Below are positions 1 through 64,000 of a stretch of 64,000 nt of DNA, one piece after another (the first letter of the stretch is position 1; each line of letters starts with the position of its first letter). The position numbers and the translations under genes were made by a program. Source of the DNA: Geothrix sp. SG200 (GTDB taxonomy: Bacteria; Acidobacteriota; Holophagae; Holophagales; Holophagaceae). The stretch is taken from assembly GCF_022808935.1 (NCBI RefSeq), contig NZ_JAKZFR010000001.1:124001-188000 (forward strand), given 5' to 3'. The notes beneath the pieces are model-generated. The model ran no database searches, was not told the origin of the DNA, and saw only the letters and a list, made by a program, of their open reading frames with translations.

Positions 1-1370
1 GGATGGTGGCCGAGGCGCACCGCCTAGGCATGAAGGTGCTCATCGACCAGGTGCTGTCTCATTCCTCCGACCAGCACGCCTGGTTCAAGGAGAGCCGAGC
101 CAGCCGGATCAATCCCAAGGCGGATTGGTACGTCTGGGCCGAGGCCAAGGCGGACGGCACGCCGCCCAACAATTGGCAGTCGGTCTTCGGGGGTCCCGCC
201 TGGACCTGGGAGCCGCACCGGCGGCAGTACTATCTCCACAACTTCCTGGAGTCCCAGCCGGACCTCAACTTCCACCATGAGCCCGTGCAGGCCCAGCTGC
301 TCGAGGAAGTGCGCTTCTGGATGGAGCGCGGCGTGGACGGCTTCCGCTTCGACGCCTGCAACTTCCACTTCCACGACCGGCGGCTGCGGAACAACCCGGC
401 GGCCCGGCCCGGATCCGTGGAGCTCACCTCCGTCCAGGAGGGCAACCCCTACGGGCGGCAGATCCACCGCTACGACAAGACCCAGCCGGAGAACCTGGGG
501 TTCCTGAAGCGCCTCCGGACGCTGCTGGACCAGTACGGGGCCATGAGCGTGGGCGAGATCGGCGACGAAGGCGCCCTCGCCACCATGGCCGAGTACACCG
601 CGGATGGCGACAAGCTGCACATGGCCTACGGGTTCAGCCTCTTCACGGACGAGTTCAGCGCCGGGCGCATCCGGTCCGTGGTGGAGGAGTTCGAGCGCTA
701 TGTCCGTCGCGGCGGCGGGTGGGGCTGCTGGTCGCTCTCCAACCACGACAGCGTCCGGGTGGTCACCCGCTGGGGCAAGGGCGTGGATGATCCCGCCTTC
801 CCCAAGCTGCTGCTGGCGGTGCTCGGTTCGCTGCGCGGGAGCTTCTGCATCTACCAAGGCGAGGAGCTGGGCCTGCCCGAGGCCGAAGTGCCCTTCGACC
901 GTCTCATCGACCCGTACGGCATCACCTTCTGGCCGGACTTCAAGGGCCGGGACGGCTGCCGCACCCCCATGCCCTGGACCAGCGAGGCGCCGCGGGGCGG
1001 GTTCTCGACCGTGGAACCCTGGCTGCCCATGTTCCCGGATCACCTGCGCCGCTCCGTGGCCGCCCAGGCCTCCGACCCCGATTCGGTCATGGGCTTCTAC
1101 CGTCGTTTCCTCGCCTGGCGGAAAGGCTTCGAATCCCTCCGGCGCGGGACCATCCGGTTCCAGCGCACCGCCGAGCCCCTCCTGGCCTTCCGCCGCGAGG
1201 CCGGCGACGAGCACATCTTGGCGGCCTTCAACCTGAGCCCCAACCCCATCAGCCACACCGTCCCCGGTTCCGTCCAGCCCTTCGACGGGCATGGCCTCCC
1301 GGCCTGCCGCCTCGAAGGCCGGACCCTCCACCTTCCCCCTTGGGGAGGGTTCTTCGGCCGCATGGCCTGA
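1..1370 (+). CDS. GH13 alpha-glucosidase, 5' end cut by window edge
   Basis: This enzyme would hydrolyse alpha-glucosidic bonds in maltose and short maltodextrins. About 455 residues are visible; the reading frame is open to the left edge, so the N-terminus (about 90-100 residues of the barrel) is missing. The GH13 conserved regions are present in order: LIDQVLSHSS (region I), GVDGFRFDACN with the Asp nucleophile (region II), SVGEIGDE with the acid/base Glu (region III) and SLSNHD (region IV). No signal is visible because the start is missing. It leads the maltodextrin island, just upstream of the porin, so a role in finishing imported dextrins is inferred. The subfamily resembles GH13_23/oligo-glucosidases, but exact specificity (alpha-1,4 or alpha-1,6) cannot be decided here. 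Confidence 0.88.
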   Translation, partial: MVAEAHRLGMKVLIDQVLSHSSDQHAWFKESRASRINPKADWYVWAEAKADGTPPNNWQSVFGGPAWTWEPHRRQYYLHNFLESQPDLNFHHEPVQAQLLEEVRFWMERGVDGFRFDACNFHFHDRRLRNNPAARPGSVELTSVQEGNPYGRQIHRYDKTQPENLGFLKRLRTLLDQYGAMSVGEIGDEGALATMAEYTADGDKLHMAYGFSLFTDEFSAGRIRSVVEEFERYVRRGGGWGCWSLSNHDSVRVVTRWGKGVDDPAFPKLLLAVLGSLRGSFCIYQGEELGLPEAEVPFDRLIDPYGITFWPDFKGRDGCRTPMPWTSEAPRGGFSTVEPWLPMFPDHLRRSVAAQASDPDSVMGFYRRFLAWRKGFESLRRGTIRFQRTAEPLLAFRREAGDEHILAAFNLSPNPISHTVPGSVQPFDGHGLPACRLEGRTLHLPPWGGFFGRMA

Positions 1371-1449
1371 TTCCATGCGCCAGCCCTCCCTCCGCAAGCT
1401 TCCCACCCAACCCGCCGCCCCCGCGGCTTCTCCCACTGGAGGCAAGACC

Positions 1450-2823
1450 ATGAAGTCTCTCTCCCTCATCAAGGCCGCGCTGCCCTTGGCGCTGGCCTGC
1501 GGACCGCTCCTCGCGCAGGACGTGGTCGAAATCCACGGCTACACCCGCATGGGCGTCGGCCGCTCGTCGAACGGCGGCGAGCAGGGCAGCTTCTACCTGC
1601 CCGGCACCATCAACAACCCCTCCGGAGGCCCCGGCTACCGGCTCGGCAATGAGGAGGACAACTACCTCGAGCTCGCCATCGACGTGAAGGCCTACGAGAG
1701 GGGCGATACCAACTTCAAGCTCCACTTCCGCCCGACCTTCCGGCAGTACTACGATGCGCGGGATGCGAGCGTGGACGCCGGCGGCAACGTGGACTACTCC
1801 CACGCGGCCACCCAGAACCAGATGGTCTACCTGCGCGAGGCCTGGGGCGAGGCGAATGGCATGCTGGGTGACTCCTTCATGCTGAAGAATGCCTCCATCT
1901 GGGCGGGCCGGCGGTTCTACCAGCGCCACGACCTTCACATGCTGGACTTCTACTACTGGAACAACAGCGGCGATGGCGTGGGGGTCGAAGGCATCGACGT
2001 CGGGCTCGGCAAGTTGAGCTACGCCTACATCCAGGCCGACCGGAACAATGTGGACTACGGCTGGGGCGCGGGGCACTTCCCCGGCGCGATCCAGACGGAC
2101 GTCTTCAACTACAACGGCAAGGTGGTGGTCGCCTCCCATGACCTCCGCTGGTCGGGCCTGTCCATCTGGGAAGGGTCTTCCTTCACCCTCGGGTTCCAGT
2201 ACAACGAGCCCAGCGTGAGGAAGGGGGCCGCCACGCCCTCCAACAACAACATCGGCCGGCGATTCCACCTCGAGTACCAGCAGTCGGGCATTCTCGGCGG
2301 CGACAACAAGCTGTACCTCACCAAGGGTGATGGCTCCACGTTCTGGAATTGGTACAACCCCGAATTCAACACCCGTAACAACTGGTGGATGGCCATGGAC
2401 AGCCTGTTCATCCAGCCGACCAAGCAGTTCGGCATGGGAGCCGTGGTGGTGCACCGCGTCCAGAACGAGGATGACCGTCAGCCGGGTCATCGGGACATGG
2501 TCTGGGATTCCATCGGTGCCCGTCCCGTCTGGTTCTTCTCCAAGCACGTCAGCCTGGCGGCCGAGATCGGCATGGACCGGTTCAAGGTCAGCGGCGACGG
2601 CTCGCCTTCCGACGGACAGGCCCGCAGCATGGTCAAGAAGACCCTGGCCCTCCAGTTCAGCCCCCAGGCGAGCTGGTGGTCCCGCCCGGTCCTGCGCCTT
2701 TTCGTGACCCGAGCCAACTGGAACCAGTACGCCACCGCCTGGGGCACCCCCAGCGGCCTCGGCGTATTCGCTGGCTCGCAGGCCGGGACCACGTTCGGCG
2801 CCCAGGTCGAGGCTTGGTGGTAA
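1450..2823 (+). CDS. lamB: LamB-like maltoporin (outer-membrane maltodextrin channel)
   Basis: An outer-membrane porin that would let maltodextrins into the periplasm. It has 457 residues, close to LamB-family length (about 420-450). The ATG start is preceded by GGAGG and followed by a signal peptide (hydrophobic core ALPLALACGPLLA, then QDVVEIHGYTRMGVG as the first beta strand). The sequence alternates polar and aromatic residues (for example YYWNN, WNWYNPEF), as expected of a beta barrel, and ends VEAWW, consistent with a terminal aromatic residue for BAM recognition. An upstream in-frame ATG at 1291 lies inside the preceding gene and is rejected. The position between alpha-glucosidase and amylase supports the maltodextrin assignment. 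OprB/sucrose-porin relatives remain possible. Confidence 0.85.
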   Translation: MKSLSLIKAALPLALACGPLLAQDVVEIHGYTRMGVGRSSNGGEQGSFYLPGTINNPSGGPGYRLGNEEDNYLELAIDVKAYERGDTNFKLHFRPTFRQYYDARDASVDAGGNVDYSHAATQNQMVYLREAWGEANGMLGDSFMLKNASIWAGRRFYQRHDLHMLDFYYWNNSGDGVGVEGIDVGLGKLSYAYIQADRNNVDYGWGAGHFPGAIQTDVFNYNGKVVVASHDLRWSGLSIWEGSSFTLGFQYNEPSVRKGAATPSNNNIGRRFHLEYQQSGILGGDNKLYLTKGDGSTFWNWYNPEFNTRNNWWMAMDSLFIQPTKQFGMGAVVVHRVQNEDDRQPGHRDMVWDSIGARPVWFFSKHVSLAAEIGMDRFKVSGDGSPSDGQARSMVKKTLALQFSPQASWWSRPVLRLFVTRANWNQYATAWGTPSGLGVFAGSQAGTTFGAQVEAWW

Positions 2824-2835
2824 TGGCTGGCCGAC

Positions 2836-2867
2836 GAAACGGCCCGTCCTTCGGGGCGGGCCGTTTC
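2836..2867 (+). terminator. Hairpin after lamB
   Basis: A perfect 11-bp stem (GAAACGGCCCG / CGGGCCGTTTC) encloses GTCC-TTCG-GGGC. It lies 12 bp after the porin stop. The T residues sit inside the 3' arm rather than in a separate tail, so it may act as a partial terminator or a 3' mRNA stabiliser between the porin and the amylase. Confidence 0.55.
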
Positions 2868-2893
2868 CTGGCTTCTGATTCCAAGGACGAGAT

Positions 2894-4582
2894 GTGAAGA
2901 CCCTGCGCCTGACGATCGCTCCCTCCCTGCTGGTCCTCCTCCTGGCCGGCGGGCTGGCCTGCGTCGGCCCGAGCACCGATGCCGCTTCCCGCTATCCGGT
3001 AGACACCTCGGTCATCGAGCCGGGGCAGCAGCTGGAGAACGCCCCCGGCTGGTACCGGGATGCGGTGGTCTACCACATCTGGGTGAAGGCCTTCGCCGAT
3101 GGCGCCTACCAGGACGGCATCGGCGACCTTCCCGGCCTCCAGGGCAAGCTGGACTACCTCCAGTCCCTGGGTGTGAACACCCTGTGGCTGTCGCCGATCT
3201 TCGAGTGCGGCTACAAGGGCGACAACATGCATGGGTACGACACGACGGACTACTACGCCGTGAACGACCGCTTCGGCACCCGCGCGGACCTCAAGGCCCT
3301 CATCGAGGCCGTGCATGCGAAGGGGATGCGGATCCTCTTCGACTTCGTGCCGAACCACACCTCCACGAAGCATCCCTGGTTCACGAACGCCGCCACGCGG
3401 GACAGCTGGTACATCTGGAGCGCCGGCCAGCCCGCGGGCTGGGGCCTCCCCTGGGGCGGGGGAACCCCGCAGGACGTCTGGAAATCCGGCGCCTCCGGCT
3501 ACTTCTACACCTCCTTCGCCACGGACTCCCTGGCGGACCTGAACTTCTACAACCCCGCCGTTCAGGCCGAGATGCGAAAGGTCCAGGCCTTCTGGCTGGA
3601 TCGCGGCTTCGACGGCATGCGGGTGGACGCGGTGCGCTACCTCTGCGAGACCGGCCCCGGCCAGCAGGCGGACCAGCCGGACACCCACGCGCGGCTCCAG
3701 GCCTTCCGCGCCCTGCTGGACGAGTACGACAGCGGCGACCAGCATCCCCATCCCGGCGGGGACCCTTTGAAGCACAGCAGCAAGGCCATGATCGCCGAGG
3801 CCTGGACCAACGACGCCTCGGGCGTGGCGCCCTACTACGGCAACGGCGCGAACGAGTTCCACATGTGCCTGGACTTCAGCGCGCCCTGGGCGGTCTACCA
3901 CACCATCAGCCAGGGGGACGCCACGCAGCTGACCTCCCTCTGGGAGTTCGAGCAGCGCACCTACCCGGCGGGCTACCGCTCGGCGACCTTCGACTCGAAC
4001 CACGACAACCTCATCTCCCGCCCCGGCACCCAGTACGGCGGCGACAAGGCGCGGATCATCCTGGCCGAGGCCCTGAACCTCCTGTCCCCCGGCACCCCCA
4101 TCCTCTACTACGGCAACGAAGTGGGCATGACCGGCAAGGCCGGCTCGGACATCAACCTCCGCCAACCCATGGACTGGGCAGCGGTGTCGGCCCAGACGGG
4201 CCAGCCCGACTCGATCCTGAGCTGGTGCACCTACCTCATCCAGGCCCGGAAGGCCTATCCGGCCCTTCGGGGCGGCTACGCGACCCTTCCCACCGACGTG
4301 AGCACCGGCAAGGCCCTGGCCTACCTGCGCGATGCGGGCACCGAGCGGGTTCTGGTGGTGGCGAACCTCACGGGCGCGCCCCAGACCGTCACCGTCTCCG
4401 GACTGACGGCCCTCGGCGTGCCAGCCGGAGGCCCTGTCCAGGCCATCCTCGGCGACCTGAAGGGTTCGGTCGCCCTCAGCAGCGACACCTACACCGCCGC
4501 CAGCCTGCCCCCCTACGGTGTCCGCGTGCTCTACGTGTCGGGTACGGCCTTCCAGGGCACCCTCCACGGCGACCTGAACTGA
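2894..4582 (+). CDS. GH13 alpha-amylase family lipoprotein
   Basis: An envelope-anchored starch or maltodextrin hydrolase of 562 residues. The start is GTG. The N-terminus is a type II signal with lipobox LAGGLAC (Cys about 23), so the mature protein is probably a lipoprotein. GH13 regions are visible: [11 protein letters not shown] (I), [12 protein letters not shown] with nucleophile Asp (II), MIAEAWTND with Glu (III) and FDSNHDN (IV), followed by a short C-terminal beta domain. The phrase [12 protein letters not shown] and the [15 protein letters not shown] opening are typical of alpha-amylases and oligosaccharide-acting GH13 enzymes. It follows lamB and precedes malK, so it would generate dextrins for import. 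Inner- or outer-membrane sorting cannot be told. Confidence 0.87.
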
Positions 4583-4644
4583 CCTTGCCTCCCGGGCCCT
4601 GCGGCCCTATCCATCTGGCTCCAACCGTCTCATCCGGAATCCCC

Positions 4645-5742
<1,098 letters not shown>

Positions 5743-5787
5743 CGTTCTCATCCACCGGACCTTCCGGCCCAACCCAAGGAGACTGTC

Positions 5788-6993
5788 GTGAGTCATCCAT
5801 CCACCCTCCGCAAACTGGCGGCCACCACCGCCACCCTGCTCGTCGCCGGCGCCCTCACCGTGGCCCAGGCCGCCGAGAAGGGCAAGCTCCTCATCTGGAT
5901 CAACGGCGACAAGGGCTACAACGGCCTCCAGAAGGTGGGCGACGAATTCACCAAGAAGACCGGCGTGAAGGTCGTTGTCGAGCATCCCGAGGACGCCCCC
6001 GGCAAGTTCCAGGCGGCCGCCGAAGAGGGCAAGGGGCCCGACATCTGGATCTGGGCCCATGACCGCGTGGGCGAGTGGGCCGACAGCGGCGTCATCAACG
6101 CCGTGACCCCCGGCAAGAAGATCAAGGAGCAGATCGACGCGAAGGCCTGGCAGGCCTTCACCATCAAGGGCAAGGTGTGGGCCTACCCCGTGGCCATCGA
6201 GGCGGTCTCCCTCATCTACAACAAGAACCTGATCAAGACGCCGCCCAAGACCTTCGAGGAGATCTTCGCCCTCGACAAGAAGTTCGCGGCCCAGGGCAAG
6301 AAGGCCATCCTCTGGGACTACACGAACACCTACTTCACCATGCCCATGCTGGCGGCCAATGGCGGCTACGCCTTCAAGATGAACGCCGACGGCACCTATG
6401 ACCAGAAGGACACCGGCGTGAACAACGCCGGGGCCGTCATCGGCGCCGAGCTGCTCACGAAGATGGTGAAGGAGGGCGTGATGCCCAAGGGCGCCACCTA
6501 TGCCGACATGGAAGCCCAGATGGCCCAGGGCAAGCTCGCCATGATGATCAGCGGCCCCTGGGCCTGGGACAACCTCAAGAAGGCCAAGGTCAACTTCGGC
6601 GTGGCCAAGCTCCCCAGCGTGGCCGGCAAGCCCGCCAAGCCCTTCGTGGGCTACATGGGCGCCATGATCACCAAGGCCGCCTCCTCCGCCGGGAACGTGG
6701 ACATCGCCCGCGAGTTCATCGAGAACAACATGCTGACGCTGAAGGGGCTCGAGACCATCAACGCCGACGTGGCCATCGGCGCTCCGGCCAACAAGGCCGC
6801 CTACGCCAAGATGAAGAACGATCCCTTCATCCAGGTCTCCATGGCCAGCGCCACCGATGGCGTCGTCATGCCGAACAACCCCCGCATGGGCCGCTTCTGG
6901 GCCGCCATGGTCTCCGCCCTGAACAACATGACCGAAGGCCGCCAGACCCCGAAGGAAGCCCTGGACGCCGCCGCCAAGCGGATCCTCAAGTAG
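5788..6993 (+). CDS. malE: Periplasmic maltodextrin-binding protein
   Basis: The substrate-binding protein of the maltodextrin importer. It has 401 residues, close to E. coli MalE (396). The GTG start has AAGGAG about 8 bp upstream. A signal peptide ends near AVAQA-like residues ([11 protein letters not shown]), and mature residues begin [17 protein letters not shown], which parallels the MalE opening. Family motifs include [22 protein letters not shown] and [11 protein letters not shown]. The gene is followed by a very stable hairpin before malF. Maltose/maltodextrin specificity is supported by sequence and by the surrounding amylases. Confidence 0.95.
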
Positions 6994-7009
6994 CCGTTCC
7001 TCCCGGCGC

Positions 7010-7033
7010 GGGGCGGGCCTCCGGGCCCGCCCC
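7010..7033 (+). terminator. Strong GC hairpin between malE and malF
   Basis: A perfect 10-bp stem (GGGGCGGGCC / GGCCCGCCCC) with a TCCG tetraloop lies 16 bp after the malE stop, with no T tail. In E. coli a REP hairpin at the same malE-malF junction raises MalE over MalF by protecting upstream mRNA. A similar differential-expression role is inferred here from position only. Confidence 0.55.
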
Positions 7034-7069
7034 GCCAGCCGGGGCCCTCTTCCCGATTCGGATCCACCC

Positions 7070-8602
7070 ATGCCCATGTCGCCGGTTCTCAAACGCCTCC
7101 TGCCGCCCCTCCTGATGGTCCTCCTGGGACTGGCCGGGCTGTACGTCGTCACCGTGATCTATGCCACCGGTGAGACCCTGCTGGCAGGCGTCATGCTCGT
7201 GACCCTGGTCTGCTTCGTGTGGATCTACACCTCGAAGAGGACCTACGCGTACCGCTACCTCTTCCCGGGCATCGGCGCGGCCCTGATCTTCGTCGTCTTC
7301 CCGATGCTCTACACCATCCGCATCGGCTTCACCAACTACAGCTCCACGAACCTCCTGACCTTCAAGCGGGCCACCCAGTATCTGCTGGAGGAGACCTATC
7401 GGGCCGAAGGCGCCACCTACACCTCCGAGCTCCATGCCGACGGCAATCGCTGGCGGTTCCGCCTGGAGGACGCCGACAGCGGCGTCACCTTCGCGACGGA
7501 GCCTTTCGCCCTGGGCGCCGAGGGGACGCACCTCACCCTGAAGGCCCAATCGGCTACTGGGCTGCTTCCCAGCGACGAGATGCCCCTCAAGGACCTGATC
7601 GACCGCCAGCCCTTCCTCAAGGGCATCACAGTGGTCATGCCCGACGGCGGCCAGGTGCGCATGACCGGCCTGCGGGAGTTCGCCCCCAGCCGACCCCAGT
7701 TCACGCACAACGCCGACGGCAGCCTCACAAACAACGAGACCCATGACGTCCTCCGGCCCAACTTCAAGACGGGGTTCTACGAGACCGCCGACGGCGAGTC
7801 GGTGACGCCGGGCTTCCAGGTGGACATCGGCTGGAAGAACTACGTCGACATCTTTACGGACACCTCCCTGCGCGAGCCGCTCTGGCGGATCTTCACTTGG
7901 ACGATCGTCTTCTCCACGCTGACAGTGGTGTTCTGCACCGCGCTCGGCATGGTGCTGGCCGTGCTGCTGAGCTGGGAGAACCTGCGGTTCCGGGGCGTGT
8001 ACCGGCTGCTGCTCTTCCTGCCCTACGCGGTGCCGGGCTTCATCTCCATCCTGGTGTTCAAGGGGCTCTTCAACAACAACTTCGGCGAGATCAACCTGGT
8101 GCTGAACGGCCTCTTCGGCATCAAGCCCACCTGGTTCTCGGATCCCTTCCTGGCCAAGACGATGATCCTCATCGTCAACACCTGGCTGGGCTTCCCCTAC
8201 ATGATGGTGGTCTGCATGGGCCTCATCAAGGCGATCCCACAGGACCTCTATGAGGCCTCGGCGGTGGCGGGCGCGGGACCGATCACCAACTTCTTCAGGA
8301 TCACGATGCCGCTGATCCTGAAGCCCCTGACGCCGCTGCTCATCTCCTCCTTCGCCTTCAACTTCAACAACTTCGTGCTCATCAGCCTCCTGACGGGCGG
8401 ACTGCCGGACTTCCTGAACACCTCCACGCCGGCGGGCACCACGGACATCCTCGTGTCCTACACCTACCGCATGGCCTTCCAGGACTCGGGCCAGAAGTTC
8501 GGCCTGGGCGCGGCCATCTCCACGGTGGTGTTCCTGATGGTGGCCGTGATCTCGATGATCCAGATCCGGTCCACCCGCATCGCCGAAGACACCAAGCGCT
8601 GA
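7070..8602 (+). CDS. malF: Maltodextrin ABC transporter permease MalF
   Basis: One of two inner-membrane permease subunits. It has 510 residues, similar to E. coli MalF (514) and longer than ordinary permeases because of the large periplasmic insertion (about residues 95-260) typical of MalF. N-terminal membrane segments (LLMVLLGLAGLYVVTVIYAT and following) come before the insertion. The binding-protein-dependent transport core follows, with the EAA loop YEASAVAGAGPITNFFRITMPLI that contacts MalK. No strong Shine-Dalgarno precedes the ATG, and a second ATG lies two codons in. It is followed by malG after 11 bp. Confidence 0.95.
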   Translation: MPMSPVLKRLLPPLLMVLLGLAGLYVVTVIYATGETLLAGVMLVTLVCFVWIYTSKRTYAYRYLFPGIGAALIFVVFPMLYTIRIGFTNYSSTNLLTFKRATQYLLEETYRAEGATYTSELHADGNRWRFRLEDADSGVTFATEPFALGAEGTHLTLKAQSATGLLPSDEMPLKDLIDRQPFLKGITVVMPDGGQVRMTGLREFAPSRPQFTHNADGSLTNNETHDVLRPNFKTGFYETADGESVTPGFQVDIGWKNYVDIFTDTSLREPLWRIFTWTIVFSTLTVVFCTALGMVLAVLLSWENLRFRGVYRLLLFLPYAVPGFISILVFKGLFNNNFGEINLVLNGLFGIKPTWFSDPFLAKTMILIVNTWLGFPYMMVVCMGLIKAIPQDLYEASAVAGAGPITNFFRITMPLILKPLTPLLISSFAFNFNNFVLISLLTGGLPDFLNTSTPAGTTDILVSYTYRMAFQDSGQKFGLGAAISTVVFLMVAVISMIQIRSTRIAEDTKR

Positions 8603-8613
8603 GAGGAGACGCC

Positions 8614-9504
8614 ATGGCCATCGTCATCGACAAGTCCCAGCGCTGGCGTGTCGTCGCCGCCCACCTCTTCCTGATCTGCCTCTGCGCCCTGGTCATCTTT
8701 CCGCTGCTGATGGTGGTCTCCATCTCGCTCCGCCCCGGGAACTTCGCCACGGGGAGCCTGATCCCCACGACCATCAGCCTCGAACACTGGCGCTTCGCCC
8801 TGGGTCTCCCCGTGACCAACGCGGACGGCCAAGTGATTATCCCCGACCTGCCCGTGCTGCGCTGGCTGTGGAACTCCGTGAAGGTGGCCACCCTCTCGGC
8901 CACCACGGCGGTGCTGCTCTCCACCACCGCCGCCTACGCGTTCTCCCGGATGAAATTCGGAGGGAAGAAGGCTTCGCTCGTGGGGCTGATGCTGATGCAG
9001 ATGTTCCCCACGATCCTGGCTCTCATCGCCATCCACGCCATCTTCTCCCGCCTCGGGCACACCTTCCCCGCCTTCGGCATCGACAGTCCATGGGCCCTGG
9101 TGCTGGCCTATTCCGGCGGCATCGCCCTTCACATCTGGACCATCAAGGGCTTCTACGAGACCATCCCCGCCGAGATCGAAGAGGCCGCCACCGTGGACGG
9201 GGCCACGCCCTGGCAGGCGTTCTGGCGGGTGCTCCTGCCCATGGCCCTGCCCATCATCATGGTCATCTTTCTGCTGGCCTTCATCGGCGCCGTCAACGAG
9301 TACCCCGTGGCCTCCATCCTGCTGCGCAGCCAGGACCAGCTCACCATGGCCGCCGGCATGAAGCAGTTCCTCTACCAGCAGAAGTACCTCTGGGGCGATT
9401 TCGCCGCCGCGGCCATTCTCTCCGGCCTGCCCATCGCCGTCGTCTTCATCCTCGTCCAGCGTTGGATGATCTCCGGCCTCACGGCCGGCGCCAACAAGGG
9501 CTGA
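8614..9504 (+). CDS. malG: Maltodextrin ABC transporter permease MalG
   Basis: The second inner-membrane permease subunit, 296 residues, matching E. coli MalG (296). AGGAG precedes the ATG. The protein opens with a membrane helix (LFLICLCALVIFPLLMVVSIS), contains six predicted membrane segments, and carries the EAA motif EEAATVDGATPWQAFWRVLLPMA for MalK docking. It lies 11 bp after malF and is followed by an intrinsic terminator, which suggests malG ends the transporter transcript or that read-through to the next genes is partial. Confidence 0.95.
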   Translation: MAIVIDKSQRWRVVAAHLFLICLCALVIFPLLMVVSISLRPGNFATGSLIPTTISLEHWRFALGLPVTNADGQVIIPDLPVLRWLWNSVKVATLSATTAVLLSTTAAYAFSRMKFGGKKASLVGLMLMQMFPTILALIAIHAIFSRLGHTFPAFGIDSPWALVLAYSGGIALHIWTIKGFYETIPAEIEEAATVDGATPWQAFWRVLLPMALPIIMVIFLLAFIGAVNEYPVASILLRSQDQLTMAAGMKQFLYQQKYLWGDFAAAAILSGLPIAVVFILVQRWMISGLTAGANKG

Positions 9505-9523
9505 TCCGCTTTCCCCCCCAACC

Positions 9524-9543
9524 CGAGGGCCGAGCCCTCTTTT
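9524..9543 (+). terminator. Intrinsic terminator after malG
   Basis: A 6-bp stem GAGGGC / GCCCTC with a CGA loop is followed immediately by five T residues. It lies 19 bp beyond the malG stop and 18 bp before the next start, so it could limit expression of the downstream binding-module gene relative to the transporter. Confidence 0.6.
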
Positions 9544-9560
9544 CCCCCAAGGAGTCACGC

Positions 9561-10001
9561 ATGAGCCTCCGCACGACCTTCCTCAAGGCGATCGCCGTGA
9601 TCGCCCTGATCATCACCCCCGCCCTCTCCGCGCCGCCCGAGGGCAAGATCCAGATCAACTACCACCGCTGCGACGGCAAGTACGAGCGCTGGGGCGTGCA
9701 CCTCTGGAAGAGCCCCAACATGCCCCTGCCCGACATCGAGTGGCCCAACCCCATGATGCCCACCGGGAAGACCGACTTCGGCGTCTTCTGGCAGGTGGAC
9801 CTGGAGGAGTTCAACACCGGCTCCAAGTCCCAGGTGAACTACATCATCCACAAGGGCGACATCAAGGAGCAGGGCGCCAAGGACATGGCCTTCGACGGCC
9901 GCGCCCACAAGGAGATCTGGGTGATCAACGGCGACCGCACCATCTACTTCTCCAAGGAAGAGGCCCTGAAGGACCACGACTGCACGAAGGACAAGAAGTA
10001 A
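9561..10001 (+). CDS. Secreted stand-alone PUD/CBM41-like starch-binding protein
   Basis: A small exported protein of 146 residues with a signal peptide (AIAVIALIITPALSA) and one beta-sandwich domain. Residues after the signal (KIQINYHRCDGKYERWGVHLW, read in part) and NYIIHKGDIKEQGAKD match the bacterial pullulanase-associated domain (PUD, related to CBM41), which normally sits at the N-terminus of pullulanases. Here it is not fused to any catalytic domain. The ATG is preceded by AAGGAG. It sits between malG and a secreted amylase, so binding alpha-glucan in the periplasm or at the surface is the likely role. This is inferred; a structural or regulatory role is possible. Confidence 0.75.
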   Translation: MSLRTTFLKAIAVIALIITPALSAPPEGKIQINYHRCDGKYERWGVHLWKSPNMPLPDIEWPNPMMPTGKTDFGVFWQVDLEEFNTGSKSQVNYIIHKGDIKEQGAKDMAFDGRAHKEIWVINGDRTIYFSKEEALKDHDCTKDKK

Positions 10002-10016
10002 ATGAATGCCCCGGCG

Positions 10017-10043
10017 CCAGGGCCGGACTGCGTCCGGCCCTGG
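10017..10043 (+). terminator. Perfect 12-bp hairpin before the MalS-like gene
   Basis: CCAGGGCCGGAC and GTCCGGCCCTGG form a perfect 12-bp stem with a TGC loop, 15 bp after the preceding stop and 21 bp before the next start. There is no T run. It may be a rho-independent-like stop, an RNA stabiliser or a leader structure for the amylase. Confidence 0.5.
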
Positions 10044-10064
10044 CTGCCCTTGAACTCTGATGGG

Positions 10065-11792
10065 ATGCCCATGACCAACCCTCTCCGCTCCTCCGCTGTC
10101 GTCCGCGCCTTCCTCGTGGCCGGCGGCCTCGCCGCGGCCTGGCTGCCCTCGCGGGCCCAGGCTCCGATGCCGGCTCCAGGGCAGGCTCCGGCGGCCGTCC
10201 CCGGCACCTTCGCCGAGAACCCCATCGTCTACTTCGTGATGACAGACCGCTTCGTCAACGGCGATCCTTCCAATGACCACGCCTACGGCCGCCAGCGGGA
10301 GATGAATCCCAAGGACGACGTGGGCACCTGGCACGGGGGCGACTTCAAGGGCCTCACCCAGAAGCTCAAGAAGGGCTGGTTCAAGGAGCTGGGCGTGAAC
10401 GCCCTCTGGATCACCGCGCCGTACGAGCAGATCCACGGCTGGGTGCAGGGCGGCCAGCGGGAGTTCAAGCACTACGGCTACCACGGCTACTGGGCCTTGG
10501 ACTACACGGTGATCGACCAGAACCTGGGCACGGCGGCAGACCTCCGCGACCTGGTGGACACGGCCCACGCCCAGGGCATCCGCGTGCTCTTCGACGTGGT
10601 GATGAACCACCCCGGCTACCTCGACCTCCAGACCGCCAAGGACCTGAAGGTGGATGTCCTGTGGGACGGCTGGGAGAAGGATCCCAACCTGCTGCGGAAC
10701 TACCACAACTACATCGACTACAACTCCTTCAAGTTCGGCGACTGGTGGGGCCGGCCCTGGGTGCGCGCCGGGCTGCCTGGCTACATCGACGGCGGCCGCA
10801 ACGACCTCACCATGCAGCTGGCCTTCCTGCCCGACTTCCGCACGGAGAGCCCCGAGGCCGTGAAGCTCCCGAAGTTCCTGAAGGAGAAGGGGGACACGAA
10901 GGCGGTGGACCTCCCCAGCACCACCGTGCGCGGCTACCTCATCAAGTGGCTCACGGACTGGGTGCGCGAGTACGGCGTCGACGGCTTCCGCTGCGACACC
11001 GTGAAGCATGTGGAGCCCGAGGCCTGGGCCGCCCTCAAGGCCGAGGCCGTGAAGGCCCTGGCGGAGTTCAAGGCCAAGAACCCCACCCGCAAGATCGACG
11101 ACGCCCCCTTCTGGATGGTGGGCGAGTACTGGGGCGCCGGGCCCGAGAAGCACAAGCTGACGGGCTTCGGCTTCGACGCCATGATCAACTTCGACTTCCA
11201 GCAGGAGGACGGCGCCTTCGCCAGGCCCGAGAAGCTCTTCCGGGGCTATGCCCAGGCCCAGGCTGGCAAGCCCGTCCACATGCTGAACTACCTCTCGTCC
11301 CACGATACGGAGCTCTTCGACCGCACGCGGCTCATCGAGGGGGGCACGGCTCTCCTGCTGGCGCCTGGTGGCGTGCAGATCTTCTACGGCGACGAGACCG
11401 CCCGGCCCGAGGGGCCCATGCCCCGCACGGACAAGCAGCAAGCCACGCGCTCGGACATGAACTGGGGCCACGAGAACGCCAAGGTGCTGGCCCACTGGCG
11501 CAAGCTGGGCACCTTCAGGGCCCGTCACCGGGCCCTGGCTACCGGCGAGCACAAGCAGCTGGGAGATGCGCCCTACACCTTCAGCCGCGTCGAAACGACC
11601 AGCGGCGACCGCGTGGTGGTGGCCCTGGGCGCCAAGGGCGCGGTGAGCCTGTCCGTGGCCGGCGTGTTCCAGGCCGGCGAGACCCTGCAGGACGCCTACA
11701 CCGGACGCACGGCCACGGTGGCGGCCGGAAAGGTCGCGCTGGAGGCCGACGGCGTCGTTCTGCTGGAGCGGGTGCAGGGCGAGGCCCATTGA
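10065..11792 (+). CDS. Secreted MalS-like alpha-amylase (GH13)
   Basis: A periplasmic or secreted alpha-amylase of about 575 residues. The chosen ATG (10065; a second lies at 10071) follows the hairpin; the longer form from 10002 would translate through that hairpin and is rejected. The signal peptide contains AFLVAGGLAAAW. The opening YFVMTDRFVNGDPSND resembles MalS/GH13_19 enzymes. GH13 regions: VLFDVVMNHP (I), GVDGFRCDTVKH with the nucleophile Asp (II), MVGEYWG with Glu (III) and LSSHDTELF (IV). E. coli MalS (676) is longer. It would cut dextrins before uptake by MalEFGK. Exact cut pattern is unknown. Confidence 0.85.
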   Translation: MPMTNPLRSSAVVRAFLVAGGLAAAWLPSRAQAPMPAPGQAPAAVPGTFAENPIVYFVMTDRFVNGDPSNDHAYGRQREMNPKDDVGTWHGGDFKGLTQKLKKGWFKELGVNALWITAPYEQIHGWVQGGQREFKHYGYHGYWALDYTVIDQNLGTAADLRDLVDTAHAQGIRVLFDVVMNHPGYLDLQTAKDLKVDVLWDGWEKDPNLLRNYHNYIDYNSFKFGDWWGRPWVRAGLPGYIDGGRNDLTMQLAFLPDFRTESPEAVKLPKFLKEKGDTKAVDLPSTTVRGYLIKWLTDWVREYGVDGFRCDTVKHVEPEAWAALKAEAVKALAEFKAKNPTRKIDDAPFWMVGEYWGAGPEKHKLTGFGFDAMINFDFQQEDGAFARPEKLFRGYAQAQAGKPVHMLNYLSSHDTELFDRTRLIEGGTALLLAPGGVQIFYGDETARPEGPMPRTDKQQATRSDMNWGHENAKVLAHWRKLGTFRARHRALATGEHKQLGDAPYTFSRVETTSGDRVVVALGAKGAVSLSVAGVFQAGETLQDAYTGRTATVAAGKVALEADGVVLLERVQGEAH

Positions 11793-11863
11793 ATTTGACC
11801 TTCGCGCCGTTCGGCATGAATGGCGCGCTAAACATCGCACAAACCGGGAACGAAGGAGCCTGC

Positions 11864-13516
11864 ATGACCACCAAGAAGCTGCCCCGGGTCGCGTACTTCT
11901 GCATGGAGTACGCCCTCGAGAGCTCGTTCAAGATCTACTCCGGCGGCCTGGGCATCCTCGCCGGCGACTACCTGAAGGGCGTGAAGGACCACGGCTATCC
12001 CATGGTGGGCATCGGCATCCGCTGGAAGCAGGGCTACGGCGAGCAGATGGTGGATCCCGCGACGGGCCGCGTGTATGACGCCTACAAGAACGCCAGCCAC
12101 GAGTTCCTGGAGGACACCGGCGTCACCGTCGAGGTGGAGATCAAGGCCCGGCCCGTGAAGATCAAGGTCTGGCGGGTGAACAGCTATGGCGTGGATTCCC
12201 TCTACCTTCTGGACACCGACATCGAGGAGAACGACGGCGAGGCGCGCTGGATCACGGGCCAGCTCTACGGCTGGTTCGGCGAGGAGCGGGTGGCCCAGGA
12301 GATGGTGCTGGGCATCGGCGGTGTTCGCGCTCTCCAGGCCCTCCGCATCAAGCCAGATGTCTACCACTTCAACGAAGGCCACGCCCTGTTCGCGGGCTTC
12401 GAGCTGATCCACCAGCGCATGGCGAAGGGCGCCACCTTCGAGGCCGCCTGGGCGAAGACCCGCGAGGAGGTCGTCTTCACCACCCACACGCCCATCGTCC
12501 AGGGGAACGAGTCCCATCCCATCGACCGCTTCCTGTACATGGGCGCCAACCTCGGGATGACGAAGGCCCAGCTCAAGCAGCTCGGCGGCAGCCCCTTCAA
12601 CATGACGGTGGGGGCGCTGCGCCTGTCGCGCATCTCCAACGCCGTGGCCGACCTGCACCGCGTCACCTCCAACCAGATGTGGAAGCACATCGAGGGGCGC
12701 AGCGAGATCATCGGCATCACCAACGCCATCCACCGCCCCACCTGGGTGGACCATCGGATGCTGGAGCTTGGGGCTGGCTACGACGGCACGAAGAAGGCCA
12801 AGGACGCGCTCTGGAAGACGCACCTGGACAACAAGAAGAAGCTCATCGCCTTCGTGGAGGCCCGCACGGGCGTGAAGCTCGATGCGGAGAAGCTGCTCAT
12901 CGGCTTCTCCCGCCGCGCCGCGCCCTACAAGCGCTCGAACTTCATCTTCACCGACCGCAAGTTCATCGAACCCCTGCTCAAGAGCGGCCGCCTCCAGATC
13001 GTCTTCTCCGGCAAGGCTCATCCCCTGGACGACAACGGGAAGCGCATCGTCGAGAACATCCTGGAGATGACCCGGAAATACCCCGGCAGCGTCGTGTTCC
13101 TGGAGAACTACGACATGGAGATCGGCCGCATGCTCACCCGCGGCTCCGACGTGTGGCTCAACAACCCGCGCCGGCCCAAAGAGGCCTCGGGCACCTCCGG
13201 CATGAAGGCCGCCATGAACGGGGTCCTGAACCTGTCGATCCTGGACGGATGGTGGCCCGAGGCCTGCGAACACGGGGTGAACGGCTGGCAGTTCGGCGAC
13301 GGGTTCGAGAGCGAGGACGAGGCGGTGCTGGACAAGCACGACTTCAAGGCCTTCAAGAAGGTGCTGGCCGACGAGGTGCTGCCCGCCTACTACGATCGCC
13401 ACGACGCCTGGGTGGAGATGATGGCCGCCTCGATCCGGAGCACCCGTGACGCCTTCGGCGTCGAACGCATGCTCGATGAGTACTACAGCCGGATGTACAA
13501 GCGGGCCACCCGCTAG
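11864..13516 (+). CDS. glgP: Short-form alpha-glucan phosphorylase (GT35)
   Basis: A cytoplasmic, PLP-dependent enzyme that would release glucose-1-phosphate from maltodextrin or glycogen. It has 550 residues, much shorter than E. coli GlgP/MalP (about 800), matching the short phosphorylase subgroup. The PLP-lysine region is clear: KEASGTSGMKAAMNG, with Lys equivalent to the Schiff-base Lys of muscle phosphorylase. Early motifs YFCMEYALES and SGGLGILAGDYLK and the nucleotide-like FSGKAHP also fit. GGAG lies 6 bp upstream of the ATG. It links imported dextrins to central metabolism without spending ATP on the phosphorylated residue. Confidence 0.9.
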   Translation: MTTKKLPRVAYFCMEYALESSFKIYSGGLGILAGDYLKGVKDHGYPMVGIGIRWKQGYGEQMVDPATGRVYDAYKNASHEFLEDTGVTVEVEIKARPVKIKVWRVNSYGVDSLYLLDTDIEENDGEARWITGQLYGWFGEERVAQEMVLGIGGVRALQALRIKPDVYHFNEGHALFAGFELIHQRMAKGATFEAAWAKTREEVVFTTHTPIVQGNESHPIDRFLYMGANLGMTKAQLKQLGGSPFNMTVGALRLSRISNAVADLHRVTSNQMWKHIEGRSEIIGITNAIHRPTWVDHRMLELGAGYDGTKKAKDALWKTHLDNKKKLIAFVEARTGVKLDAEKLLIGFSRRAAPYKRSNFIFTDRKFIEPLLKSGRLQIVFSGKAHPLDDNGKRIVENILEMTRKYPGSVVFLENYDMEIGRMLTRGSDVWLNNPRRPKEASGTSGMKAAMNGVLNLSILDGWWPEACEHGVNGWQFGDGFESEDEAVLDKHDFKAFKKVLADEVLPAYYDRHDAWVEMMAASIRSTRDAFGVERMLDEYYSRMYKRATR

Positions 13517-13535
13517 CTCCTCCGCAGGAGGTCCC

Positions 13536-15797
13536 ATGTCCCGAACTGCCCTGTCTCTCCTGACCGCCAGCCTGGTCCTCATGCTCGCTTGCGGGGGTGG
13601 AGGCGGTGGGGGCGGTGGCACGGGCCCCTCCAACCCCAGCGCCTCCGCCTTGGATGCGGATCCGAACGCCACGCCGGCCCCTGACGCCAGCTACTACAAG
13701 GTGCCCAGCACCGCCCTCGGCCCCGTCTTCGGCGCCGGGACCGTGACCTTCTCCTACTGGAACCCCAACGCGGCGAGCGTGAGCCTCTCCCTCTACGCCC
13801 ACTGGAACGACGCCCTGAACGCCCCTGCGGCGACCGTGGCCATGACCCGTGGGTCCGGCGGCGTCTGGAGCACCGGAGCCATCGCACTTCCCGCTCAGAG
13901 CCTCTACGTCTTCAAGGTGGGCAGCGAGTACGTGCTGGACCCCTACGCCAAGTCCATGGCCCAGTGGGTGCGTACGCCCAGCGCCTCCATCCCCGGCGAC
14001 AGCATCGGGAAGGGCGCGATCGTCGATCCCACCCCGATCGGTCCGGATGGTGGCTGGACGCCCTATGCGGGCGCCTCCTACTACTTCGACGGATCCGCCA
14101 TGAGGGGGCCGGATGGCGCCAGCGCCCCCTACGCCTACGCCTCGAACCGGGACGCCATCATCTACGAGGCCGGCGTGCGCGACCTCACGGTGGACCCGAA
14201 CCTCAGCGGCTTCGCGGCAGGGCATACCTGGGGCACCTTCAAGGGGTTGGTGGACCTGCTGCCGCATATCCAGAGACTGGGCGTCACCCACGTGCAGCTG
14301 CTCTGCCCGCTGGAGAACTACACCTACGACCAGACGAAGATCGGCACCCGGGAGCTGGACCTCGCCAAGACCTCCGGCGCCAACTACAACTGGGGCTACG
14401 ATCCGCAGAACTACTTCACCCCCACGGGCATGTACTCGGCCGCCCCGAACGATCCCGCGGCCCGCATCAACGAGCTGAAGACCCTGGTCAACGAGATCCA
14501 CAAGCAGGGCATGGGCGTCATCCTGGACGTGGTCTACAACCACACGGTCAACAACGCCGTGCTGGGCGATACCGGCATCCAGGGCTACTTCTACCGCAGC
14601 ACCAGCCGCAACGGGGCCGGCAGCCAGGACGTGCGCTCCGAGGCCAAGATGGCGCGGAAGCTCATCGTGGACTCGGTCGCCTACTGGGTGCGGGAGTACA
14701 AGGTGGACGGGTTCCGCTTCGACCTCATGGGGGTGCTGGACACCCAGACGGTGAAGGCCGCCTACGCCGCGGCCACCTCCTACAACCCGAAGGCCCTCTT
14801 CATCGGGGAGGGCTGGAACGGCTTCTACAGCGGGCCGGCCACGGATTACAACGGCGACGCCACCGCGGGGGCGGACCAGGGGAACTCCGCCCAGTTCCTC
14901 GGCCGGAACGTCGCCATGTTCTCCGACAGCTACCGTCAGGTGTTCAAGAACGGCTATCCCAACGACGGCCAGCCCGCCTACCTCACGGGCGTCTCCCAGT
15001 CGGTGGCCGCCCTGTTCTCCAACATCGCCGGCGTGCCCACCAACACCAGCCCCGCCTTCGCGCCCGGCTCCACGAACAACGTGGCCAGCTACCTCACCTG
15101 CCACGACAACCTCTGCCTCTACGACGTGCTGGCCATGGCCACCGCCTCGCCCAAAACCGCCGCGGGCGACGCCGTCCTGCTCAAACGGGCCCGGGTAGGC
15201 TATGCCGCGCTGCTCACCTCCCAGGGGCTCGCGTTCATCCACGCCGGGGACGAGATGTTCCGGACGAAGGAGACCACGGGGCTGTACGCCAACACCAGGT
15301 CGAACGGCGGCCGCTACTTCGTGGACAACTCGTACAACGCCTCCGACGCCATCAACCTGGTGGCCTGGTCCCGGGTGTACACGAACGGCAATCCCCTGGC
15401 CGGCGGTTTCACCAACTACGATACGACCCAGAACGGCACCCAGCTCTACCGCTACGTCCAGGGCCTCATCGTCCTGAGAAAAAGCACCAACGCCTTCCGC
15501 CTGCCCGACGCCGTGCGTTCCGCGAACCTGACCAGCCTTCCGGCCGGCGCCGGTACCAGCGCCCTGGCCTTCGGCTACAAGGCCGTGTCCTCGGACGGCA
15601 CCGGCACCTGGTACGTCTTCCACAATGCCGACACCACCGCGAAGACCTTCTCGGCGGACATCGACCTCACCACGGCCACCCTGGTCGCCGATGGCGCGAC
15701 CGCCGGCACCGCGGCGATCTCCACGCCCACCGGCGTGGCCGTCAGCGGCACCACGGTGACGTTGGATCCGCTGACCTCGGCCATCTTCAGGAAATAG
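13536..15797 (+). CDS. pulA: Type I pullulanase, lipoprotein
   Basis: A debranching enzyme that would cut alpha-1,6 links in pullulan, amylopectin or glycogen. It has 753 residues with a lipoprotein signal (lipobox LMLAC, Cys 19) followed by a run of nine Gly as a flexible tether. An N-terminal CBM48-like domain (about 55-150) precedes the barrel. The type I pullulanase signature YNWGYDP is present, then DVVYNHT (I), VDGFRFDLMG with nucleophile Asp (II), FIGEGWNG with Glu (III) and TCHDN (IV). The start is preceded by AGGAGG, which can pair with CCTCC just upstream. It ends 8 bp from the converging epimerase gene. A free PUD-like protein encoded nearby may supply the binding module this protein lacks. 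Confidence 0.9.
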   Translation: MSRTALSLLTASLVLMLACGGGGGGGGGTGPSNPSASALDADPNATPAPDASYYKVPSTALGPVFGAGTVTFSYWNPNAASVSLSLYAHWNDALNAPAATVAMTRGSGGVWSTGAIALPAQSLYVFKVGSEYVLDPYAKSMAQWVRTPSASIPGDSIGKGAIVDPTPIGPDGGWTPYAGASYYFDGSAMRGPDGASAPYAYASNRDAIIYEAGVRDLTVDPNLSGFAAGHTWGTFKGLVDLLPHIQRLGVTHVQLLCPLENYTYDQTKIGTRELDLAKTSGANYNWGYDPQNYFTPTGMYSAAPNDPAARINELKTLVNEIHKQGMGVILDVVYNHTVNNAVLGDTGIQGYFYRSTSRNGAGSQDVRSEAKMARKLIVDSVAYWVREYKVDGFRFDLMGVLDTQTVKAAYAAATSYNPKALFIGEGWNGFYSGPATDYNGDATAGADQGNSAQFLGRNVAMFSDSYRQVFKNGYPNDGQPAYLTGVSQSVAALFSNIAGVPTNTSPAFAPGSTNNVASYLTCHDNLCLYDVLAMATASPKTAAGDAVLLKRARVGYAALLTSQGLAFIHAGDEMFRTKETTGLYANTRSNGGRYFVDNSYNASDAINLVAWSRVYTNGNPLAGGFTNYDTTQNGTQLYRYVQGLIVLRKSTNAFRLPDAVRSANLTSLPAGAGTSALAFGYKAVSSDGTGTWYVFHNADTTAKTFSADIDLTTATLVADGATAGTAAISTPTGVAVSGTTVTLDPLTSAIFRK

Positions 15798-15805
15798 TCA
15801 GGGGA

Positions 15806-17302
15806 CTACTTCAATCCGATGAAGGTGGCCTCCACTCTCCGGTGGCCCGGAAAGCCGGGCAGGGAACGGCTGGTGCGCTTCGCGAGTCGCCCGTCGAAGA
15901 CGTAGGGCCGCAGGACCGCCTTCGGATCCTTGGGGGCGAAGTAGAGCACTGCAGGTTGGTGGTGGAGGGCCTGGGCGGTGAGGTAGCCCACCAGGGCGTG
16001 CTCGGCGGAGTGGTAGCCGCTCTTCCACTGGTGGATCTTGGGGCCCTCCCAGGGCTCGAAATCAGGCCCACCAGCGCCGCCCCAGACCTCGTGGTTCAGG
16101 GGGTCCACCATGCGCGTGAACCAGAAGGCGGTGGTGCGAGGCAGGGGGGCGGCCTGCGCAGGGTCGCGCAATGCCAGGGTCTCGGCCAGCTGGTCCAGCT
16201 CGGCGTAGATCCACCATTCCTTGCCCGGGTCCACGCTGCCGTCGCGGCCGAGGCGCGAGCCCCAGGTCCCGGAGTCCGGCAGGTAGGCCTGCTTCAGCAC
16301 GGCCTTCGCGCCAGTGGTGGCGAGGTCCGCCAGCGCCCGGTCACCCGTGAGCCGACCGATGCGCTCCAGCATCCAGTAGGCCTTGGCCGTGTGGCCGAAG
16401 TCCGTGTGGCGGGAGCCCAGCCGCTTCTGGGCTGGGTCGTGGATCGTGCCCCAGAACAGGTGCCGGTCGGCCTCGTGGTAGTCCTTCACCATCACCTCTG
16501 CCAGGCGCTTCAGGTCGGCGGTCCAGGCCTGGCGCTCCTTGGCGGGCAGAAGGGGCGTCATGAGCAGGAGGTAGGCGTTCACCTGGTCCAGCTGGGCCAC
16601 CAGCTCCTGGCGGAGCTGGCTCTTGTCCGCGTCCTCCTTCACCACCCAGCGGAGGGCCTGCCAGTCGGGATTCCAGTACTGGGTGAAGATGTGTGCCTTC
16701 AGGCGCCGGATGTCCGCCAGCACCGCCTCGTCGCGGGTGAGGTACCAGTACATCGCCATGCCCAGCTCCGCATAGGCCAGGTCCTGGCTGGTGCGGGCCA
16801 GCACCTCGGGCTTCGGCTCGCCCTTCTCGAACCAGGAGACGGCGCTGCCGGTGGCGGGATCCAGCGCCTTGGACCGGATGAAGGTCACGCCATCCCGGGC
16901 CAGCTCGAGCATCTTGGGATCGCCGGTCAGGTGGTAGGCCACACCATAGAAGTAAGTCTGGCGGGACTTCATGCGGACGTACTCGCGGCCGAATTCGGCC
17001 CGGATCCAGCCTGGCGCGTCCGCCAGCTCGGCGGGCGGCTTGGCCAAGTCCACGGCCTTGCCGTCGTTGCCCCGGAAGGTGGGGAAGTCGCCCCGGGGCG
17101 AGCCCCAGGCGTCGGGAATGTTCCAGAAGGGCAGCAGGTCCTCGCGGAAGTGCCGCAGCCAGCGTTCGCCCGTGGGCAGCTCGGCCGGGACCTGAGCTAG
17201 GACCTGGGCCTGGGCCCGGGGCCCCGGGGCCAGCTGCGCCCGGGCCGGGAGCCCGGGGGCGAGGAGCAGGAGGCTCGCGAACAGCACGAGGGGCTTGGAC
17301 AT
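15806..17302 (-). CDS. Exported AGE-family (N-acylglucosamine 2-epimerase-like) protein
   Basis: A predicted exported alpha/alpha-barrel protein of 498 residues with signal peptide (LVLFASLLLLAPGLPARA). Aromatic and His-rich motifs such as SRHTDFGHTAKAYWML and EWWIYAELDQL match the AGE/cellobiose 2-epimerase superfamily, whose members isomerise or epimerise mannose, glucose, GlcNAc or beta-mannosides. Family members are usually cytoplasmic and about 400 residues, so export and extra length are unusual. It is the last gene of the edd-eda-gap run (61 bp after gap). A role in converting sugars for the ED pathway is inferred, but substrate cannot be assigned; a glycosidase-like function is also possible. 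Confidence 0.62.
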   Translation of the reverse strand: MSKPLVLFASLLLLAPGLPARAQLAPGPRAQAQVLAQVPAELPTGERWLRHFREDLLPFWNIPDAWGSPRGDFPTFRGNDGKAVDLAKPPAELADAPGWIRAEFGREYVRMKSRQTYFYGVAYHLTGDPKMLELARDGVTFIRSKALDPATGSAVSWFEKGEPKPEVLARTSQDLAYAELGMAMYWYLTRDEAVLADIRRLKAHIFTQYWNPDWQALRWVVKEDADKSQLRQELVAQLDQVNAYLLLMTPLLPAKERQAWTADLKRLAEVMVKDYHEADRHLFWGTIHDPAQKRLGSRHTDFGHTAKAYWMLERIGRLTGDRALADLATTGAKAVLKQAYLPDSGTWGSRLGRDGSVDPGKEWWIYAELDQLAETLALRDPAQAAPLPRTTAFWFTRMVDPLNHEVWGGAGGPDFEPWEGPKIHQWKSGYHSAEHALVGYLTAQALHHQPAVLYFAPKDPKAVLRPYVFDGRLAKRTSRSLPGFPGHRRVEATFIGLK

Positions 17303-17363
17303 GGGAACTCCGCCGGGGAAACCGGACCAGGATACCGGCGATCCGGAGGCCCGGACCCCGCGC

Positions 17364-20838
<3,475 letters not shown>

Positions 20839-20877
20839 GGGGAGGTTCCTTCCCGGAGTCCCGGTGGGTCGGGTGCC

Positions 20878-20892
20878 TGTAACATTATTACT
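20878..20892. promoter_or_regulatory. HexR-like operator 1 (edd/zwf spacer)
   Basis: The dyad GTAA-CATTA-TTAC inside TGTAACATTATTACT has 4-bp arms and a 5-bp AT-rich centre. This geometry matches the known gammaproteobacterial HexR consensus (TGTAAT..ATTACA type). A hexR-like gene lies two genes downstream. Assignment is by pattern and context only. Confidence 0.55.
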
Positions 20893-20895
20893 ATT

Positions 20896-20909
20896 TGTAA
20901 GCGCTTGCA
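20896..20909. promoter_or_regulatory. LacI-family-like palindrome (cre-like)
   Basis: TGTAAGCGCTTGCA is a 14-bp palindrome apart from one symmetric mismatch pair, with the central AAGCGCTT typical of LacI/GalR-family and cre-type operators. It sits between the two HexR-like sites. No LacI-family regulator is encoded in the window, so the cognate protein is unknown. Confidence 0.5.
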
Positions 20910-20920
20910 TGAAAAAAAGT

Positions 20921-20935
20921 CGTAGTATTTCTACA
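20921..20935. promoter_or_regulatory. HexR-like operator 2 (proximal to zwf)
   Basis: The dyad GTAG-TATTT-CTAC, followed by A, has the same 4-5-4 spacing as operator 1 and lies 13 bp upstream of the zwf start. In HexR regulons KDPG releases the repressor from such sites; that behaviour is inferred here. Confidence 0.55.
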
Positions 20936-20947
20936 TCCGGAGATCCC

Positions 20948-22408
20948 ATGAGAACCCTGCCTGATTTCGACATGGTGCTGTTCGGCGGGACCGGCGACCT
21001 GGCCATGCGCAAGCTGCTGCCCGCGCTCTACCAGCAGGTGAAGGCGGGCACCGTGAGCCCGGGCTCCCGCATTCTCGCCGCGGCACGCCGGTCGCTCACG
21101 CGGGAGGCCTTCCTGGAGCTGGCTGAGACCAGCTGCAAGCCCTTCCTGGGCGCGGACTACGACGCTGCCACCTGGGCCGCCTTCGCGGAGCGCATCAGCT
21201 ACTTCCCCATGGACGTCCAGTCCGAGGACAGCTACGGGCCGCTGGGCGCCGCGCTGGGCCAGCATCCCGACCGCATCCGCGTCTTCTACTACTCCACCTC
21301 GCCGGACTTCTTCGCGGCCATCTCCGCCCACCTGGGCGGCGCGGGCCTCATCTCGCCGCACTCCCGCGTGGTGGTGGAGAAGCCCCTGGGCCACGACCTG
21401 GAGTCCTCCCGCGAGATCAACGATGCCGTGGGCCGGCACTTCACCGAGCGCCAGATCTTCCGCATCGACCACTACCTGGGCAAGGAGCCAGTCCAGAACC
21501 TGCTGGCCCTGCGCTTCGCCAACGTGCTCTTCGAGCCGCTCTGGCGGCGGGAGTGGGTGCAGGACGTGCAGATCACCGTGGCCGAGCAGCTGGGCGTGGA
21601 GGGCCGGGGCGACTTCTACGAGGGCACCGGCGCCCTGCGCGACATGCTGCAGAACCACCTGCTCCAGCTCCTCTGCATCGTGGCCATGGAGCCGCCCACG
21701 GCCAGCGATCCCGACGCGGTGCGCGACGAGAAGCTCAAGGTGCTGCGCTCCCTCCGGGCCTTCACGCCCCAGGAAGTGGCCGCCAAGACCGTGCGCGGCC
21801 AGTACAAGGCCGGCGCCGTGGCGGGGCGGCCCGTCGCCGGCTACGTGGAGGAGCCGGGCGTGGCTCCGGAGAGCCGCACCGAGACCTTCGTGGCCGTGAA
21901 GGCGGAGATCGACACCTGGCGCTGGGCCGGGGTGCCCTTCTTCCTCCGCACCGGCAAGCGCATGCCCGAGAAGCTGGCGGAGATCGTCATCAACTTCCGC
22001 CAGGTGCCCCACTTCATCTTCGGCGAGGCCTCCCACGGCACCCGGGCCAATCGCCTCGTCATCCGCATGCAGCCGGACGAGAGCATGCGCCTCTACCTGG
22101 TGGCCAAGCAGCCCGGCGACGCCATGGCCCTCCATCCCGTGAACCTCAACCTCGATTTCGCCGAGTCCTTCCGCGCGCGTCGCCTGGAGGCCTACGAGCG
22201 GCTGCTGCTGGACGCCATCCGCGGGCGGCTCACGCTCTTCGTGCGCCGGGACGAGCAGGAGGCGGCCTGGCGCTGGGTGGAGCCCATCCTCGACAGCTGG
22301 GCCGCCAGCGAGGACCGGCCCAAGTCCTACACCGCCGGGAGCTGGGGCCCCGCGGCCTCCAGCGCCCTGCTGTCGCGGGATGGCCTGGCCTGGTCCGAGG
22401 AGGACTAG
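20948..22408 (+). CDS. zwf: Glucose-6-phosphate 1-dehydrogenase
   Basis: Oxidises glucose-6-phosphate to 6-phosphogluconolactone with NAD(P), the entry to the ED and pentose phosphate pathways. It has 486 residues, standard size. The N-terminal nucleotide-binding motif is [16 protein letters not shown], the substrate-binding and catalytic region is [13 protein letters not shown], and VEKPLGHD is conserved. The ATG at 20948 is chosen because the frame upstream runs through the operator region. Pgl follows with no gap. HexR-like sites lie directly upstream, so it should be induced together with edd. Confidence 0.97.
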
Positions 22409-23098
22409 GTGTGTGTTCTCAAAGAGTTCTCTGACCAGGCCACGCTCGTCGCGGCCCTGGCCCAGGATGTGGCGCGGCGGCTGAAGGAGGAGCTCGCTCG
22501 CCAGGATCGAACGGTGCTCGTGGTCTCTGGTGGCCGCAGCCCCGTGCCCCTCTTCCAGGCCCTGGCCAGGCAGGTTCTCCCCTGGGAGCGCGTGACGGTG
22601 ACGCTGGCCGACGAGCGGTGGGTGCCAGCGGATCATTCCGACAGCAATGAGGCCCTGGTGCGGGCCCACCTCCTGCAGGGCGCCGCCGCCGCGGCCAGGA
22701 TGGCGCCCCTGTTCACGGGGGCCCTCACCCCGGAGCAAGGCGCTCCCGCCGTCTGCGCGGCCCTCGCGGAGCTGCCTCGGCCCTTCTGTCGGGTGATTCT
22801 CGGCATGGGCGAGGACGGGCACATCGCCTCGCTGTTCCCGGGGGCCGCGGAGCTGGCCGAAGGCCTGATCACGGAGGCCGCGGCCCTGGCCGTGCATCCC
22901 CCCCGCGCGCCCCATCCGCGCCTCAGCCTCTCCCTGCGCGCCCTGCTGGACACCCGCGACCTCGTGCTGATGATCTCCGGCCCGGCCAAGCGCCGCGTGC
23001 TGGAGCAGGCCCTGGAGGAGGGCCCCGTGGAGGACCTGCCGGTGCGGGCCATCCTGCGCCAGACCGCGGTGCCGGTCTCGGTATGCTGGGCGCCATGA
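22409..23098 (+). CDS. pgl: 6-phosphogluconolactonase
   Basis: Hydrolyses 6-phosphogluconolactone to 6-phosphogluconate. It has 229 residues, typical of the DevB/NagB-like family. Motifs: VSGGRSPVPLF, TLADERWVP with DHSDSNE, and GMGEDGHIASLFPG. The GTG start immediately follows the zwf stop codon, with GGAGG inside the zwf 3' end as its ribosome site, so translation is probably coupled. Its 3' end overlaps hexR by ATGA. The gene completes zwf-pgl-edd-eda, the full ED route from glucose-6-phosphate. Confidence 0.95.
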   Translation: MCVLKEFSDQATLVAALAQDVARRLKEELARQDRTVLVVSGGRSPVPLFQALARQVLPWERVTVTLADERWVPADHSDSNEALVRAHLLQGAAAAARMAPLFTGALTPEQGAPAVCAALAELPRPFCRVILGMGEDGHIASLFPGAAELAEGLITEAAALAVHPPRAPHPRLSLSLRALLDTRDLVLMISGPAKRRVLEQALEEGPVEDLPVRAILRQTAVPVSVCWAP

Positions 23099-23937
23099 GC
23101 CTCCTGACCCGCATCCAGGCCCTCCTGCCCGAGCTGCCGCCCTCGGAGCGGCGCGTGGCGGACCTGGTGCTCAACCATCCGGTGGAGGTGGTCTCCGCCC
23201 CCATCTCGCGGATCGCCGCCCTGGCCGACGTGAGCCAGCCCACGGTCATCCGGTTCTGCCGCCGCCTCAGGTTCCCGGGCCTGCCTGGCTTCAAGCTGAA
23301 GCTGGCGGGGGATCTGGGCGCCGGCATCCCCTTTGTCCACGACCGCCTGGCGGCCGGCGACGGCATGGACCGCCTGATCTCGAAGGTGTTCGACAGCGCC
23401 CTGGCGGGCCTGGCCCGGGGCCGGGACGCCCTGCGGCCCGAGCAGCTCGCCCGGGTCGTGGAGGCCCTCGACCGGGCCAGCCGCATCGAGTGCTACGGCC
23501 TGGGCAATTCCGGCGTCACGGCCCAGGACGCCCAGATGAAGCTGTTCCGCATGGGGACGCCCACGTTGGTCTGCACGGATTCCCAGATGCAGCGCGTCGC
23601 CGCGGCCCTGCTGCCCGCCGACGCGGTGGTGCTGGCCATCTCCAACTCGGGGCGCACCCGGAACCTGCTGGAGGTCGTCGCCCTGGCGCGGCACTCCGGG
23701 GCCACGGTCATCGCCCTCACGCGCTCGGGCACACCCCTGGCGGAGGCCGCGGACCTGCTGCTGCCCGCGGACGTGCAGGAGAACCCCGAGGTCTACGCGC
23801 CCATGGTGGCCCGGCTCGTCCACCTGGCCATCATCGACGTGCTCACCGTGGCCCTGGCCCTGCGCAAGGGACCCGCGGCCATCACGCGGATGGAGGCCGC
23901 CAAGGTCTCCCTCCAATCGACCCGGGAGCCCCGCTAG
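23095..23937 (+). CDS. hexR: HexR-like RpiR-family transcriptional regulator
   Basis: A sugar-phosphate-responsive repressor of 280 residues. The N-terminal RpiR helix-turn-helix (about 1-77, with ISRIAALADVSQPTVIRFCRRL) is followed by a SIS sugar-phosphate domain (about 115-250) containing GLGNSGVTAQDAQMK and AISNSGRTRNLLEV. The wording of the SIS region resembles HexR of proteobacteria, which binds KDPG. The ATG overlapping the pgl stop is preferred over an ATG four codons earlier. Its position in zwf-pgl-hexR, with HexR-like dyads in the edd/zwf spacer, suggests autoregulation and control of the ED genes. Confidence 0.85.
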   Translation: MSLLTRIQALLPELPPSERRVADLVLNHPVEVVSAPISRIAALADVSQPTVIRFCRRLRFPGLPGFKLKLAGDLGAGIPFVHDRLAAGDGMDRLISKVFDSALAGLARGRDALRPEQLARVVEALDRASRIECYGLGNSGVTAQDAQMKLFRMGTPTLVCTDSQMQRVAAALLPADAVVLAISNSGRTRNLLEVVALARHSGATVIALTRSGTPLAEAADLLLPADVQENPEVYAPMVARLVHLAIIDVLTVALALRKGPAAITRMEAAKVSLQSTREPR

Positions 23938-23990
23938 GCGTCCTTCGCTATGCTTCCGGAACGGCTCCGGCCACGACCCAGGAGGGGAAC

Positions 23991-24794
23991 ATGCGACACC
24001 GAGGCGAACTGGTCCGGGCCCTGGCGCTCGCGGCGGCCCTGCTCCCCGGCCTGGCGACCCCGGCCGCCGAGGCCGACCGCACCCAGTGGAAGCTCGCCAG
24101 CTTCACCTGGGTGAATCGCGTGGCCGCCGAGCCGGGGGCCCCCGCCAACGACCATCCCGCGCAGGTCTCCCGGGAGGCCATCCAGATGGCCCTCGGACCC
24201 GTGGTGGCGCAGGTGGACGGGAGCGACACGCCGCTCTTCGAGGCGAAGGAGCTGGCGGCCCTGGCCAAGGCCCTGGAGGAGGCCTTCGCCGTGGTCAAGC
24301 CCTCGGAGGACCTGGTCCTCCTGAGCACCCAGCGGCGGGGCGGCCACTTCATGGATCCCGCCTTCGGCGTGACCGCGCGGGTCTTCGTGAAGGGGGGCGC
24401 CCTGAACCTCATCGTCCACGACGCCCGGCTCGACTTCATGGACCGCTATTCCGCCGACCGCACCCTGCCCACCTTCGCCTACGGGTCCCGGAAGGCCGCG
24501 TCCGCGGTGTCCCTCCGCGGTCCGGGAGCCGCCCTGGTCCGGCCCGACTGGCTGGCCATCCCCCTCGCGGTGGCGTCCGCAGCCCCGGCTCCGGCGCCGG
24601 CTCCGGCTCTGGGGCAGGCCCAGGCCCCGTCTGCCCCGACGCCGGCCCCCACCGCCGAGGCCCCGAAGCGGGACCAGGACTTCTATGACCAGCAGTACCA
24701 GAGGCTCAAGGCCCTCAAGCGGATGCGGGACGAGAACCTGATCACCGAGGCCGAATACCAGCAGAAGCGAGAGGCGATCCTGAAGACGCTCTGA
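23991..24794 (+). CDS. Secreted protein of unknown function with C-terminal SHOCT-like domain
   Basis: A 267-residue exported protein not recognised as a named family. A signal peptide ([19 protein letters not shown]) is followed by a globular region of about 160 residues, an Ala/Pro linker (about 200-225, PAPAPAPA-type), and a C-terminal helical hairpin, [22 protein letters not shown], that matches the SHOCT domain pattern (Leu-rich helix, I-T-E-x-E-[FY], helix; quoted in part). GGAGG precedes the ATG. It lies 53 bp after hexR, possibly with its own promoter. SHOCT domains are often oligomerisation or sorting tails; function is unknown. Confidence 0.72.
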
Positions 24795-24867
24795 GGCCCG
24801 CTGGATACCGGCGCGTCCTTGCGGCGCGGCTTCGCGATACCCTGGGGGGTCCCCCCCGGAGTCCGCC

Positions 24868-26040
24868 ATGTCCACCTACATCCTGTCCGCGACCCGCACC
24901 GCCGTCGGTTCTTTTGGGGGCGGCCTGAAGCCGCTGAATGCCGTGCAGATGGGCGCCCTGGCCATCACCGAGGCCCTGAAGCGGGCCGGCGTGGCGCCGG
25001 AGGCCGTGGGCGACGTGGTCATGGGCAACGTGCTCCAGGCCGGCAGCGGGCAGAATGTCGCCCGGCTCGCGGCCCTCAAGGCCGGCCTGTCCTTCTCGAC
25101 GCCCGCCCACACCCCGAACCAGGTGTGCGGCTCGGGCCTCAAGGCCATCGCCCTGGGCGCCCAGTCCATCGCCATGGGCGATGCGGACCTGGTGGTGGCC
25201 GGGGGCACCGAGAGCATGTCCAACGCGCCCTACCTGCTGCCCGCCGCCCGCTGGGGCGCCCGCATGGGCAACGCCCAGCTCATCGACAGCATGATCCAGG
25301 ACGGCCTCTGGTGCGGCCACGGCGACACCCACATGGGCATCACCGCCGAGAACGTGGCCGCCAAGCACGGCCTCACCCGCGAGGCCCAGGATGCCTTCTC
25401 CCTCGCCAGCCAGCAGAAGGCCGCCGCCGCCCAGGCCGCGGGCGCCTTCGACCGCGAGGTGTTCACCGTCACTCTGGCGGGCAAGAAGGGCGATGTCCTC
25501 TTCAACCGCGACGAGTACATCAAGGCCGACGCCTCTGCCGAGGGACTGGCCAAGCTCAAGCCCGCCTTCAAGAAGGACGGCACCGTCACCGCCGGCAACG
25601 CCAGCGGCATCAACGATGGCGCCGCGGCCCTGGTGCTGGCCTCCGAGGCGGCCGCCAAGGCCCACCAGCCCATTGCCCGCATCCTCGGCTTCGCCCAGGC
25701 CGGTGTGGATCCCGCCACCATGGGCCTGGGCCCCGTGCCCGCCATCCAGAAGCTGCTGGCCAAGACCGGCGTGAAGCTGCAGGACATCGACCTCTTCGAG
25801 CTCAACGAGGCCTTCGCCGCCCAGAGCCTGGGTGTGCTGGCGGAGCTGCCCGAGCTCGACCCCGCCAAGGTGAACCTGCGCGGCGGCGCCATCGCCATCG
25901 GCCACCCCATTGGGGCCAGCGGCACCCGGATCCTCGTCACCCTCATCCACCTGCTCCAGGACGAGAACAAGAAGCTCGGCCTCGCCGCCCTCTGCGTTGG
26001 CGGCGGCCAGGGCGTGGCCATGCTGGTGGAGCGGCTTTAG
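24868..26040 (+). CDS. atoB: Acetyl-CoA acetyltransferase (thiolase II)
   Basis: Condenses two acetyl-CoA to acetoacetyl-CoA or performs the reverse thiolysis. It has 390 residues, the standard size. The nucleophilic Cys is in [10 protein letters not shown] (Cys 87), the His in [10 protein letters not shown] and the second Cys in [12 protein letters not shown] lies before the ATG. No beta-oxidation or PHB genes are adjacent, so the direction and pathway (ketone body, PHB precursor, isoprenoid or fatty-acid degradation) cannot be fixed. It converges with purU, with 8 bp between stop codons. Confidence 0.95.
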
Positions 26041-26048
26041 ACCGAGAG

Positions 26049-26903
26049 CTATTCGAACACCACCGTCTTGTTCCCGTAAGTCAGCACCCGGTGCTGGAGG
26101 TGGAGCCGCACGGCCCGCGAGAGGGCCAGGCGCTCCATGTCCCGGCCCTTGCGGACCAAGTCCTCGACCGTGTCGCGGTGGCTGACGCGGACCACGTCCT
26201 GATCGATGATCGGGCCCGAGTCGAGGTCCGGCGTGACGTAGTGCGCCGTGGCGCCGATGAGCTTCACGCCCCGGGCGTGGGCCTGGTGGTAAGGCTGGGC
26301 CCCGGCGAAGGCGGGCAGGAAGCTGTGGTGGATGTTGATGACGGAGGGGAAGGCCTCCAGGAAGGCGGGGCTGAGGACCTGCATATACTTGGCGAGGATC
26401 ACCAGGTCCACGCGCTCAGAACGCAGCAGGGCCAGTTCCTGGGCCTCGGCGGCGTCCTGGGTCTCGCGGGTGATGGGGACCATGTGGAAGGGGATGCCCA
26501 GGGGTTCGACATGGCGGCTCAGCGTGGCGTGGTTGCTGAGCACCAGGGCGATCTCCGCCCCCAGCTCGCCGGCCTGATGGCGCCAGAGGAGGTCCAGGAG
26601 GCAGTGCTCCTGCTTGCTGCACCAGATGGCAATCCGGGGGACCACGTCCGAGAAATGGAGCTCCCAGTGGCCGCCCATGGGTTCGGCGATGTCTGCGAAC
26701 CCCTTCCGGAGCCCGGCCCGGTCGAGGTCCAGGCCCTCGACCTCCAGCTCGATGCGGCCCAGGAAGCGCCCGGCCTGCAGGTCCGAGTGATGATCCGAGT
26801 CGACGATGTTCCCGCCGTGCTGGTACACGAAGCCGGCCAGGCGCGCCACGATGCCCTTCTGGTCCGGGCAGGAGATGAGGAAGATGGCCGTGGGCTTGGA
26901 CAT
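26049..26903 (-). CDS. purU: Formyltetrahydrofolate deformylase
   Basis: Hydrolyses 10-formyl-THF to THF and formate, supplying formate for purine synthesis or balancing one-carbon pools. It has about 284 residues (E. coli PurU 280). An N-terminal ACT domain (FLISCPDQKGIVARLAGFV) precedes the formyl-transferase fold with NIHHSFLPAF, the catalytic His/Asp region GATAHYVTPDLDSGPII. The ATG at 26903 is chosen; a GTG four codons upstream (26915) is possible but lacks a better ribosome site. It is transcribed divergently from ftsE across a spacer holding a long hairpin. Confidence 0.93.
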   Translation of the reverse strand: MSKPTAIFLISCPDQKGIVARLAGFVYQHGGNIVDSDHHSDLQAGRFLGRIELEVEGLDLDRAGLRKGFADIAEPMGGHWELHFSDVVPRIAIWCSKQEHCLLDLLWRHQAGELGAEIALVLSNHATLSRHVEPLGIPFHMVPITRETQDAAEAQELALLRSERVDLVILAKYMQVLSPAFLEAFPSVINIHHSFLPAFAGAQPYHQAHARGVKLIGATAHYVTPDLDSGPIIDQDVVRVSHRDTVEDLVRKGRDMERLALSRAVRLHLQHRVLTYGNKTVVFE

Positions 26904-26992
26904 AGGTGATTTCACCCCAGGGCAGCTCGGCCCGCAAGCAAATCGGGCGGCCAGGACGCGGCCAGGCTGGTGGAAAGGAACCGAAAGACTGG

Positions 26993-27063
26993 AACCGCGA
27001 ATGGCGCGAATATGAAAGACATGTATTCGCGCGCATTCGCGCCATTCGCGGTTAGGTTTTTTT
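26993..27063 (+). repeat. Extragenic inverted repeat of ATTCGCG units with T7 tail, in the ftsE leader
   Basis: Two perfect 19-nt arms (26993-27011 and 27035-27053) are separated by 23 nt. The arms are built from CGCGAAT / ATTCGCG heptamers: two on the left, three on the right at 9-10 nt spacing. Three nt after the right arm is a run of seven T, ending one base before the ftsE ATG. It resembles widespread extragenic repeats made of CGCGAAT units and also has the form of an intrinsic terminator on the plus strand. It could attenuate ftsE or act as an mRNA structure controlling its start. Confidence 0.7.
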
Positions 27064-27064
27064 C

Positions 27065-27751
<687 letters not shown>

Positions 27752-27839
27752 GGGCAGTTCGGACTCCAGGCGCCGGATGGCCTGGAAGGGCGCTAATCTT
27801 GTATCTGCCTCGACCTTCGTCGTAGCCACCCGAGGTCCC

Positions 27840-28427
27840 ATGGCCCAGCCCCTCACCGATGCCCGTTTCGTCACCTCCGCCTCCGACGCGCGGACGCTGG
27901 GTGTCTGCCATGCGGAGGTGGCCTTCGTGGGGCGCAGCAACGTGGGGAAGTCCTCGCTGCTCAACGCCCTGGCCAACCAGAAGCAGCTGGCGCGGGTATC
28001 CAAGACGCCGGGCCGCACGCGGCTCATCAACGTGTTCCTCACGGGGCCGGACCGCTGGATCGTGGATCTTCCTGGCTACGGCTTCGCCACCGGACCTGCC
28101 GCCGAGCGGGCCACCTGGCAGAAGATGATCGAGGGCTACCTCACGGGCCGGGCCACGCTGCGCATGGTCTTCGTGCTGGTGGACGCCGAAGTGGGCCCCA
28201 CCAAGCTGGACCACCAGATGATCGAGTGGCTCCGCGCCGAGGGCCTGCCCCTCCGCGTCGTGGCCACCAAGGCCGACCAGGTGAAGCCCAGCAGGGCCCT
28301 GAAGCAGCGCAAGGACGTGGCCGCGGACCTGGGCCTGCATGCCGGCGACATCGCCTGGGTGAGCGCGGGCAAGGGCACGGGCATTCCCGAGCTGCGGCGC
28401 GAAGTGGCGGACCTGCTAGGGCTCTGA
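27840..28427 (+). CDS. engB: Ribosome biogenesis GTPase EngB/YsxC
   Basis: An essential small GTPase for late 50S assembly, 195 residues (typical about 200). G1 is GRSNVGKSSL (31-40), G3 is DLPGYG, G4 is TKAD and the G5-like region is WVSAGKGTG. The region KTPGRTRLINVF before G3 is the EngB switch I. GAGG precedes the ATG. An in-frame ATG at 27777 lacks a ribosome site and would add a non-family extension. It is followed by a spacer with inverted tandem repeats. Confidence 0.95.
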   Translation: MAQPLTDARFVTSASDARTLGVCHAEVAFVGRSNVGKSSLLNALANQKQLARVSKTPGRTRLINVFLTGPDRWIVDLPGYGFATGPAAERATWQKMIEGYLTGRATLRMVFVLVDAEVGPTKLDHQMIEWLRAEGLPLRVVATKADQVKPSRALKQRKDVAADLGLHAGDIAWVSAGKGTGIPELRREVADLLGL

Positions 28428-28438
28428 GGGAAGTCTGG

Positions 28439-28601
28439 AGTCTTCAGTCTTCAGGTACAGCTTGAAGCGCCCTTCGGCCGCGCCATTGTTTTTCATTTGG
28501 GCTCGGACGATCGCTGGTGTGGGTCGATCCCAAACCAAAAGATCCGGGGCGGCGCTCGAGCCGCATCAGGAAGCAGTACCTGAGGACTGAGGACTGAGGA
28601 C
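28439..28601. repeat. Imperfect inverted repeat with tandem CTTCAGT/GACTGAG units
   Basis: The left arm (28439-28458, AGTCTTCAGTCTTCAGGTAC) and the right arm (28576-28601, beginning GTACCTGAGGACTGAGGACT) pair over about 20 nt. The arm differences are T for C, which still allows G-U pairing in RNA. The right arm is itself a tandem of GGACTGA heptamers. About 117 nt separate the arms. The element fills the spacer between engB and the converging VanZ-LpxH gene and looks like an extragenic repeat family member. Confidence 0.55.
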
Positions 28602-28608
28602 CAAGCCC

Positions 28609-29679
28609 CTACAACTCCTCGACCTTCCCGCCCCGCCACACCATGAACCGCCCCTCGTGGGCCCAGGGCAGGGCGATGCCGTTGGCTTCGACCTCGTGGG
28701 TGTGGAAGTGGCCGGTGAGGAAGGTGGCCGGGGCATGGGCCTGGGCCGCGGCGCGGAAGGCCTCGCGCGGGAAGGTGAGCTTGTAGGCGGCGTTGGTGGT
28801 GCGGAGCTTCCGCTCCATCCAGGCGGACACCTTCCGGGCCATGCCGGCGGGCATCAGGCGGAACACCAGCCACAGGGCCCCCGAGCGGGACACCAGGTTC
28901 CACAGGCGGTACTGACGGTCCGCGGTGTTGATGAGGTCGCCGTGCTCCCAGGCCAGCCCTTCCCCCTCGAGGACGCCGCCGATCCCCTCGCCCATCAGGT
29001 CGAACCTGGCCGCGTGGCGGTCCAGGAAGTACTCGCGGTTCCCCATCCACAGGCCCACCCAGCGGCCCCCGGCGCGGCGGGCGTCCGCCCAGGCGAGGAA
29101 GGCCCGTTGCGCCTCCGTTTCCATGCCCGGAAAGCCCACCCACACGTCGAAGATGTCGCCGAGGAAGAGCCAGTCGGCCTCCGGATGGGCCGCGGTGGCC
29201 GCCTCCAGGCCAGTGAGCGCGGCGTTCCAGTGGGGGTCTGCGACCAGGATGAGGTCCCGGGCGGGGTCCGACCTGCGCGGCGCCCCGCGGCGCCAGGAGA
29301 GGGCTCCCAGGCGCCGGGTGAACAGCAGGTGGAGGGATCCAAGGGTCAGGCCCAACCCCCCGCCGAAGCAGTCCGCCAGCCAGTCGCCGAATTCGCAGGA
29401 GCGGCCGGGGACGAAGAACTGGTGCAGCTCGTCAGAGGCGCCGTAGAGGGCGACGGCGGCCAGGATCCACAGGTGCCGACGGTAGAGGGGCAGGCCGGTG
29501 GCGGTGTGGCGCAGCGTCCGGTCCAAGGCCAGGGCCAGCAGCGCGTACACCGAGGCATGGGCGGCCTTGTCCAGGGGCGGCGGCAGCTCGATCCCGCCCG
29601 GGTAGTGCCCTTGCGCACTCAGCCAGAAGATCATCCCGGCCAGGGCCAGGGGAAGGAGCCAGTACCCACGAAAGCGCAT
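28609..29679 (-). CDS. VanZ-like membrane domain fused to LpxH-like metallophosphoesterase
   Basis: One continuous 356-residue frame joins two domains. Residues 1 to about 125 are a VanZ-like membrane unit (WLLPLALAGMIFWLSAQ, DKAAHASVYALLALAL, LYGASDELHQFFVPGRSCE). From about 140 a calcineurin-type phosphoesterase follows with LVADPHW, LFLGDIFDVWVG, WMGNREYF, EHGDLINT and LTGHFHTHE. The GNRE and HGD spacing resemble LpxH, which cleaves UDP-2,3-diacylglucosamine to lipid X in lipid A synthesis; LpxH usually has GNRD and is a peripheral membrane protein. The ATG at 29679 gives a family-like VanZ start. The VanZ half may anchor the enzyme. Activity on UDP-diacyl-GlcN is inferred. Confidence 0.75.
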   Translation of the reverse strand: MRFRGYWLLPLALAGMIFWLSAQGHYPGGIELPPPLDKAAHASVYALLALALDRTLRHTATGLPLYRRHLWILAAVALYGASDELHQFFVPGRSCEFGDWLADCFGGGLGLTLGSLHLLFTRRLGALSWRRGAPRRSDPARDLILVADPHWNAALTGLEAATAAHPEADWLFLGDIFDVWVGFPGMETEAQRAFLAWADARRAGGRWVGLWMGNREYFLDRHAARFDLMGEGIGGVLEGEGLAWEHGDLINTADRQYRLWNLVSRSGALWLVFRLMPAGMARKVSAWMERKLRTTNAAYKLTFPREAFRAAAQAHAPATFLTGHFHTHEVEANGIALPWAHEGRFMVWRGGKVEEL

Positions 29680-29847
29680 GGTCCATCGAACCACAGGCGA
29701 TGGGGAGATGCGAGCCGGCGCTCCCACGCAGATCCTGGACTGGGCGATCCCCGAAATATCAGCGCCCGGAGACCTTGCCACCGCCCGTGGAGGCCGTACC
29801 TTCCGGGCGTAGGCCCCGGATCTGGCCGCTCAGAAGCCGGAGGTTCC

Positions 29848-30597
29848 ATGCCCAGGAGCTTCGATTCCCTCATCCCCAGCATCGAGCAGCGCGAGGCCGG
29901 ATGGATGCGCCTCCGGGAGCGCTTCGATCAGGCCCATCGGCCCCAGGCTCATCCGTCCGTGACCATCTCCAGGCAGTACGGGTGCGAGGGCTATGCGCTG
30001 GCCCAGCGGCTCAAGGTGCTGCTGGAGGAGGCCTCAGGACAGCCCTGGAACCTCTTCGACAAGGCCCTGGTGGACCAGGTGGCCTCGGACGAGAACCTGT
30101 CCCGCCAGCTCCTGGGCCATCTGGGGGATGAGAGCCACGCGCAGGATGTCCTCCGGACCCACTTCGGCCACCTTACCCACGATGATGCCTACGCCAAGGT
30201 GGTGAAGCACCTCGTCCAGATCGCCATGGTCGGCAGTGCCATCATCGTCGGCCGGGGCGGTGCCGTCGCCTGCCAGGACCTGAAGAACTGCTTCCATTTC
30301 CGCCTGGAGGCCGGCTTCGAATTCCGGATCTCGACCATCGCCCGCCGCCTGGACATCCCCCTGGCGGAGGCCGAGAAACTGGTCCGGAAGCAGTCGAAGC
30401 TGCGGGAGAAGTTCATCAGCGAGTGCCTCCACGCGGATGTCACGTCGTCCCGCTGGTACGACGCCGTGTTCAACAACGAGCGCCAGAGCGTGGAAACCAT
30501 CGCCCAGGCCTGTCGGCGGATCGTGGTCAGCGGCTGGCCCGATCCGGACTACTTCAGGCACGACCCGATGCGCGTGGGCCTGGTGATCCGGAGCTGA
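29848..30597 (+). CDS. Cytidylate-kinase-like family protein
   Basis: A 249-residue protein with the fold of the cytidylate-kinase-like family (Pfam 13189 type). The phosphate-loop region ISRQYGCEGYALAQRL corresponds to the ISRE-x-GS-x-G family motif but has Cys-Glu in place of Gly-Ser. VGRGGAVACQDLKNCFHFRLEA and the LID-like RRLDIPLAEAEKLVRK follow. GGAGG lies 6 bp before the ATG. These proteins often sit near regulators and some may be kinases of unknown substrate. True CMP kinase activity is doubtful; house-keeping Cmk would be shorter. Divergent from the VanZ-LpxH gene. Confidence 0.8.
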   Translation: MPRSFDSLIPSIEQREAGWMRLRERFDQAHRPQAHPSVTISRQYGCEGYALAQRLKVLLEEASGQPWNLFDKALVDQVASDENLSRQLLGHLGDESHAQDVLRTHFGHLTHDDAYAKVVKHLVQIAMVGSAIIVGRGGAVACQDLKNCFHFRLEAGFEFRISTIARRLDIPLAEAEKLVRKQSKLREKFISECLHADVTSSRWYDAVFNNERQSVETIAQACRRIVVSGWPDPDYFRHDPMRVGLVIRS

Positions 30598-30803
30598 CTC
30601 CTTCCATGGCCCGGGCCTGGCAGGTCGGGCAGTGGCCCGGGCAGGTCCAGGAGCAGGCGGGGCGCGCGGCCCTGGGCGCCGGCGGGGGGATGGGAGCAGA
30701 GGCGGCCATGCTTCCAGGATAGCGCCGGGGAGGGGGCGACCGCGGGCGGTTGGCTCGGCTGGGCGGAGACAACTTGGACATGATGCTCAGCCCGCCGGGG
30801 GCC

Positions 30804-30837
30804 GGCTCGGAAGACGGCCTTTGCCGTCTCCCGAGCC
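30804..30837. terminator. Long two-part hairpin downstream of the kinase-like gene
   Basis: GGCTCGG-A-AGACGGC and GCCGTCT-C-CCGAGCC pair as 7 bp + 1 mismatch + 7 bp with a CTTT loop; flanking CCGG and AGCCC/GGGCT blocks can extend it. There is no T tail. It may be a transcription end or part of an extragenic repeat. Confidence 0.45.
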
Positions 30838-30857
30838 ACCCGGCTGGGCTTCGCCAT

Positions 30858-30933
30858 CCGTGACTTCGATTCCCCTTGGGACATGAGAAAGGCCCGGCAG
30901 GTGCCGGGCCGTTTGGTAGTCCCAAGGGGAATC
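30858..30933 (-). repeat. Copy A of tRNA-Glu 3'-end/terminator element
   Basis: On the minus strand it begins with the last 20 nt of tRNA-Glu including CCA (30914-30933), then a GGCCCGGCA/TGCCGGGCC hairpin, then the same tRNA 3' segment inverted (GATTCCCCTTGGGAC on the plus strand, 30868-30882). It matches copy B at 31072-31148 almost base for base, differing only around the hairpin borders. The rest of the tRNA is missing here. Confidence 0.7.
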
Positions 30934-31071
30934 CCTCCGCGTCACCCCTGCGGCTGCGCCTTCGGGGTGACGCTCTGGCCGCACGGCTGGCTGCGCACGG
31001 GCCTCCGCCTGCGGCGGATCGGCCCGGACAGCCCCCCGGGCTGTTCGGGCCTGGCCCTACCTGCGCGCCAA

Positions 31072-31148
31072 CCGTGACTTCGATTCCCCTTGGGACATGA
31101 AGAAGGCCCGGCAGGTGCCGGGCCTCGTTGGTAGTCCCAAGGGGAATC
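31072..31148 (-). repeat. Copy B of tRNA-Glu 3'-end/terminator element (contiguous with the intact tRNA)
   Basis: This copy includes the true 3' end of tRNA-Glu, its downstream GGCCCGGCA-CC-TGCCGGGCC hairpin (probable tRNA terminator) and the inverted tRNA 3' segment at 31080-31096. The two copies are separated by about 138 bp of unrelated GC-rich DNA. Confidence 0.7.
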
Positions 31149-31203
31149 GAACCCCTGTTTACGCCGTGAGAGGGCGTCGTCCTAACCGCTAGACGATGGG
31201 ACC
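31129..31203 (-). tRNA. tRNA-Glu (anticodon CTC)
   Basis: Read on the minus strand, the 75-nt gene starts GGTCCCATCGTCTAG and ends GGGACTA-CCA, so CCA is encoded. The D arm contains GCGGTTAGGAC, the anticodon arm is ACGCC-CTCTCAC-GGCGT (anticodon CTC), and the T arm is AGGGG-TTCGATT-CCCCT. The acceptor begins with G1-U72, as in several tRNA-Glu. A GC hairpin follows within 15 bp as likely terminator. It lies 17 bp downstream of tRNA-Gln. Confidence 0.95.
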
Positions 31204-31220
31204 AGGAACCAAGTTTTGAG

Positions 31221-31295
31221 TGGTTGGGGAGGAAGGACTCGAACCCTCACCTGACAGAACCAGAATCTGTTGTCCTACCATTAGACCACTCCCCA
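31221..31295 (-). tRNA. tRNA-Gln (anticodon CTG)
   Basis: Read on the minus strand, the gene begins TGGGGAGTGGTCTAATGG and ends CTCCCCA-A-CCA. The anticodon arm is ACAGA-TTCTGGT-TCTGT with anticodon CTG, and the T arm is GAGGG-TTCGAGT-CCTTC. U1-A72 at the acceptor end is a known tRNA-Gln feature. It is first of a Gln-Glu tRNA pair driven from the promoter just upstream. Confidence 0.95.
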
Positions 31296-31310
31296 ACGAG
31301 TGGAAGATTC

Positions 31311-31338
31311 AATGTACCAGGTGTTGAGTAAAAGACAA
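31311..31338 (-). promoter_or_regulatory. Candidate sigma-70 promoter for the tRNA-Gln/Glu pair
   Basis: On the minus strand TTGTCT (31338-31333) and TACATT (31316-31311) are spaced by 16 bp; each matches 4 of 6 consensus bases. The expected start is about 9 nt before the tRNA-Gln 5' end. Local AT content is higher than in neighbouring genes. Confidence 0.45.
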
Positions 31339-31399
31339 GAGGTGGTTCCTGCAGGTGGGATGTAGTCTTCCAAAAAAGAAGGGATCTCCCGGAGGACCC

Positions 31400-32329
<930 letters not shown>

Positions 32330-32398
32330 GGGGGCCTCCTCAATGGAGGCGGGGGCTTCCAAGGTGGCTACCATGGGCCCTTCCAGGCGGAGGCACGG

Positions 32399-32863
32399 AT
32401 GGTTCTGCTCTTTCTCGTGATGGCCTTCGCCATCGGGCTGGCGGTGCCCCTCCAGTCGGCGGTCAACAACGCGCTCAGGGCATCGCTCCACAGCGGCTCC
32501 ATGCTGGCGGCCCTGGTGTCCTTCGCGGTGGGCACCGTGGCGTTGCTGGTGGTTTCCGCCCTCACGGGCCAGCCCTTCGCGGCGCTGGGCGGCCTCTCCC
32601 GCGTGCCGTGGTGGCAGTGGCTGGGCGGCTTCCTGGGAGCCTTCTTCGTGTTCGGGACGACCCTGCTCGCTCCCCGCATCGGCCTGGCGGCCATGGTGTC
32701 GCTCATCGTGGCCGGACAGGTGTGCTCCTCGCTGGCCTTCGATCATTTCGGCCTCATCGGCCTCCAGGCCCGGGGCCTGTCCTGGATCCGCCTTCTCGGG
32801 GCCGGATTCATCCTGGCGGGCGCGATCCTCGTGAACTTCGGCGACCGCTGGCTGGCGCGCTGA
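32399..32863 (+). CDS. YdcZ-family (DUF606) DMT-type membrane protein
   Basis: A 154-residue membrane protein with about five hydrophobic segments (VLLFLVMAFAIGLAVPLQSAVNN, AALVSFAVGTVALLVVSAL and following). The LQSAVNNALR start and the length fit the YdcZ/DUF606 half-size drug/metabolite transporters. GGAGG lies before the ATG. Substrate unknown. It follows the diguanylate cyclase by 69 bp and converges with a small Cys-rich gene. Confidence 0.8.
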   Translation: MVLLFLVMAFAIGLAVPLQSAVNNALRASLHSGSMLAALVSFAVGTVALLVVSALTGQPFAALGGLSRVPWWQWLGGFLGAFFVFGTTLLAPRIGLAAMVSLIVAGQVCSSLAFDHFGLIGLQARGLSWIRLLGAGFILAGAILVNFGDRWLAR

Positions 32864-32873
32864 GGCCGGCCGC

Positions 32874-33134
32874 TCAGGCCTTGCGGACCCGCTCGGCCAC
32901 CTTGTCGAGCGTGTCCCAGATCTGATGGCAGTCCTCGCAGGAGGAACGCGGATCGCCGCAGGGGAAGCCCTCGATGCCGATGCCCTGGCAGCGAGGGGTG
33001 CGGAAGAAGAACAGCAGCTCGCCGATGGAGGTCTGCATGCGCTCCCGGAGGGCCGCGTCCGGAAGGGAACGCAGGTCCTGGATGAGCTTCCACTCGGCGG
33101 GGCTGAGTTCGGGGCGGTCGATGGTCTGGGACAT
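32874..33134 (-). CDS. Small Cys-rich protein, unknown
   Basis: An 86-residue predicted cytoplasmic protein. The N-terminal half is helical and charged (SPAEWKLIQDLRSLPDAALRE in part). The C-terminal half has four Cys in the pattern C-x8-C-x6-C-x2-C (CQGIGIEGFPC...SSCEDC), with a nearby His, suggesting a zinc or Fe-S site. GGAG precedes the ATG at 33134. No family is recognised. Confidence 0.7.
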   Translation of the reverse strand: MSQTIDRPELSPAEWKLIQDLRSLPDAALRERMQTSIGELLFFFRTPRCQGIGIEGFPCGDPRSSCEDCHQIWDTLDKVAERVRKA

Positions 33135-33240
33135 GAGAACTCCGCGCACTCCCAAGTATACGGAGCTGGAAAGAAGTCTAAACCGGCTCCGAAGGCCTTC
33201 GTATCACCACCAACGTTCTCTGACAGCGCTGGAGGCCTCC

Positions 33241-34053
33241 ATGTCCCTCACCCATCCCCTCGCCGCGGCCGTGGCCGCCGTCCTCCTCTGGGCCCCGCTC
33301 GCCGCTCAGACCCAGGTGATCCAGCCCGCCAAGGCGGAGAAGGTCACGGAGACCCGCACGGTGCCCCTGGCGGCCGGCTCGACGCTCAAGGTGAAGAACG
33401 TCAACGGATTCATCCATGTGGAGGCCTGGGACCGCGACGAGGTGCAGTTCACAGGCGAGTTCAAGCCCAGCAGCCGGGACGAGCAGGTGAAGGTGGTCCT
33501 CGAATCCGGGAAGAACGGTCTGGAAATCCGCGGCGAGTATCCCAAGCACCATGGCTGGGGTTCCTACCAGGGGCCGCAGTGCCAGATGACCCTCAAAGTG
33601 CCGCGCCGCGTGGTTCCCTCCCTGGAGACCGTGAACGGCGAAGTGGCCCTCAGCGGAACCCGGGGCGCCGCCAGCCTCACCACCGTGAACGGCGGGGTCC
33701 GCGCCGTGGATCTCGGGGAGTCCCTGCAGGCCACCACGGTGAACGGCGCCGTCACCTTGGAGCGGGTGCAGGGTGGCCTCACCATCCAGACTGTGAACGG
33801 GACCATCAAGGGCACGGGCCTGGATGGGCAGGGCCGCGGGGTCAAGGCCGAGACCGTCAACGGCACCATCCACCTCCAGATCGCGGGCCTGAAGGGGCAC
33901 CTCACCGCCACCACGCTGAACGGCGGCATCACCTTCAAGGCCAAGGGGGCCGAGCAGGTGGAGGTGACCAAGCGACGGGTCACCGCCACCTTCCCCGGAG
34001 GGGATCAGGACATCCACCTGAGCACGGTGAACGGGGCGATCACCCTCGACTAG
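33241..34053 (+). CDS. Secreted DUF4097-like beta-solenoid protein
   Basis: A 270-residue exported protein with signal peptide (AAAVAAVLLWAPLAAQ). The body contains eight repeats centred on [TV]-[VL]-N-G followed by an alternating hydrophobic strand (NVNGFIHVEA, TVNGEVALSG, TVNGGVRAVD and so on to TVNGAITLD at the C-terminus), the pattern of the DUF4097/'adhesin-like' right-handed beta-helix. The ATG opens the signal peptide; a longer frame is rejected. It is 17 bp upstream of an aspartyl-protease-like gene and may be co-expressed. Function is unknown. Confidence 0.82.
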   Translation: MSLTHPLAAAVAAVLLWAPLAAQTQVIQPAKAEKVTETRTVPLAAGSTLKVKNVNGFIHVEAWDRDEVQFTGEFKPSSRDEQVKVVLESGKNGLEIRGEYPKHHGWGSYQGPQCQMTLKVPRRVVPSLETVNGEVALSGTRGAASLTTVNGGVRAVDLGESLQATTVNGAVTLERVQGGLTIQTVNGTIKGTGLDGQGRGVKAETVNGTIHLQIAGLKGHLTATTLNGGITFKAKGAEQVEVTKRRVTATFPGGDQDIHLSTVNGAITLD

Positions 34054-34069
34054 ATTGCCCGGAGTCTTG

Positions 34070-34915
34070 ATGCGACGCTGGATCACCCTCCTTCTCTGCG
34101 CCTGTGCCCTGGTTTCCGCGCAGGCGCAGGGCTCAGCTCCCGAAGCGGTCCTGGCCCTTGAGCCCTACCGGAAGACCATCGCCCTGCGCGCCACCGTGGG
34201 GGGCAGGGAGGGGCTGTTCCTCTTCGATACGGCGGGAGGGCTCTCCTTGATCTCGCCCGCCTTCGCCGAGAAGATCGGCCGCCAGCCCTGGGGCCGGTTG
34301 ACGGGCCACCAGATGATGGGCCAGCGCCTGGACACTCCGCGCTGCGACGACCTGGAGGTGAAGGTGGGCCGGCTGCAGCTGAAGGCGCCGGTGGTGGGGG
34401 TCCTGGACCTCATGACCCTCTTCCCCAAAGATGCGGCTCCCGTGGATGGCAGCCTGGCCCTGGATCTCTTCGATGGGAGGGCCATCACCCTCGACTTCCC
34501 GGCCGGCAGGCTCATCGTCGAGACGGCCGCAAGCCTGAAGGCCCGCGTCGGGAACAACCGGCCGCTGCCCTTGCGCCTGGCTCGCGAACTGCAGGGACGC
34601 GCCCTGTCGGCCCACGTGGGCGTGCCCACCTCCAAGGGGCTGGTGTGGATGGAACTCGATTCGGGGAACGGCGGGACGATCCTCGTGGCCAAGCCCTACG
34701 CGACGCTCGTTGGGCTGGATCCTGACAAGGAGGGCCCCCAGCAGGCGTCCTTCGAGGTTGGGCCAGGTCTCCGCGCCGTCGGGCCGGCATTCACGCCCGA
34801 CATGATCCTCGACGGCAACCTCGGCATGCCCTTTCTGAAGGACAAGGTCGTCACCTTCGATCTGGCCGCGGGCCGCCTGTGGATCGTTCCAAACCCCGCG
34901 CCGCCGCCTCATTGA
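34070..34915 (+). CDS. Exported retropepsin/pepsin-like aspartyl protease homologue
   Basis: A 281-residue exported protein (signal: ITLLLCACALVSAQAQ). Two aspartyl-protease-like half motifs are seen: LFLFDTAGGLSLIS near residue 50 and VWMELDSGNGGTILV near residue 200, each followed by a hydrophobic strand, consistent with a two-lobed single-chain enzyme. The first motif has D-T-A in place of the usual D-T/S-G, which may reduce activity. GGAG lies 5 bp before the ATG; a TTG at 34055 is a weaker alternative. It trails the DUF4097 gene. Confidence 0.72.
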   Translation: MRRWITLLLCACALVSAQAQGSAPEAVLALEPYRKTIALRATVGGREGLFLFDTAGGLSLISPAFAEKIGRQPWGRLTGHQMMGQRLDTPRCDDLEVKVGRLQLKAPVVGVLDLMTLFPKDAAPVDGSLALDLFDGRAITLDFPAGRLIVETAASLKARVGNNRPLPLRLARELQGRALSAHVGVPTSKGLVWMELDSGNGGTILVAKPYATLVGLDPDKEGPQQASFEVGPGLRAVGPAFTPDMILDGNLGMPFLKDKVVTFDLAAGRLWIVPNPAPPPH

Positions 34916-34995
34916 CCGGGGGCCATTCCAGCCACGAGAGCTGGTGGAGCAGGCTCTCCCCGTAGATAGGCACCCAAAGAGTCGTAAAAGAAATT

Positions 34996-35023
34996 TTGAT
35001 ATCGGATTGACAGGTCCTAATTT
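34996..35023 (+). promoter_or_regulatory. Candidate promoter in AT-rich nrfH leader
   Basis: The 160-bp spacer before nrfH is unusually AT-rich. TTGATA (5/6 of a -35) and TAATTT (3/6 of a -10) are spaced by 16 bp; a TTGACA at 35007 is an alternative -35 without a good -10. No clear FNR or NsrR palindrome was found. Confidence 0.3.
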
Positions 35024-35078
35024 TATCTCATCCTGTTCCGGTCGGAGGACGGACCCTCGGACATCGGATGGATACCCC

Positions 35079-35576
35079 GTGAGCGGAAAGCGTCGCCTCT
35101 TCCTGTTGAGCGTCCTCGCCAGCGTCTTCGCGGGCGTCTTCGTGGGGTCCGGGGCCTACACGTTCGTGGCGGCCCACGGCACCTCGTACCTGTCGAACGA
35201 TCCCCAGGTCTGCGTGAACTGCCACGTGATGCGGGGGGAGTACGACAGCTGGCGGCACGGTTCGCACCATGCGGTGGCCGTGTGCAACGACTGCCACCTG
35301 CCCCACGACAACGTCGTGAACAAGTTCTTCGTGAAGGCCAGCAACGGGTACCACCATTCGAAGGCCTTCACGCTCCTGAATTTCGCGGAGCCCATCCGCA
35401 TCAAGCCCGGCAACGCCAAGGTGCTGGAGGACAACTGCATCCGCTGCCACGGCGAACTGACGGGCGAGATCACCGCCCACGGCACCCTGGGCGTGCCCAC
35501 GGACCCTACCCAGAAGGCCGACCTCTACGGCTGCGTGCGCTGCCACCAGGAGGTGGGCCATGGGCCCATGGGCTGA
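35079..35576 (+). CDS. nrfH: NrfH-type tetrahaem cytochrome c (quinol dehydrogenase)
   Basis: The membrane-anchored electron donor to NrfA, taking electrons from menaquinol. It has 165 residues, typical of NrfH. An N-terminal membrane helix (LFLLSVLASVFAGVFVGSGAY) is followed by four CXXCH haem motifs: CVNCH (45-49), CNDCH, CIRCH and CVRCH. The Met after the first motif (CVNCHVM) fits NrfH, where a Met ligates haem 1. The GTG start is chosen so the helix is N-terminal; a longer frame runs through the AT-rich leader. nrfA follows after 87 bp. Confidence 0.92.
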   Translation: MSGKRRLFLLSVLASVFAGVFVGSGAYTFVAAHGTSYLSNDPQVCVNCHVMRGEYDSWRHGSHHAVAVCNDCHLPHDNVVNKFFVKASNGYHHSKAFTLLNFAEPIRIKPGNAKVLEDNCIRCHGELTGEITAHGTLGVPTDPTQKADLYGCVRCHQEVGHGPMG

Positions 35577-35663
35577 GCTTTCGACCGACCTGACCACCTA
35601 CTCCTGATCCCAACCCCGATCCCACTTCAAGGCGCGTGGCTCGCCACGCGGGAGGAACCCCAG

Positions 35664-37154
35664 ATGACCGACAACCCCACCCCGTTCTTCTCCCGGCCCG
35701 TGGTCCGGATGGGCCTCATCGCCGCGGGCGCCGCCGTGGCGACGGTGCTCGTGATGGCCCTCTACGCCAGCATCACCACCCGCAAGGCCGAGGCGAAGCA
35801 GACCAGCTTCAAGCTCGTGGACCTCGACGAGAAGGTCGTCGATCCCGCCCTGTGGGGGAAGAACTTCCCCCGCGAGTACGAGACCTACCTGAAGACCTCC
35901 GAGAAGTACAACACCAAGTACGGCGGCGCCGGCAGCGAAGCCCTGCCCAAGAGCCGCATCCTGGAGGACCCGCGGCTGGTGACCATCTTCGACGGCTATG
36001 CCTTCGCCATCGACTTCAACCAGCGCCGCGGCCACGCCTACATGCTGGACGACCAGCGCAACACCAAGCGCGTCACCGAGCGCAAGCAGCCCGGATCCTG
36101 CCTCCACTGCCACGCCTCCAACACGGTGGCCTTCCGCGAGCAGGGTCTGAAGGCCGGCGCACCCGGCACGCTGGATGAGGACTTCACCAGCGCCAACGCC
36201 CAGGCCCAGCTCATGGCCGGCTTCGAGGCCGTCTGCAAGATGCCTTACGCCGACGCCACCAAGCTCGTGAAACACCCCGTGGCCTGCATCGACTGCCACG
36301 ACCCAAAGAACATGGCCCTGCGCGTCACCAAGCCCGGCTTCATCCGCGGCATCGTGGCCCTGGCCAACAGCCCCGAACCCGTCCCGCACCTGCCGTCCAT
36401 CGAGAAGTGGCGCAAAGGCGACCGCGCCACGCCCTATGACGCGAACCGCGACGCCTCCCGCCAGGAGATGCGGTCCATGGTGTGCGGCCAGTGCCACGTG
36501 GAGTACTACTGCGGCCCCAAGGTCACGCTCTTCTTCCCCTGGAACAACGGCCTGAAGGTCGAGCAGATCGAGGCCACCTACGACAGCTACAAGTTCCCCG
36601 ACGGCCACCGCTTCTTCGACTGGCAGCACGGCAAGACCGGCGCCGAGGTCCTGAAGGCCCAGCACCCCGAGTTCGAGATGTGGAGCCAGGGCATCCATGC
36701 CCGGTCCGGCGTCTCCTGCTCCGACTGCCACATGCCCTACGTCCGCGAGGGCGCGCTCAAGATCAGCGACCACCAGGTGCGCAGCCCGCTGCTCAACGTC
36801 TCCCGCTCCTGCCAGACCTGCCACCGCTTCCCCGAGGAGGAATTGAAAGCCCGCGTGACGGCCATCCAGGACCGCACCAAGGCCCTCATGGACCGCGCCG
36901 AGGATGCCGTGGTGAACCTCATCAACGACATCGAGGCTGCCAAGAAGGCCGGTCTGGACGAGGCCAAGCTCAAGCCCATCCTCGAATTCCAGCGCAAGGC
37001 CCAGTGGCGGGTGGACTTCGTGAACGCCGAGAACTCCATGGGCTTCCACGCGCCCCAGGAGGTTGCCCGCATCCTCGGCGAGGCCATCGATTTCGGCCGG
37101 CAGGGCCAGGTGGCCCTCCGCGATCTGGGCGCCTCCAAGTCGGCCCGGAAGTAG
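35664..37154 (+). CDS. nrfA: Cytochrome c nitrite reductase (ammonia-forming), CXXCH at haem 1
   Basis: Reduces nitrite to ammonium with six electrons in the periplasm. It has 496 residues (family 440-520). An N-terminal helix (MGLIAAGAAVATVLVMALYA) may be an uncleaved anchor. Five haem motifs are visible: CLHCH (146-150), CIDCH, CGQCH, CSDCH and CQTCH. The active-site neighbourhood is conserved: CGQCHVEYYC with the catalytic Tyr and GIHARSGVSCSDCHMPY with the catalytic His. Most NrfA have CXXCK at the catalytic haem; here it is CXXCH, as reported for some other NrfA. It forms nrfHA with the preceding gene and is followed by a strong hairpin. Confidence 0.93.
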   Translation: MTDNPTPFFSRPVVRMGLIAAGAAVATVLVMALYASITTRKAEAKQTSFKLVDLDEKVVDPALWGKNFPREYETYLKTSEKYNTKYGGAGSEALPKSRILEDPRLVTIFDGYAFAIDFNQRRGHAYMLDDQRNTKRVTERKQPGSCLHCHASNTVAFREQGLKAGAPGTLDEDFTSANAQAQLMAGFEAVCKMPYADATKLVKHPVACIDCHDPKNMALRVTKPGFIRGIVALANSPEPVPHLPSIEKWRKGDRATPYDANRDASRQEMRSMVCGQCHVEYYCGPKVTLFFPWNNGLKVEQIEATYDSYKFPDGHRFFDWQHGKTGAEVLKAQHPEFEMWSQGIHARSGVSCSDCHMPYVREGALKISDHQVRSPLLNVSRSCQTCHRFPEEELKARVTAIQDRTKALMDRAEDAVVNLINDIEAAKKAGLDEAKLKPILEFQRKAQWRVDFVNAENSMGFHAPQEVARILGEAIDFGRQGQVALRDLGASKSARK

Positions 37155-37174
37155 GCATCTCCACTTTGCACCCC

Positions 37175-37201
37175 GTGGGGCCGGCTCAGCCGGCCCCACT
37201 T
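37175..37201 (+). terminator. Hairpin after nrfA
   Basis: GTGGGGCCGGC and GCCGGCCCCAC form a perfect 11-bp stem with a TCA loop, followed by TT, 20 bp after the nrfA stop. Likely end of the nrfHA transcript. Confidence 0.6.
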
Positions 37202-37269
37202 GCGTCAGGGGGTAGCATGGAAGGAACCGATCCCACCTATGACCTGCTCCGTGCATCCGGAGGCGTCCC

Positions 37270-37950
37270 ATGGCCCGTTTCCGCCTGATCTTCCTGGCCC
37301 TGATCCTGGTCCTGGGCCGCGGGCTCGCCGCCCAGTCCCACCTCGCCGAGGGATTCACGGGACTGCCCGCCGGCGCCACAGTGGCTGTGATGCCGCTCGA
37401 CGTGGAGCTGTTCGCCGTGACCGCCGGCGGCGTGCTGGAGCCCCGGGCGGAGTGGACCACCAAGGCCATCGCGAACCTGAAGGAGGTGCTCCGCCTTCGG
37501 AAGGCTGGGCAGAGCGGGACCTTTGTGCCCGTGCCAGCCGGGGACGGAGAGCTTCTGGCGGAGCTCAACCACCTGCACGGCGCCGTGGCCCGCGCCATCG
37601 ACCTCCACCACTTCGGCAGCTGGAAGCTGCCCAGCAAGGCCGGGAAGCTCGACTGGTCCCTGGGCGAGGAGGTTGCCGAAATCCGGAAGCAGGCCTCGGC
37701 GGAGTACGCGCTGTTCATCTTCCTGCGGGACAGCTACGCCACCGGCGGCCGGGTGGCGACCATGGTCCTCTACGCGGCGCTGGGCGTGGGGGTGGGCGGA
37801 GGCGCCCAGGTGGGCTACGCCTCCCTGGTGGACCTGAAGACGGGCCGCATCCTGTGGTTCAACGAGATGGCCAAGGTCACCGGAGATGTGCGGGAACTGG
37901 AACCCGCGAAGGCCACCCTCGGCCATCTGCTCAAGGACTTCCCGGAGTAG
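37270..37950 (+). CDS. Exported protein of unknown function
   Basis: A 226-residue exported protein (signal: LIFLALILVLGRGLAAQ). It contains AGATVAVMPLDVELFAVTAGG and a hydrophobic Gly-rich stretch (ATMVLYAALGVGVGGGAQVGYASLV, quoted in part) followed by DLKTGRILWFN, a pattern seen in envelope proteins that report on 'VDLKTGR-x-LWF' lipoprotein-like families. No known domain is assigned with confidence. GGAGG precedes the ATG. It is 3 bp upstream of the M48 peptidase, so the two are very probably co-translated. Confidence 0.7.
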   Translation: MARFRLIFLALILVLGRGLAAQSHLAEGFTGLPAGATVAVMPLDVELFAVTAGGVLEPRAEWTTKAIANLKEVLRLRKAGQSGTFVPVPAGDGELLAELNHLHGAVARAIDLHHFGSWKLPSKAGKLDWSLGEEVAEIRKQASAEYALFIFLRDSYATGGRVATMVLYAALGVGVGGGAQVGYASLVDLKTGRILWFNEMAKVTGDVRELEPAKATLGHLLKDFPE

Positions 37951-37953
37951 GGT

Positions 37954-39120
37954 GTGGACCGCCGCGACTTCGTCGGAACCTGCGGGTGCTGCGGCGCCAT
38001 GGCCCTCCTGGGCCCGGCGCTGAGGGCGGCGCAGGCCTGGACGCCGCCGCCCCGGATCCCGCGGCCCTCGCCGAAGACGGATGAGGGCGGCCTCTGGGCC
38101 CTCATGGACCGGGAGGAGGAGCGCCTGCGCCAGAGCTCCTTCCTGGTGCGGGACGGGGCCCTCTCCGCCTATGTCCACGCCATCACCTGCCGCCTGGCCC
38201 AGGCCCACTGCCCGGACGTTCGCACCTACGTGGTCCGGTCCCCCTACTTCAACGCGAACATGGCCCCCAATGGCATGATGCAGGTCTGGACAGGGCTGAT
38301 CCTCCGGGCGGAGAACGAAGCCCAGCTGGCGGCGGTGATCGGCCACGAGGTGGGGCACTACATGGCCCGCCATTCGGTGGAGCGCCTCCGGGACGCCAAG
38401 TCGCGGACGGCCTTCGCCCATGTCTTGGGCCTGGTGCCCGTGGCCGGCACGCTGGCGGGCCTGGGCGTCCTGGCTGGGGCGTTCGCCTACAGCCGGAACC
38501 ACGAGCGGGTGGCCGATCAGATCGGGCTGGAGCTGATGGCCGCCGCGGGCTATCCGCCCCTGGAGGCCTCGAAGGTCTGGACGAACCTCCTGGCGGAACT
38601 GCAGGCGGAGAAGGACTGGACGGGCGATGCCTCCTCCCGGAGCCTCCTCTTCGCCACGCACCCCACGGAGAAGGAGCGCCAGACCAAGCTGGAGGCCGCG
38701 GCCAAGGCGCTCGGCCAATCGGAGCTCGACCCCCGCGTCCCGGCGCTCCGCCAGGCCACGGCGCCCTGGCGCCAAGTCTGGCTGGAGGACGAGCTCCGGC
38801 GCCGCAAGTTCGGCGAGAGCCTGGCGCTGCTGGACCGGCTCACCGCGGCGGATCCCCAGGATGGCCAGGCCGCCTACTTTCTTGGCGAGGCCTACCGCCT
38901 GCGGGCCTCGGAGGGGGACGGCGAGCGCGCGCTGGCCGCCTACCAGAAGGCCGCGGGCCTGCCGGGCGCGCCGCCCGAAGTCCACCGGGCCCTGGGCGTC
39001 CTCCACCGCAAGGCCGGACGGTTGCCCGAGATGCGGGAGGCCTTCGGCCGGTACCTGGCGGCCCGCCCCGATGCCGAGGACGCCGAGATGATCCGTTCCT
39101 ATCTGACGGAAGGGGGTTGA
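37954..39120 (+). CDS. Tat-type M48 metallopeptidase with C-terminal TPRs
   Basis: A predicted periplasmic zinc protease of 388 residues. The GTG start gives MDRRDFVGTCGCCG, a twin-arginine signal, then a hydrophobic core. The M48 zinc motif HEVGH (AVIGHEVGHYMARHS) and the downstream third-ligand region ERVADQIGLEL are present. From about residue 290 there are TPR-like repeats (DGQAAYFLGEAYRL, PEVHRALGVLHRK). The layout resembles BepA/LoiP-type envelope quality-control proteases. It sits between two envelope proteins of unknown function, with near-zero spacing, suggesting a three-gene envelope operon. Confidence 0.88.
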   Translation: MDRRDFVGTCGCCGAMALLGPALRAAQAWTPPPRIPRPSPKTDEGGLWALMDREEERLRQSSFLVRDGALSAYVHAITCRLAQAHCPDVRTYVVRSPYFNANMAPNGMMQVWTGLILRAENEAQLAAVIGHEVGHYMARHSVERLRDAKSRTAFAHVLGLVPVAGTLAGLGVLAGAFAYSRNHERVADQIGLELMAAAGYPPLEASKVWTNLLAELQAEKDWTGDASSRSLLFATHPTEKERQTKLEAAAKALGQSELDPRVPALRQATAPWRQVWLEDELRRRKFGESLALLDRLTAADPQDGQAAYFLGEAYRLRASEGDGERALAAYQKAAGLPGAPPEVHRALGVLHRKAGRLPEMREAFGRYLAARPDAEDAEMIRSYLTEGG

Positions 39121-39121
39121 G

Positions 39122-39727
39122 ATGAACCTGAAGCCCGTGCTCCTCGTCGCGCTCCTCGCCTCGCTGGTGCTGTTGGCCGCCTGCGCGAAACCGGCCACCT
39201 GGGTGGGCGTCACGCCCGGGGAAATGGTGGTGTGCGAGCGTCTGGCGGTCCGCATCGACGGCGCCTGGAGCCGCCTCGAGGGCACCCAGCAGCCCAAGCA
39301 TGATGTCTGGACCTCCGAGGGCATGCCCCTGGACCAGCTCCACTTCTATGCAGGGCTCGCCGAGGGGGAGGCCTTCGTGGTCGTCAAGGACCGTCCGGCC
39401 GACAAGCCCATCCCCCGCTTCCGGAAGGACATGCAGGCCCAGGACGTGGTGGAGATGTACGAAGCCTTCGCCAGCCGCGACGGCAGCGTCTTCAAGCTGG
39501 AGAAGCTGGCCCCGGCACGGTTCGCGGACGAGAGCGGCTTCCGGTTCGAGTTCAGCCGGGTGAGGAAGGGCGACGAGGTCCGCACGCGGGGCGTGGCCTA
39601 CGGGGCCATCCATCGCGGCGAGCTCTTCCTCATGGTGTACGAGGCCCCCAGGATCCACTACTTCGCCAAGCACCTGCCCCAGGTCGAGGCCATCGCCCAG
39701 TCCGCGCGCGCCCGCGAGAAGGGCTGA
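39122..39727 (+). CDS. Lipoprotein of unknown function
   Basis: A 201-residue lipoprotein: the signal ends with LVLLAAC (Cys 21). The mature part begins AKPATWVGVTPGEMVVCERL and has no recognised domain; it is rich in short beta-strand patterns. The start overlaps the M48 stop region (TGAGATG, one base between), so it is translated with the protease. It may be a partner or substrate of that enzyme; this is inference from gene order. Confidence 0.75.
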   Translation: MNLKPVLLVALLASLVLLAACAKPATWVGVTPGEMVVCERLAVRIDGAWSRLEGTQQPKHDVWTSEGMPLDQLHFYAGLAEGEAFVVVKDRPADKPIPRFRKDMQAQDVVEMYEAFASRDGSVFKLEKLAPARFADESGFRFEFSRVRKGDEVRTRGVAYGAIHRGELFLMVYEAPRIHYFAKHLPQVEAIAQSARAREKG

Positions 39728-39807
39728 CCAGAGAAGGGAATCGCTTGACGAAGGCCGGTGACCTCCGGAGGCTGGAGCCATTGATTCCAAGTCCGCCGGA
39801 GGCTCCG

Positions 39808-40392
39808 ATGCAGAAGCTGTCCATCGTTCCCGCCCTGCTGCGCCTCATCTCCGAGGGCAGCTTTTTCAAGCAGGTCTTCTCCTGGCTCCTCCGGTTGTGG
39901 ACCGTGGCCGCCCTGGTGGCGGGAATCTGGCTGTCCATCGAGCTGTGGCGGGGCGGCGGGACGAGCACCCAGGCCATCTTCGGACAGCTGGTCTTCCAGG
40001 TCGCCCTGGTCCTGGCCGCCTACCTCGTGGCCCACCTGAGCTGGGTGCGGGCCCAGGACGTGGCGGCCATGCCCCAGATCGCCGGTGAGGTGATCATCCC
40101 TCTCACGCGGCTGCTGCTGCGGCTGGGCGGGGAGCTCTACGCCAGCCTGATGGCCGTGGCCAGCGTGGGCGGCGCCCTCATGATCTGGATCAGCGCCGGC
40201 GAGGCGCGACCTGACATGGGCGAGCTGCGCATGCTCCTGCCTGCCGCCGGCGGCGACCCCTTCCCTGCGGGCCTGGCCATGCTGCTCGCCGGCCTGGCTT
40301 CCGCCGCCCTGGGCCTCCTGGGCGGCTACCTCGCCTCCGAACTCCTGGGCCTGCTCTGCGCCATCGAGAGCAACACGCGGAAGCAGGGCTGA
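39808..40392 (+). CDS. Inner-membrane protein of unknown function
   Basis: A 194-residue membrane protein with about four hydrophobic segments (LWTVAALVAGIWLSIELW, AIFGQLVFQVALVLAAYLVAH, YASLMAVASVGGALMIWIS, GLAMLLAGLASAALGLLGGYL). GGAGG precedes the ATG at 39808; a TTG at 39745 is less likely. It follows the envelope cluster by 80 bp and converges with a WYL regulator, 3 bp from its stop. No family recognised. Confidence 0.72.
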   Translation: MQKLSIVPALLRLISEGSFFKQVFSWLLRLWTVAALVAGIWLSIELWRGGGTSTQAIFGQLVFQVALVLAAYLVAHLSWVRAQDVAAMPQIAGEVIIPLTRLLLRLGGELYASLMAVASVGGALMIWISAGEARPDMGELRMLLPAAGGDPFPAGLAMLLAGLASAALGLLGGYLASELLGLLCAIESNTRKQG

Positions 40393-40395
40393 GAC

Positions 40396-41454
40396 CTACC
40401 GGTACCGGGCCGCCATGGCCTTCAAGGTGGCCGCCAGATGCGCCCGCAGGGCCTTCGGCTCGAGCACTTCCGCGTCGACTCCCAGCTGGAGGATGTAGCG
40501 GGTGGGACCGTGGAGGTCCGTCGCCATGAAGCTGAGCAGGACGGTGCCGCCCTTCTCCTTCCGCACTTCGATCCGGGGCAGGGCGGGGGGGGCGTCCTGC
40601 AGGGACTGGGGCCAGTTGGAGCCGCCCACGCGCACCTGCACCTGAAAAGGTGCGCCGGGGCTGAACCAGCCGCCGATCTGGAGGTCCCGGGCCTGTTCGA
40701 GGGGGCGCTTGTCGGGGATGAGGCCGCGCCGCGAGAGGGCCCTGGCCTCCACGATGCGGGCCAGGCGGAAGTGGCGGGGCTCCTGCTTGGCGGGGTCCCA
40801 GGCCAGCAGGAAGGCGCCGCCAGAGAACACGTCGTGGGTGAGGGTGAAGGGCACCACCGTGCGCGTGCCGGTGCGCCCCGTGGAGGCGGCCGCATAGGTG
40901 AGCTCCAGCTCGCGCGGCCCCTCCGGGTGGCCCAGGGCCATCAGCACCTGGGAGAGCATCTTCGTGTCGAGAGCCTGCTGGTCGTCGGCGGCTCCGCGCA
41001 AGCACACGTGCGACTGGAGGGCGTCGAAGAGGTTCCGATCGCGGCTGCTGAGGTGGCTGTCCGCCAGCGCGCGCAGGCCCTCGAGCTGGTCGTACCACAT
41101 CTCCGTCGCCGTGCCCTCCAGGGCCATGAGCGCCACCTCCAGGGCCAGGCGGGCGTGGGGCGTGATCTTGCTGTCCCAGTCCGGGGCCTTCTCCAGGGTG
41201 AAGTGGATGACGGCGGGCTGGCCTTCGCGGGCCTTGCCGAAGCGCGCCCCCTGTTCCTCCAGCAGCACGATGGCGCGGTCCACGGTGCGCATGGCCACGC
41301 CGCCCAGCTTCCGGACCAGGGCGGCCTTGGTGATGCCGCGCTCCCCGGCGTCCCGGATGGCGTCCAGCACCGCCTGGAGACGCTCCGGCTTCACAAGGCT
41401 GGCCCCGTCCGGACGGGGGGATTCGGGGGCCTTGCGGGACGCGGGACGGGCCAT
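40396..41454 (-). CDS. WYL-domain transcriptional regulator
   Basis: A 352-residue regulator of the YafY/DeoR-like WYL class. The N-terminal winged helix (about 25-85, GITKAALVRKLGGVAMRTVDRAI) is followed by a long WYL region with VPFTLTHDVFSGGAFLLAWDP and HFRLARIVEARAL, then a WCX-like C-terminus. Such domains sense nucleotides or oligonucleotides in several systems. GGAGG precedes the ATG. No defence genes are adjacent. Target unknown. Confidence 0.85.
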   Translation of the reverse strand: MARPASRKAPESPRPDGASLVKPERLQAVLDAIRDAGERGITKAALVRKLGGVAMRTVDRAIVLLEEQGARFGKAREGQPAVIHFTLEKAPDWDSKITPHARLALEVALMALEGTATEMWYDQLEGLRALADSHLSSRDRNLFDALQSHVCLRGAADDQQALDTKMLSQVLMALGHPEGPRELELTYAAASTGRTGTRTVVPFTLTHDVFSGGAFLLAWDPAKQEPRHFRLARIVEARALSRRGLIPDKRPLEQARDLQIGGWFSPGAPFQVQVRVGGSNWPQSLQDAPPALPRIEVRKEKGGTVLLSFMATDLHGPTRYILQLGVDAEVLEPKALRAHLAATLKAMAARYR

Positions 41455-41529
41455 GGCGACCTCCTGGGGACCATGATTGGCCAGCGACTGTCCAGAATCA
41501 AGGCAGGAGGGAGCGGGCTCCGCGATCGG

Positions 41530-42168
41530 CTATCGGTCCGTGGCCGTCCCGAGGGGGGCCCAGAAAGCCTTGAATGGTGTCGGATCCCATGGGGTTTCGT
41601 GGTGGCGGAAGCGGGCCAGGAGGCCGGTAGCCGGGGCGGCGGAAGGGGCCAGCACGGCATGGGCGCCGGCGAAGAGGGCGCTCCAGAGGGCTGCGCGAAG
41701 GGCAGGCTCGCCCAGGCGGGCCAGGGGCAGGTCCACGCGGGTGTCGTGATCCCAGCCCAGAAGCCCGTTCAGGCGCCGCAGGCGGACCATCAGTTCGCCA
41801 TGGGTCAGACCTGTCGTGAAGGGTGTGCCCTCGGTGACGACCTGTTCCCGGGCATGGTAGGCGCTGCGCCCGGCTTCGGTGTTGAAGCGGGGGCCGCCCA
41901 GGACCTCCATGGGCACGGATTGCCCTTCCGGCTCCCACGCCAGGCCCGAGGCCGCCGCGGCCAGCTCGGCGGCCCAATCCCAGATGGTGCCCGTGGCGCT
42001 GAACACCGCCGCGGGGGGTGAGTCAGCCAGCAAACCCAGGGCCACCCCCTCGACGCGGTTGCGCAGCTGGGCGTAGGTCAACATCCCCCAGCCGGGGGCC
42101 GTCAGGGCCGGGCGGCCCTGGAGGCGGGCTGCGCGCTGGATGAGGAGGTCCCGCAGGGTGGAGGCCAT
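41530..42168 (-). CDS. Short ANL-like (acyl-CoA synthetase N-domain) protein
   Basis: A 212-residue protein that resembles only the N-terminal part of AMP-forming acyl-CoA synthetases: LIQRAARLQGRPALTAPGWG and LTYAQLRNRVEGVALGLLA match the family opening, and GLTHGELMVRLRRLNGLLGW with LWSALFAGAHAVLAPS matches the acyl-pocket region. The adenylation P-loop, YGxTE motif and C-terminal domain are absent, so catalysis is not expected. The ATG at 42168 is chosen. It may be a degenerate remnant or a non-catalytic partner. Confidence 0.55.
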   Translation of the reverse strand: MASTLRDLLIQRAARLQGRPALTAPGWGMLTYAQLRNRVEGVALGLLADSPPAAVFSATGTIWDWAAELAAAASGLAWEPEGQSVPMEVLGGPRFNTEAGRSAYHAREQVVTEGTPFTTGLTHGELMVRLRRLNGLLGWDHDTRVDLPLARLGEPALRAALWSALFAGAHAVLAPSAAPATGLLARFRHHETPWDPTPFKAFWAPLGTATDR

Positions 42169-42313
42169 TCGATCTCCCTGGACCAGTTTGGCCGGACCCG
42201 GGCTCCGGATTGCATCCTGAAACCTGTGATCAACCCTTTCCCGGAAGGGCGGGTCAGAGGGGTGTCCGCTTTCCCCTTCATCCGGAGCCCGGCTCCGCCC
42301 CATGGAGATTCCC

Positions 42314-43999
42314 ATGCGCCCTGTTCTCCGCGCTTACCCCCTGCTGGCGCTTCCCCTGGGCCTCACCGCCCTGGCCCTCGGCCTGGCCTGCGGCGGCGGT
42401 TCCTCCAGCAGCACCGCCGGCTCCGCCACGCCCATGGGCACGGCGGCCGTCATCCTCACCGACGCCCCGTCGGACCAGTGGTCCGCCGTCGAGGTGGTGG
42501 TCACCCAGGTGGCCTTCCTGAACAAGGCCGACCACACCAGGGAGGTGGTGGCCTTCCAGGGCGCCAGCGCCAAGATCAACCTGGTGGACCTGGACAGCGT
42601 GGGCGAGCTGCTGGCCTCGGCGCAGATTCCCGCGGGCACCTACGACGCCCTGCGCATCACCATCGATCCCACGAGCGTGAACCTGGTGAAGGCCGATGGC
42701 ACGGCGGTACCCTCCAGCCAGGTGAAGGTGGCGGGCGGCAGCGTCCTCGTGAACCTCAGCTCCGACCTGGTGGTGACCGCCAACGGCAGCAATGCCGTCC
42801 AGCTCGACTTCGACCTGAGCCATCCCCTCTTCCTGGTGCAGCTGCCGGACGGCACCTGGGTGATGAACCTCCAGGTCAGGCACCGACCCAACGCCAACGG
42901 CATGACCGGCGTGGCGCAGCTGATGTTCCGCCATCGCAAGGGCACCATCGCCTCCGTGGGCACCTCGAGCTTCGTGCTTCACACGGACAGCGGCAACGAC
43001 CTCACGGTGAACGTGGGCACGGGCGCCTGGTTCTTCGACGCCGACACGAAGACGGTCGGCAGCCTCTCGGGCCTGGCCGCCGGGAAGTACGCGCTGGTCT
43101 CCCTGCGCATGCAGCCGGATGGCAGCCTCTGGGCGGTGCGCGTGTGGTACAGCGTCAACCCGCTGCAACCCTGGACGCCCGAAGGCCATGTCTACGGCGT
43201 GGACCAGGCCAACGGCCTCATGGTGGTCAGTTCCGGCAATGGCACGCCCCGGACCATCGCCATCGACCCCGACACCGCCTTCACCTACCACATGGCCCAG
43301 TCCTTCGGCACCGGATCGGCGGCCCTCGCCAACCTTTGGACGGGCTTCAAGGTCCAGGTCCAGGTGAAGGATCCTCTCGCCACGCCCATGCACGCGCAGT
43401 CCGTGAATATCCAGCGCGCCGTGGACGGCGGCCGCATCAGCGCGGCCTCCACCAGCTCCTTCACCTACCAGCACGCCAGCGGCGACCGGATCCACGCCTA
43501 CGACAGCGCCTTCGCCTGGTGGTACGTGGGCTTCCCCGGCATGACGTCCAGCAGCGTCAGCGCCTTCTCCTCGGCCTGCTCCGGCATGGGCATGGGCATG
43601 ATGGGCACGATCTCCCCCGACCTGATGCCCCGGGGCCTGAGCGACCTGGTCTGGAACACCGGCACCAGCGCCTGGGATGCCAACAATGCCATCTTCATGC
43701 CTGTGGCCCTTCCGAAGGGCACCATCAGCACCTCCTACAATGGCGGCCAGCTGGGCTTCACCTTCGTGGATTCCACTGCCGCCACCCAGTCCGTCACCGT
43801 CACCCTGAACACCACCATGGGCGCGCAGCCGCTGGTGCTGGAGGTGGCCAAGCAGAGCGGCGCCATCACGGTCACCCCCGTGGACGCGACGGCCTGGGCC
43901 ACCAAGCTCGTGACGGCCACCCAGGCCCGCGTGGCCGTGGTGCCCAAGCCCGATGGCACCTATGCCGCCTACGCCGTGGTGGTGTTCACGGGGTTCTGA
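42314..43999 (+). CDS. DUF4382-containing lipoprotein
   Basis: A 561-residue surface or periplasmic lipoprotein (lipobox LGLAC, Cys 26, followed by GGGSSSS). Near the N-terminus, AAVILTDAPSDQWSAVEVVVTQV matches DUF4382, a domain common in lipoproteins. The rest is predominantly beta (many T/V/G strand patterns) and includes a Met/Gly-rich loop SGMGMGMMGT at about residue 420. GGAG lies before ATG 42314; ATG 42302 is the alternative. Divergent from the ANL-like gene and closed by a clear terminator. Role unknown. Confidence 0.82.
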   Translation: MRPVLRAYPLLALPLGLTALALGLACGGGSSSSTAGSATPMGTAAVILTDAPSDQWSAVEVVVTQVAFLNKADHTREVVAFQGASAKINLVDLDSVGELLASAQIPAGTYDALRITIDPTSVNLVKADGTAVPSSQVKVAGGSVLVNLSSDLVVTANGSNAVQLDFDLSHPLFLVQLPDGTWVMNLQVRHRPNANGMTGVAQLMFRHRKGTIASVGTSSFVLHTDSGNDLTVNVGTGAWFFDADTKTVGSLSGLAAGKYALVSLRMQPDGSLWAVRVWYSVNPLQPWTPEGHVYGVDQANGLMVVSSGNGTPRTIAIDPDTAFTYHMAQSFGTGSAALANLWTGFKVQVQVKDPLATPMHAQSVNIQRAVDGGRISAASTSSFTYQHASGDRIHAYDSAFAWWYVGFPGMTSSSVSAFSSACSGMGMGMMGTISPDLMPRGLSDLVWNTGTSAWDANNAIFMPVALPKGTISTSYNGGQLGFTFVDSTAATQSVTVTLNTTMGAQPLVLEVAKQSGAITVTPVDATAWATKLVTATQARVAVVPKPDGTYAAYAVVVFTGF

Positions 44000-44019
44000 T
44001 CCACCCCTCCCTGGGTGGG

Positions 44020-44048
44020 GCGGCGCTCCGCGAGGGGCGCCGCTTTTT
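44020..44048 (+). terminator. Intrinsic terminator after the DUF4382 gene
   Basis: GCGGCGC and GCGCCGC form a 7-bp stem around TCCGCGAGGG and are followed by TTTTT, 20 bp past the stop codon. Confidence 0.8.
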
Positions 44049-44061
44049 CGTACCTGCACGC

Positions 44062-45225
44062 TCAGACCGCGGCCGAGATCGCTCCCACGTTGAAGGCCGG
44101 ATGCCGGTCCATCAGCGGGCGGGGAGGGGGGATGTGGCGGACGTCCCGGAAGCCCGCGTGGCGCAGGCAGTCGTCCCAGGCCTCGGGGGTGAGGAAGCCG
44201 TGCCGGGGCCGCCAGCGCGGGTCGAGCTTCACCTCGGTGAAGCTTCGGATGAAGCTGAAGAAGAATTCCAGGTAGAGGGGCGTGTCGAGGGTGGGCTTCA
44301 GGCACTCGCCGATCACGAGGCGCCCGCCGGGCCTCAGCCGGCTCCGCAGGTCGAGCAGGGTGGCTTCGAGATCCTGGGCCACGTGCAGGACATTGATCCC
44401 CACGATGGCGTCGAGGCTCTCCGGCTCGATGCCCTGGCCCCCCAGGGGCTGGTTCAGGTCGAGGGTCTGGAAGCAGAGGGGGAGTCCGGGTGCCGCCTCC
44501 GGAAGGCGCCGCCGGGCCCGGTGGATGAAGGTGGGCGCCACGTCGGTGAAGCGGTACTCCGCCATCCGGGAAAGCCAGCCTTCGGCGGCGCCCCGTGCGG
44601 CCACAAGCTGGGCGAAGGAGCCCACGCCGCCGCCCAGCTCCAGGATCCGCGCGCCTTCCGGCAGCCCCTTTCGGAGAGCCAGGAGCGTCAACAAGTTGTT
44701 GGGGAAGTAGACGAGGTTCTCGTTGCGGAAGTAGGCGAGCCAGAGAGGGAAGAGGGACAGCCCGAAGAGCAGGGAATCCCCGTCCTTCCCGTCCGTGAAG
44801 AAGGGACGGATGTGGGAGCGCACCCCGTCGAGGAGGTCGAAGTTGGCCGCATGTCCCGGCGCCTCGGCTTCCACGGCCTCCCGGATGCCGGCCAGGTCCA
44901 GATCGGGTTTGCTGGACAGGACGAAGCGGTCGCCCTCTTGGGCGAGCATCCCCTCGCTGGCGAGGAAGGGCAGCATCCAGGCCAGGGGCTTGCGGGCCTG
45001 GGCGGGCAGGCCTTCACACAAGGATTCGAGGGTTGCCCCCTGCCGGAGCCGGGCCTCCCATCCCAGATCGAAGAGCAGGTGCAGGCAGGTCCGCGCGGTG
45101 TAGAGGCCCGAAGCCCGGTGCAGGGCCAGGAAGGGGCGCGTCAGGAGGGACGAGATCTCCGGTCCCTCGGGCCCCAGCAGGTCGAGACCCGGAGGTCCGT
45201 CGATGGGCCCAAGGCGGACGGCCAT
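44062..45225 (-). CDS. Class I SAM-dependent methyltransferase
   Basis: A 387-residue methyltransferase. The N-terminal half (to about 190) is helical and resembles the winged-helix/dimerisation part of small-molecule methyltransferases; the catalytic half starts with motif I ILELGGGVGSFAQLV, then FTDVAPTFI and the motif IV-like GINVLHVAQDL. The substrate is unknown. Its ATG overlaps the prs stop by one base (TGATG), so it is co-translated with prs, though no functional link is obvious. Confidence 0.82.
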   Translation of the reverse strand: MAVRLGPIDGPPGLDLLGPEGPEISSLLTRPFLALHRASGLYTARTCLHLLFDLGWEARLRQGATLESLCEGLPAQARKPLAWMLPFLASEGMLAQEGDRFVLSSKPDLDLAGIREAVEAEAPGHAANFDLLDGVRSHIRPFFTDGKDGDSLLFGLSLFPLWLAYFRNENLVYFPNNLLTLLALRKGLPEGARILELGGGVGSFAQLVAARGAAEGWLSRMAEYRFTDVAPTFIHRARRRLPEAAPGLPLCFQTLDLNQPLGGQGIEPESLDAIVGINVLHVAQDLEATLLDLRSRLRPGGRLVIGECLKPTLDTPLYLEFFFSFIRSFTEVKLDPRWRPRHGFLTPEAWDDCLRHAGFRDVRHIPPPRPLMDRHPAFNVGAISAAV

Positions 45226-46172
45226 CAGTCCATCATTTCGCTGATGCTGCGGCCTCCATGGATGCGGAGGATGGCGTCGCCGAAGAGGGCGGCCGTGGAG
45301 AGCACCCGCAGGTTGGGCAGGGCCTTGGCGCGATCCGGGGGAACCGGGATGCTGTCGGTGATGACCAGCTCGTCCAGGTTGGCGGAGTTGAGGGTCTCCA
45401 CCGCGTTCCCTGAGAGGACGCCATGGGTGACGCCCACGCGGACCGTCCTGGCCCCGAACTCGCGCAGGATGCGGGCCGCCTCCTTGATGGAGCCGCCCGT
45501 GGCGATCTCGTCATCGTAGATGATGGCGTCGCGGCCCTTCACGTCGCCGATGAGGGCCACGCTCTGGGCCTTTTCGGAATCGTCGAAGCGGCGCTTGTCG
45601 ATGATGGCCATGGGCACGGAGAGGCGCTTGGCGAAATGGCCGGCGAACTTGGCGGCCCCTGCGTCCGTGGCCACCACCGTGGTGTTGGTGAGATCCTTGG
45701 TCTTGAAGTAGTTCGTGAGGGTGGGCGTCGCCAGCAGCTGATCCGCGGGCTTGCGGAAGAAGCCCAGGATCTGCGGCGCGTGCAGGGTCATGGTGAGCAC
45801 GCGGTCGGCGCCGGCGGTCTCCAGCAGGTCGGCCACCAGCCGGGCCGTGATGGAGATGCGCGCCTCGTCCTTCTTGTCGCTGCGGGCGTAGGGGAAGTAG
45901 GGGAGCACGGCGGTGATGCGGGCCGCGGACGCGAACTTCAGCGCGTCGATGAGGATCAGCAGCTCCAGCAGGTTGTCGCTGACGGGCGGGCAGGAGGTCT
46001 GGATCACGAAGACGTCCGATTCGCGGACGTTCTCCTCGATCTTCACCTTGATGTTCTCGTTGGAGAACCGGGTGATCTTGAGCTTGCCCAGGGGCATCCC
46101 CATGTGTGTGGCGATGCCCCTCGCCAGCTCCGGGTGGCTGCTCCCGGAAAACACCTTCATCTCGCCGAACAT
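45225..46172 (-). CDS. prs: Ribose-phosphate pyrophosphokinase (PRPP synthetase)
   Basis: Makes PRPP from ribose-5-phosphate and ATP for nucleotide, His and Trp synthesis. It has 315 residues, exactly family-sized. Motifs: VFSGSSHPELA, RESDVFVIQTSCPP, PYFPYARSDKK, ATDAGAAKFAGHFAKR and the PRPP loop IIYDDEIATGGS. The ATG at 46172 has GGGGGA upstream. It is followed by an overlapping methyltransferase gene. Confidence 0.96.
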   Translation of the reverse strand: MFGEMKVFSGSSHPELARGIATHMGMPLGKLKITRFSNENIKVKIEENVRESDVFVIQTSCPPVSDNLLELLILIDALKFASAARITAVLPYFPYARSDKKDEARISITARLVADLLETAGADRVLTMTLHAPQILGFFRKPADQLLATPTLTNYFKTKDLTNTTVVATDAGAAKFAGHFAKRLSVPMAIIDKRRFDDSEKAQSVALIGDVKGRDAIIYDDEIATGGSIKEAARILREFGARTVRVGVTHGVLSGNAVETLNSANLDELVITDSIPVPPDRAKALPNLRVLSTAALFGDAILRIHGGRSISEMMD

Positions 46173-46263
46173 GGATCCCCCGATCTCGATTCCAAGTGTA
46201 GCCGAGGCCCTGGGTGGAGGTCGTCACAGGGATGAGGCGGGAGCAGCCTGGCCCGGCTCCGGC

Positions 46264-46767
46264 TCAGTTCTCGTCGGCGCTGGGCCCGTAGATGGAAGGA
46301 ACCGGCACATCCAGCATGCGGAGGTAGACGGCGACCTGGGCCCGGTGGTGGATGAGGTGGTTCATGACGAAGCCGCGGTAGACCGCGATGCGCGGCATGG
46401 CGAAGAGGACCTGGCCTTCGTTCTTGAGGGTCCAGACGACCTGGAAATCCTCGTCGGAGGCCTGGTTCAGGGCGTTCAGCGCGCCCTCCACGGCCGCGTC
46501 CAGGGTGCGCAGCAGCCCCTCGGTGGTCGCGCTCGGCTTGGGCTGCTTCGCCCGGGTCTCCGGCAGGCCGAAGTCCAGCTCCGTCTCCTTCAGGGTGGTG
46601 ATGGCCCACCCCGGGATCGTGACCAGGTGGTTCGCCAGGTCATGGAGGGTGAAGGACTTGGGGTGTGGACGGTAGTCCATCCGGTCCGCGGGGATGCGCT
46701 CGATCACCCGGCGCAGGGTGGCCGTTTCGTGTTCGAACTCGGGGAGGAGGGCTTTGGCGAGGGCCAT
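46264..46767 (-). CDS. DinB-family protein
   Basis: A 167-residue four-helix-bundle protein of the DinB/YfiT superfamily. Metal-ligand His patterns are seen: LHDLANHLVTIPGW and MNHLIHHRAQVAVYLRML. AAGGAG precedes the ATG. Some relatives are thiol-dependent S-transferases, but most are uncharacterised. It lies 66 bp downstream of a WYL regulator transcribed in the same direction, which may control it. Confidence 0.88.
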   Translation of the reverse strand: MALAKALLPEFEHETATLRRVIERIPADRMDYRPHPKSFTLHDLANHLVTIPGWAITTLKETELDFGLPETRAKQPKPSATTEGLLRTLDAAVEGALNALNQASDEDFQVVWTLKNEGQVLFAMPRIAVYRGFVMNHLIHHRAQVAVYLRMLDVPVPSIYGPSADEN

Positions 46768-46833
46768 GGGGGCTCCTTGGGTGATGGAGGACCATCATGA
46801 CGCTGGCTCCTGACAGCCTGGTGGCAGGAGTGT

Positions 46834-47523
46834 TCAGAGCCTGGTCTTTTCCGTCCTGATTTTTCCCAGGTAGTCCTCCAGGCCCTGGCCGGCCACCGCC
46901 TCGAAGGGCCCGAGGAGCTCGCTGGCCTGGATGCGGTCCACGCGGAAGGTCCGCAGCGCCTCGCGGAGCTCGCACCAGGCCGCCAGGTGCCAGCGGTACC
47001 CCCAGAAGATCACCCCCAGGGGCTGAACCACCCGCACCGAGCCTGTCCCGTCCGCCCGGGCGTAGGTGATCCGGACCCGGCGCTGCTCGCGGAGGCCCTG
47101 GCGGAGATCCCCGAGGAAGCGGGCGGTCTCGGGCGGCACGTGGAAGTCGGGGACCAGGAAGGGGAGATCCGAAAGGGCCGTCCGCCGGCCCGGGGGCAGG
47201 ACGGCCTCCACCTTCCGGAGCAGGCTCTCCGCCGCCGCCCGGAGCGAGGGATCGCCCCAGGCCGCCGCGACGCGCGCCCCCAGGAGCAGGGCCTCGGCCT
47301 CTTCGGCGTTGAACATGAAGGGCGGTAGGTCGAAGTGGCGCGGCAGGCTGTAGCCCACCCCGGCCTCGCTCTCGATGGGCACACCGGAGGCCATGAGGTC
47401 GGCGATGTCGCGGTAGAGCGTCCGTTCGCTGACGCCGAGCTCCCGGGCCAGCTTCGCGGCGGTGCTGATGCGGTCGCGCCGGAGCAGCTGGACGATCTGG
47501 AACAGGCGGTCGGCGCGGCGCAT
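46834..47523 (-). CDS. YafY-type WYL transcriptional regulator
   Basis: A compact 229-residue regulator. The N-terminal HTH_11 (RADRLFQIVQLLRRDRISTAAKLARELGVSERTLYRDI, read in part) is followed by a WYL domain (about 135-205: RRVRITYARADG, VVQPLGVIFWGYRWHLAAWC, FRVDRIQASEL). The pattern Y-R-W-H-L-A-A-W matches WYL. Located upstream of the dinB-like gene, a pairing often seen in bacteria where the regulator governs a small metabolic or stress gene. Confidence 0.9.
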   Translation of the reverse strand: MRRADRLFQIVQLLRRDRISTAAKLARELGVSERTLYRDIADLMASGVPIESEAGVGYSLPRHFDLPPFMFNAEEAEALLLGARVAAAWGDPSLRAAAESLLRKVEAVLPPGRRTALSDLPFLVPDFHVPPETARFLGDLRQGLREQRRVRITYARADGTGSVRVVQPLGVIFWGYRWHLAAWCELREALRTFRVDRIQASELLGPFEAVAGQGLEDYLGKIRTEKTRL

Positions 47524-47560
47524 GAGGATCGGAGATCTGGGGCGTCGGTCCGGACCAGGC

Positions 47561-48862
47561 CTAGACTCGGCCGCCGCCCACGCGCTCGATGCGGGCGCCC
47601 ACGCCCTGGAGCTTCTTCTCCAGGCCGGCGTAGCCGCGGTCCAGGTGGTAGATGCGGTCCACGATGGTCTCGCCCGTGGCCACGAGGCCGGCGATGACCA
47701 GGGCGGCGCTGGCCCGGAGGTCCGTGGCCATGACCGTGCAGCCCGTCAGCTCCGCGGGGCCGGCCACGATGGCCGTGTGGCCGTCCGTGCGCAGGTTGGC
47801 GCCCAGGCGCTCCAGCTCCATGGCGTGCTGGAAGCGGTTCTCGAAGATGCCCTCGTTGATGACGCTGATGCCGCAGGCCTGGGTCATGACGGCCATCACC
47901 TGGGCCTGCAGGTCCGTGGGGAAGCCGGGGAAGGGCAGCGTGGTGACGTCCTTGGAGCGCAGCTTCTGGCCACACTCGCGCTGGATGCGGAGCTGGCGGC
48001 CGTCCTGGCCCTCGCGCTCGGTGATGACGCAGCCCGAGCGCTCCAGCAGGTCCAGCAGGGCCCGCAGGTGCTCGGGCTCGCAGCGGTCCAGCACCACGTC
48101 GCCGCAGGCGGCGGCCACGGCGCACAGGTAGGTGCCCGCCTCGATGCGATCCGGGATGACAGCGTGTTCGCAGCCATGGAGCCCCTCGACGCCGGTGATG
48201 GTGAGGGTGCCCGTGCCGATGCCCTCGATCTTCGCGCCCATCTTGACCAGCAGCTGGGCCAGGTCGCCGATCTCCGGCTCCTGCGCGGCATTGCGCAGGA
48301 CCGTCGTGCCCGCCGCCAGGGCCGCGGCCATGAGGAGGTTCTCGGTCGCGCCCACGCTCACCTTCGCGAAGGCGTGGTCGATGGCCTTGAGCCGGCCCTT
48401 CACCGAGGCGTGGATGTAGCCGTGGCTGATCTCGATCACGGCGCCCATGCGCTCCAGGGCCTCCAGGTGCAGGTTCACGGGCCGCGCGCCGATGGCGCAG
48501 CCGCCGGGCAGGCTCACGGTGGCCTTCCCGAAGCGGGCGAGGAGGGGCCCCAGTACGAGAATGGAGGCCCGCATGGTCTTCACCAGCTCGTAGGGGGCCT
48601 TGGGATCCTCGCTGCCCCCGCAGGCCAGCTTCGCCGTCAGCTCGAAGCCCTCGCCTTCGGGCTCCAGCGCCGCCTCCGTGCCCAGGGACTGGAGCACCTT
48701 CACCATGGTGCGGATGTCCGCCACCGCGGGCAGGTTGGACAGCACGACGGCATCCGGCGTCAACAGGGCCGCTGCCAGGCAGGGCAGGGCGGCGTTCTTC
48801 GCCCCCGACACCCGGATGCGCCCCCGCAGGGCCTGTCCACCTTGGATCACCAGTCGGTCCAT
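47561..48862 (-). CDS. murA: UDP-N-acetylglucosamine 1-carboxyvinyltransferase
   Basis: Transfers enolpyruvate from PEP to UDP-GlcNAc, the first committed peptidoglycan step. It has 433 residues (E. coli 419). The opening IQGGQALRGRIRVSGAKNAALP and the loop SLPGGCAIGARPVNLHL with the catalytic Cys (about 122; C115 in E. coli) are present, so it should be fosfomycin-sensitive in principle. The C-terminus has DLRASAALVIAGLVA and HLDRGYAGLEKKL. GGAG precedes the ATG. A single copy is seen. Confidence 0.97.
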   Translation of the reverse strand: MDRLVIQGGQALRGRIRVSGAKNAALPCLAAALLTPDAVVLSNLPAVADIRTMVKVLQSLGTEAALEPEGEGFELTAKLACGGSEDPKAPYELVKTMRASILVLGPLLARFGKATVSLPGGCAIGARPVNLHLEALERMGAVIEISHGYIHASVKGRLKAIDHAFAKVSVGATENLLMAAALAAGTTVLRNAAQEPEIGDLAQLLVKMGAKIEGIGTGTLTITGVEGLHGCEHAVIPDRIEAGTYLCAVAAACGDVVLDRCEPEHLRALLDLLERSGCVITEREGQDGRQLRIQRECGQKLRSKDVTTLPFPGFPTDLQAQVMAVMTQACGISVINEGIFENRFQHAMELERLGANLRTDGHTAIVAGPAELTGCTVMATDLRASAALVIAGLVATGETIVDRIYHLDRGYAGLEKKLQGVGARIERVGGGRV

Positions 48863-48948
48863 CGAAACTCCAGCCTTCCAGCGTAGCCCAACCTTGCGGA
48901 GGGGGGACGAATCACCATGCTTGAAGTGGGGCTGGGCGGAGGGAGGCC

Positions 48949-49389
48949 ATGAAGGTTTACCCCGGTGCTCCCACCATGAAACCCGGCGACCCCCGAACCT
49001 GGATGTGGACCCGCGCCCTCGAGGTGCTGAACGAGGCCGAGCGCCTGCAGAAGCAGTTCTTCCACGTGGGCCGGTCCGCGTCGCGCCGTCCGGCCTGGGA
49101 ACCGCCGGTGGACATCTTCGAGTCCGAGGGAGGCCTGCGCATCGTGGTGGCTCTGCCGGGCCGGTCCGTCGACCGCCTGAAGGTGCTCTGGGAAGGGACC
49201 GATCTGGTGATCAGCGGGGAACTACCCGTTCCCTGGAAGGACCGCGTCGGCGCCATCCACCGCGTGGAGATCCCCCACGGCCACTTCGAGCGCCGGATCG
49301 AGGGCCTGCCCCCGGGGCTCGAAGTCGTCCGGAATGAATGGAGCGACGGCTGCCTGCTCCTCACGATCCGGAAGGCTGGCGGGTCATGA
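48949..49389 (+). CDS. Hsp20/alpha-crystallin-like small heat-shock protein
   Basis: A 146-residue ATP-independent chaperone candidate. The alpha-crystallin domain spans about 45-145: WEPPVDIFESEGGLRIVVALPG, LVISGEL, VEIPHGHFERRIEGLP and a final LLLTIRK. The C-terminal I-x-I/V motif is not seen; the protein ends RKAGGS. GGAGG precedes the ATG; an ATG nine codons in is an alternative. It overlaps lon by ATGA, so chaperone and protease are translated together. Confidence 0.88.
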   Translation: MKVYPGAPTMKPGDPRTWMWTRALEVLNEAERLQKQFFHVGRSASRRPAWEPPVDIFESEGGLRIVVALPGRSVDRLKVLWEGTDLVISGELPVPWKDRVGAIHRVEIPHGHFERRIEGLPPGLEVVRNEWSDGCLLLTIRKAGGS

Positions 49390-51782
49390 CCAGGATCCAT
49401 GGATCGCGGGCCGGCCGCGAACCCGTCAGGGAGGCCGAGCCGGAGCCGCTGTCGGTACCCGACCTTCCCAAGGATGCCGCGGCCATCATCGCCGTGCCGA
49501 AACTCGACCTCTTCCCTGGCATGGTGACGGTGGTGACCATCGGCCAGGGGCAGCCATCCGTCATCGCGGCGCAGGAGGCCATCAAGACGGAACGCGGGCT
49601 GGGGCTCCTGTTGCAGCGGGATCCCGCCAAGGAGGAGCCGGGACCGGAAGACCTCTATCAGGTCGGGACCCTGGCCCACATCCTCCGGTTCATCACGACG
49701 CCGGATGGCTCCCACCACCTCATCTGCCACGGGGAGCAGCGCTTCCGGGTGCTTGAATTCCTCGACGGGTGGCCCTTTCTGGCCGCCCGCATCATCCGGG
49801 TCCGGGAGGACGACACTCTGTCCAGCGCCCTGGAAGCCCGGCTCGTCACCCTGCGCCAGCAGGTGCAGGAATACGCCGAAGCCCTCCCCATGCCTCCCCT
49901 GGAGCTGATCAACGCCATCCGGCAGCTCAATGCGCCAGGACCGGCCGCCGATCTGGTGACGGGGCTGATGGACATCAAGGCCCAGGACAAGCAGGACATC
50001 CTCGAGACCTTCGATGTGCGGGAGCGGCTGGACAAGGTGCTGGCCCGCATGGCTCACGCCCTGGAAGTGATCCACATGTCCCGCAAGATCACCGAGCAGA
50101 CGCGGGAAGCCATGAACGCCCAGCAGCGGGAATTCCTTCTGCGCGAGCAGCTGAAGCAGATCCAGAAGGAGCTCGGGGACACGGACGAGACGGCGGCGGA
50201 GCTGGAGGCGGTCGCGAAGGCCATCGCCGACGCGAAGATGCCGGAAGACGTCGAGAAGCAGGCCCGCAAGGAGCTGAGGCGCCTGCAGCGCATGCCGGAT
50301 TCGGCCGCCGAATATTCCATGATCCGCACCTACCTTGACTGGCTGACCGAGCTGCCCTGGTCCCGCGAAAGCGAGGCCGGCATCGACATCTCCGAGGCGC
50401 GGACGATCCTGGACGCGGACCACTACGGCCTGGAGAAGGTCAAGAAGCGCATGCTCGAGTACCTGGCGGTCCGCAAGCTCAACCCCGGGGGGAAGAGCCC
50501 CATCCTGTGCTTCGTCGGACCTCCCGGGGTGGGGAAGACCTCGCTCGGGCAGAGCATCGCCCACGCCACTGGGCGAAAGTTCGTGCATGCGAGTCTGGGC
50601 GGCGTCCACGACGAGGCGGAGATCCGGGGCCATCGGCGCACGTACATCGGCGCCCTGCCCGGCAGCATCATCCAGGGCATCCACAACGCCGGCACACGCA
50701 ACCCGGTGTTCATGCTGGACGAGATGGACAAGCTGGGCGCCGGGGGGTTCCACGGCGATCCCGCCTCGGCCCTGCTGGAAGCCCTGGATCCGGAGCAGAA
50801 CAGCACTTTCCGCGACAACTACCTCGGCCTCCCCTTCGATCTGTCGCACGTGATGTTCATCGGCACGGCCAATGTGCTGGAGACCATTCCCGGCCCGCTC
50901 CGCGACCGCATGGAGGTGATCCAGCTCCCCGGCTACACGGAGGAGGAGAAGCTCGAGATCGCACGCCGGTACCTGGTGGGGCGGCAACTGGCCACCAACG
51001 GGCTGACGGCGCCGCAGTGCGCCTTCGAGGAGGGGACCCTCACCGGCATCGTCCGGGACTACACGCGGGAGGCCGGCGTGCGCAACCTGGAGCGGGAGAT
51101 CGGATCCGTGCTCCGCCACGTGGCCATGGGCGTGGCCGAAGGCAGGCTGGAGACCGTCCGCGTGAAGCCGGAGGATCTGGGCGAGATCCTCGGCCCGCCC
51201 CGGTTCGAGTCGGAGAGCGCCATGCGCTCGGGAAGGCCGGGCGTGGCCACGGGGCTCGCCTGGACCCCCGTGGGCGGCGACATCCTGTTCGTCGAAGCGG
51301 CCCGGATGCCGGGCAGCGGCAAGCTCCTCCTGACCGGCCAGCTGGGCGACGTGATGAAGGAGAGCGCCCAGGCCGCCCTGTCCCTCCTGAAGGGGCACCT
51401 GGGCGAGCTGGGCCTGGCGGGCGAGGACTTCGAGCGGCTGGATGTCCACATCCACGTGCCGGCCGGGGCCACGCCGAAAGACGGGCCCAGCGCTGGCATC
51501 GCCATGTTCGTGGCGCTGGTCTCCCTGTTCACCGGACGCTCCGTCCGGAGCGACACGGCCATGACTGGAGAGATCTCCCTGCGGGGGCTCGTCCTGCCGG
51601 TGGGCGGCATCAAGGAGAAGGTGCTTGCGGCCCTGCGCTCAGGGATCACCCGGGTCATGCTGCCTTCCCGGAATCGGAAGGATCTGGAGGATATCCCGCC
51701 CTTGGCCCGGGAGCGCCTGCGGATCATCTGGATCGACCAGGTGTACGAAGCGCTCGGCGCGGTCCTGGAAGAAGGCCCCTGA
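49386..51782 (+). CDS. lon: ATP-dependent Lon protease
   Basis: A cytoplasmic AAA+ serine protease for misfolded and regulatory proteins, 798 residues (E. coli 784). An N-terminal substrate domain (about 35-230) and coiled linker precede Walker A GPPGVGKTS (about 378-386), Walker B VFMLDEMDKLG, and the protease domain with Ser in PKDGPSAGIAM (about 702) and Lys in GGIKEKVLAA (about 743), the Lon Ser-Lys dyad. The ATG overlaps the hsp20 stop. Pairing with a small heat-shock protein suggests joint handling of damaged proteins. Confidence 0.96.
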   Translation: MTRIHGSRAGREPVREAEPEPLSVPDLPKDAAAIIAVPKLDLFPGMVTVVTIGQGQPSVIAAQEAIKTERGLGLLLQRDPAKEEPGPEDLYQVGTLAHILRFITTPDGSHHLICHGEQRFRVLEFLDGWPFLAARIIRVREDDTLSSALEARLVTLRQQVQEYAEALPMPPLELINAIRQLNAPGPAADLVTGLMDIKAQDKQDILETFDVRERLDKVLARMAHALEVIHMSRKITEQTREAMNAQQREFLLREQLKQIQKELGDTDETAAELEAVAKAIADAKMPEDVEKQARKELRRLQRMPDSAAEYSMIRTYLDWLTELPWSRESEAGIDISEARTILDADHYGLEKVKKRMLEYLAVRKLNPGGKSPILCFVGPPGVGKTSLGQSIAHATGRKFVHASLGGVHDEAEIRGHRRTYIGALPGSIIQGIHNAGTRNPVFMLDEMDKLGAGGFHGDPASALLEALDPEQNSTFRDNYLGLPFDLSHVMFIGTANVLETIPGPLRDRMEVIQLPGYTEEEKLEIARRYLVGRQLATNGLTAPQCAFEEGTLTGIVRDYTREAGVRNLEREIGSVLRHVAMGVAEGRLETVRVKPEDLGEILGPPRFESESAMRSGRPGVATGLAWTPVGGDILFVEAARMPGSGKLLLTGQLGDVMKESAQAALSLLKGHLGELGLAGEDFERLDVHIHVPAGATPKDGPSAGIAMFVALVSLFTGRSVRSDTAMTGEISLRGLVLPVGGIKEKVLAALRSGITRVMLPSRNRKDLEDIPPLARERLRIIWIDQVYEALGAVLEEGP

Positions 51783-51858
51783 GGCGGGCGGCATGCGCTT
51801 TCCCATGAACAAGGAGGGCCCGGTCCGCGTGGATCCGGGCCCTGGCCTTCAGGAGCGC

Positions 51859-52011
51859 CTACTTGGCCTCGGCGGCGTAGGCGTTGGGGTTCGCCTTGAC
51901 CTTGGCGGCGCATTCATCGCAGCAGACGGTCAGCTCCTTGCCCGCCACCCGCACCTTGATCCCGCCGTCCTTCATGTCCCAGTCGCACACGGGGCACTTT
52001 TCGATGCTCAT
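51859..52011 (-). CDS. Small Cys-rich metal-binding protein (YHS/TRASH-like)
   Basis: A 50-residue protein beginning MSIEKCPVCDWDM and containing TVCCDECAAK, giving paired Cys (C-x2-C and C-C-x2-C) as in TRASH/YHS-type metal-binding knuckles. The C-terminal tail is helical. GAGGAG lies at good distance before the ATG at 52011; a longer frame extends upstream without support. It neighbours an AraC regulator (same strand, upstream). Metal and role are unknown. Confidence 0.68.
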   Translation of the reverse strand: MSIEKCPVCDWDMKDGGIKVRVAGKELTVCCDECAAKVKANPNAYAAEAK

Positions 52012-52100
52012 GGACTTTCTCCTCGTGGGGGTTCGACGTGAGGCCACCATGGCCGCCGGGCTCGAACCCTGTGAGAACAAAGGTAGGAAAGGGCGGATTC

Positions 52101-53018
52101 TCAAACTTCCAGATTCTTGCTCATTTGACGCAGCGTTCGAACGCTGGCGTTCCTTCGCACATTCGAAGGCGTCCGGCCGAATTCCTTCCGGAAGGCGTCC
52201 GCGAAGTGGCTGTGGCTGGAGAAGCCGAGCTCCAGGGCCAGGGCGGTCAGATCCGCCTCGCCGCCCGCCAGGCGATCCAAGGAGGCCCTGAGGCGCAGCA
52301 GGGTGAGGTAGCGATGGATGGAAATCCCGGTGCGCTGCTGGAACACGCGGGCGAAGTGGAAGGGCGAGGCGTGGACGGCCTGGGCCACCTCGTCGAGGCT
52401 GAGGCGTTCCCCCAGGCGGGCCGCGAGGTGGCTCTTGGCCGCTTCGACGAGGGCCTCATGATCGGCTTCCGTGCCCTCCCGGCGGGGACGGCGGGGATGG
52501 CCTTGCTGGGCGAAGGCGGCCTCCAGGGCGTCGGCCACGATCTGGAGGGCCGTGACATCCACCCAGAAGGGCTCCAGGGCTCCGGCCCCTGCTTCCAGGC
52601 GCCGCACCAGTTCCCGGTGCCTCCAGAAGACCGTCGAATCACAGGGGCCGGACACGAAGGGGAAGGGCTGCTCCGGCCGATCATCCACCGTGGGATCCAG
52701 CTCCCGGATGATGTCCTGGAGGACGCGCGGCGCGACGGCGAATACCGTGCCCCTGTCTCCGCCGTCGCCAGGGTGGCTCACGCGATACGTGGATCCCTTC
52801 GAGAAGAAGACCGCCTGGTTGACGTCCGCGGTGGCGTGGCTCCGGCTGAAATGCCGGCAGAAGGCGCCATGCCGCATGAGAACGAGCGTGTTGGCGTCGG
52901 AGGCCTCTTCGGGCCCGGGGCCGCCGCCGCAGGCATGGCAGCGGTATTCACGGACGCCGACGAGGGGGCTGTCGTACAGGCCCCGGAAGGCGACGGGAAT
53001 GTCAGGGCGACCCGGCAT
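52101..53018 (-). CDS. AraC-family transcriptional regulator
   Basis: A 305-residue regulator with an N-terminal cupin-like sensing region that includes a CHACGGG motif and CRHFSRSH (possible metal or redox ligands), and a C-terminal double HTH: LSLDEVAQAVHASPFHFARVFQQ and LTALALELGFSSHSHFADAFRKEFG (read in part), ending GRTPSNVRR. AAGG precedes the ATG. No clear target neighbours; the small Cys-rich protein just downstream is a candidate. Confidence 0.9.
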   Translation of the reverse strand: MPGRPDIPVAFRGLYDSPLVGVREYRCHACGGGPGPEEASDANTLVLMRHGAFCRHFSRSHATADVNQAVFFSKGSTYRVSHPGDGGDRGTVFAVAPRVLQDIIRELDPTVDDRPEQPFPFVSGPCDSTVFWRHRELVRRLEAGAGALEPFWVDVTALQIVADALEAAFAQQGHPRRPRREGTEADHEALVEAAKSHLAARLGERLSLDEVAQAVHASPFHFARVFQQRTGISIHRYLTLLRLRASLDRLAGGEADLTALALELGFSSHSHFADAFRKEFGRTPSNVRRNASVRTLRQMSKNLEV

Positions 53019-53138
53019 GCCTTCATCCTAGTGCACCCTCCGGGGAGGCGGCGGGCTGGTTTCCGGGCCACCCTGTCGCGACAGTTGTACGCCTTGGATC
53101 ATGGCCCTCCCACCAGCATCCCCGGGCCTCCCGGCTGA

Positions 53139-54398
53139 TCACCCGGCGGCCGGCCCGCGCAGGCGGAAGGGCTGGAGCCGTCCATAGCTCAAGGAGCGCC
53201 AGATCCATTCCAAGGGGCCGAACTGGAATCGTGCGAGCCACCACCGGCTGGCCAGGACCTGCAGCCCGTAGACCACGACTCCGAGCAGGGTGGCGGAAGC
53301 AAGGCCCATGCGGTCGTAGAGGCCCAGGCCCCAGTGATAGAAGATGCCCGTCATGACGAGGCTCTGGGCCAGGTAGTTCGTGAAGGCCATGCGCCCCGGC
53401 CAGGTCAGGACCCGAAGCCGGCGGCGCCAGGTCTCGTCCTGCCAGAGCAGCAGCAGGCCGGCCCCGTACCCGAGGGCGAGGATCATGGGTTGCAGGGTGG
53501 TGAGGGCGCGGAGCGGCAGCAACCAGCGGGAGAGGGGCCAGTGGGAGAGGGCCCAGGCCCTGGCCGGAGGCGTGTCCCGGCCGGCCCACACGAGGCCCAG
53601 GAGGAGACCCAGGGCCAAGCCCCCCTTGGCGACGCGGCGGAGCAGGGGGAGGTGGGCGGCCGGATCCTTCAGGAGGCCCGACTTCCAGATTCCGAGACCG
53701 ACGAGGAAGTTCAGGATGGAGTATCCAAGCCCCCCCAGGAGCAGGCCGCTGGCGTCATGGAGCCAGTCCCGGAGGCGGAAGACGAGGATCTGCCACCAGG
53801 AGCCTTGCCCATAGGCGGCCAGGCACTGGCTGGTCCAGGCGCGGGCGGCGGCCAGCTCGGCGGCGGAAGGCATCGGCGGGGCGCCCCGGCGCAGATGGAA
53901 GATTGAGACCACGAGCGCGATCCCCAGCCCCAGTCCCCAGAGAGAGGCTGCCCAGATCCAGACGGTGCGGGCCCGCCTTCCCAGGAAGGGCAGCAGGAGG
54001 AAGCCGCACAGTGCATAGGCGTGGAGGATGTCCCCCATCCAGAGCAGGAGGATGTGCAGGATGCCGAACCCGAGCAGGACCGCGAGCCGGCGCCGGATGA
54101 AGGGACCGAAAGCCTCCCCCCTCGCTTCGATCCGCTCCTTCTGGATGCTCAGGCCCACGGCAAAGAGCATCGAGAAGAGGGTCATGGCCTTTCCGGAAAG
54201 GAAGACGGTGGTCAGGAAGGCCGTCGCCCCGTCAGCCAGGCTGGGCCAGGATTCCCGGAGAGACTGGACCCGCGCCTCGGGCGCGAAGAACCATGGCACG
54301 TTCATGAGGAGGACGCCGAACAGGGCCGCCCCGCGGAGGGCGTCCAGGTGACCCAGCCGCTCGGATTGGGACACCGGCCGGGCCTCGAGGTGATCCAT
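53139..54398 (-). CDS. DUF418-family multi-pass membrane protein
   Basis: A 419-residue inner-membrane protein with about ten hydrophobic segments. The opening LGHLDALRGAALFGVLLMNV and the C-terminal PGRMAFTNYLAQSLVMTGIF and FQFGPLEWIWRSLSYG are hallmarks of DUF418 (YeiB-like) proteins, which are related to acyltransferase-3 membrane proteins. AGGAG precedes the ATG. Function unknown; it is the upstream neighbour of the AraC regulator on the same strand. Confidence 0.88.
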   Translation of the reverse strand: MDHLEARPVSQSERLGHLDALRGAALFGVLLMNVPWFFAPEARVQSLRESWPSLADGATAFLTTVFLSGKAMTLFSMLFAVGLSIQKERIEARGEAFGPFIRRRLAVLLGFGILHILLLWMGDILHAYALCGFLLLPFLGRRARTVWIWAASLWGLGLGIALVVSIFHLRRGAPPMPSAAELAAARAWTSQCLAAYGQGSWWQILVFRLRDWLHDASGLLLGGLGYSILNFLVGLGIWKSGLLKDPAAHLPLLRRVAKGGLALGLLLGLVWAGRDTPPARAWALSHWPLSRWLLPLRALTTLQPMILALGYGAGLLLLWQDETWRRRLRVLTWPGRMAFTNYLAQSLVMTGIFYHWGLGLYDRMGLASATLLGVVVYGLQVLASRWWLARFQFGPLEWIWRSLSYGRLQPFRLRGPAAG

Positions 54399-54424
54399 GC
54401 GGGCTCCTGGGATTGGACGGAAGC

Positions 54425-54889
54425 CTATCGGGAGTCCGGCCTCCCCGCGAGGCCGGAACCGAGGAGCCTCCCCTGGAGGGACCCGCCCGGGAGCGGGCCC
54501 CAGGTTCGTCCATCCTGGCTATCCGGCCGGTTGTCGCCCAGGACCAGGTACCCGGCCCCGCAGGTCTGGCGCCCCGCGCCGTTCCGCTCGGGATGCAGGA
54601 CCCAGGGTTCCTCCAGGCGCCGGCCGTCGATCCAGAGATCCGGGCCGTCCCAGCTCAGGGTCTCGCCGGGAAGTCCCAGCACGCGCTTCACCGAGGGCCC
54701 GTGGGGGCCCGCGACGACCCAGACCTCCCCCCTCCTGGGTCTGTGGCTGGCCCATGCCCGCACGGCCCAGCGCAGGTCGCCGTCGCGGAGCGCGGGCTCC
54801 ATGCTGTGCCCTGACACCCGGATCGGATGCAGCACCGTCAGGGGCGACAGGGCCAGGGCCAGGGCGGCCAGGGGGATCCAGGGTTTCAC
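54425..54889 (-). CDS. lepB: Short signal peptidase I
   Basis: A membrane serine protease that removes signal peptides, here only 154 residues (LepB usually 200-320). A single N-terminal membrane helix (WIPLAALALALSPLTVLH) is followed by the catalytic Ser in VSGHSMEPAL, Lys in PSVKRVLGLPGE and the box E region LVLGDNRPDSQDGRTWG. The GTG start overlaps the upstream gene's stop (GTGA). The short form resembles TraF/conjugative or accessory type I peptidases, so it may process a subset of substrates. Confidence 0.85.
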   Translation of the reverse strand: MKPWIPLAALALALSPLTVLHPIRVSGHSMEPALRDGDLRWAVRAWASHRPRRGEVWVVAGPHGPSVKRVLGLPGETLSWDGPDLWIDGRRLEEPWVLHPERNGAGRQTCGAGYLVLGDNRPDSQDGRTWGPLPGGSLQGRLLGSGLAGRPDSR

Positions 54890-55239
54890 GGGCGGACGGT
54901 CAGCCGCCTTCCCCGTCCGTCCGTCAGCGCGAGTTCCTTGAGACGGGCGGGGGCGGAGACGAAGGGGGCCAGCTCGATCAGCAGCCGCCGGGCCAGGGCC
55001 AGGGGACCGTCCAGGCCCAGCTCCGATAGGAGCTTCCCCTGGAGGGGCGCCAGGCTGCGGTCCAGGGCCGCTTCCAGATCCCGGAAGTCCACCACCACGT
55101 CGAAGCTGTCCAGGCCCGGGCGGGTGGCCACCACCTCCACGGTGTAGTCGTGGCCCTCCCAGGCCTCGCCCGTGCGGAACACCACCGACAGGGGGCGGGT
55201 CACGGCGGCTTCGAAGATCAGGGGTACGGCGGGACTCAA
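54886..55239 (-). CDS. Degenerate PTPS/QueD-like protein
   Basis: A 117-residue protein resembling 6-pyruvoyl-tetrahydropterin synthase/QueD by order of elements: FEAAVTRPLSVVF at the start, WEGHDYTVEVVA in place of H-G-H-x-Y-x-V, and FDVVVDFRDLEAALDRSL. Most zinc His (only EGH-D-Y keeps one) and the catalytic Cys are missing, so normal queuosine or pterin chemistry is unlikely. The start is TTG with GGAG upstream. It overlaps lepB by GTGA. A scaffold or binding role is possible. Confidence 0.6.
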   Translation of the reverse strand: MSPAVPLIFEAAVTRPLSVVFRTGEAWEGHDYTVEVVATRPGLDSFDVVVDFRDLEAALDRSLAPLQGKLLSELGLDGPLALARRLLIELAPFVSAPARLKELALTDGRGRRLTVRP

Positions 55240-55399
55240 AGGGGGCTCCGGAAACTGACTCCAGGTCGGGCCTTCAGTTTGTCATGGGCAAGGCTACACT
55301 GGGCCTTCGACCGCATACCTGATAACCGGGTGAGACAATGATCGGCCTCCGGCTCCTTGCCGAAGGACGAGCTGAACCTTGAATGCTGGAGGGATTGCC

Positions 55400-57439
55400 A
55401 TGAAGGCCCTGGAAATCGCGCTGTTCTGGATCATGACCCTGGCTGCGGGCGGGTTCTTCGCGTGGACCATCCGCCTGCGCATCGCCACCCTGAAGGCGGG
55501 CCTGCCAGACAACCGGTTCGACCAGCCCTGGGTGCGCCTGAAGGGCGTCTTCACCCTCGCGCTGATGCAGAAGCGGATGGTCCGCGACAAGTACGCGGGC
55601 TTCTACCACATCCTCATCTTCTGGGGCTTCTGCGTCCTGTCCCTGCGCACCATCGGGCTGGTGCTGGAGGGACTCTTCCCAGTCTTCCACATGACCGAGG
55701 CCCTGGGCGGCTTCGGACTGGGCTACCAGGCCACCAAGGACGTCTTCGAGGTGCTGGTGCTCCTGGGCCTGGGCCTCGCCACCTTCCGCCGCCTGGCCGC
55801 CAAGCCCTGGCGCCTGGAGAACTCCTGGGATGCCTGGGCCACGCTGAGCCTCATCGGCGGCCTCATGGTCACGGACCTCTTGGCGGACGGCGCCTTCGTG
55901 GCCCTGCACCATCCCACCTGGGCGGCCTGGTCTCCTGCGGGCGTGGCCGTGGCCGGCTGGCTGGGCGGAATGAGCGAAACGGGCCTCACCGTCCTCTACA
56001 AGACGATGTGGTGGCTGCACCTGGCCATCCTCTACTTCTTCGCCAACTTCCTGCCCTACTCCAAGCACTTCCACGTCTTCACCAGCCTCTTCAACATCTA
56101 CTTCCGCGAGCTGGAGCCCCAGAAGAACCTCAAGCCCATGGACCTGGAGGCCGAGCACTTCGGCATCAACAAGATCCAGGACTTCAGCTGGAAGCAGATG
56201 CTGGACTTCTACACCTGCGTGGAGTGCGGCCGCTGCCTGGAGAACTGCCCCACGACGCTCACGGGCAAGCCCCTCCGGCCCAAGAACTTCGGCAACGACC
56301 TGCGCGACTACCTGAAGGCCACGCCCCTGGAGCAGATGGCCCAGGACAAGCCCGTGCCCGAGGACCGCAAGCTCATCGGCGGGCCCGTGCCCGAAGGTTC
56401 CTTCTGGAAGCGCGATGACGAGCACGCCCCCTGGAGCAAGGAGCAGCTCGAAGGCTGGATCAGCCAGGACACCATCTGGGCCTGCACCAGCTGCGGCTAC
56501 TGCGAGTGGGCCTGCCCGCTGCAGATCAGCTTCGTGGACAAGCTGGTGGGCATGCGCCGCTACCTCACACTGGAGGAGAGCGACTTCCCCGCCGAGGCGC
56601 AGACCGCCTTCAAGGGCATGGAGCGCCAGGGCAATCCCTGGAACCTGCCCCAGGCGGATCGTGCCAAGTGGGCCGAGGGCCTCGAAGTCCCCACCTTCGC
56701 GGAGAACCCCGAGGCCGAGTACCTCTTCTGGGTGGGCTGCGCTGGCAGCTACGACGCGGCTGGACAGAAGGTATCCAAGTCCCTGGTGAAGCTGCTGAAG
56801 GCCGCGAACGTCTCCTTCGCCATCCTGGGCACCGAGGAGAGCTGCACCTGCGAATCCGCCCGGCGCCTTGGCAACGAATACCTCTACCAGTCCGCCACCG
56901 AGGCCAACATCGAGACCCTCAAGGGCCATGGCGTGAAGAAGGTCGTCACCAACTGCCCCCACTGCCTCAACACCCTGAAGAACGAGTACCCGGCCTTCGG
57001 CGGCGACTTCGAGGTGGTGCACGGCACGGAGCTGGTGGCCAAGCTGATGTCGGAAGGCAAGCTCAAGCTCGACCAGAAGGTGGACGTGGACCTCACCTAC
57101 CACGACCCCTGCTACCTCAGCCGCATCAACGGCCAGGTGGAGGCCCCCCGCGCCATCCTGGACGCCATCCCCGGCGTGAAGCTCACCGAGATGGAGAAGC
57201 ACGGCGAGGCCACCATGTGCTGCGGCGCCGGTGGCGGCCGGTTCTGGCTGGAGGAGCACCTGGGCAAGCGCGTGAACCACGAGCGCTTCGAGCAGGCCCT
57301 GGAGACCAAGGCCACCACCATCGCCGTGGGATGCCCCTTCTGCAACGTCATGCTGAACAACGCGGCAGGCGAGACCAACCACGAGGGCGTGGCCACCACG
57401 GACGTGCTGGAGCTGGCGGCCAAGGCCCTCAAGGCCTGA
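55400..57439 (+). CDS. Membrane Fe-S oxidoreductase, ETF:quinone oxidoreductase (EMO/DUF224) type
   Basis: A 679-residue membrane enzyme thought in related bacteria to pass electrons from ETF (acyl-CoA oxidation) to menaquinone. An N-terminal NarI-like membrane part (about 1-245, several helices with His) is followed by two 4Fe-4S motifs, CVECGRCLENCP and CTSCGYCEWACP, and two CCG-type domains (VTNCPHCLNTLKNEY; CCGAGGGRFW). GGAGG precedes the ATG at 55400. No etfAB is adjacent. Heterodisulfide-reductase-related functions are an alternative. A GC hairpin follows the stop. Confidence 0.85.
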   Translation: MKALEIALFWIMTLAAGGFFAWTIRLRIATLKAGLPDNRFDQPWVRLKGVFTLALMQKRMVRDKYAGFYHILIFWGFCVLSLRTIGLVLEGLFPVFHMTEALGGFGLGYQATKDVFEVLVLLGLGLATFRRLAAKPWRLENSWDAWATLSLIGGLMVTDLLADGAFVALHHPTWAAWSPAGVAVAGWLGGMSETGLTVLYKTMWWLHLAILYFFANFLPYSKHFHVFTSLFNIYFRELEPQKNLKPMDLEAEHFGINKIQDFSWKQMLDFYTCVECGRCLENCPTTLTGKPLRPKNFGNDLRDYLKATPLEQMAQDKPVPEDRKLIGGPVPEGSFWKRDDEHAPWSKEQLEGWISQDTIWACTSCGYCEWACPLQISFVDKLVGMRRYLTLEESDFPAEAQTAFKGMERQGNPWNLPQADRAKWAEGLEVPTFAENPEAEYLFWVGCAGSYDAAGQKVSKSLVKLLKAANVSFAILGTEESCTCESARRLGNEYLYQSATEANIETLKGHGVKKVVTNCPHCLNTLKNEYPAFGGDFEVVHGTELVAKLMSEGKLKLDQKVDVDLTYHDPCYLSRINGQVEAPRAILDAIPGVKLTEMEKHGEATMCCGAGGGRFWLEEHLGKRVNHERFEQALETKATTIAVGCPFCNVMLNNAAGETNHEGVATTDVLELAAKALKA

Positions 57440-57461
57440 ACCACCCGGCCAGGGTTACCCA

Positions 57462-57483
57462 CCGGGGCGCGCCCGCGCCCCGG
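57462..57483 (+). terminator. GC hairpin after the Fe-S oxidoreductase
   Basis: CCGGGGCGCG and CGCGCCCCGG form a nearly continuous stem with a tight CC centre, 22 bp past the stop. No T tail, so termination is uncertain. Confidence 0.45.
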
Positions 57484-57564
57484 GCCCGCCCCGGGGAAGT
57501 TTCGTCACCACGGCCTCCAACCCTGTGATCAGATGATGGGGCCCCCGCTCACGAGGCTCCAGGC

Positions 57565-59157
57565 ATGCGCATTGCAGCGAAGATCATCTCCCTTACGGTC
57601 GCCACGGCTTCGATCGCGGGCCTGGCGCTCGGGACCTTCCTCGTCATCGAGGGGCGGCGCACGTCCGAGCAGCGCATCGAGCAGCTCGAGCGGACCCTGC
57701 GCACCGACTACGACCGGCGGGCGCGCCTCGAGGTCGAGACCGCGGCATCCATGCTCAAGGCGATCGCGGAGCGGCAGCAGAAGGGCGAGATCAAGGCCGA
57801 CGAGGCGAGGCAACTCGGTGCCGATCTCCTGCGTGGCCTCCGGTACGACGGGGAGGGGTACTTCTGGGCGGACACGGTGGATGGCCTGAACGTGGTCCAC
57901 GCCACCCAGCCCGGCCTTGAGGGCAAGAACCGGATCGACGCCGTGGATCCGAAGGGCACCCCATACATGCGGGACATCATCCAGGCCGGCACCAGCGGCG
58001 GCGGATACAGCAACTACTGGTTCCCCAAGCAGGGTGGCAGCGTGCCGTTGCCCAAGCGGGCCTACTCGCTCCTGGTGCCCTCATTCGGCTGGGTGATCGG
58101 CACCGGCAACTACGTGGACGACATCGACGCGATCGTGGCCGCCGAGCGGACGGCCGCCCTGGCCGATATTCGGCAGCGCACCCAGGTGCTGCTCGCCGTG
58201 GTCGTCCTGTGCCTGGTCGTGACCGTGGCGGTGTGGGCGACCTTCGGGCACCGGATCGCCCGGCCCATCTTGGCGATCACCGCCAGCCTCGGCCGCCTGG
58301 CCGCCTACGATTTCCGGGAGGACGAGCCCCTGAAGGCTTTCGAGGCCGCGCAGGACGAGACCGGCGCGATGGCCAGCGCCCTGCGGGCCATGCGGGAGGC
58401 CGTGGCCTCCCTGATCGCCACGCTCCAGCACTCGGTCGAGGTCGTCAAGCAGGTGAGCACCCAGCTGAACGCCACGTCGCAGGATGTGAGCCACGGCTCC
58501 TCGGAGCAGGCGGCCTCGGTGGAGGAGCTGACGGCTTCCATGCAGGAGCTGGCCGCCGGGGCGGCCCGGGCCGCGGAAGATGCGAGGAAGGCGAGCGATC
58601 GGGCTGCCGGCGTGGCGGAGGAGGTGCGCGTCGGGACCAGCGCCGCCGCGGAGACCTCGGCGGCCATGCGCGACATCGCCGAGCGGATCGGCATGGTGGA
58701 GGACCTCGCCTATCAGACCAACCTCCTGGCCCTCAACGCGGCCATCGAGGCGGCGCGCGCCGGCGTCCACGGACGCGGCTTCGCGGTGGTGGCCGCCGAG
58801 GTGCAGAAGCTCGCGGAGCGCAGCGGCGAGGGGGCCAAGGAGATCCGCGCCATCTCGGACCGGAGCGTGGGCATCGCCGTGCGCGCCGAGGCGCTGCTCG
58901 CCCGGGTGGCGCCCGAGGTGACGCGGAGCGCCCGGAAGCTGAAGGCCTTCGCCGACGCCGCCATGGCCCAGGACCACACGGTGCGGGAGATCAACCGCGC
59001 CCTCGAGGAGCTCTCCCAGGTGGTGCAGCGGCACGCGACGGCCGCCGAGGAGATGTCCGCCACGTCAGAGGTCCTGTCGTCGCAGGCGACAGCCCTCGAC
59101 GAGAGCGCCAGGGCCTTCGTGCTCGAGGGGCCCGCCCGCGACCTCGCCCAGGGGTGA
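57565..59157 (+). CDS. Methyl-accepting chemotaxis protein (sCache sensor)
   Basis: A 530-residue chemoreceptor. Two membrane helices ([41 protein letters not shown]) bracket a periplasmic single-Cache domain (about 30-190, with GEGYFWADT and [16 protein letters not shown]). A HAMP region ([17 protein letters not shown]) leads into the signalling hairpin, whose tip [18 protein letters not shown] and [15 protein letters not shown] are intact. There is no CheR-tethering pentapeptide at the end. sCache_2 domains often bind small organic acids; the ligand is unknown. No che genes are adjacent. Confidence 0.93.
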
Positions 59158-59269
59158 GGGCCCAAGCGTGATCCATGGGCTGGCTGGGGAGTCCGGCCGG
59201 CGAAGATGCACCCGGCAAAAATCAGCATTGCGCTTGGGGACGAATGGCATATTCATGTAAGAAGGTGAT

Positions 59270-59301
59270 ATTGTAATCGCCTATAGCCTTGTTTTTACAA
59301 T
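59270..59301. promoter_or_regulatory. AT-rich dyad upstream of the kelch gene
   Basis: ATTGTAA and TTACAAT form 7-bp arms with an 18-nt spacer in an AT-rich stretch (about 59218-59310) that contrasts with the GC-rich genes around it. A regulator site or promoter is plausible; a short TGATCA repeat follows. Confidence 0.3.
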
Positions 59302-59375
59302 GATCACTGATCATGAGTGAGGGCCAGTGGTCCTCATGGCGGCGGCCAACCACTTCCATTCACAGGGGGTATCCA

Positions 59376-62051
59376 ATGGTCTGGTCAAGAATCAGTCGAC
59401 GCGCGGCGACGCTCATTCGCCTCCTTTGTGTGCCTGTGCTCCTGGCACTGGGGATGGTGGGTGGCGCCCTATGGGGAGATGAGGCTCCGGCCGGGATCAC
59501 CGTCCTCACCCAGCCCACGGACCAGAAGGTGGGCCCGGGGCAGACGATGACCATGAAAGCCGAGGCTCCGCCCGAGAACCCAGTGGTGTACCTGGCTCCC
59601 TTCGTCACCGCGGGAAAGGCGGGGCTCGTGGCGAGCACCCCGGACTGGGGGCCGAAGGCCGTCTATGCCTGGACCTTGACCGGGGGGACGCTCACCTCAG
59701 GCCAGGGAAGCCCCGCCATCACCTTCACCGCTGGCGTGACCGGCGCCACCCTGACCGCCCAGGTGGTCGTCACGGCCTATGGCGGCAGCGGCTCCGGGAG
59801 CGCCTCCGCCTCCGTGGTGTCCGCCCCCAACGCCGAGCTGGCCCTGCCCTTGAAAACGCACCCAGGCGATGCCTGGATGAAGGCCAGCGTGCCCCACCAG
59901 CAGGGGATGACCTACCTCTGGTCCATCGTTCCCGGCAACGGCAGGGCCAGCATCACCGCCGGACAGGGTACCCACGTGATCAGCTTCTCGGCGGGCCCAT
60001 CGGCGGGCAGCTTCCACCTGAAGGTGGATGTCCAGAACCAGGCCGGGGATGCCGCCACCTCCATTCGGAAGGTCGCCATCCAGACGGGAACCTGGCTGGT
60101 CAAGAACGGAGGTGCTTCCGTCACGAGGTTCCCCTGCCAGTCCACGCGCCTCCCCAGTGGCCGCGTGCTGGTGACAGGCGGCGGTGGGAACAGTGCCGAG
60201 GTCTATGATCCCGAGACGGGCCATTGGAACCTCGTCGGCAGCATGGCGAATCCGCGGGACTGGCACACCTCCACCCTCCTCCGCACCGGCCAGGTGCTGG
60301 TGGCAGGCAATGGCACGGCCGAGCTCTACAACCCCGCTTCGGGAACCTGGCATCCCACGGGCAAACCGGGAACCTCGCGGCGCGCCTTTACGGCTACGCT
60401 ACTCCCGGACGGGAAGGTGCTCGCCGCAGGCGGTGACACGGCCACCGCGGAAATCTACGACCCTGCGACTGAGGCCTGGACGCCCACCGGCAGCATGGGG
60501 ATCGCACGGACCTTCCACACAGCCACGCTGCTGCTGGACGGGAAGGTCCTGGTGGCTGGCGGATCCGAAGACAACTCTGTCACGGAGCTCTACGACCCGG
60601 CGACTGGCACTTGGGCTTCCACCGGAAGCCTGAACCAGGCGCGGAACGAGTGCGCGGCCACGCTGCTCGCGGATGGGAAGGTCCTCGTGACGGGCGGTTC
60701 GATCCTCGTCTCGGGAACGTCCAGCGCCGAAATCTACGATCCCGGGACCGGGACCTGGACCCTCACGGCCACCATGGGGGAAGAACGCCGCCACCATACG
60801 ACCACCCTCCTTCCGGATGGGCGGGTGCTGATGGCGGGTGGTGAATACCATGACAATTTCCTCTTCAGCACGGCCATCTACGACCCCGTGGCATCGGCCT
60901 GGACACCCGCCGGCAGCCTGGGGACAGGACGGTTTGGCCATAAAGCCACCCTGCTCCAGGACGGGACTGTCCTGGTGACCGGCGGCCGCGGCTCCCTGTA
61001 CTTCCATGGCATCGCCAGTTCAGAAATCTACGACCCGGGAAACGGGACCTGGCGGCCCCTGGCCGGGCAGCCGATGGCCCCACGCGAGTTCCACACGGTA
61101 ACCCTTCTCGCGAACGGGCAGGCGCTGGTCGCGGGAGGAGAGAACTTTCCTCGAGGGAACCTGAACGACGCGGAGATCGCCGCCCCTGCGACTGGGTACT
61201 GGACGCCTGCGGAGAGCATGGGCACCACCCGCAGGGGTCACACGGCCACCTTGCTCGCGGATGGGAAAGTTCTGGTGGTAGGCGGTGACGCCCAGTCGCA
61301 ACCAGGTTTCACCACTGCTGAGCTCTACGATCCCGCTGGAGGGTCCTGGACTCCGGTTGGCAGTCTGAACGAGACGCGGATCGGTCATACCGCCACGCTG
61401 CTCCCGAACGGAAAGGTCCTGGTCGTGGGAGGCTTCGTCGGAGGCATCGCATCGGATAGCGCCGAACTCTACGACCCCGCCACCGCGACTTGGCGGCCCA
61501 CCACCAGTCTCGGGATCGCCCATGTCGGCCACACCTCCACCCTGCTTCCCAACGGGAAGGTGTTGGTGGCCGGTGGCGGGAGTTCCTCCGAACCAATCGC
61601 CAGCGCTGAACTCTACGACCCTGCTGGAGAGACCTGGACCGCCGTGGGCGCTCTCGGAACGGCCCGCCGGGGCCACCTGGCCACGCTGCTGCCGGATGGG
61701 AAGGTGCTCGTGACAGGCGGGACAGGGGCCTCCGGAACCCTGGACAGTGCTGAAGTCTTCGACCCAGCGACGAACGGCTGGCTCCCCACTTCCGCCATGG
61801 GATCGGCGCGCAGAGGCCACTCGGCGGACCTCCTCGCGAACGGCAAGGTTCTGGTGGTGGGAGGTCGGAATTCTTCCGACGCCATCCTCGGCAGCGCGGA
61901 AATCTACGATCCCGCCACGCAGGCCTGGACGCCGACGGATGGCCTGGCCTTGCCGCGGGCAGGCCACGGTTCCGTACGTTTCCCAAACGGAGACATCATG
62001 GTCGCCTTCGGCCCTGGTGGCGATCTCGTCACCGAGATCTACAGGCCCTAG
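59376..62051 (+). CDS. Secreted kelch-repeat (beta-propeller) protein
   Basis: An 891-residue exported protein. After an N-terminal membrane/signal segment ([22 protein letters not shown]) there are two Ig/PKD-like segments (about 40-250), then about 14 kelch-type repeats from about 265 to the end. Each has a core such as DGKVLVTGG, followed by AEIYDPATG-x-W-x-P-T-G-S and R-x-x-HTATLL. Fourteen units could form two seven-bladed propellers. GGGGG lies before the ATG at 59376. Its 3' end overlaps aroG by 23 bp on the opposite strand. Extracellular binding is inferred; galactose-oxidase catalytic residues were not seen. Confidence 0.85.
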
Positions 62052-63111
62052 ACGGTAGGACCTCCTTCAGCAGGTTCCTCGTCTCCCGGAGCATGGCGGC
62101 GGTGTCGTCCCAGCCCAGGCAGGCGTCGGTGACCGAGCAGCCATAGCGGAGGGTGGATAGGTCCGCGGGGATGGGCTGGTTGCCTTCTTCCAGGAAGCTC
62201 TCCACCATGACTCCGACGATGGAGCTGTTGCCGCGCCGGATCTGGTGGGCGCAGTCCTGGAGGACCAGGGGCTGGAGGCGGGGGTTCTTGTGGCTGTTGG
62301 CGTGGGAGCAGTCCACCACGATGTTCCCGGGCAGCCCCGCCTTGCGCAGGGCCTCCTCCGCCAGGGCGATGCTGACGGTGTCGTAGTTGGGCCGCCCCCC
62401 GCCGCCGCGGAGCACCAGGTGGCCGTGGGCATTCCCCCGGGTGCGCACGATGGCCGCCGAGCCCTGGTCGTTGAGGCCCAGGAAGCTGTGGGGACGCGAG
62501 GCCGAAAGGATGGCGTTCACCGCCGCCGCCAGGTCGCCGTCCGTGGCGTTCTTGAAGCCCACGGGCGTGGAGAGGCCGCTGGACATCTCCCGGTGGGTCT
62601 GGGATTCGGAGGTTCGGGCGCCGATGGCGGTCCAGCTGATGAGATCGCCGATGTACTGGGGCGTGTTCGGATCCAGGGCCTCGGTGGCCGCCGGGAGGCC
62701 GAGCTCCCCGATGCGGAGCAGGAATTCCCGGGCCTTCCGCATGCCCTCCTCGATGTGGAAGGAGTCGTCCATGCGGGGATCGTTGATGAAGCCCTTCCAG
62801 CCCGTGGCGGTGCGGGGCTTCTCGAAGTAGACCCGCATGACCAGCAGGAGCGTGTCCGCGACCTCGTCCGCCAGGACCTTGAGCCGCCGCGCGTAGTCGA
62901 GGCCCGCCACGGGATCGTGGATGCTGCAGGGCCCCACCACCACCACGAGGCGGGGATCCTCCCGCGCGAGGATGCGCTGGAGATTCCGACGACCGCCGGC
63001 CACGGTCTCGGCCACGGCGTCCGGGACGGGCAGGGCCGCGTGGATCTCCGCCGGGGAGGGCATCCGGTCGAAGGAGTCAATGTTCAGGTTCTCGAGCGCC
63101 TGGTGGGTCAT
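62029..63111 (-). CDS. aroG: DAHP synthase (3-deoxy-7-phosphoheptulonate synthase, AroG type)
   Basis: Condenses PEP and erythrose-4-phosphate, the first step of aromatic amino-acid synthesis. It has 360 residues (E. coli AroG 350). Motifs: [32 protein letters not shown] (in part), [36 protein letters not shown] and [12 protein letters not shown]. The ATG at 63111 with AAGG upstream is chosen because the frame upstream (to 63168) would translate through an intrinsic terminator. A leader peptide with aromatic codons and a terminator hairpin lie just upstream, so attenuation by aromatic amino-acid supply is predicted. Confidence 0.95.
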
Positions 63112-63131
63112 GGGGGCCTTCCGGGATAAAG

Positions 63132-63161
63132 AAAAACCCCGATCCGGGGAACGGATCGGGG
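63132..63161 (-). terminator. Attenuator terminator in the aroG leader
   Basis: On the minus strand CCCCGATCCG and CGGATCGGGG form a perfect 10-bp stem with a TTCCC loop, followed directly by TTTTTC. It lies 20 bp before the aroG ATG and 23 bp after the leader-peptide stop. The 7-mer CGGATCG of its 3' arm also occurs inside the leader ORF (63213-63219), so that segment could pair with the 5' arm as an antiterminator. Confidence 0.85.
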
Positions 63162-63184
63162 TGGTCATGGGGATGTTCCAGGGA

Positions 63185-63259
63185 TCAGGCTGGACCCTCG
63201 CCGTGCCACGCGCGATCCGCGCGCGGGGACCAATAATAGCGATGGAAGCGGGGCGTCAT
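63185..63259 (-). CDS. Aromatic-codon leader peptide of aroG (24 aa)
   Basis: A 24-codon ORF on the aroG strand starts ATG and ends TGA. The peptide begins MTPRFHRYYW and has a second Trp at position 18: Phe5, Tyr8, Tyr9, Trp10 and Trp18, covering all three aromatic amino acids. It is followed by a perfect intrinsic terminator and then aroG, the layout of ribosome-mediated attenuators such as trp and phe leaders. A ribosome site is weak (CGGA about 10 nt upstream). Too short for gene finders, and no other role is apparent. Confidence 0.75.
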   Translation of the reverse strand: MTPRFHRYYWSPRADRAWHGEGPA

Positions 63260-63371
63260 GGTGGGGTCCGAAGGTGCTCCATCCTGGACCTGGGGCGCCG
63301 GGGCGTCAAGGCAAGAACAGGTTCCGGATGCGTGCCCCTGATGCGTCGAATATCCAATCAATGAATGTTTT

Positions 63372-63404
63372 TTGACATTCGATTTTATGTTTGTCGAGAC
63401 ATGG
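63372..63404 (+). promoter_or_regulatory. AT-rich promoter-like region with TGTC-GA-GACA palindrome, upstream of sod
   Basis: TTGACA (63372-63377) matches a -35, within an AT-rich stretch; a good -10 at standard spacing is not seen. A short palindrome TGTCGAGACA follows at 63393-63402. Only a possible promoter or operator. Confidence 0.25.
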
Positions 63405-63435
63405 ACTAGGCTTGGCTTCTTTCCAGGGAGTCGCC

Positions 63436-64000
63436 ATGGATCGCCGCACCCTTCTCGGAACCCTCGCCGCCGGCGCCGTGGGCGCCGGACTGCACGCCAA
63501 GGGACTGGGCCCCGGCGCCACGGACGCGAAGCCCACGGAAAACCCCCTGGCGGACTATGCGGCCCGCGCCTTCGACTTCGGCACGGGGCTGCCCGGCCTC
63601 GGCAAGGAGCTGCTGGCAGAGCATCTCGCGCTCTACAAAGGCTACGTGAGCCGCACGAACGCGCTTCTCAGGGACACGCTGGCCGCGGAGCGGGAGGGCA
63701 AGGCCGGTCCCGCGGTGCAGGAGCTGCGCCGGCGGCTGGGCTTCGAGTTCAGCGGCATGCGCCTCCACGAGCTCTACTTCGAGGCCCTGTCCGCCAGCGC
63801 GGCCACACCCAGCGCATCACATCCCCTCCACCAGGCCATCGCCGCCACCTGGGGCTCCTTCGATGCCTGGTGGGCCGCCTTCAGGGCCACCTGCACCATG
63901 ACGGGCATCGGCTGGGGTGTCCTCCTGAAGGATCCGGCCACGGGCCGGCTCATGAACGCCTGGTTCCAGGACCACGAGAACGCCGTGGCCGTGGGGGCCC
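63436..64000 (+). CDS. sod: Tat-exported Fe/Mn superoxide dismutase family protein, 3' end cut by window edge
   Basis: Would dismutate superoxide in the periplasm. The visible 188 residues start MDRRTLLGTLAAGAVGAGL, a twin-arginine signal, unlike cytoplasmic SodA/B. SOD-like elements follow: EHLALYKGYVSRTN with the first His ligand, FEFSGMRLHELYFEAL with the second His, GSFDAWWAAFRA and GIGWGVLLKD. NAWFQDHENAVAVGA leads towards the Asp/His motif (DxWEHxY), which lies past the window, so activity cannot be confirmed. GGGAG precedes the ATG. Members with such Tat signals may have altered metal sites. Confidence 0.8.
   Translation, partial: MDRRTLLGTLAAGAVGAGLHAKGLGPGATDAKPTENPLADYAARAFDFGTGLPGLGKELLAEHLALYKGYVSRTNALLRDTLAAEREGKAGPAVQELRRRLGFEFSGMRLHELYFEALSASAATPSASHPLHQAIAATWGSFDAWWAAFRATCTMTGIGWGVLLKDPATGRLMNAWFQDHENAVAVGA

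Follow-up and report, generated by a model that had tools for sequence, protein, structure and literature searches.

The window, a stretch of 64,000 nucleotides from Geothrix sp. SG200, a bacterium of soils and sediments (genome of 3.36 Mb in 10 contigs), carries on its minus strand a gene of a single frame (28609..29679, ATG at 29679) that encodes 356 amino acids with no internal stop. Its product joins an N-terminal VanZ domain of the VanZ-2-like type of the Lipocone superfamily (residues 1-125; 29305..29679, minus strand, as for all features of the gene given below) through a basic linker (residues 120-141; 29257..29322) to an LpxH-type phosphoesterase domain (residues 141-356; 28612..29259). 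The closest named relatives of the protein are from Geothrix paludis (93%) and G. fermentans (91%). A first-pass annotation had proposed such a fusion, and we confirmed it: the 356 codons are uninterrupted, VanZ models match above cut-off and LpxH is matched in the PDB. A sequencing or assembly error that removed a stop between the domains was ruled out, as the frame is unbroken in 26 of the 27 sampled genomes of the family. In our alignment the junction is spanned in all 51 full-length fusion rows; one of these rows, from a metagenome-assembled genome (MAG; L103), breaks off after the junction, near the C-terminus. Divergent from the fusion lies a cytidylate-kinase-like gene (PF13189; window positions 29848-30597), which was near the fusion in only 6 of the 69 loci of the genome scan described below. 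EngB was detected near 37 of these 69, restricted to their Geothrix-like part. Window positions 59313-62051 encode a large Kelch-repeat protein of 912 amino acids with a PKD-like part.

The VanZ domain, the only VanZ of the source genome, was recognized by PF04892 (residues 39-113; 39.5 bits, cut-off 30.1) and NF037970 (residues 36-107; 61.9 bits, cut-off 20). In the AlphaFold2 model of the fusion (pLDDT 91.4, pTM 0.88) it forms helices at residues 5-21, 36-59, 65-87 and 97-119. We aligned 51 fusions with 22 stand-alone VanZ proteins (20 chosen from VanZ-only matches, plus loci L187 and L194). The conserved VanZ residues lie at the predicted outer ends of three helices: K38-x-x-H41 in helix 2 (29557..29568), DELHQ at 83-87 in helix 3 (29419..29433) and D99-x-x-x-D103 in helix 4 (29371..29385). 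K38..H41 and D99..D103 agree with the VanZ-2 pattern of (R)KxxH and DxxxD (PMC12419801), with D, not R, preceding the lysine. The site (H41, DExHQ, D..D) is intact in 39 of the 51 fusions, three of which have W or Y in place of K38, as do several stand-alone VanZ.

The phosphoesterase half was not reported by the general phosphoesterase model of Pfam, and the LpxH models matched residues 163-330 below their cut-offs (NF003743, 43.6 bits against 134; TIGR01854, 29.6 bits against 190.35). A search of PDB sequences with the fusion protein gave nine matches, eight LpxH chains and an unrelated, weak acetyltransferase (E 0.53); with the family profile, all nine matches at E up to 0.01 were LpxH (E 2e-21 to 2e-14). 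Foldseek with the model returned 18 matches at E<=0.001, all of them LpxH, and a viral fold library returned none at that threshold. VIA-align against H. influenzae LpxH gave a Z of 20.8 and an alignment of 216 out of 237 residues, so that the fold match includes the cap; the best non-LpxH match had a Z of 11.8, and nothing can be concluded from families that are missing in the VIA-align list.

The motifs GDIFD, GNRE, HGD and GHFHTH lie where the first-pass annotation had placed them; it had overlooked the first of the metal motifs, D148-x-H150 (in ADPHW). All seven metal ligands listed for LpxH (PMC5016852) are kept: D148 and H150 (29230..29238; D8 and H10 of LpxH), D175 in GDIFD, which starts at 174 (29146..29160; D41), N214 in GNRE, from 213 (29032..29043; N79), H246 in EHGD, with HGD from 246 (28936..28947; H114), and H324 and H326 in GHFHTH, from 323 (28696..28713; H195 and H197). 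GNRE also holds R215, the equivalent of Arg80, which replaces a histidine in LpxH only (PMC5016852, PMC3087551). These ligands and R215 are invariant across 58 aligned rows, H324 nearly so, since row L103 is broken there. GNRE had been taken for an oddity, which is wrong: the superfamily signature is GNH(E/D) (PMC3087551) and close relatives, for example L031, have GNRD. The helical cap (residues 255-300; 28780..28917), delimited by alignments, the AlphaFold2 model and VIA-align, has conserved Y257 and N296. By sequence alignment only, these two correspond to the lipid X contacts Y125 and T/N164 (contacts from PMC6286764), and R157, S160 and K167 of P. aeruginosa LpxH align with E289, L292 and Y299, K300 adjoining the last. 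The domain thus shares with LpxH of E. coli, P. aeruginosa, H. influenzae and K. pneumoniae the fold with its cap, the seven ligands, the arginine after GN and the Y125/N164 equivalents, but differs in its low identity (14-24%), in other cap residues, in the four-helix VanZ in front and in missing the model cut-offs.

Between helices 2 and 3 of the VanZ domain lies the sequence P64-x-Y66-R67-R68-H69 (29473..29490). This loop, P-x-[YH]-[RK]-R-H, is present in 51 of 51 fusions and in none of the 22 stand-alone VanZ, although all 22 keep H41, DExHQ and D..D. Judged by this distribution the site and the loop are under separate constraint, the site following VanZ and the loop following the attached phosphoesterase, for which we infer that the loop is a docking surface. 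At the loop position LPRLRRLL is found in L194, which belongs to the same family and among stand-alone VanZ comes closest to the fusion type; its locus (G300:C158:14963-19220) encodes a fusion-type VanZ that ends where a fusion would continue, which may be a split gene or a pre-fusion state.

The mean number of lysines and arginines is 1.9 in the N-terminus, 0.3 in loop 1, 2.7 in loop 2, 1.2 in loop 3 and 5.9 in the linker. This charge distribution predicts an inside location for the N-terminus, for loop 2 and for the linker that follows helix 4, with the phosphoesterase cytoplasmic and the VanZ residues on the outer face, at the ends of helices 2-4. The acids in the VanZ helices of the window protein hid them from a simple hydropathy scan at a threshold of 1.5, which found no helix; their assignment comes from the model.

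A scan of 84,980 species genomes returned 69 loci, 62 of them of the fusion type, with twelve partial or near-duplicate ones left out of our alignment (A4). The fusions were all from genomes named Holophagaceae, Geothrix, Holophaga, Holophagales or Acidobacteria, save for two MAGs, of which one (L080) bears a Deltaproteobacteria label and the other (L092) a Bacillota label. The Deltaproteobacteria label is probably wrong, because L080 adjoins a Holophaga sequence in the tree; L092 is 63% identical and is absent from the tree. The first-pass annotation had suggested looking for the fusion across Acidobacteriota, and in our sample of 297 genomes of this phylum it was found in 26 of the 27 sampled Holophagaceae, namely 20 of 21 members of the genus (the source included) and six of six other members of the family. 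One Geothrix genome (G260; 96% complete, 350 contigs) had no fusion match, through an assembly gap or a real loss. Outside the family the relatives are stand-alone phosphoesterases. In a tree built from E. coli LpxH, 73 stand-alone proteins and 51 fusions (125 rows in all) the fusions formed one clade, with an SH-aLRT of 100 and a single change, and the fusion thus arose once.

The remaining 12 of the 51 fusions have lost the VanZ site. On the careful tree the losses amount to four changes (three to four across bootstrap trees, 5-95% range), at least two of which are forced by the starred branches; on the quick tree they are four by the group table for the label and three when only fusions are counted. 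The site was probably lost three to four times. All twelve site-less fusions retain the helices, the phosphoesterase and the P-x-[YH]-[RK]-R-H loop. The acids in their helices 3 and 4 fall from means of 2.0 and 2.0 to 0.25 and 0, leaving plain hydrophobic helices. The model of a degenerate fusion (L105; pLDDT 91.9) shows three helices at the N-terminus and no change in the phosphoesterase pattern. PF04892 matched 16 of the 32 members of a further alignment (A5), equal to the count of its intact-site rows, and had no match in seven of seven genomes of the genera g5 and g7. VanZ catalysis is, therefore, separable from the hydrolase, and little can be learned from the fusion about the chemistry of VanZ, because these proteins lost the site and yet retain the helices, the loop and the phosphoesterase. 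The earlier suggestion that the fusion points to a function for VanZ domains is weakened by these losses, as it is by the absence of any VanZ gene beside stand-alone LpxH-like genes (below). Compared with the known VanZ and VanZ-2 proteins, the fusions have the same four helices with KxxH, DExxQ and DxxxD, but differ in the attached LpxH-type domain, in the loop and in these losses.

The first-pass annotation had also raised the possibility of a separate, canonical LpxH. The fusion is the only LpxH-like gene of the source genome, which gave no match to LpxI (PF06230), carries one LpxB and one LpxK, and has nine other phosphoesterases, none of which reaches the LpxH or LpxG cut-off. LpxB and LpxK were each found in 26 of 28 genomes of the family, including three of only 0.9-1.2 Mb. 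Across the 297 genomes, LpxI was present in 162 and the LpxH-like profile matched in 107 (103 without four weak matches of family f2, with GNWD, that may not belong), while none had both and 28 had neither. By family the split was 47 with LpxI to 33 with the LpxH-like protein, again none with both, and the exclusion counts are clustered by family and so not independent. This is the pattern expected from two unrelated enzymes for one step. As a control, weak LpxG/YaeI-like matches (below cut-off) showed no such exclusion, being found in 125 of the 162 LpxI genomes and 80 of the 107 LpxH-like genomes; the LpxG cut-off itself (NF033458, 350 bits) was reached in none of the 297. LpxK was found in 275 of the 297, and was missing from 14 of the 28 genomes with neither enzyme (12 listed, two by elimination) versus 8 of the other 269. 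Fourteen genomes have LpxK and neither enzyme, some of them nearly complete (G193, 99%; G293, 98%; the Geothrix genome G260, 96%), and a further replacement for step 4 may exist in them.

An operon with lipid A genes was rejected: a tblastn search of 143 flanking loci with E. coli LpxA, LpxB, LpxC, LpxD, LpxK, WaaA and FabZ detected no such gene, its matches being limited to ABC transporters that resemble MsbA and a single WaaQ. Likewise, E. coli LpxA, LpxD, LpxC and WaaA had no match in 17 kb around lpxB or lpxK of the source genome.

Stand-alone LpxH-like genes were present in 81 of the 107 LpxH-like genomes. They share with the fusions the profile family, the HGD and GHFH blocks, the cap asparagine with a basic residue and the absence of LpxI, but differ in that none of the 73 fetched loci encodes an N-terminal VanZ domain. 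The fetched flanks of these 73 genes contained no VanZ gene either, the lone match, L187, being a VanZ-only locus. The arginine of GNR is found in 63 of the 73, and 10 are without it (six GNH, four GNW). L133, L134, L137, L144, L179 (family f19) and L173 have GNH, not GNR, in genomes without LpxI; such relatives offer a naturally occurring test of this arginine, which is regarded as the mark of LpxH. L181-L184 (family f2) are weak relatives in which GNWD replaces GNRD and the HGD motif is absent.

The protein is predicted to work like LpxH, whose job it most likely does, while formal membership fails on the model cut-offs. We consider it likely that the product of the gene is a form of LpxH integral to the membrane, an Mn-dependent UDP-2,3-diacylglucosamine hydrolase that is the only enzyme for step 4 in Holophagaceae, because it has the LpxH fold with its cap, the metal site and the arginine, is encoded by the sole LpxH-like gene in a genome with LpxB and LpxK and without LpxI, and belongs to a family that replaces LpxI. 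The phosphoesterase would carry out the fourth step of lipid A synthesis, an essential one in making the lipid of the outer membrane, and release lipid X and UMP from UDP-2,3-diacylglucosamine. The four VanZ helices would place both termini in the cytoplasm and the phosphoesterase at the inner leaflet, where substrate and product lie, with the loop docking or positioning it. The VanZ site would face the periplasm, conserved in most species and dispensable for the hydrolase; it probably has a separate activity on lipid head groups or is becoming a plain anchor. The membrane tethering of an LpxH-type hydrolase that the first-pass annotation had envisaged is thus a prediction with good support, drawn from the fold, the residues, the topology, the genome context and the complementarity with LpxI. 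Against an LpxH role speak the cut-offs, which are far missed, the three differing lipid contacts, the 10 of 73 relatives without the arginine, the flanks without lipid A genes and the 14 genomes in which LpxK occurs with neither enzyme.

An LpxH fold alone need not mean LpxH activity, as is illustrated by LpxH2 (PMC6286764), which in P. aeruginosa fails to complement lpxH (PMC6286764, PMC3087551). The fusion could similarly be a paralogue acting on another lipid-linked nucleotide or sugar pyrophosphate, with step 4 performed by an unrecognised enzyme, and the missed cut-offs and the unmatched R157, S160 and K167 would fit this. We regard it as unlikely, since block 3 of LpxH2 is GNH whereas the fusion family has GNR (GNRE or GNRD) in 58 of 58 rows, as do most stand-alone relatives, and since another substrate would leave the lack of co-occurrence with LpxI (0/297) unexplained. 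A comparison may also be drawn with Chlamydia LpxG, a membrane-associated calcineurin-like phosphoesterase that performs step 4 in a genome lacking both LpxH and LpxI (PMC4807358). LpxG, however, has a single N-terminal helix, a different cap and no VanZ, and the fusion protein had no match to NF033458 up to E 0.1. The source genome encodes two proteins of the LpxG or YaeI type elsewhere (L008, 76.8 bits; L010, 47.8 bits with NF033458), and one of these might perform step 4, leaving the fusion an accessory role. This is very improbable: both fall far under a cut-off that no genome of the sample reaches, such weak matches are equally common with and without LpxI, and one genome of 1.2 Mb (G174) has no LpxG-like match at all while keeping LpxB, LpxK and an LpxH-like gene of this family.

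The protein might also be bifunctional, its VanZ domain acting on or sensing a lipid of the periplasmic leaflet and setting, through the loop, the rate of the cytoplasmic hydrolase. This extends the membrane-integral LpxH and is not its opposite, so the probabilities of the two need not sum to one. The site is intact in most fusions and is predicted to lie on the face of the membrane opposite to the hydrolase, the loop is specific to fusions, and membrane Lipocones are predicted to target outer-leaflet head groups (PMC12419801). The repeated loss of the site with retention of the hydrolase, and the seven genomes of g5 and g7 without a PF04892 match, make such coupling rather doubtful. A two-sided controller of the envelope, in which one polypeptide couples both leaflets and adjusts lipid A synthesis through the loop, is a tentative and rather unlikely proposal; if it were true, the sensor would be gone and the enzyme retained in some relatives, including ones with very small genomes.

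We found no description of the VanZ-LpxH-type fusion in the literature searched. No paper pairing VanZ with LpxH was found, and a search for VanZ, calcineurin and phosphoesterase gave only PMC12419801, in whose main text neither LpxH nor Acidobacteria appears. LpxI, LpxH and Acidobacteria together led only to PMC3087551, a survey of 2010 that reported lpxH from no group but the beta- and gammaproteobacteria, and no paper was found on LpxI and lipid A in Acidobacteriota. Our results suggest that LpxI is replaced, in about one-third of the sampled Acidobacteriota (107/297), by a large LpxH-type family whose members mostly have the diagnostic arginine. The natural losses of the VanZ site and the fusion-specific loop offer direct tests of what the VanZ domain contributes. 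The LpxH-type family appears to fill a gap in the lipid A pathway of Acidobacteriota, and to include a form that is an integral membrane protein.
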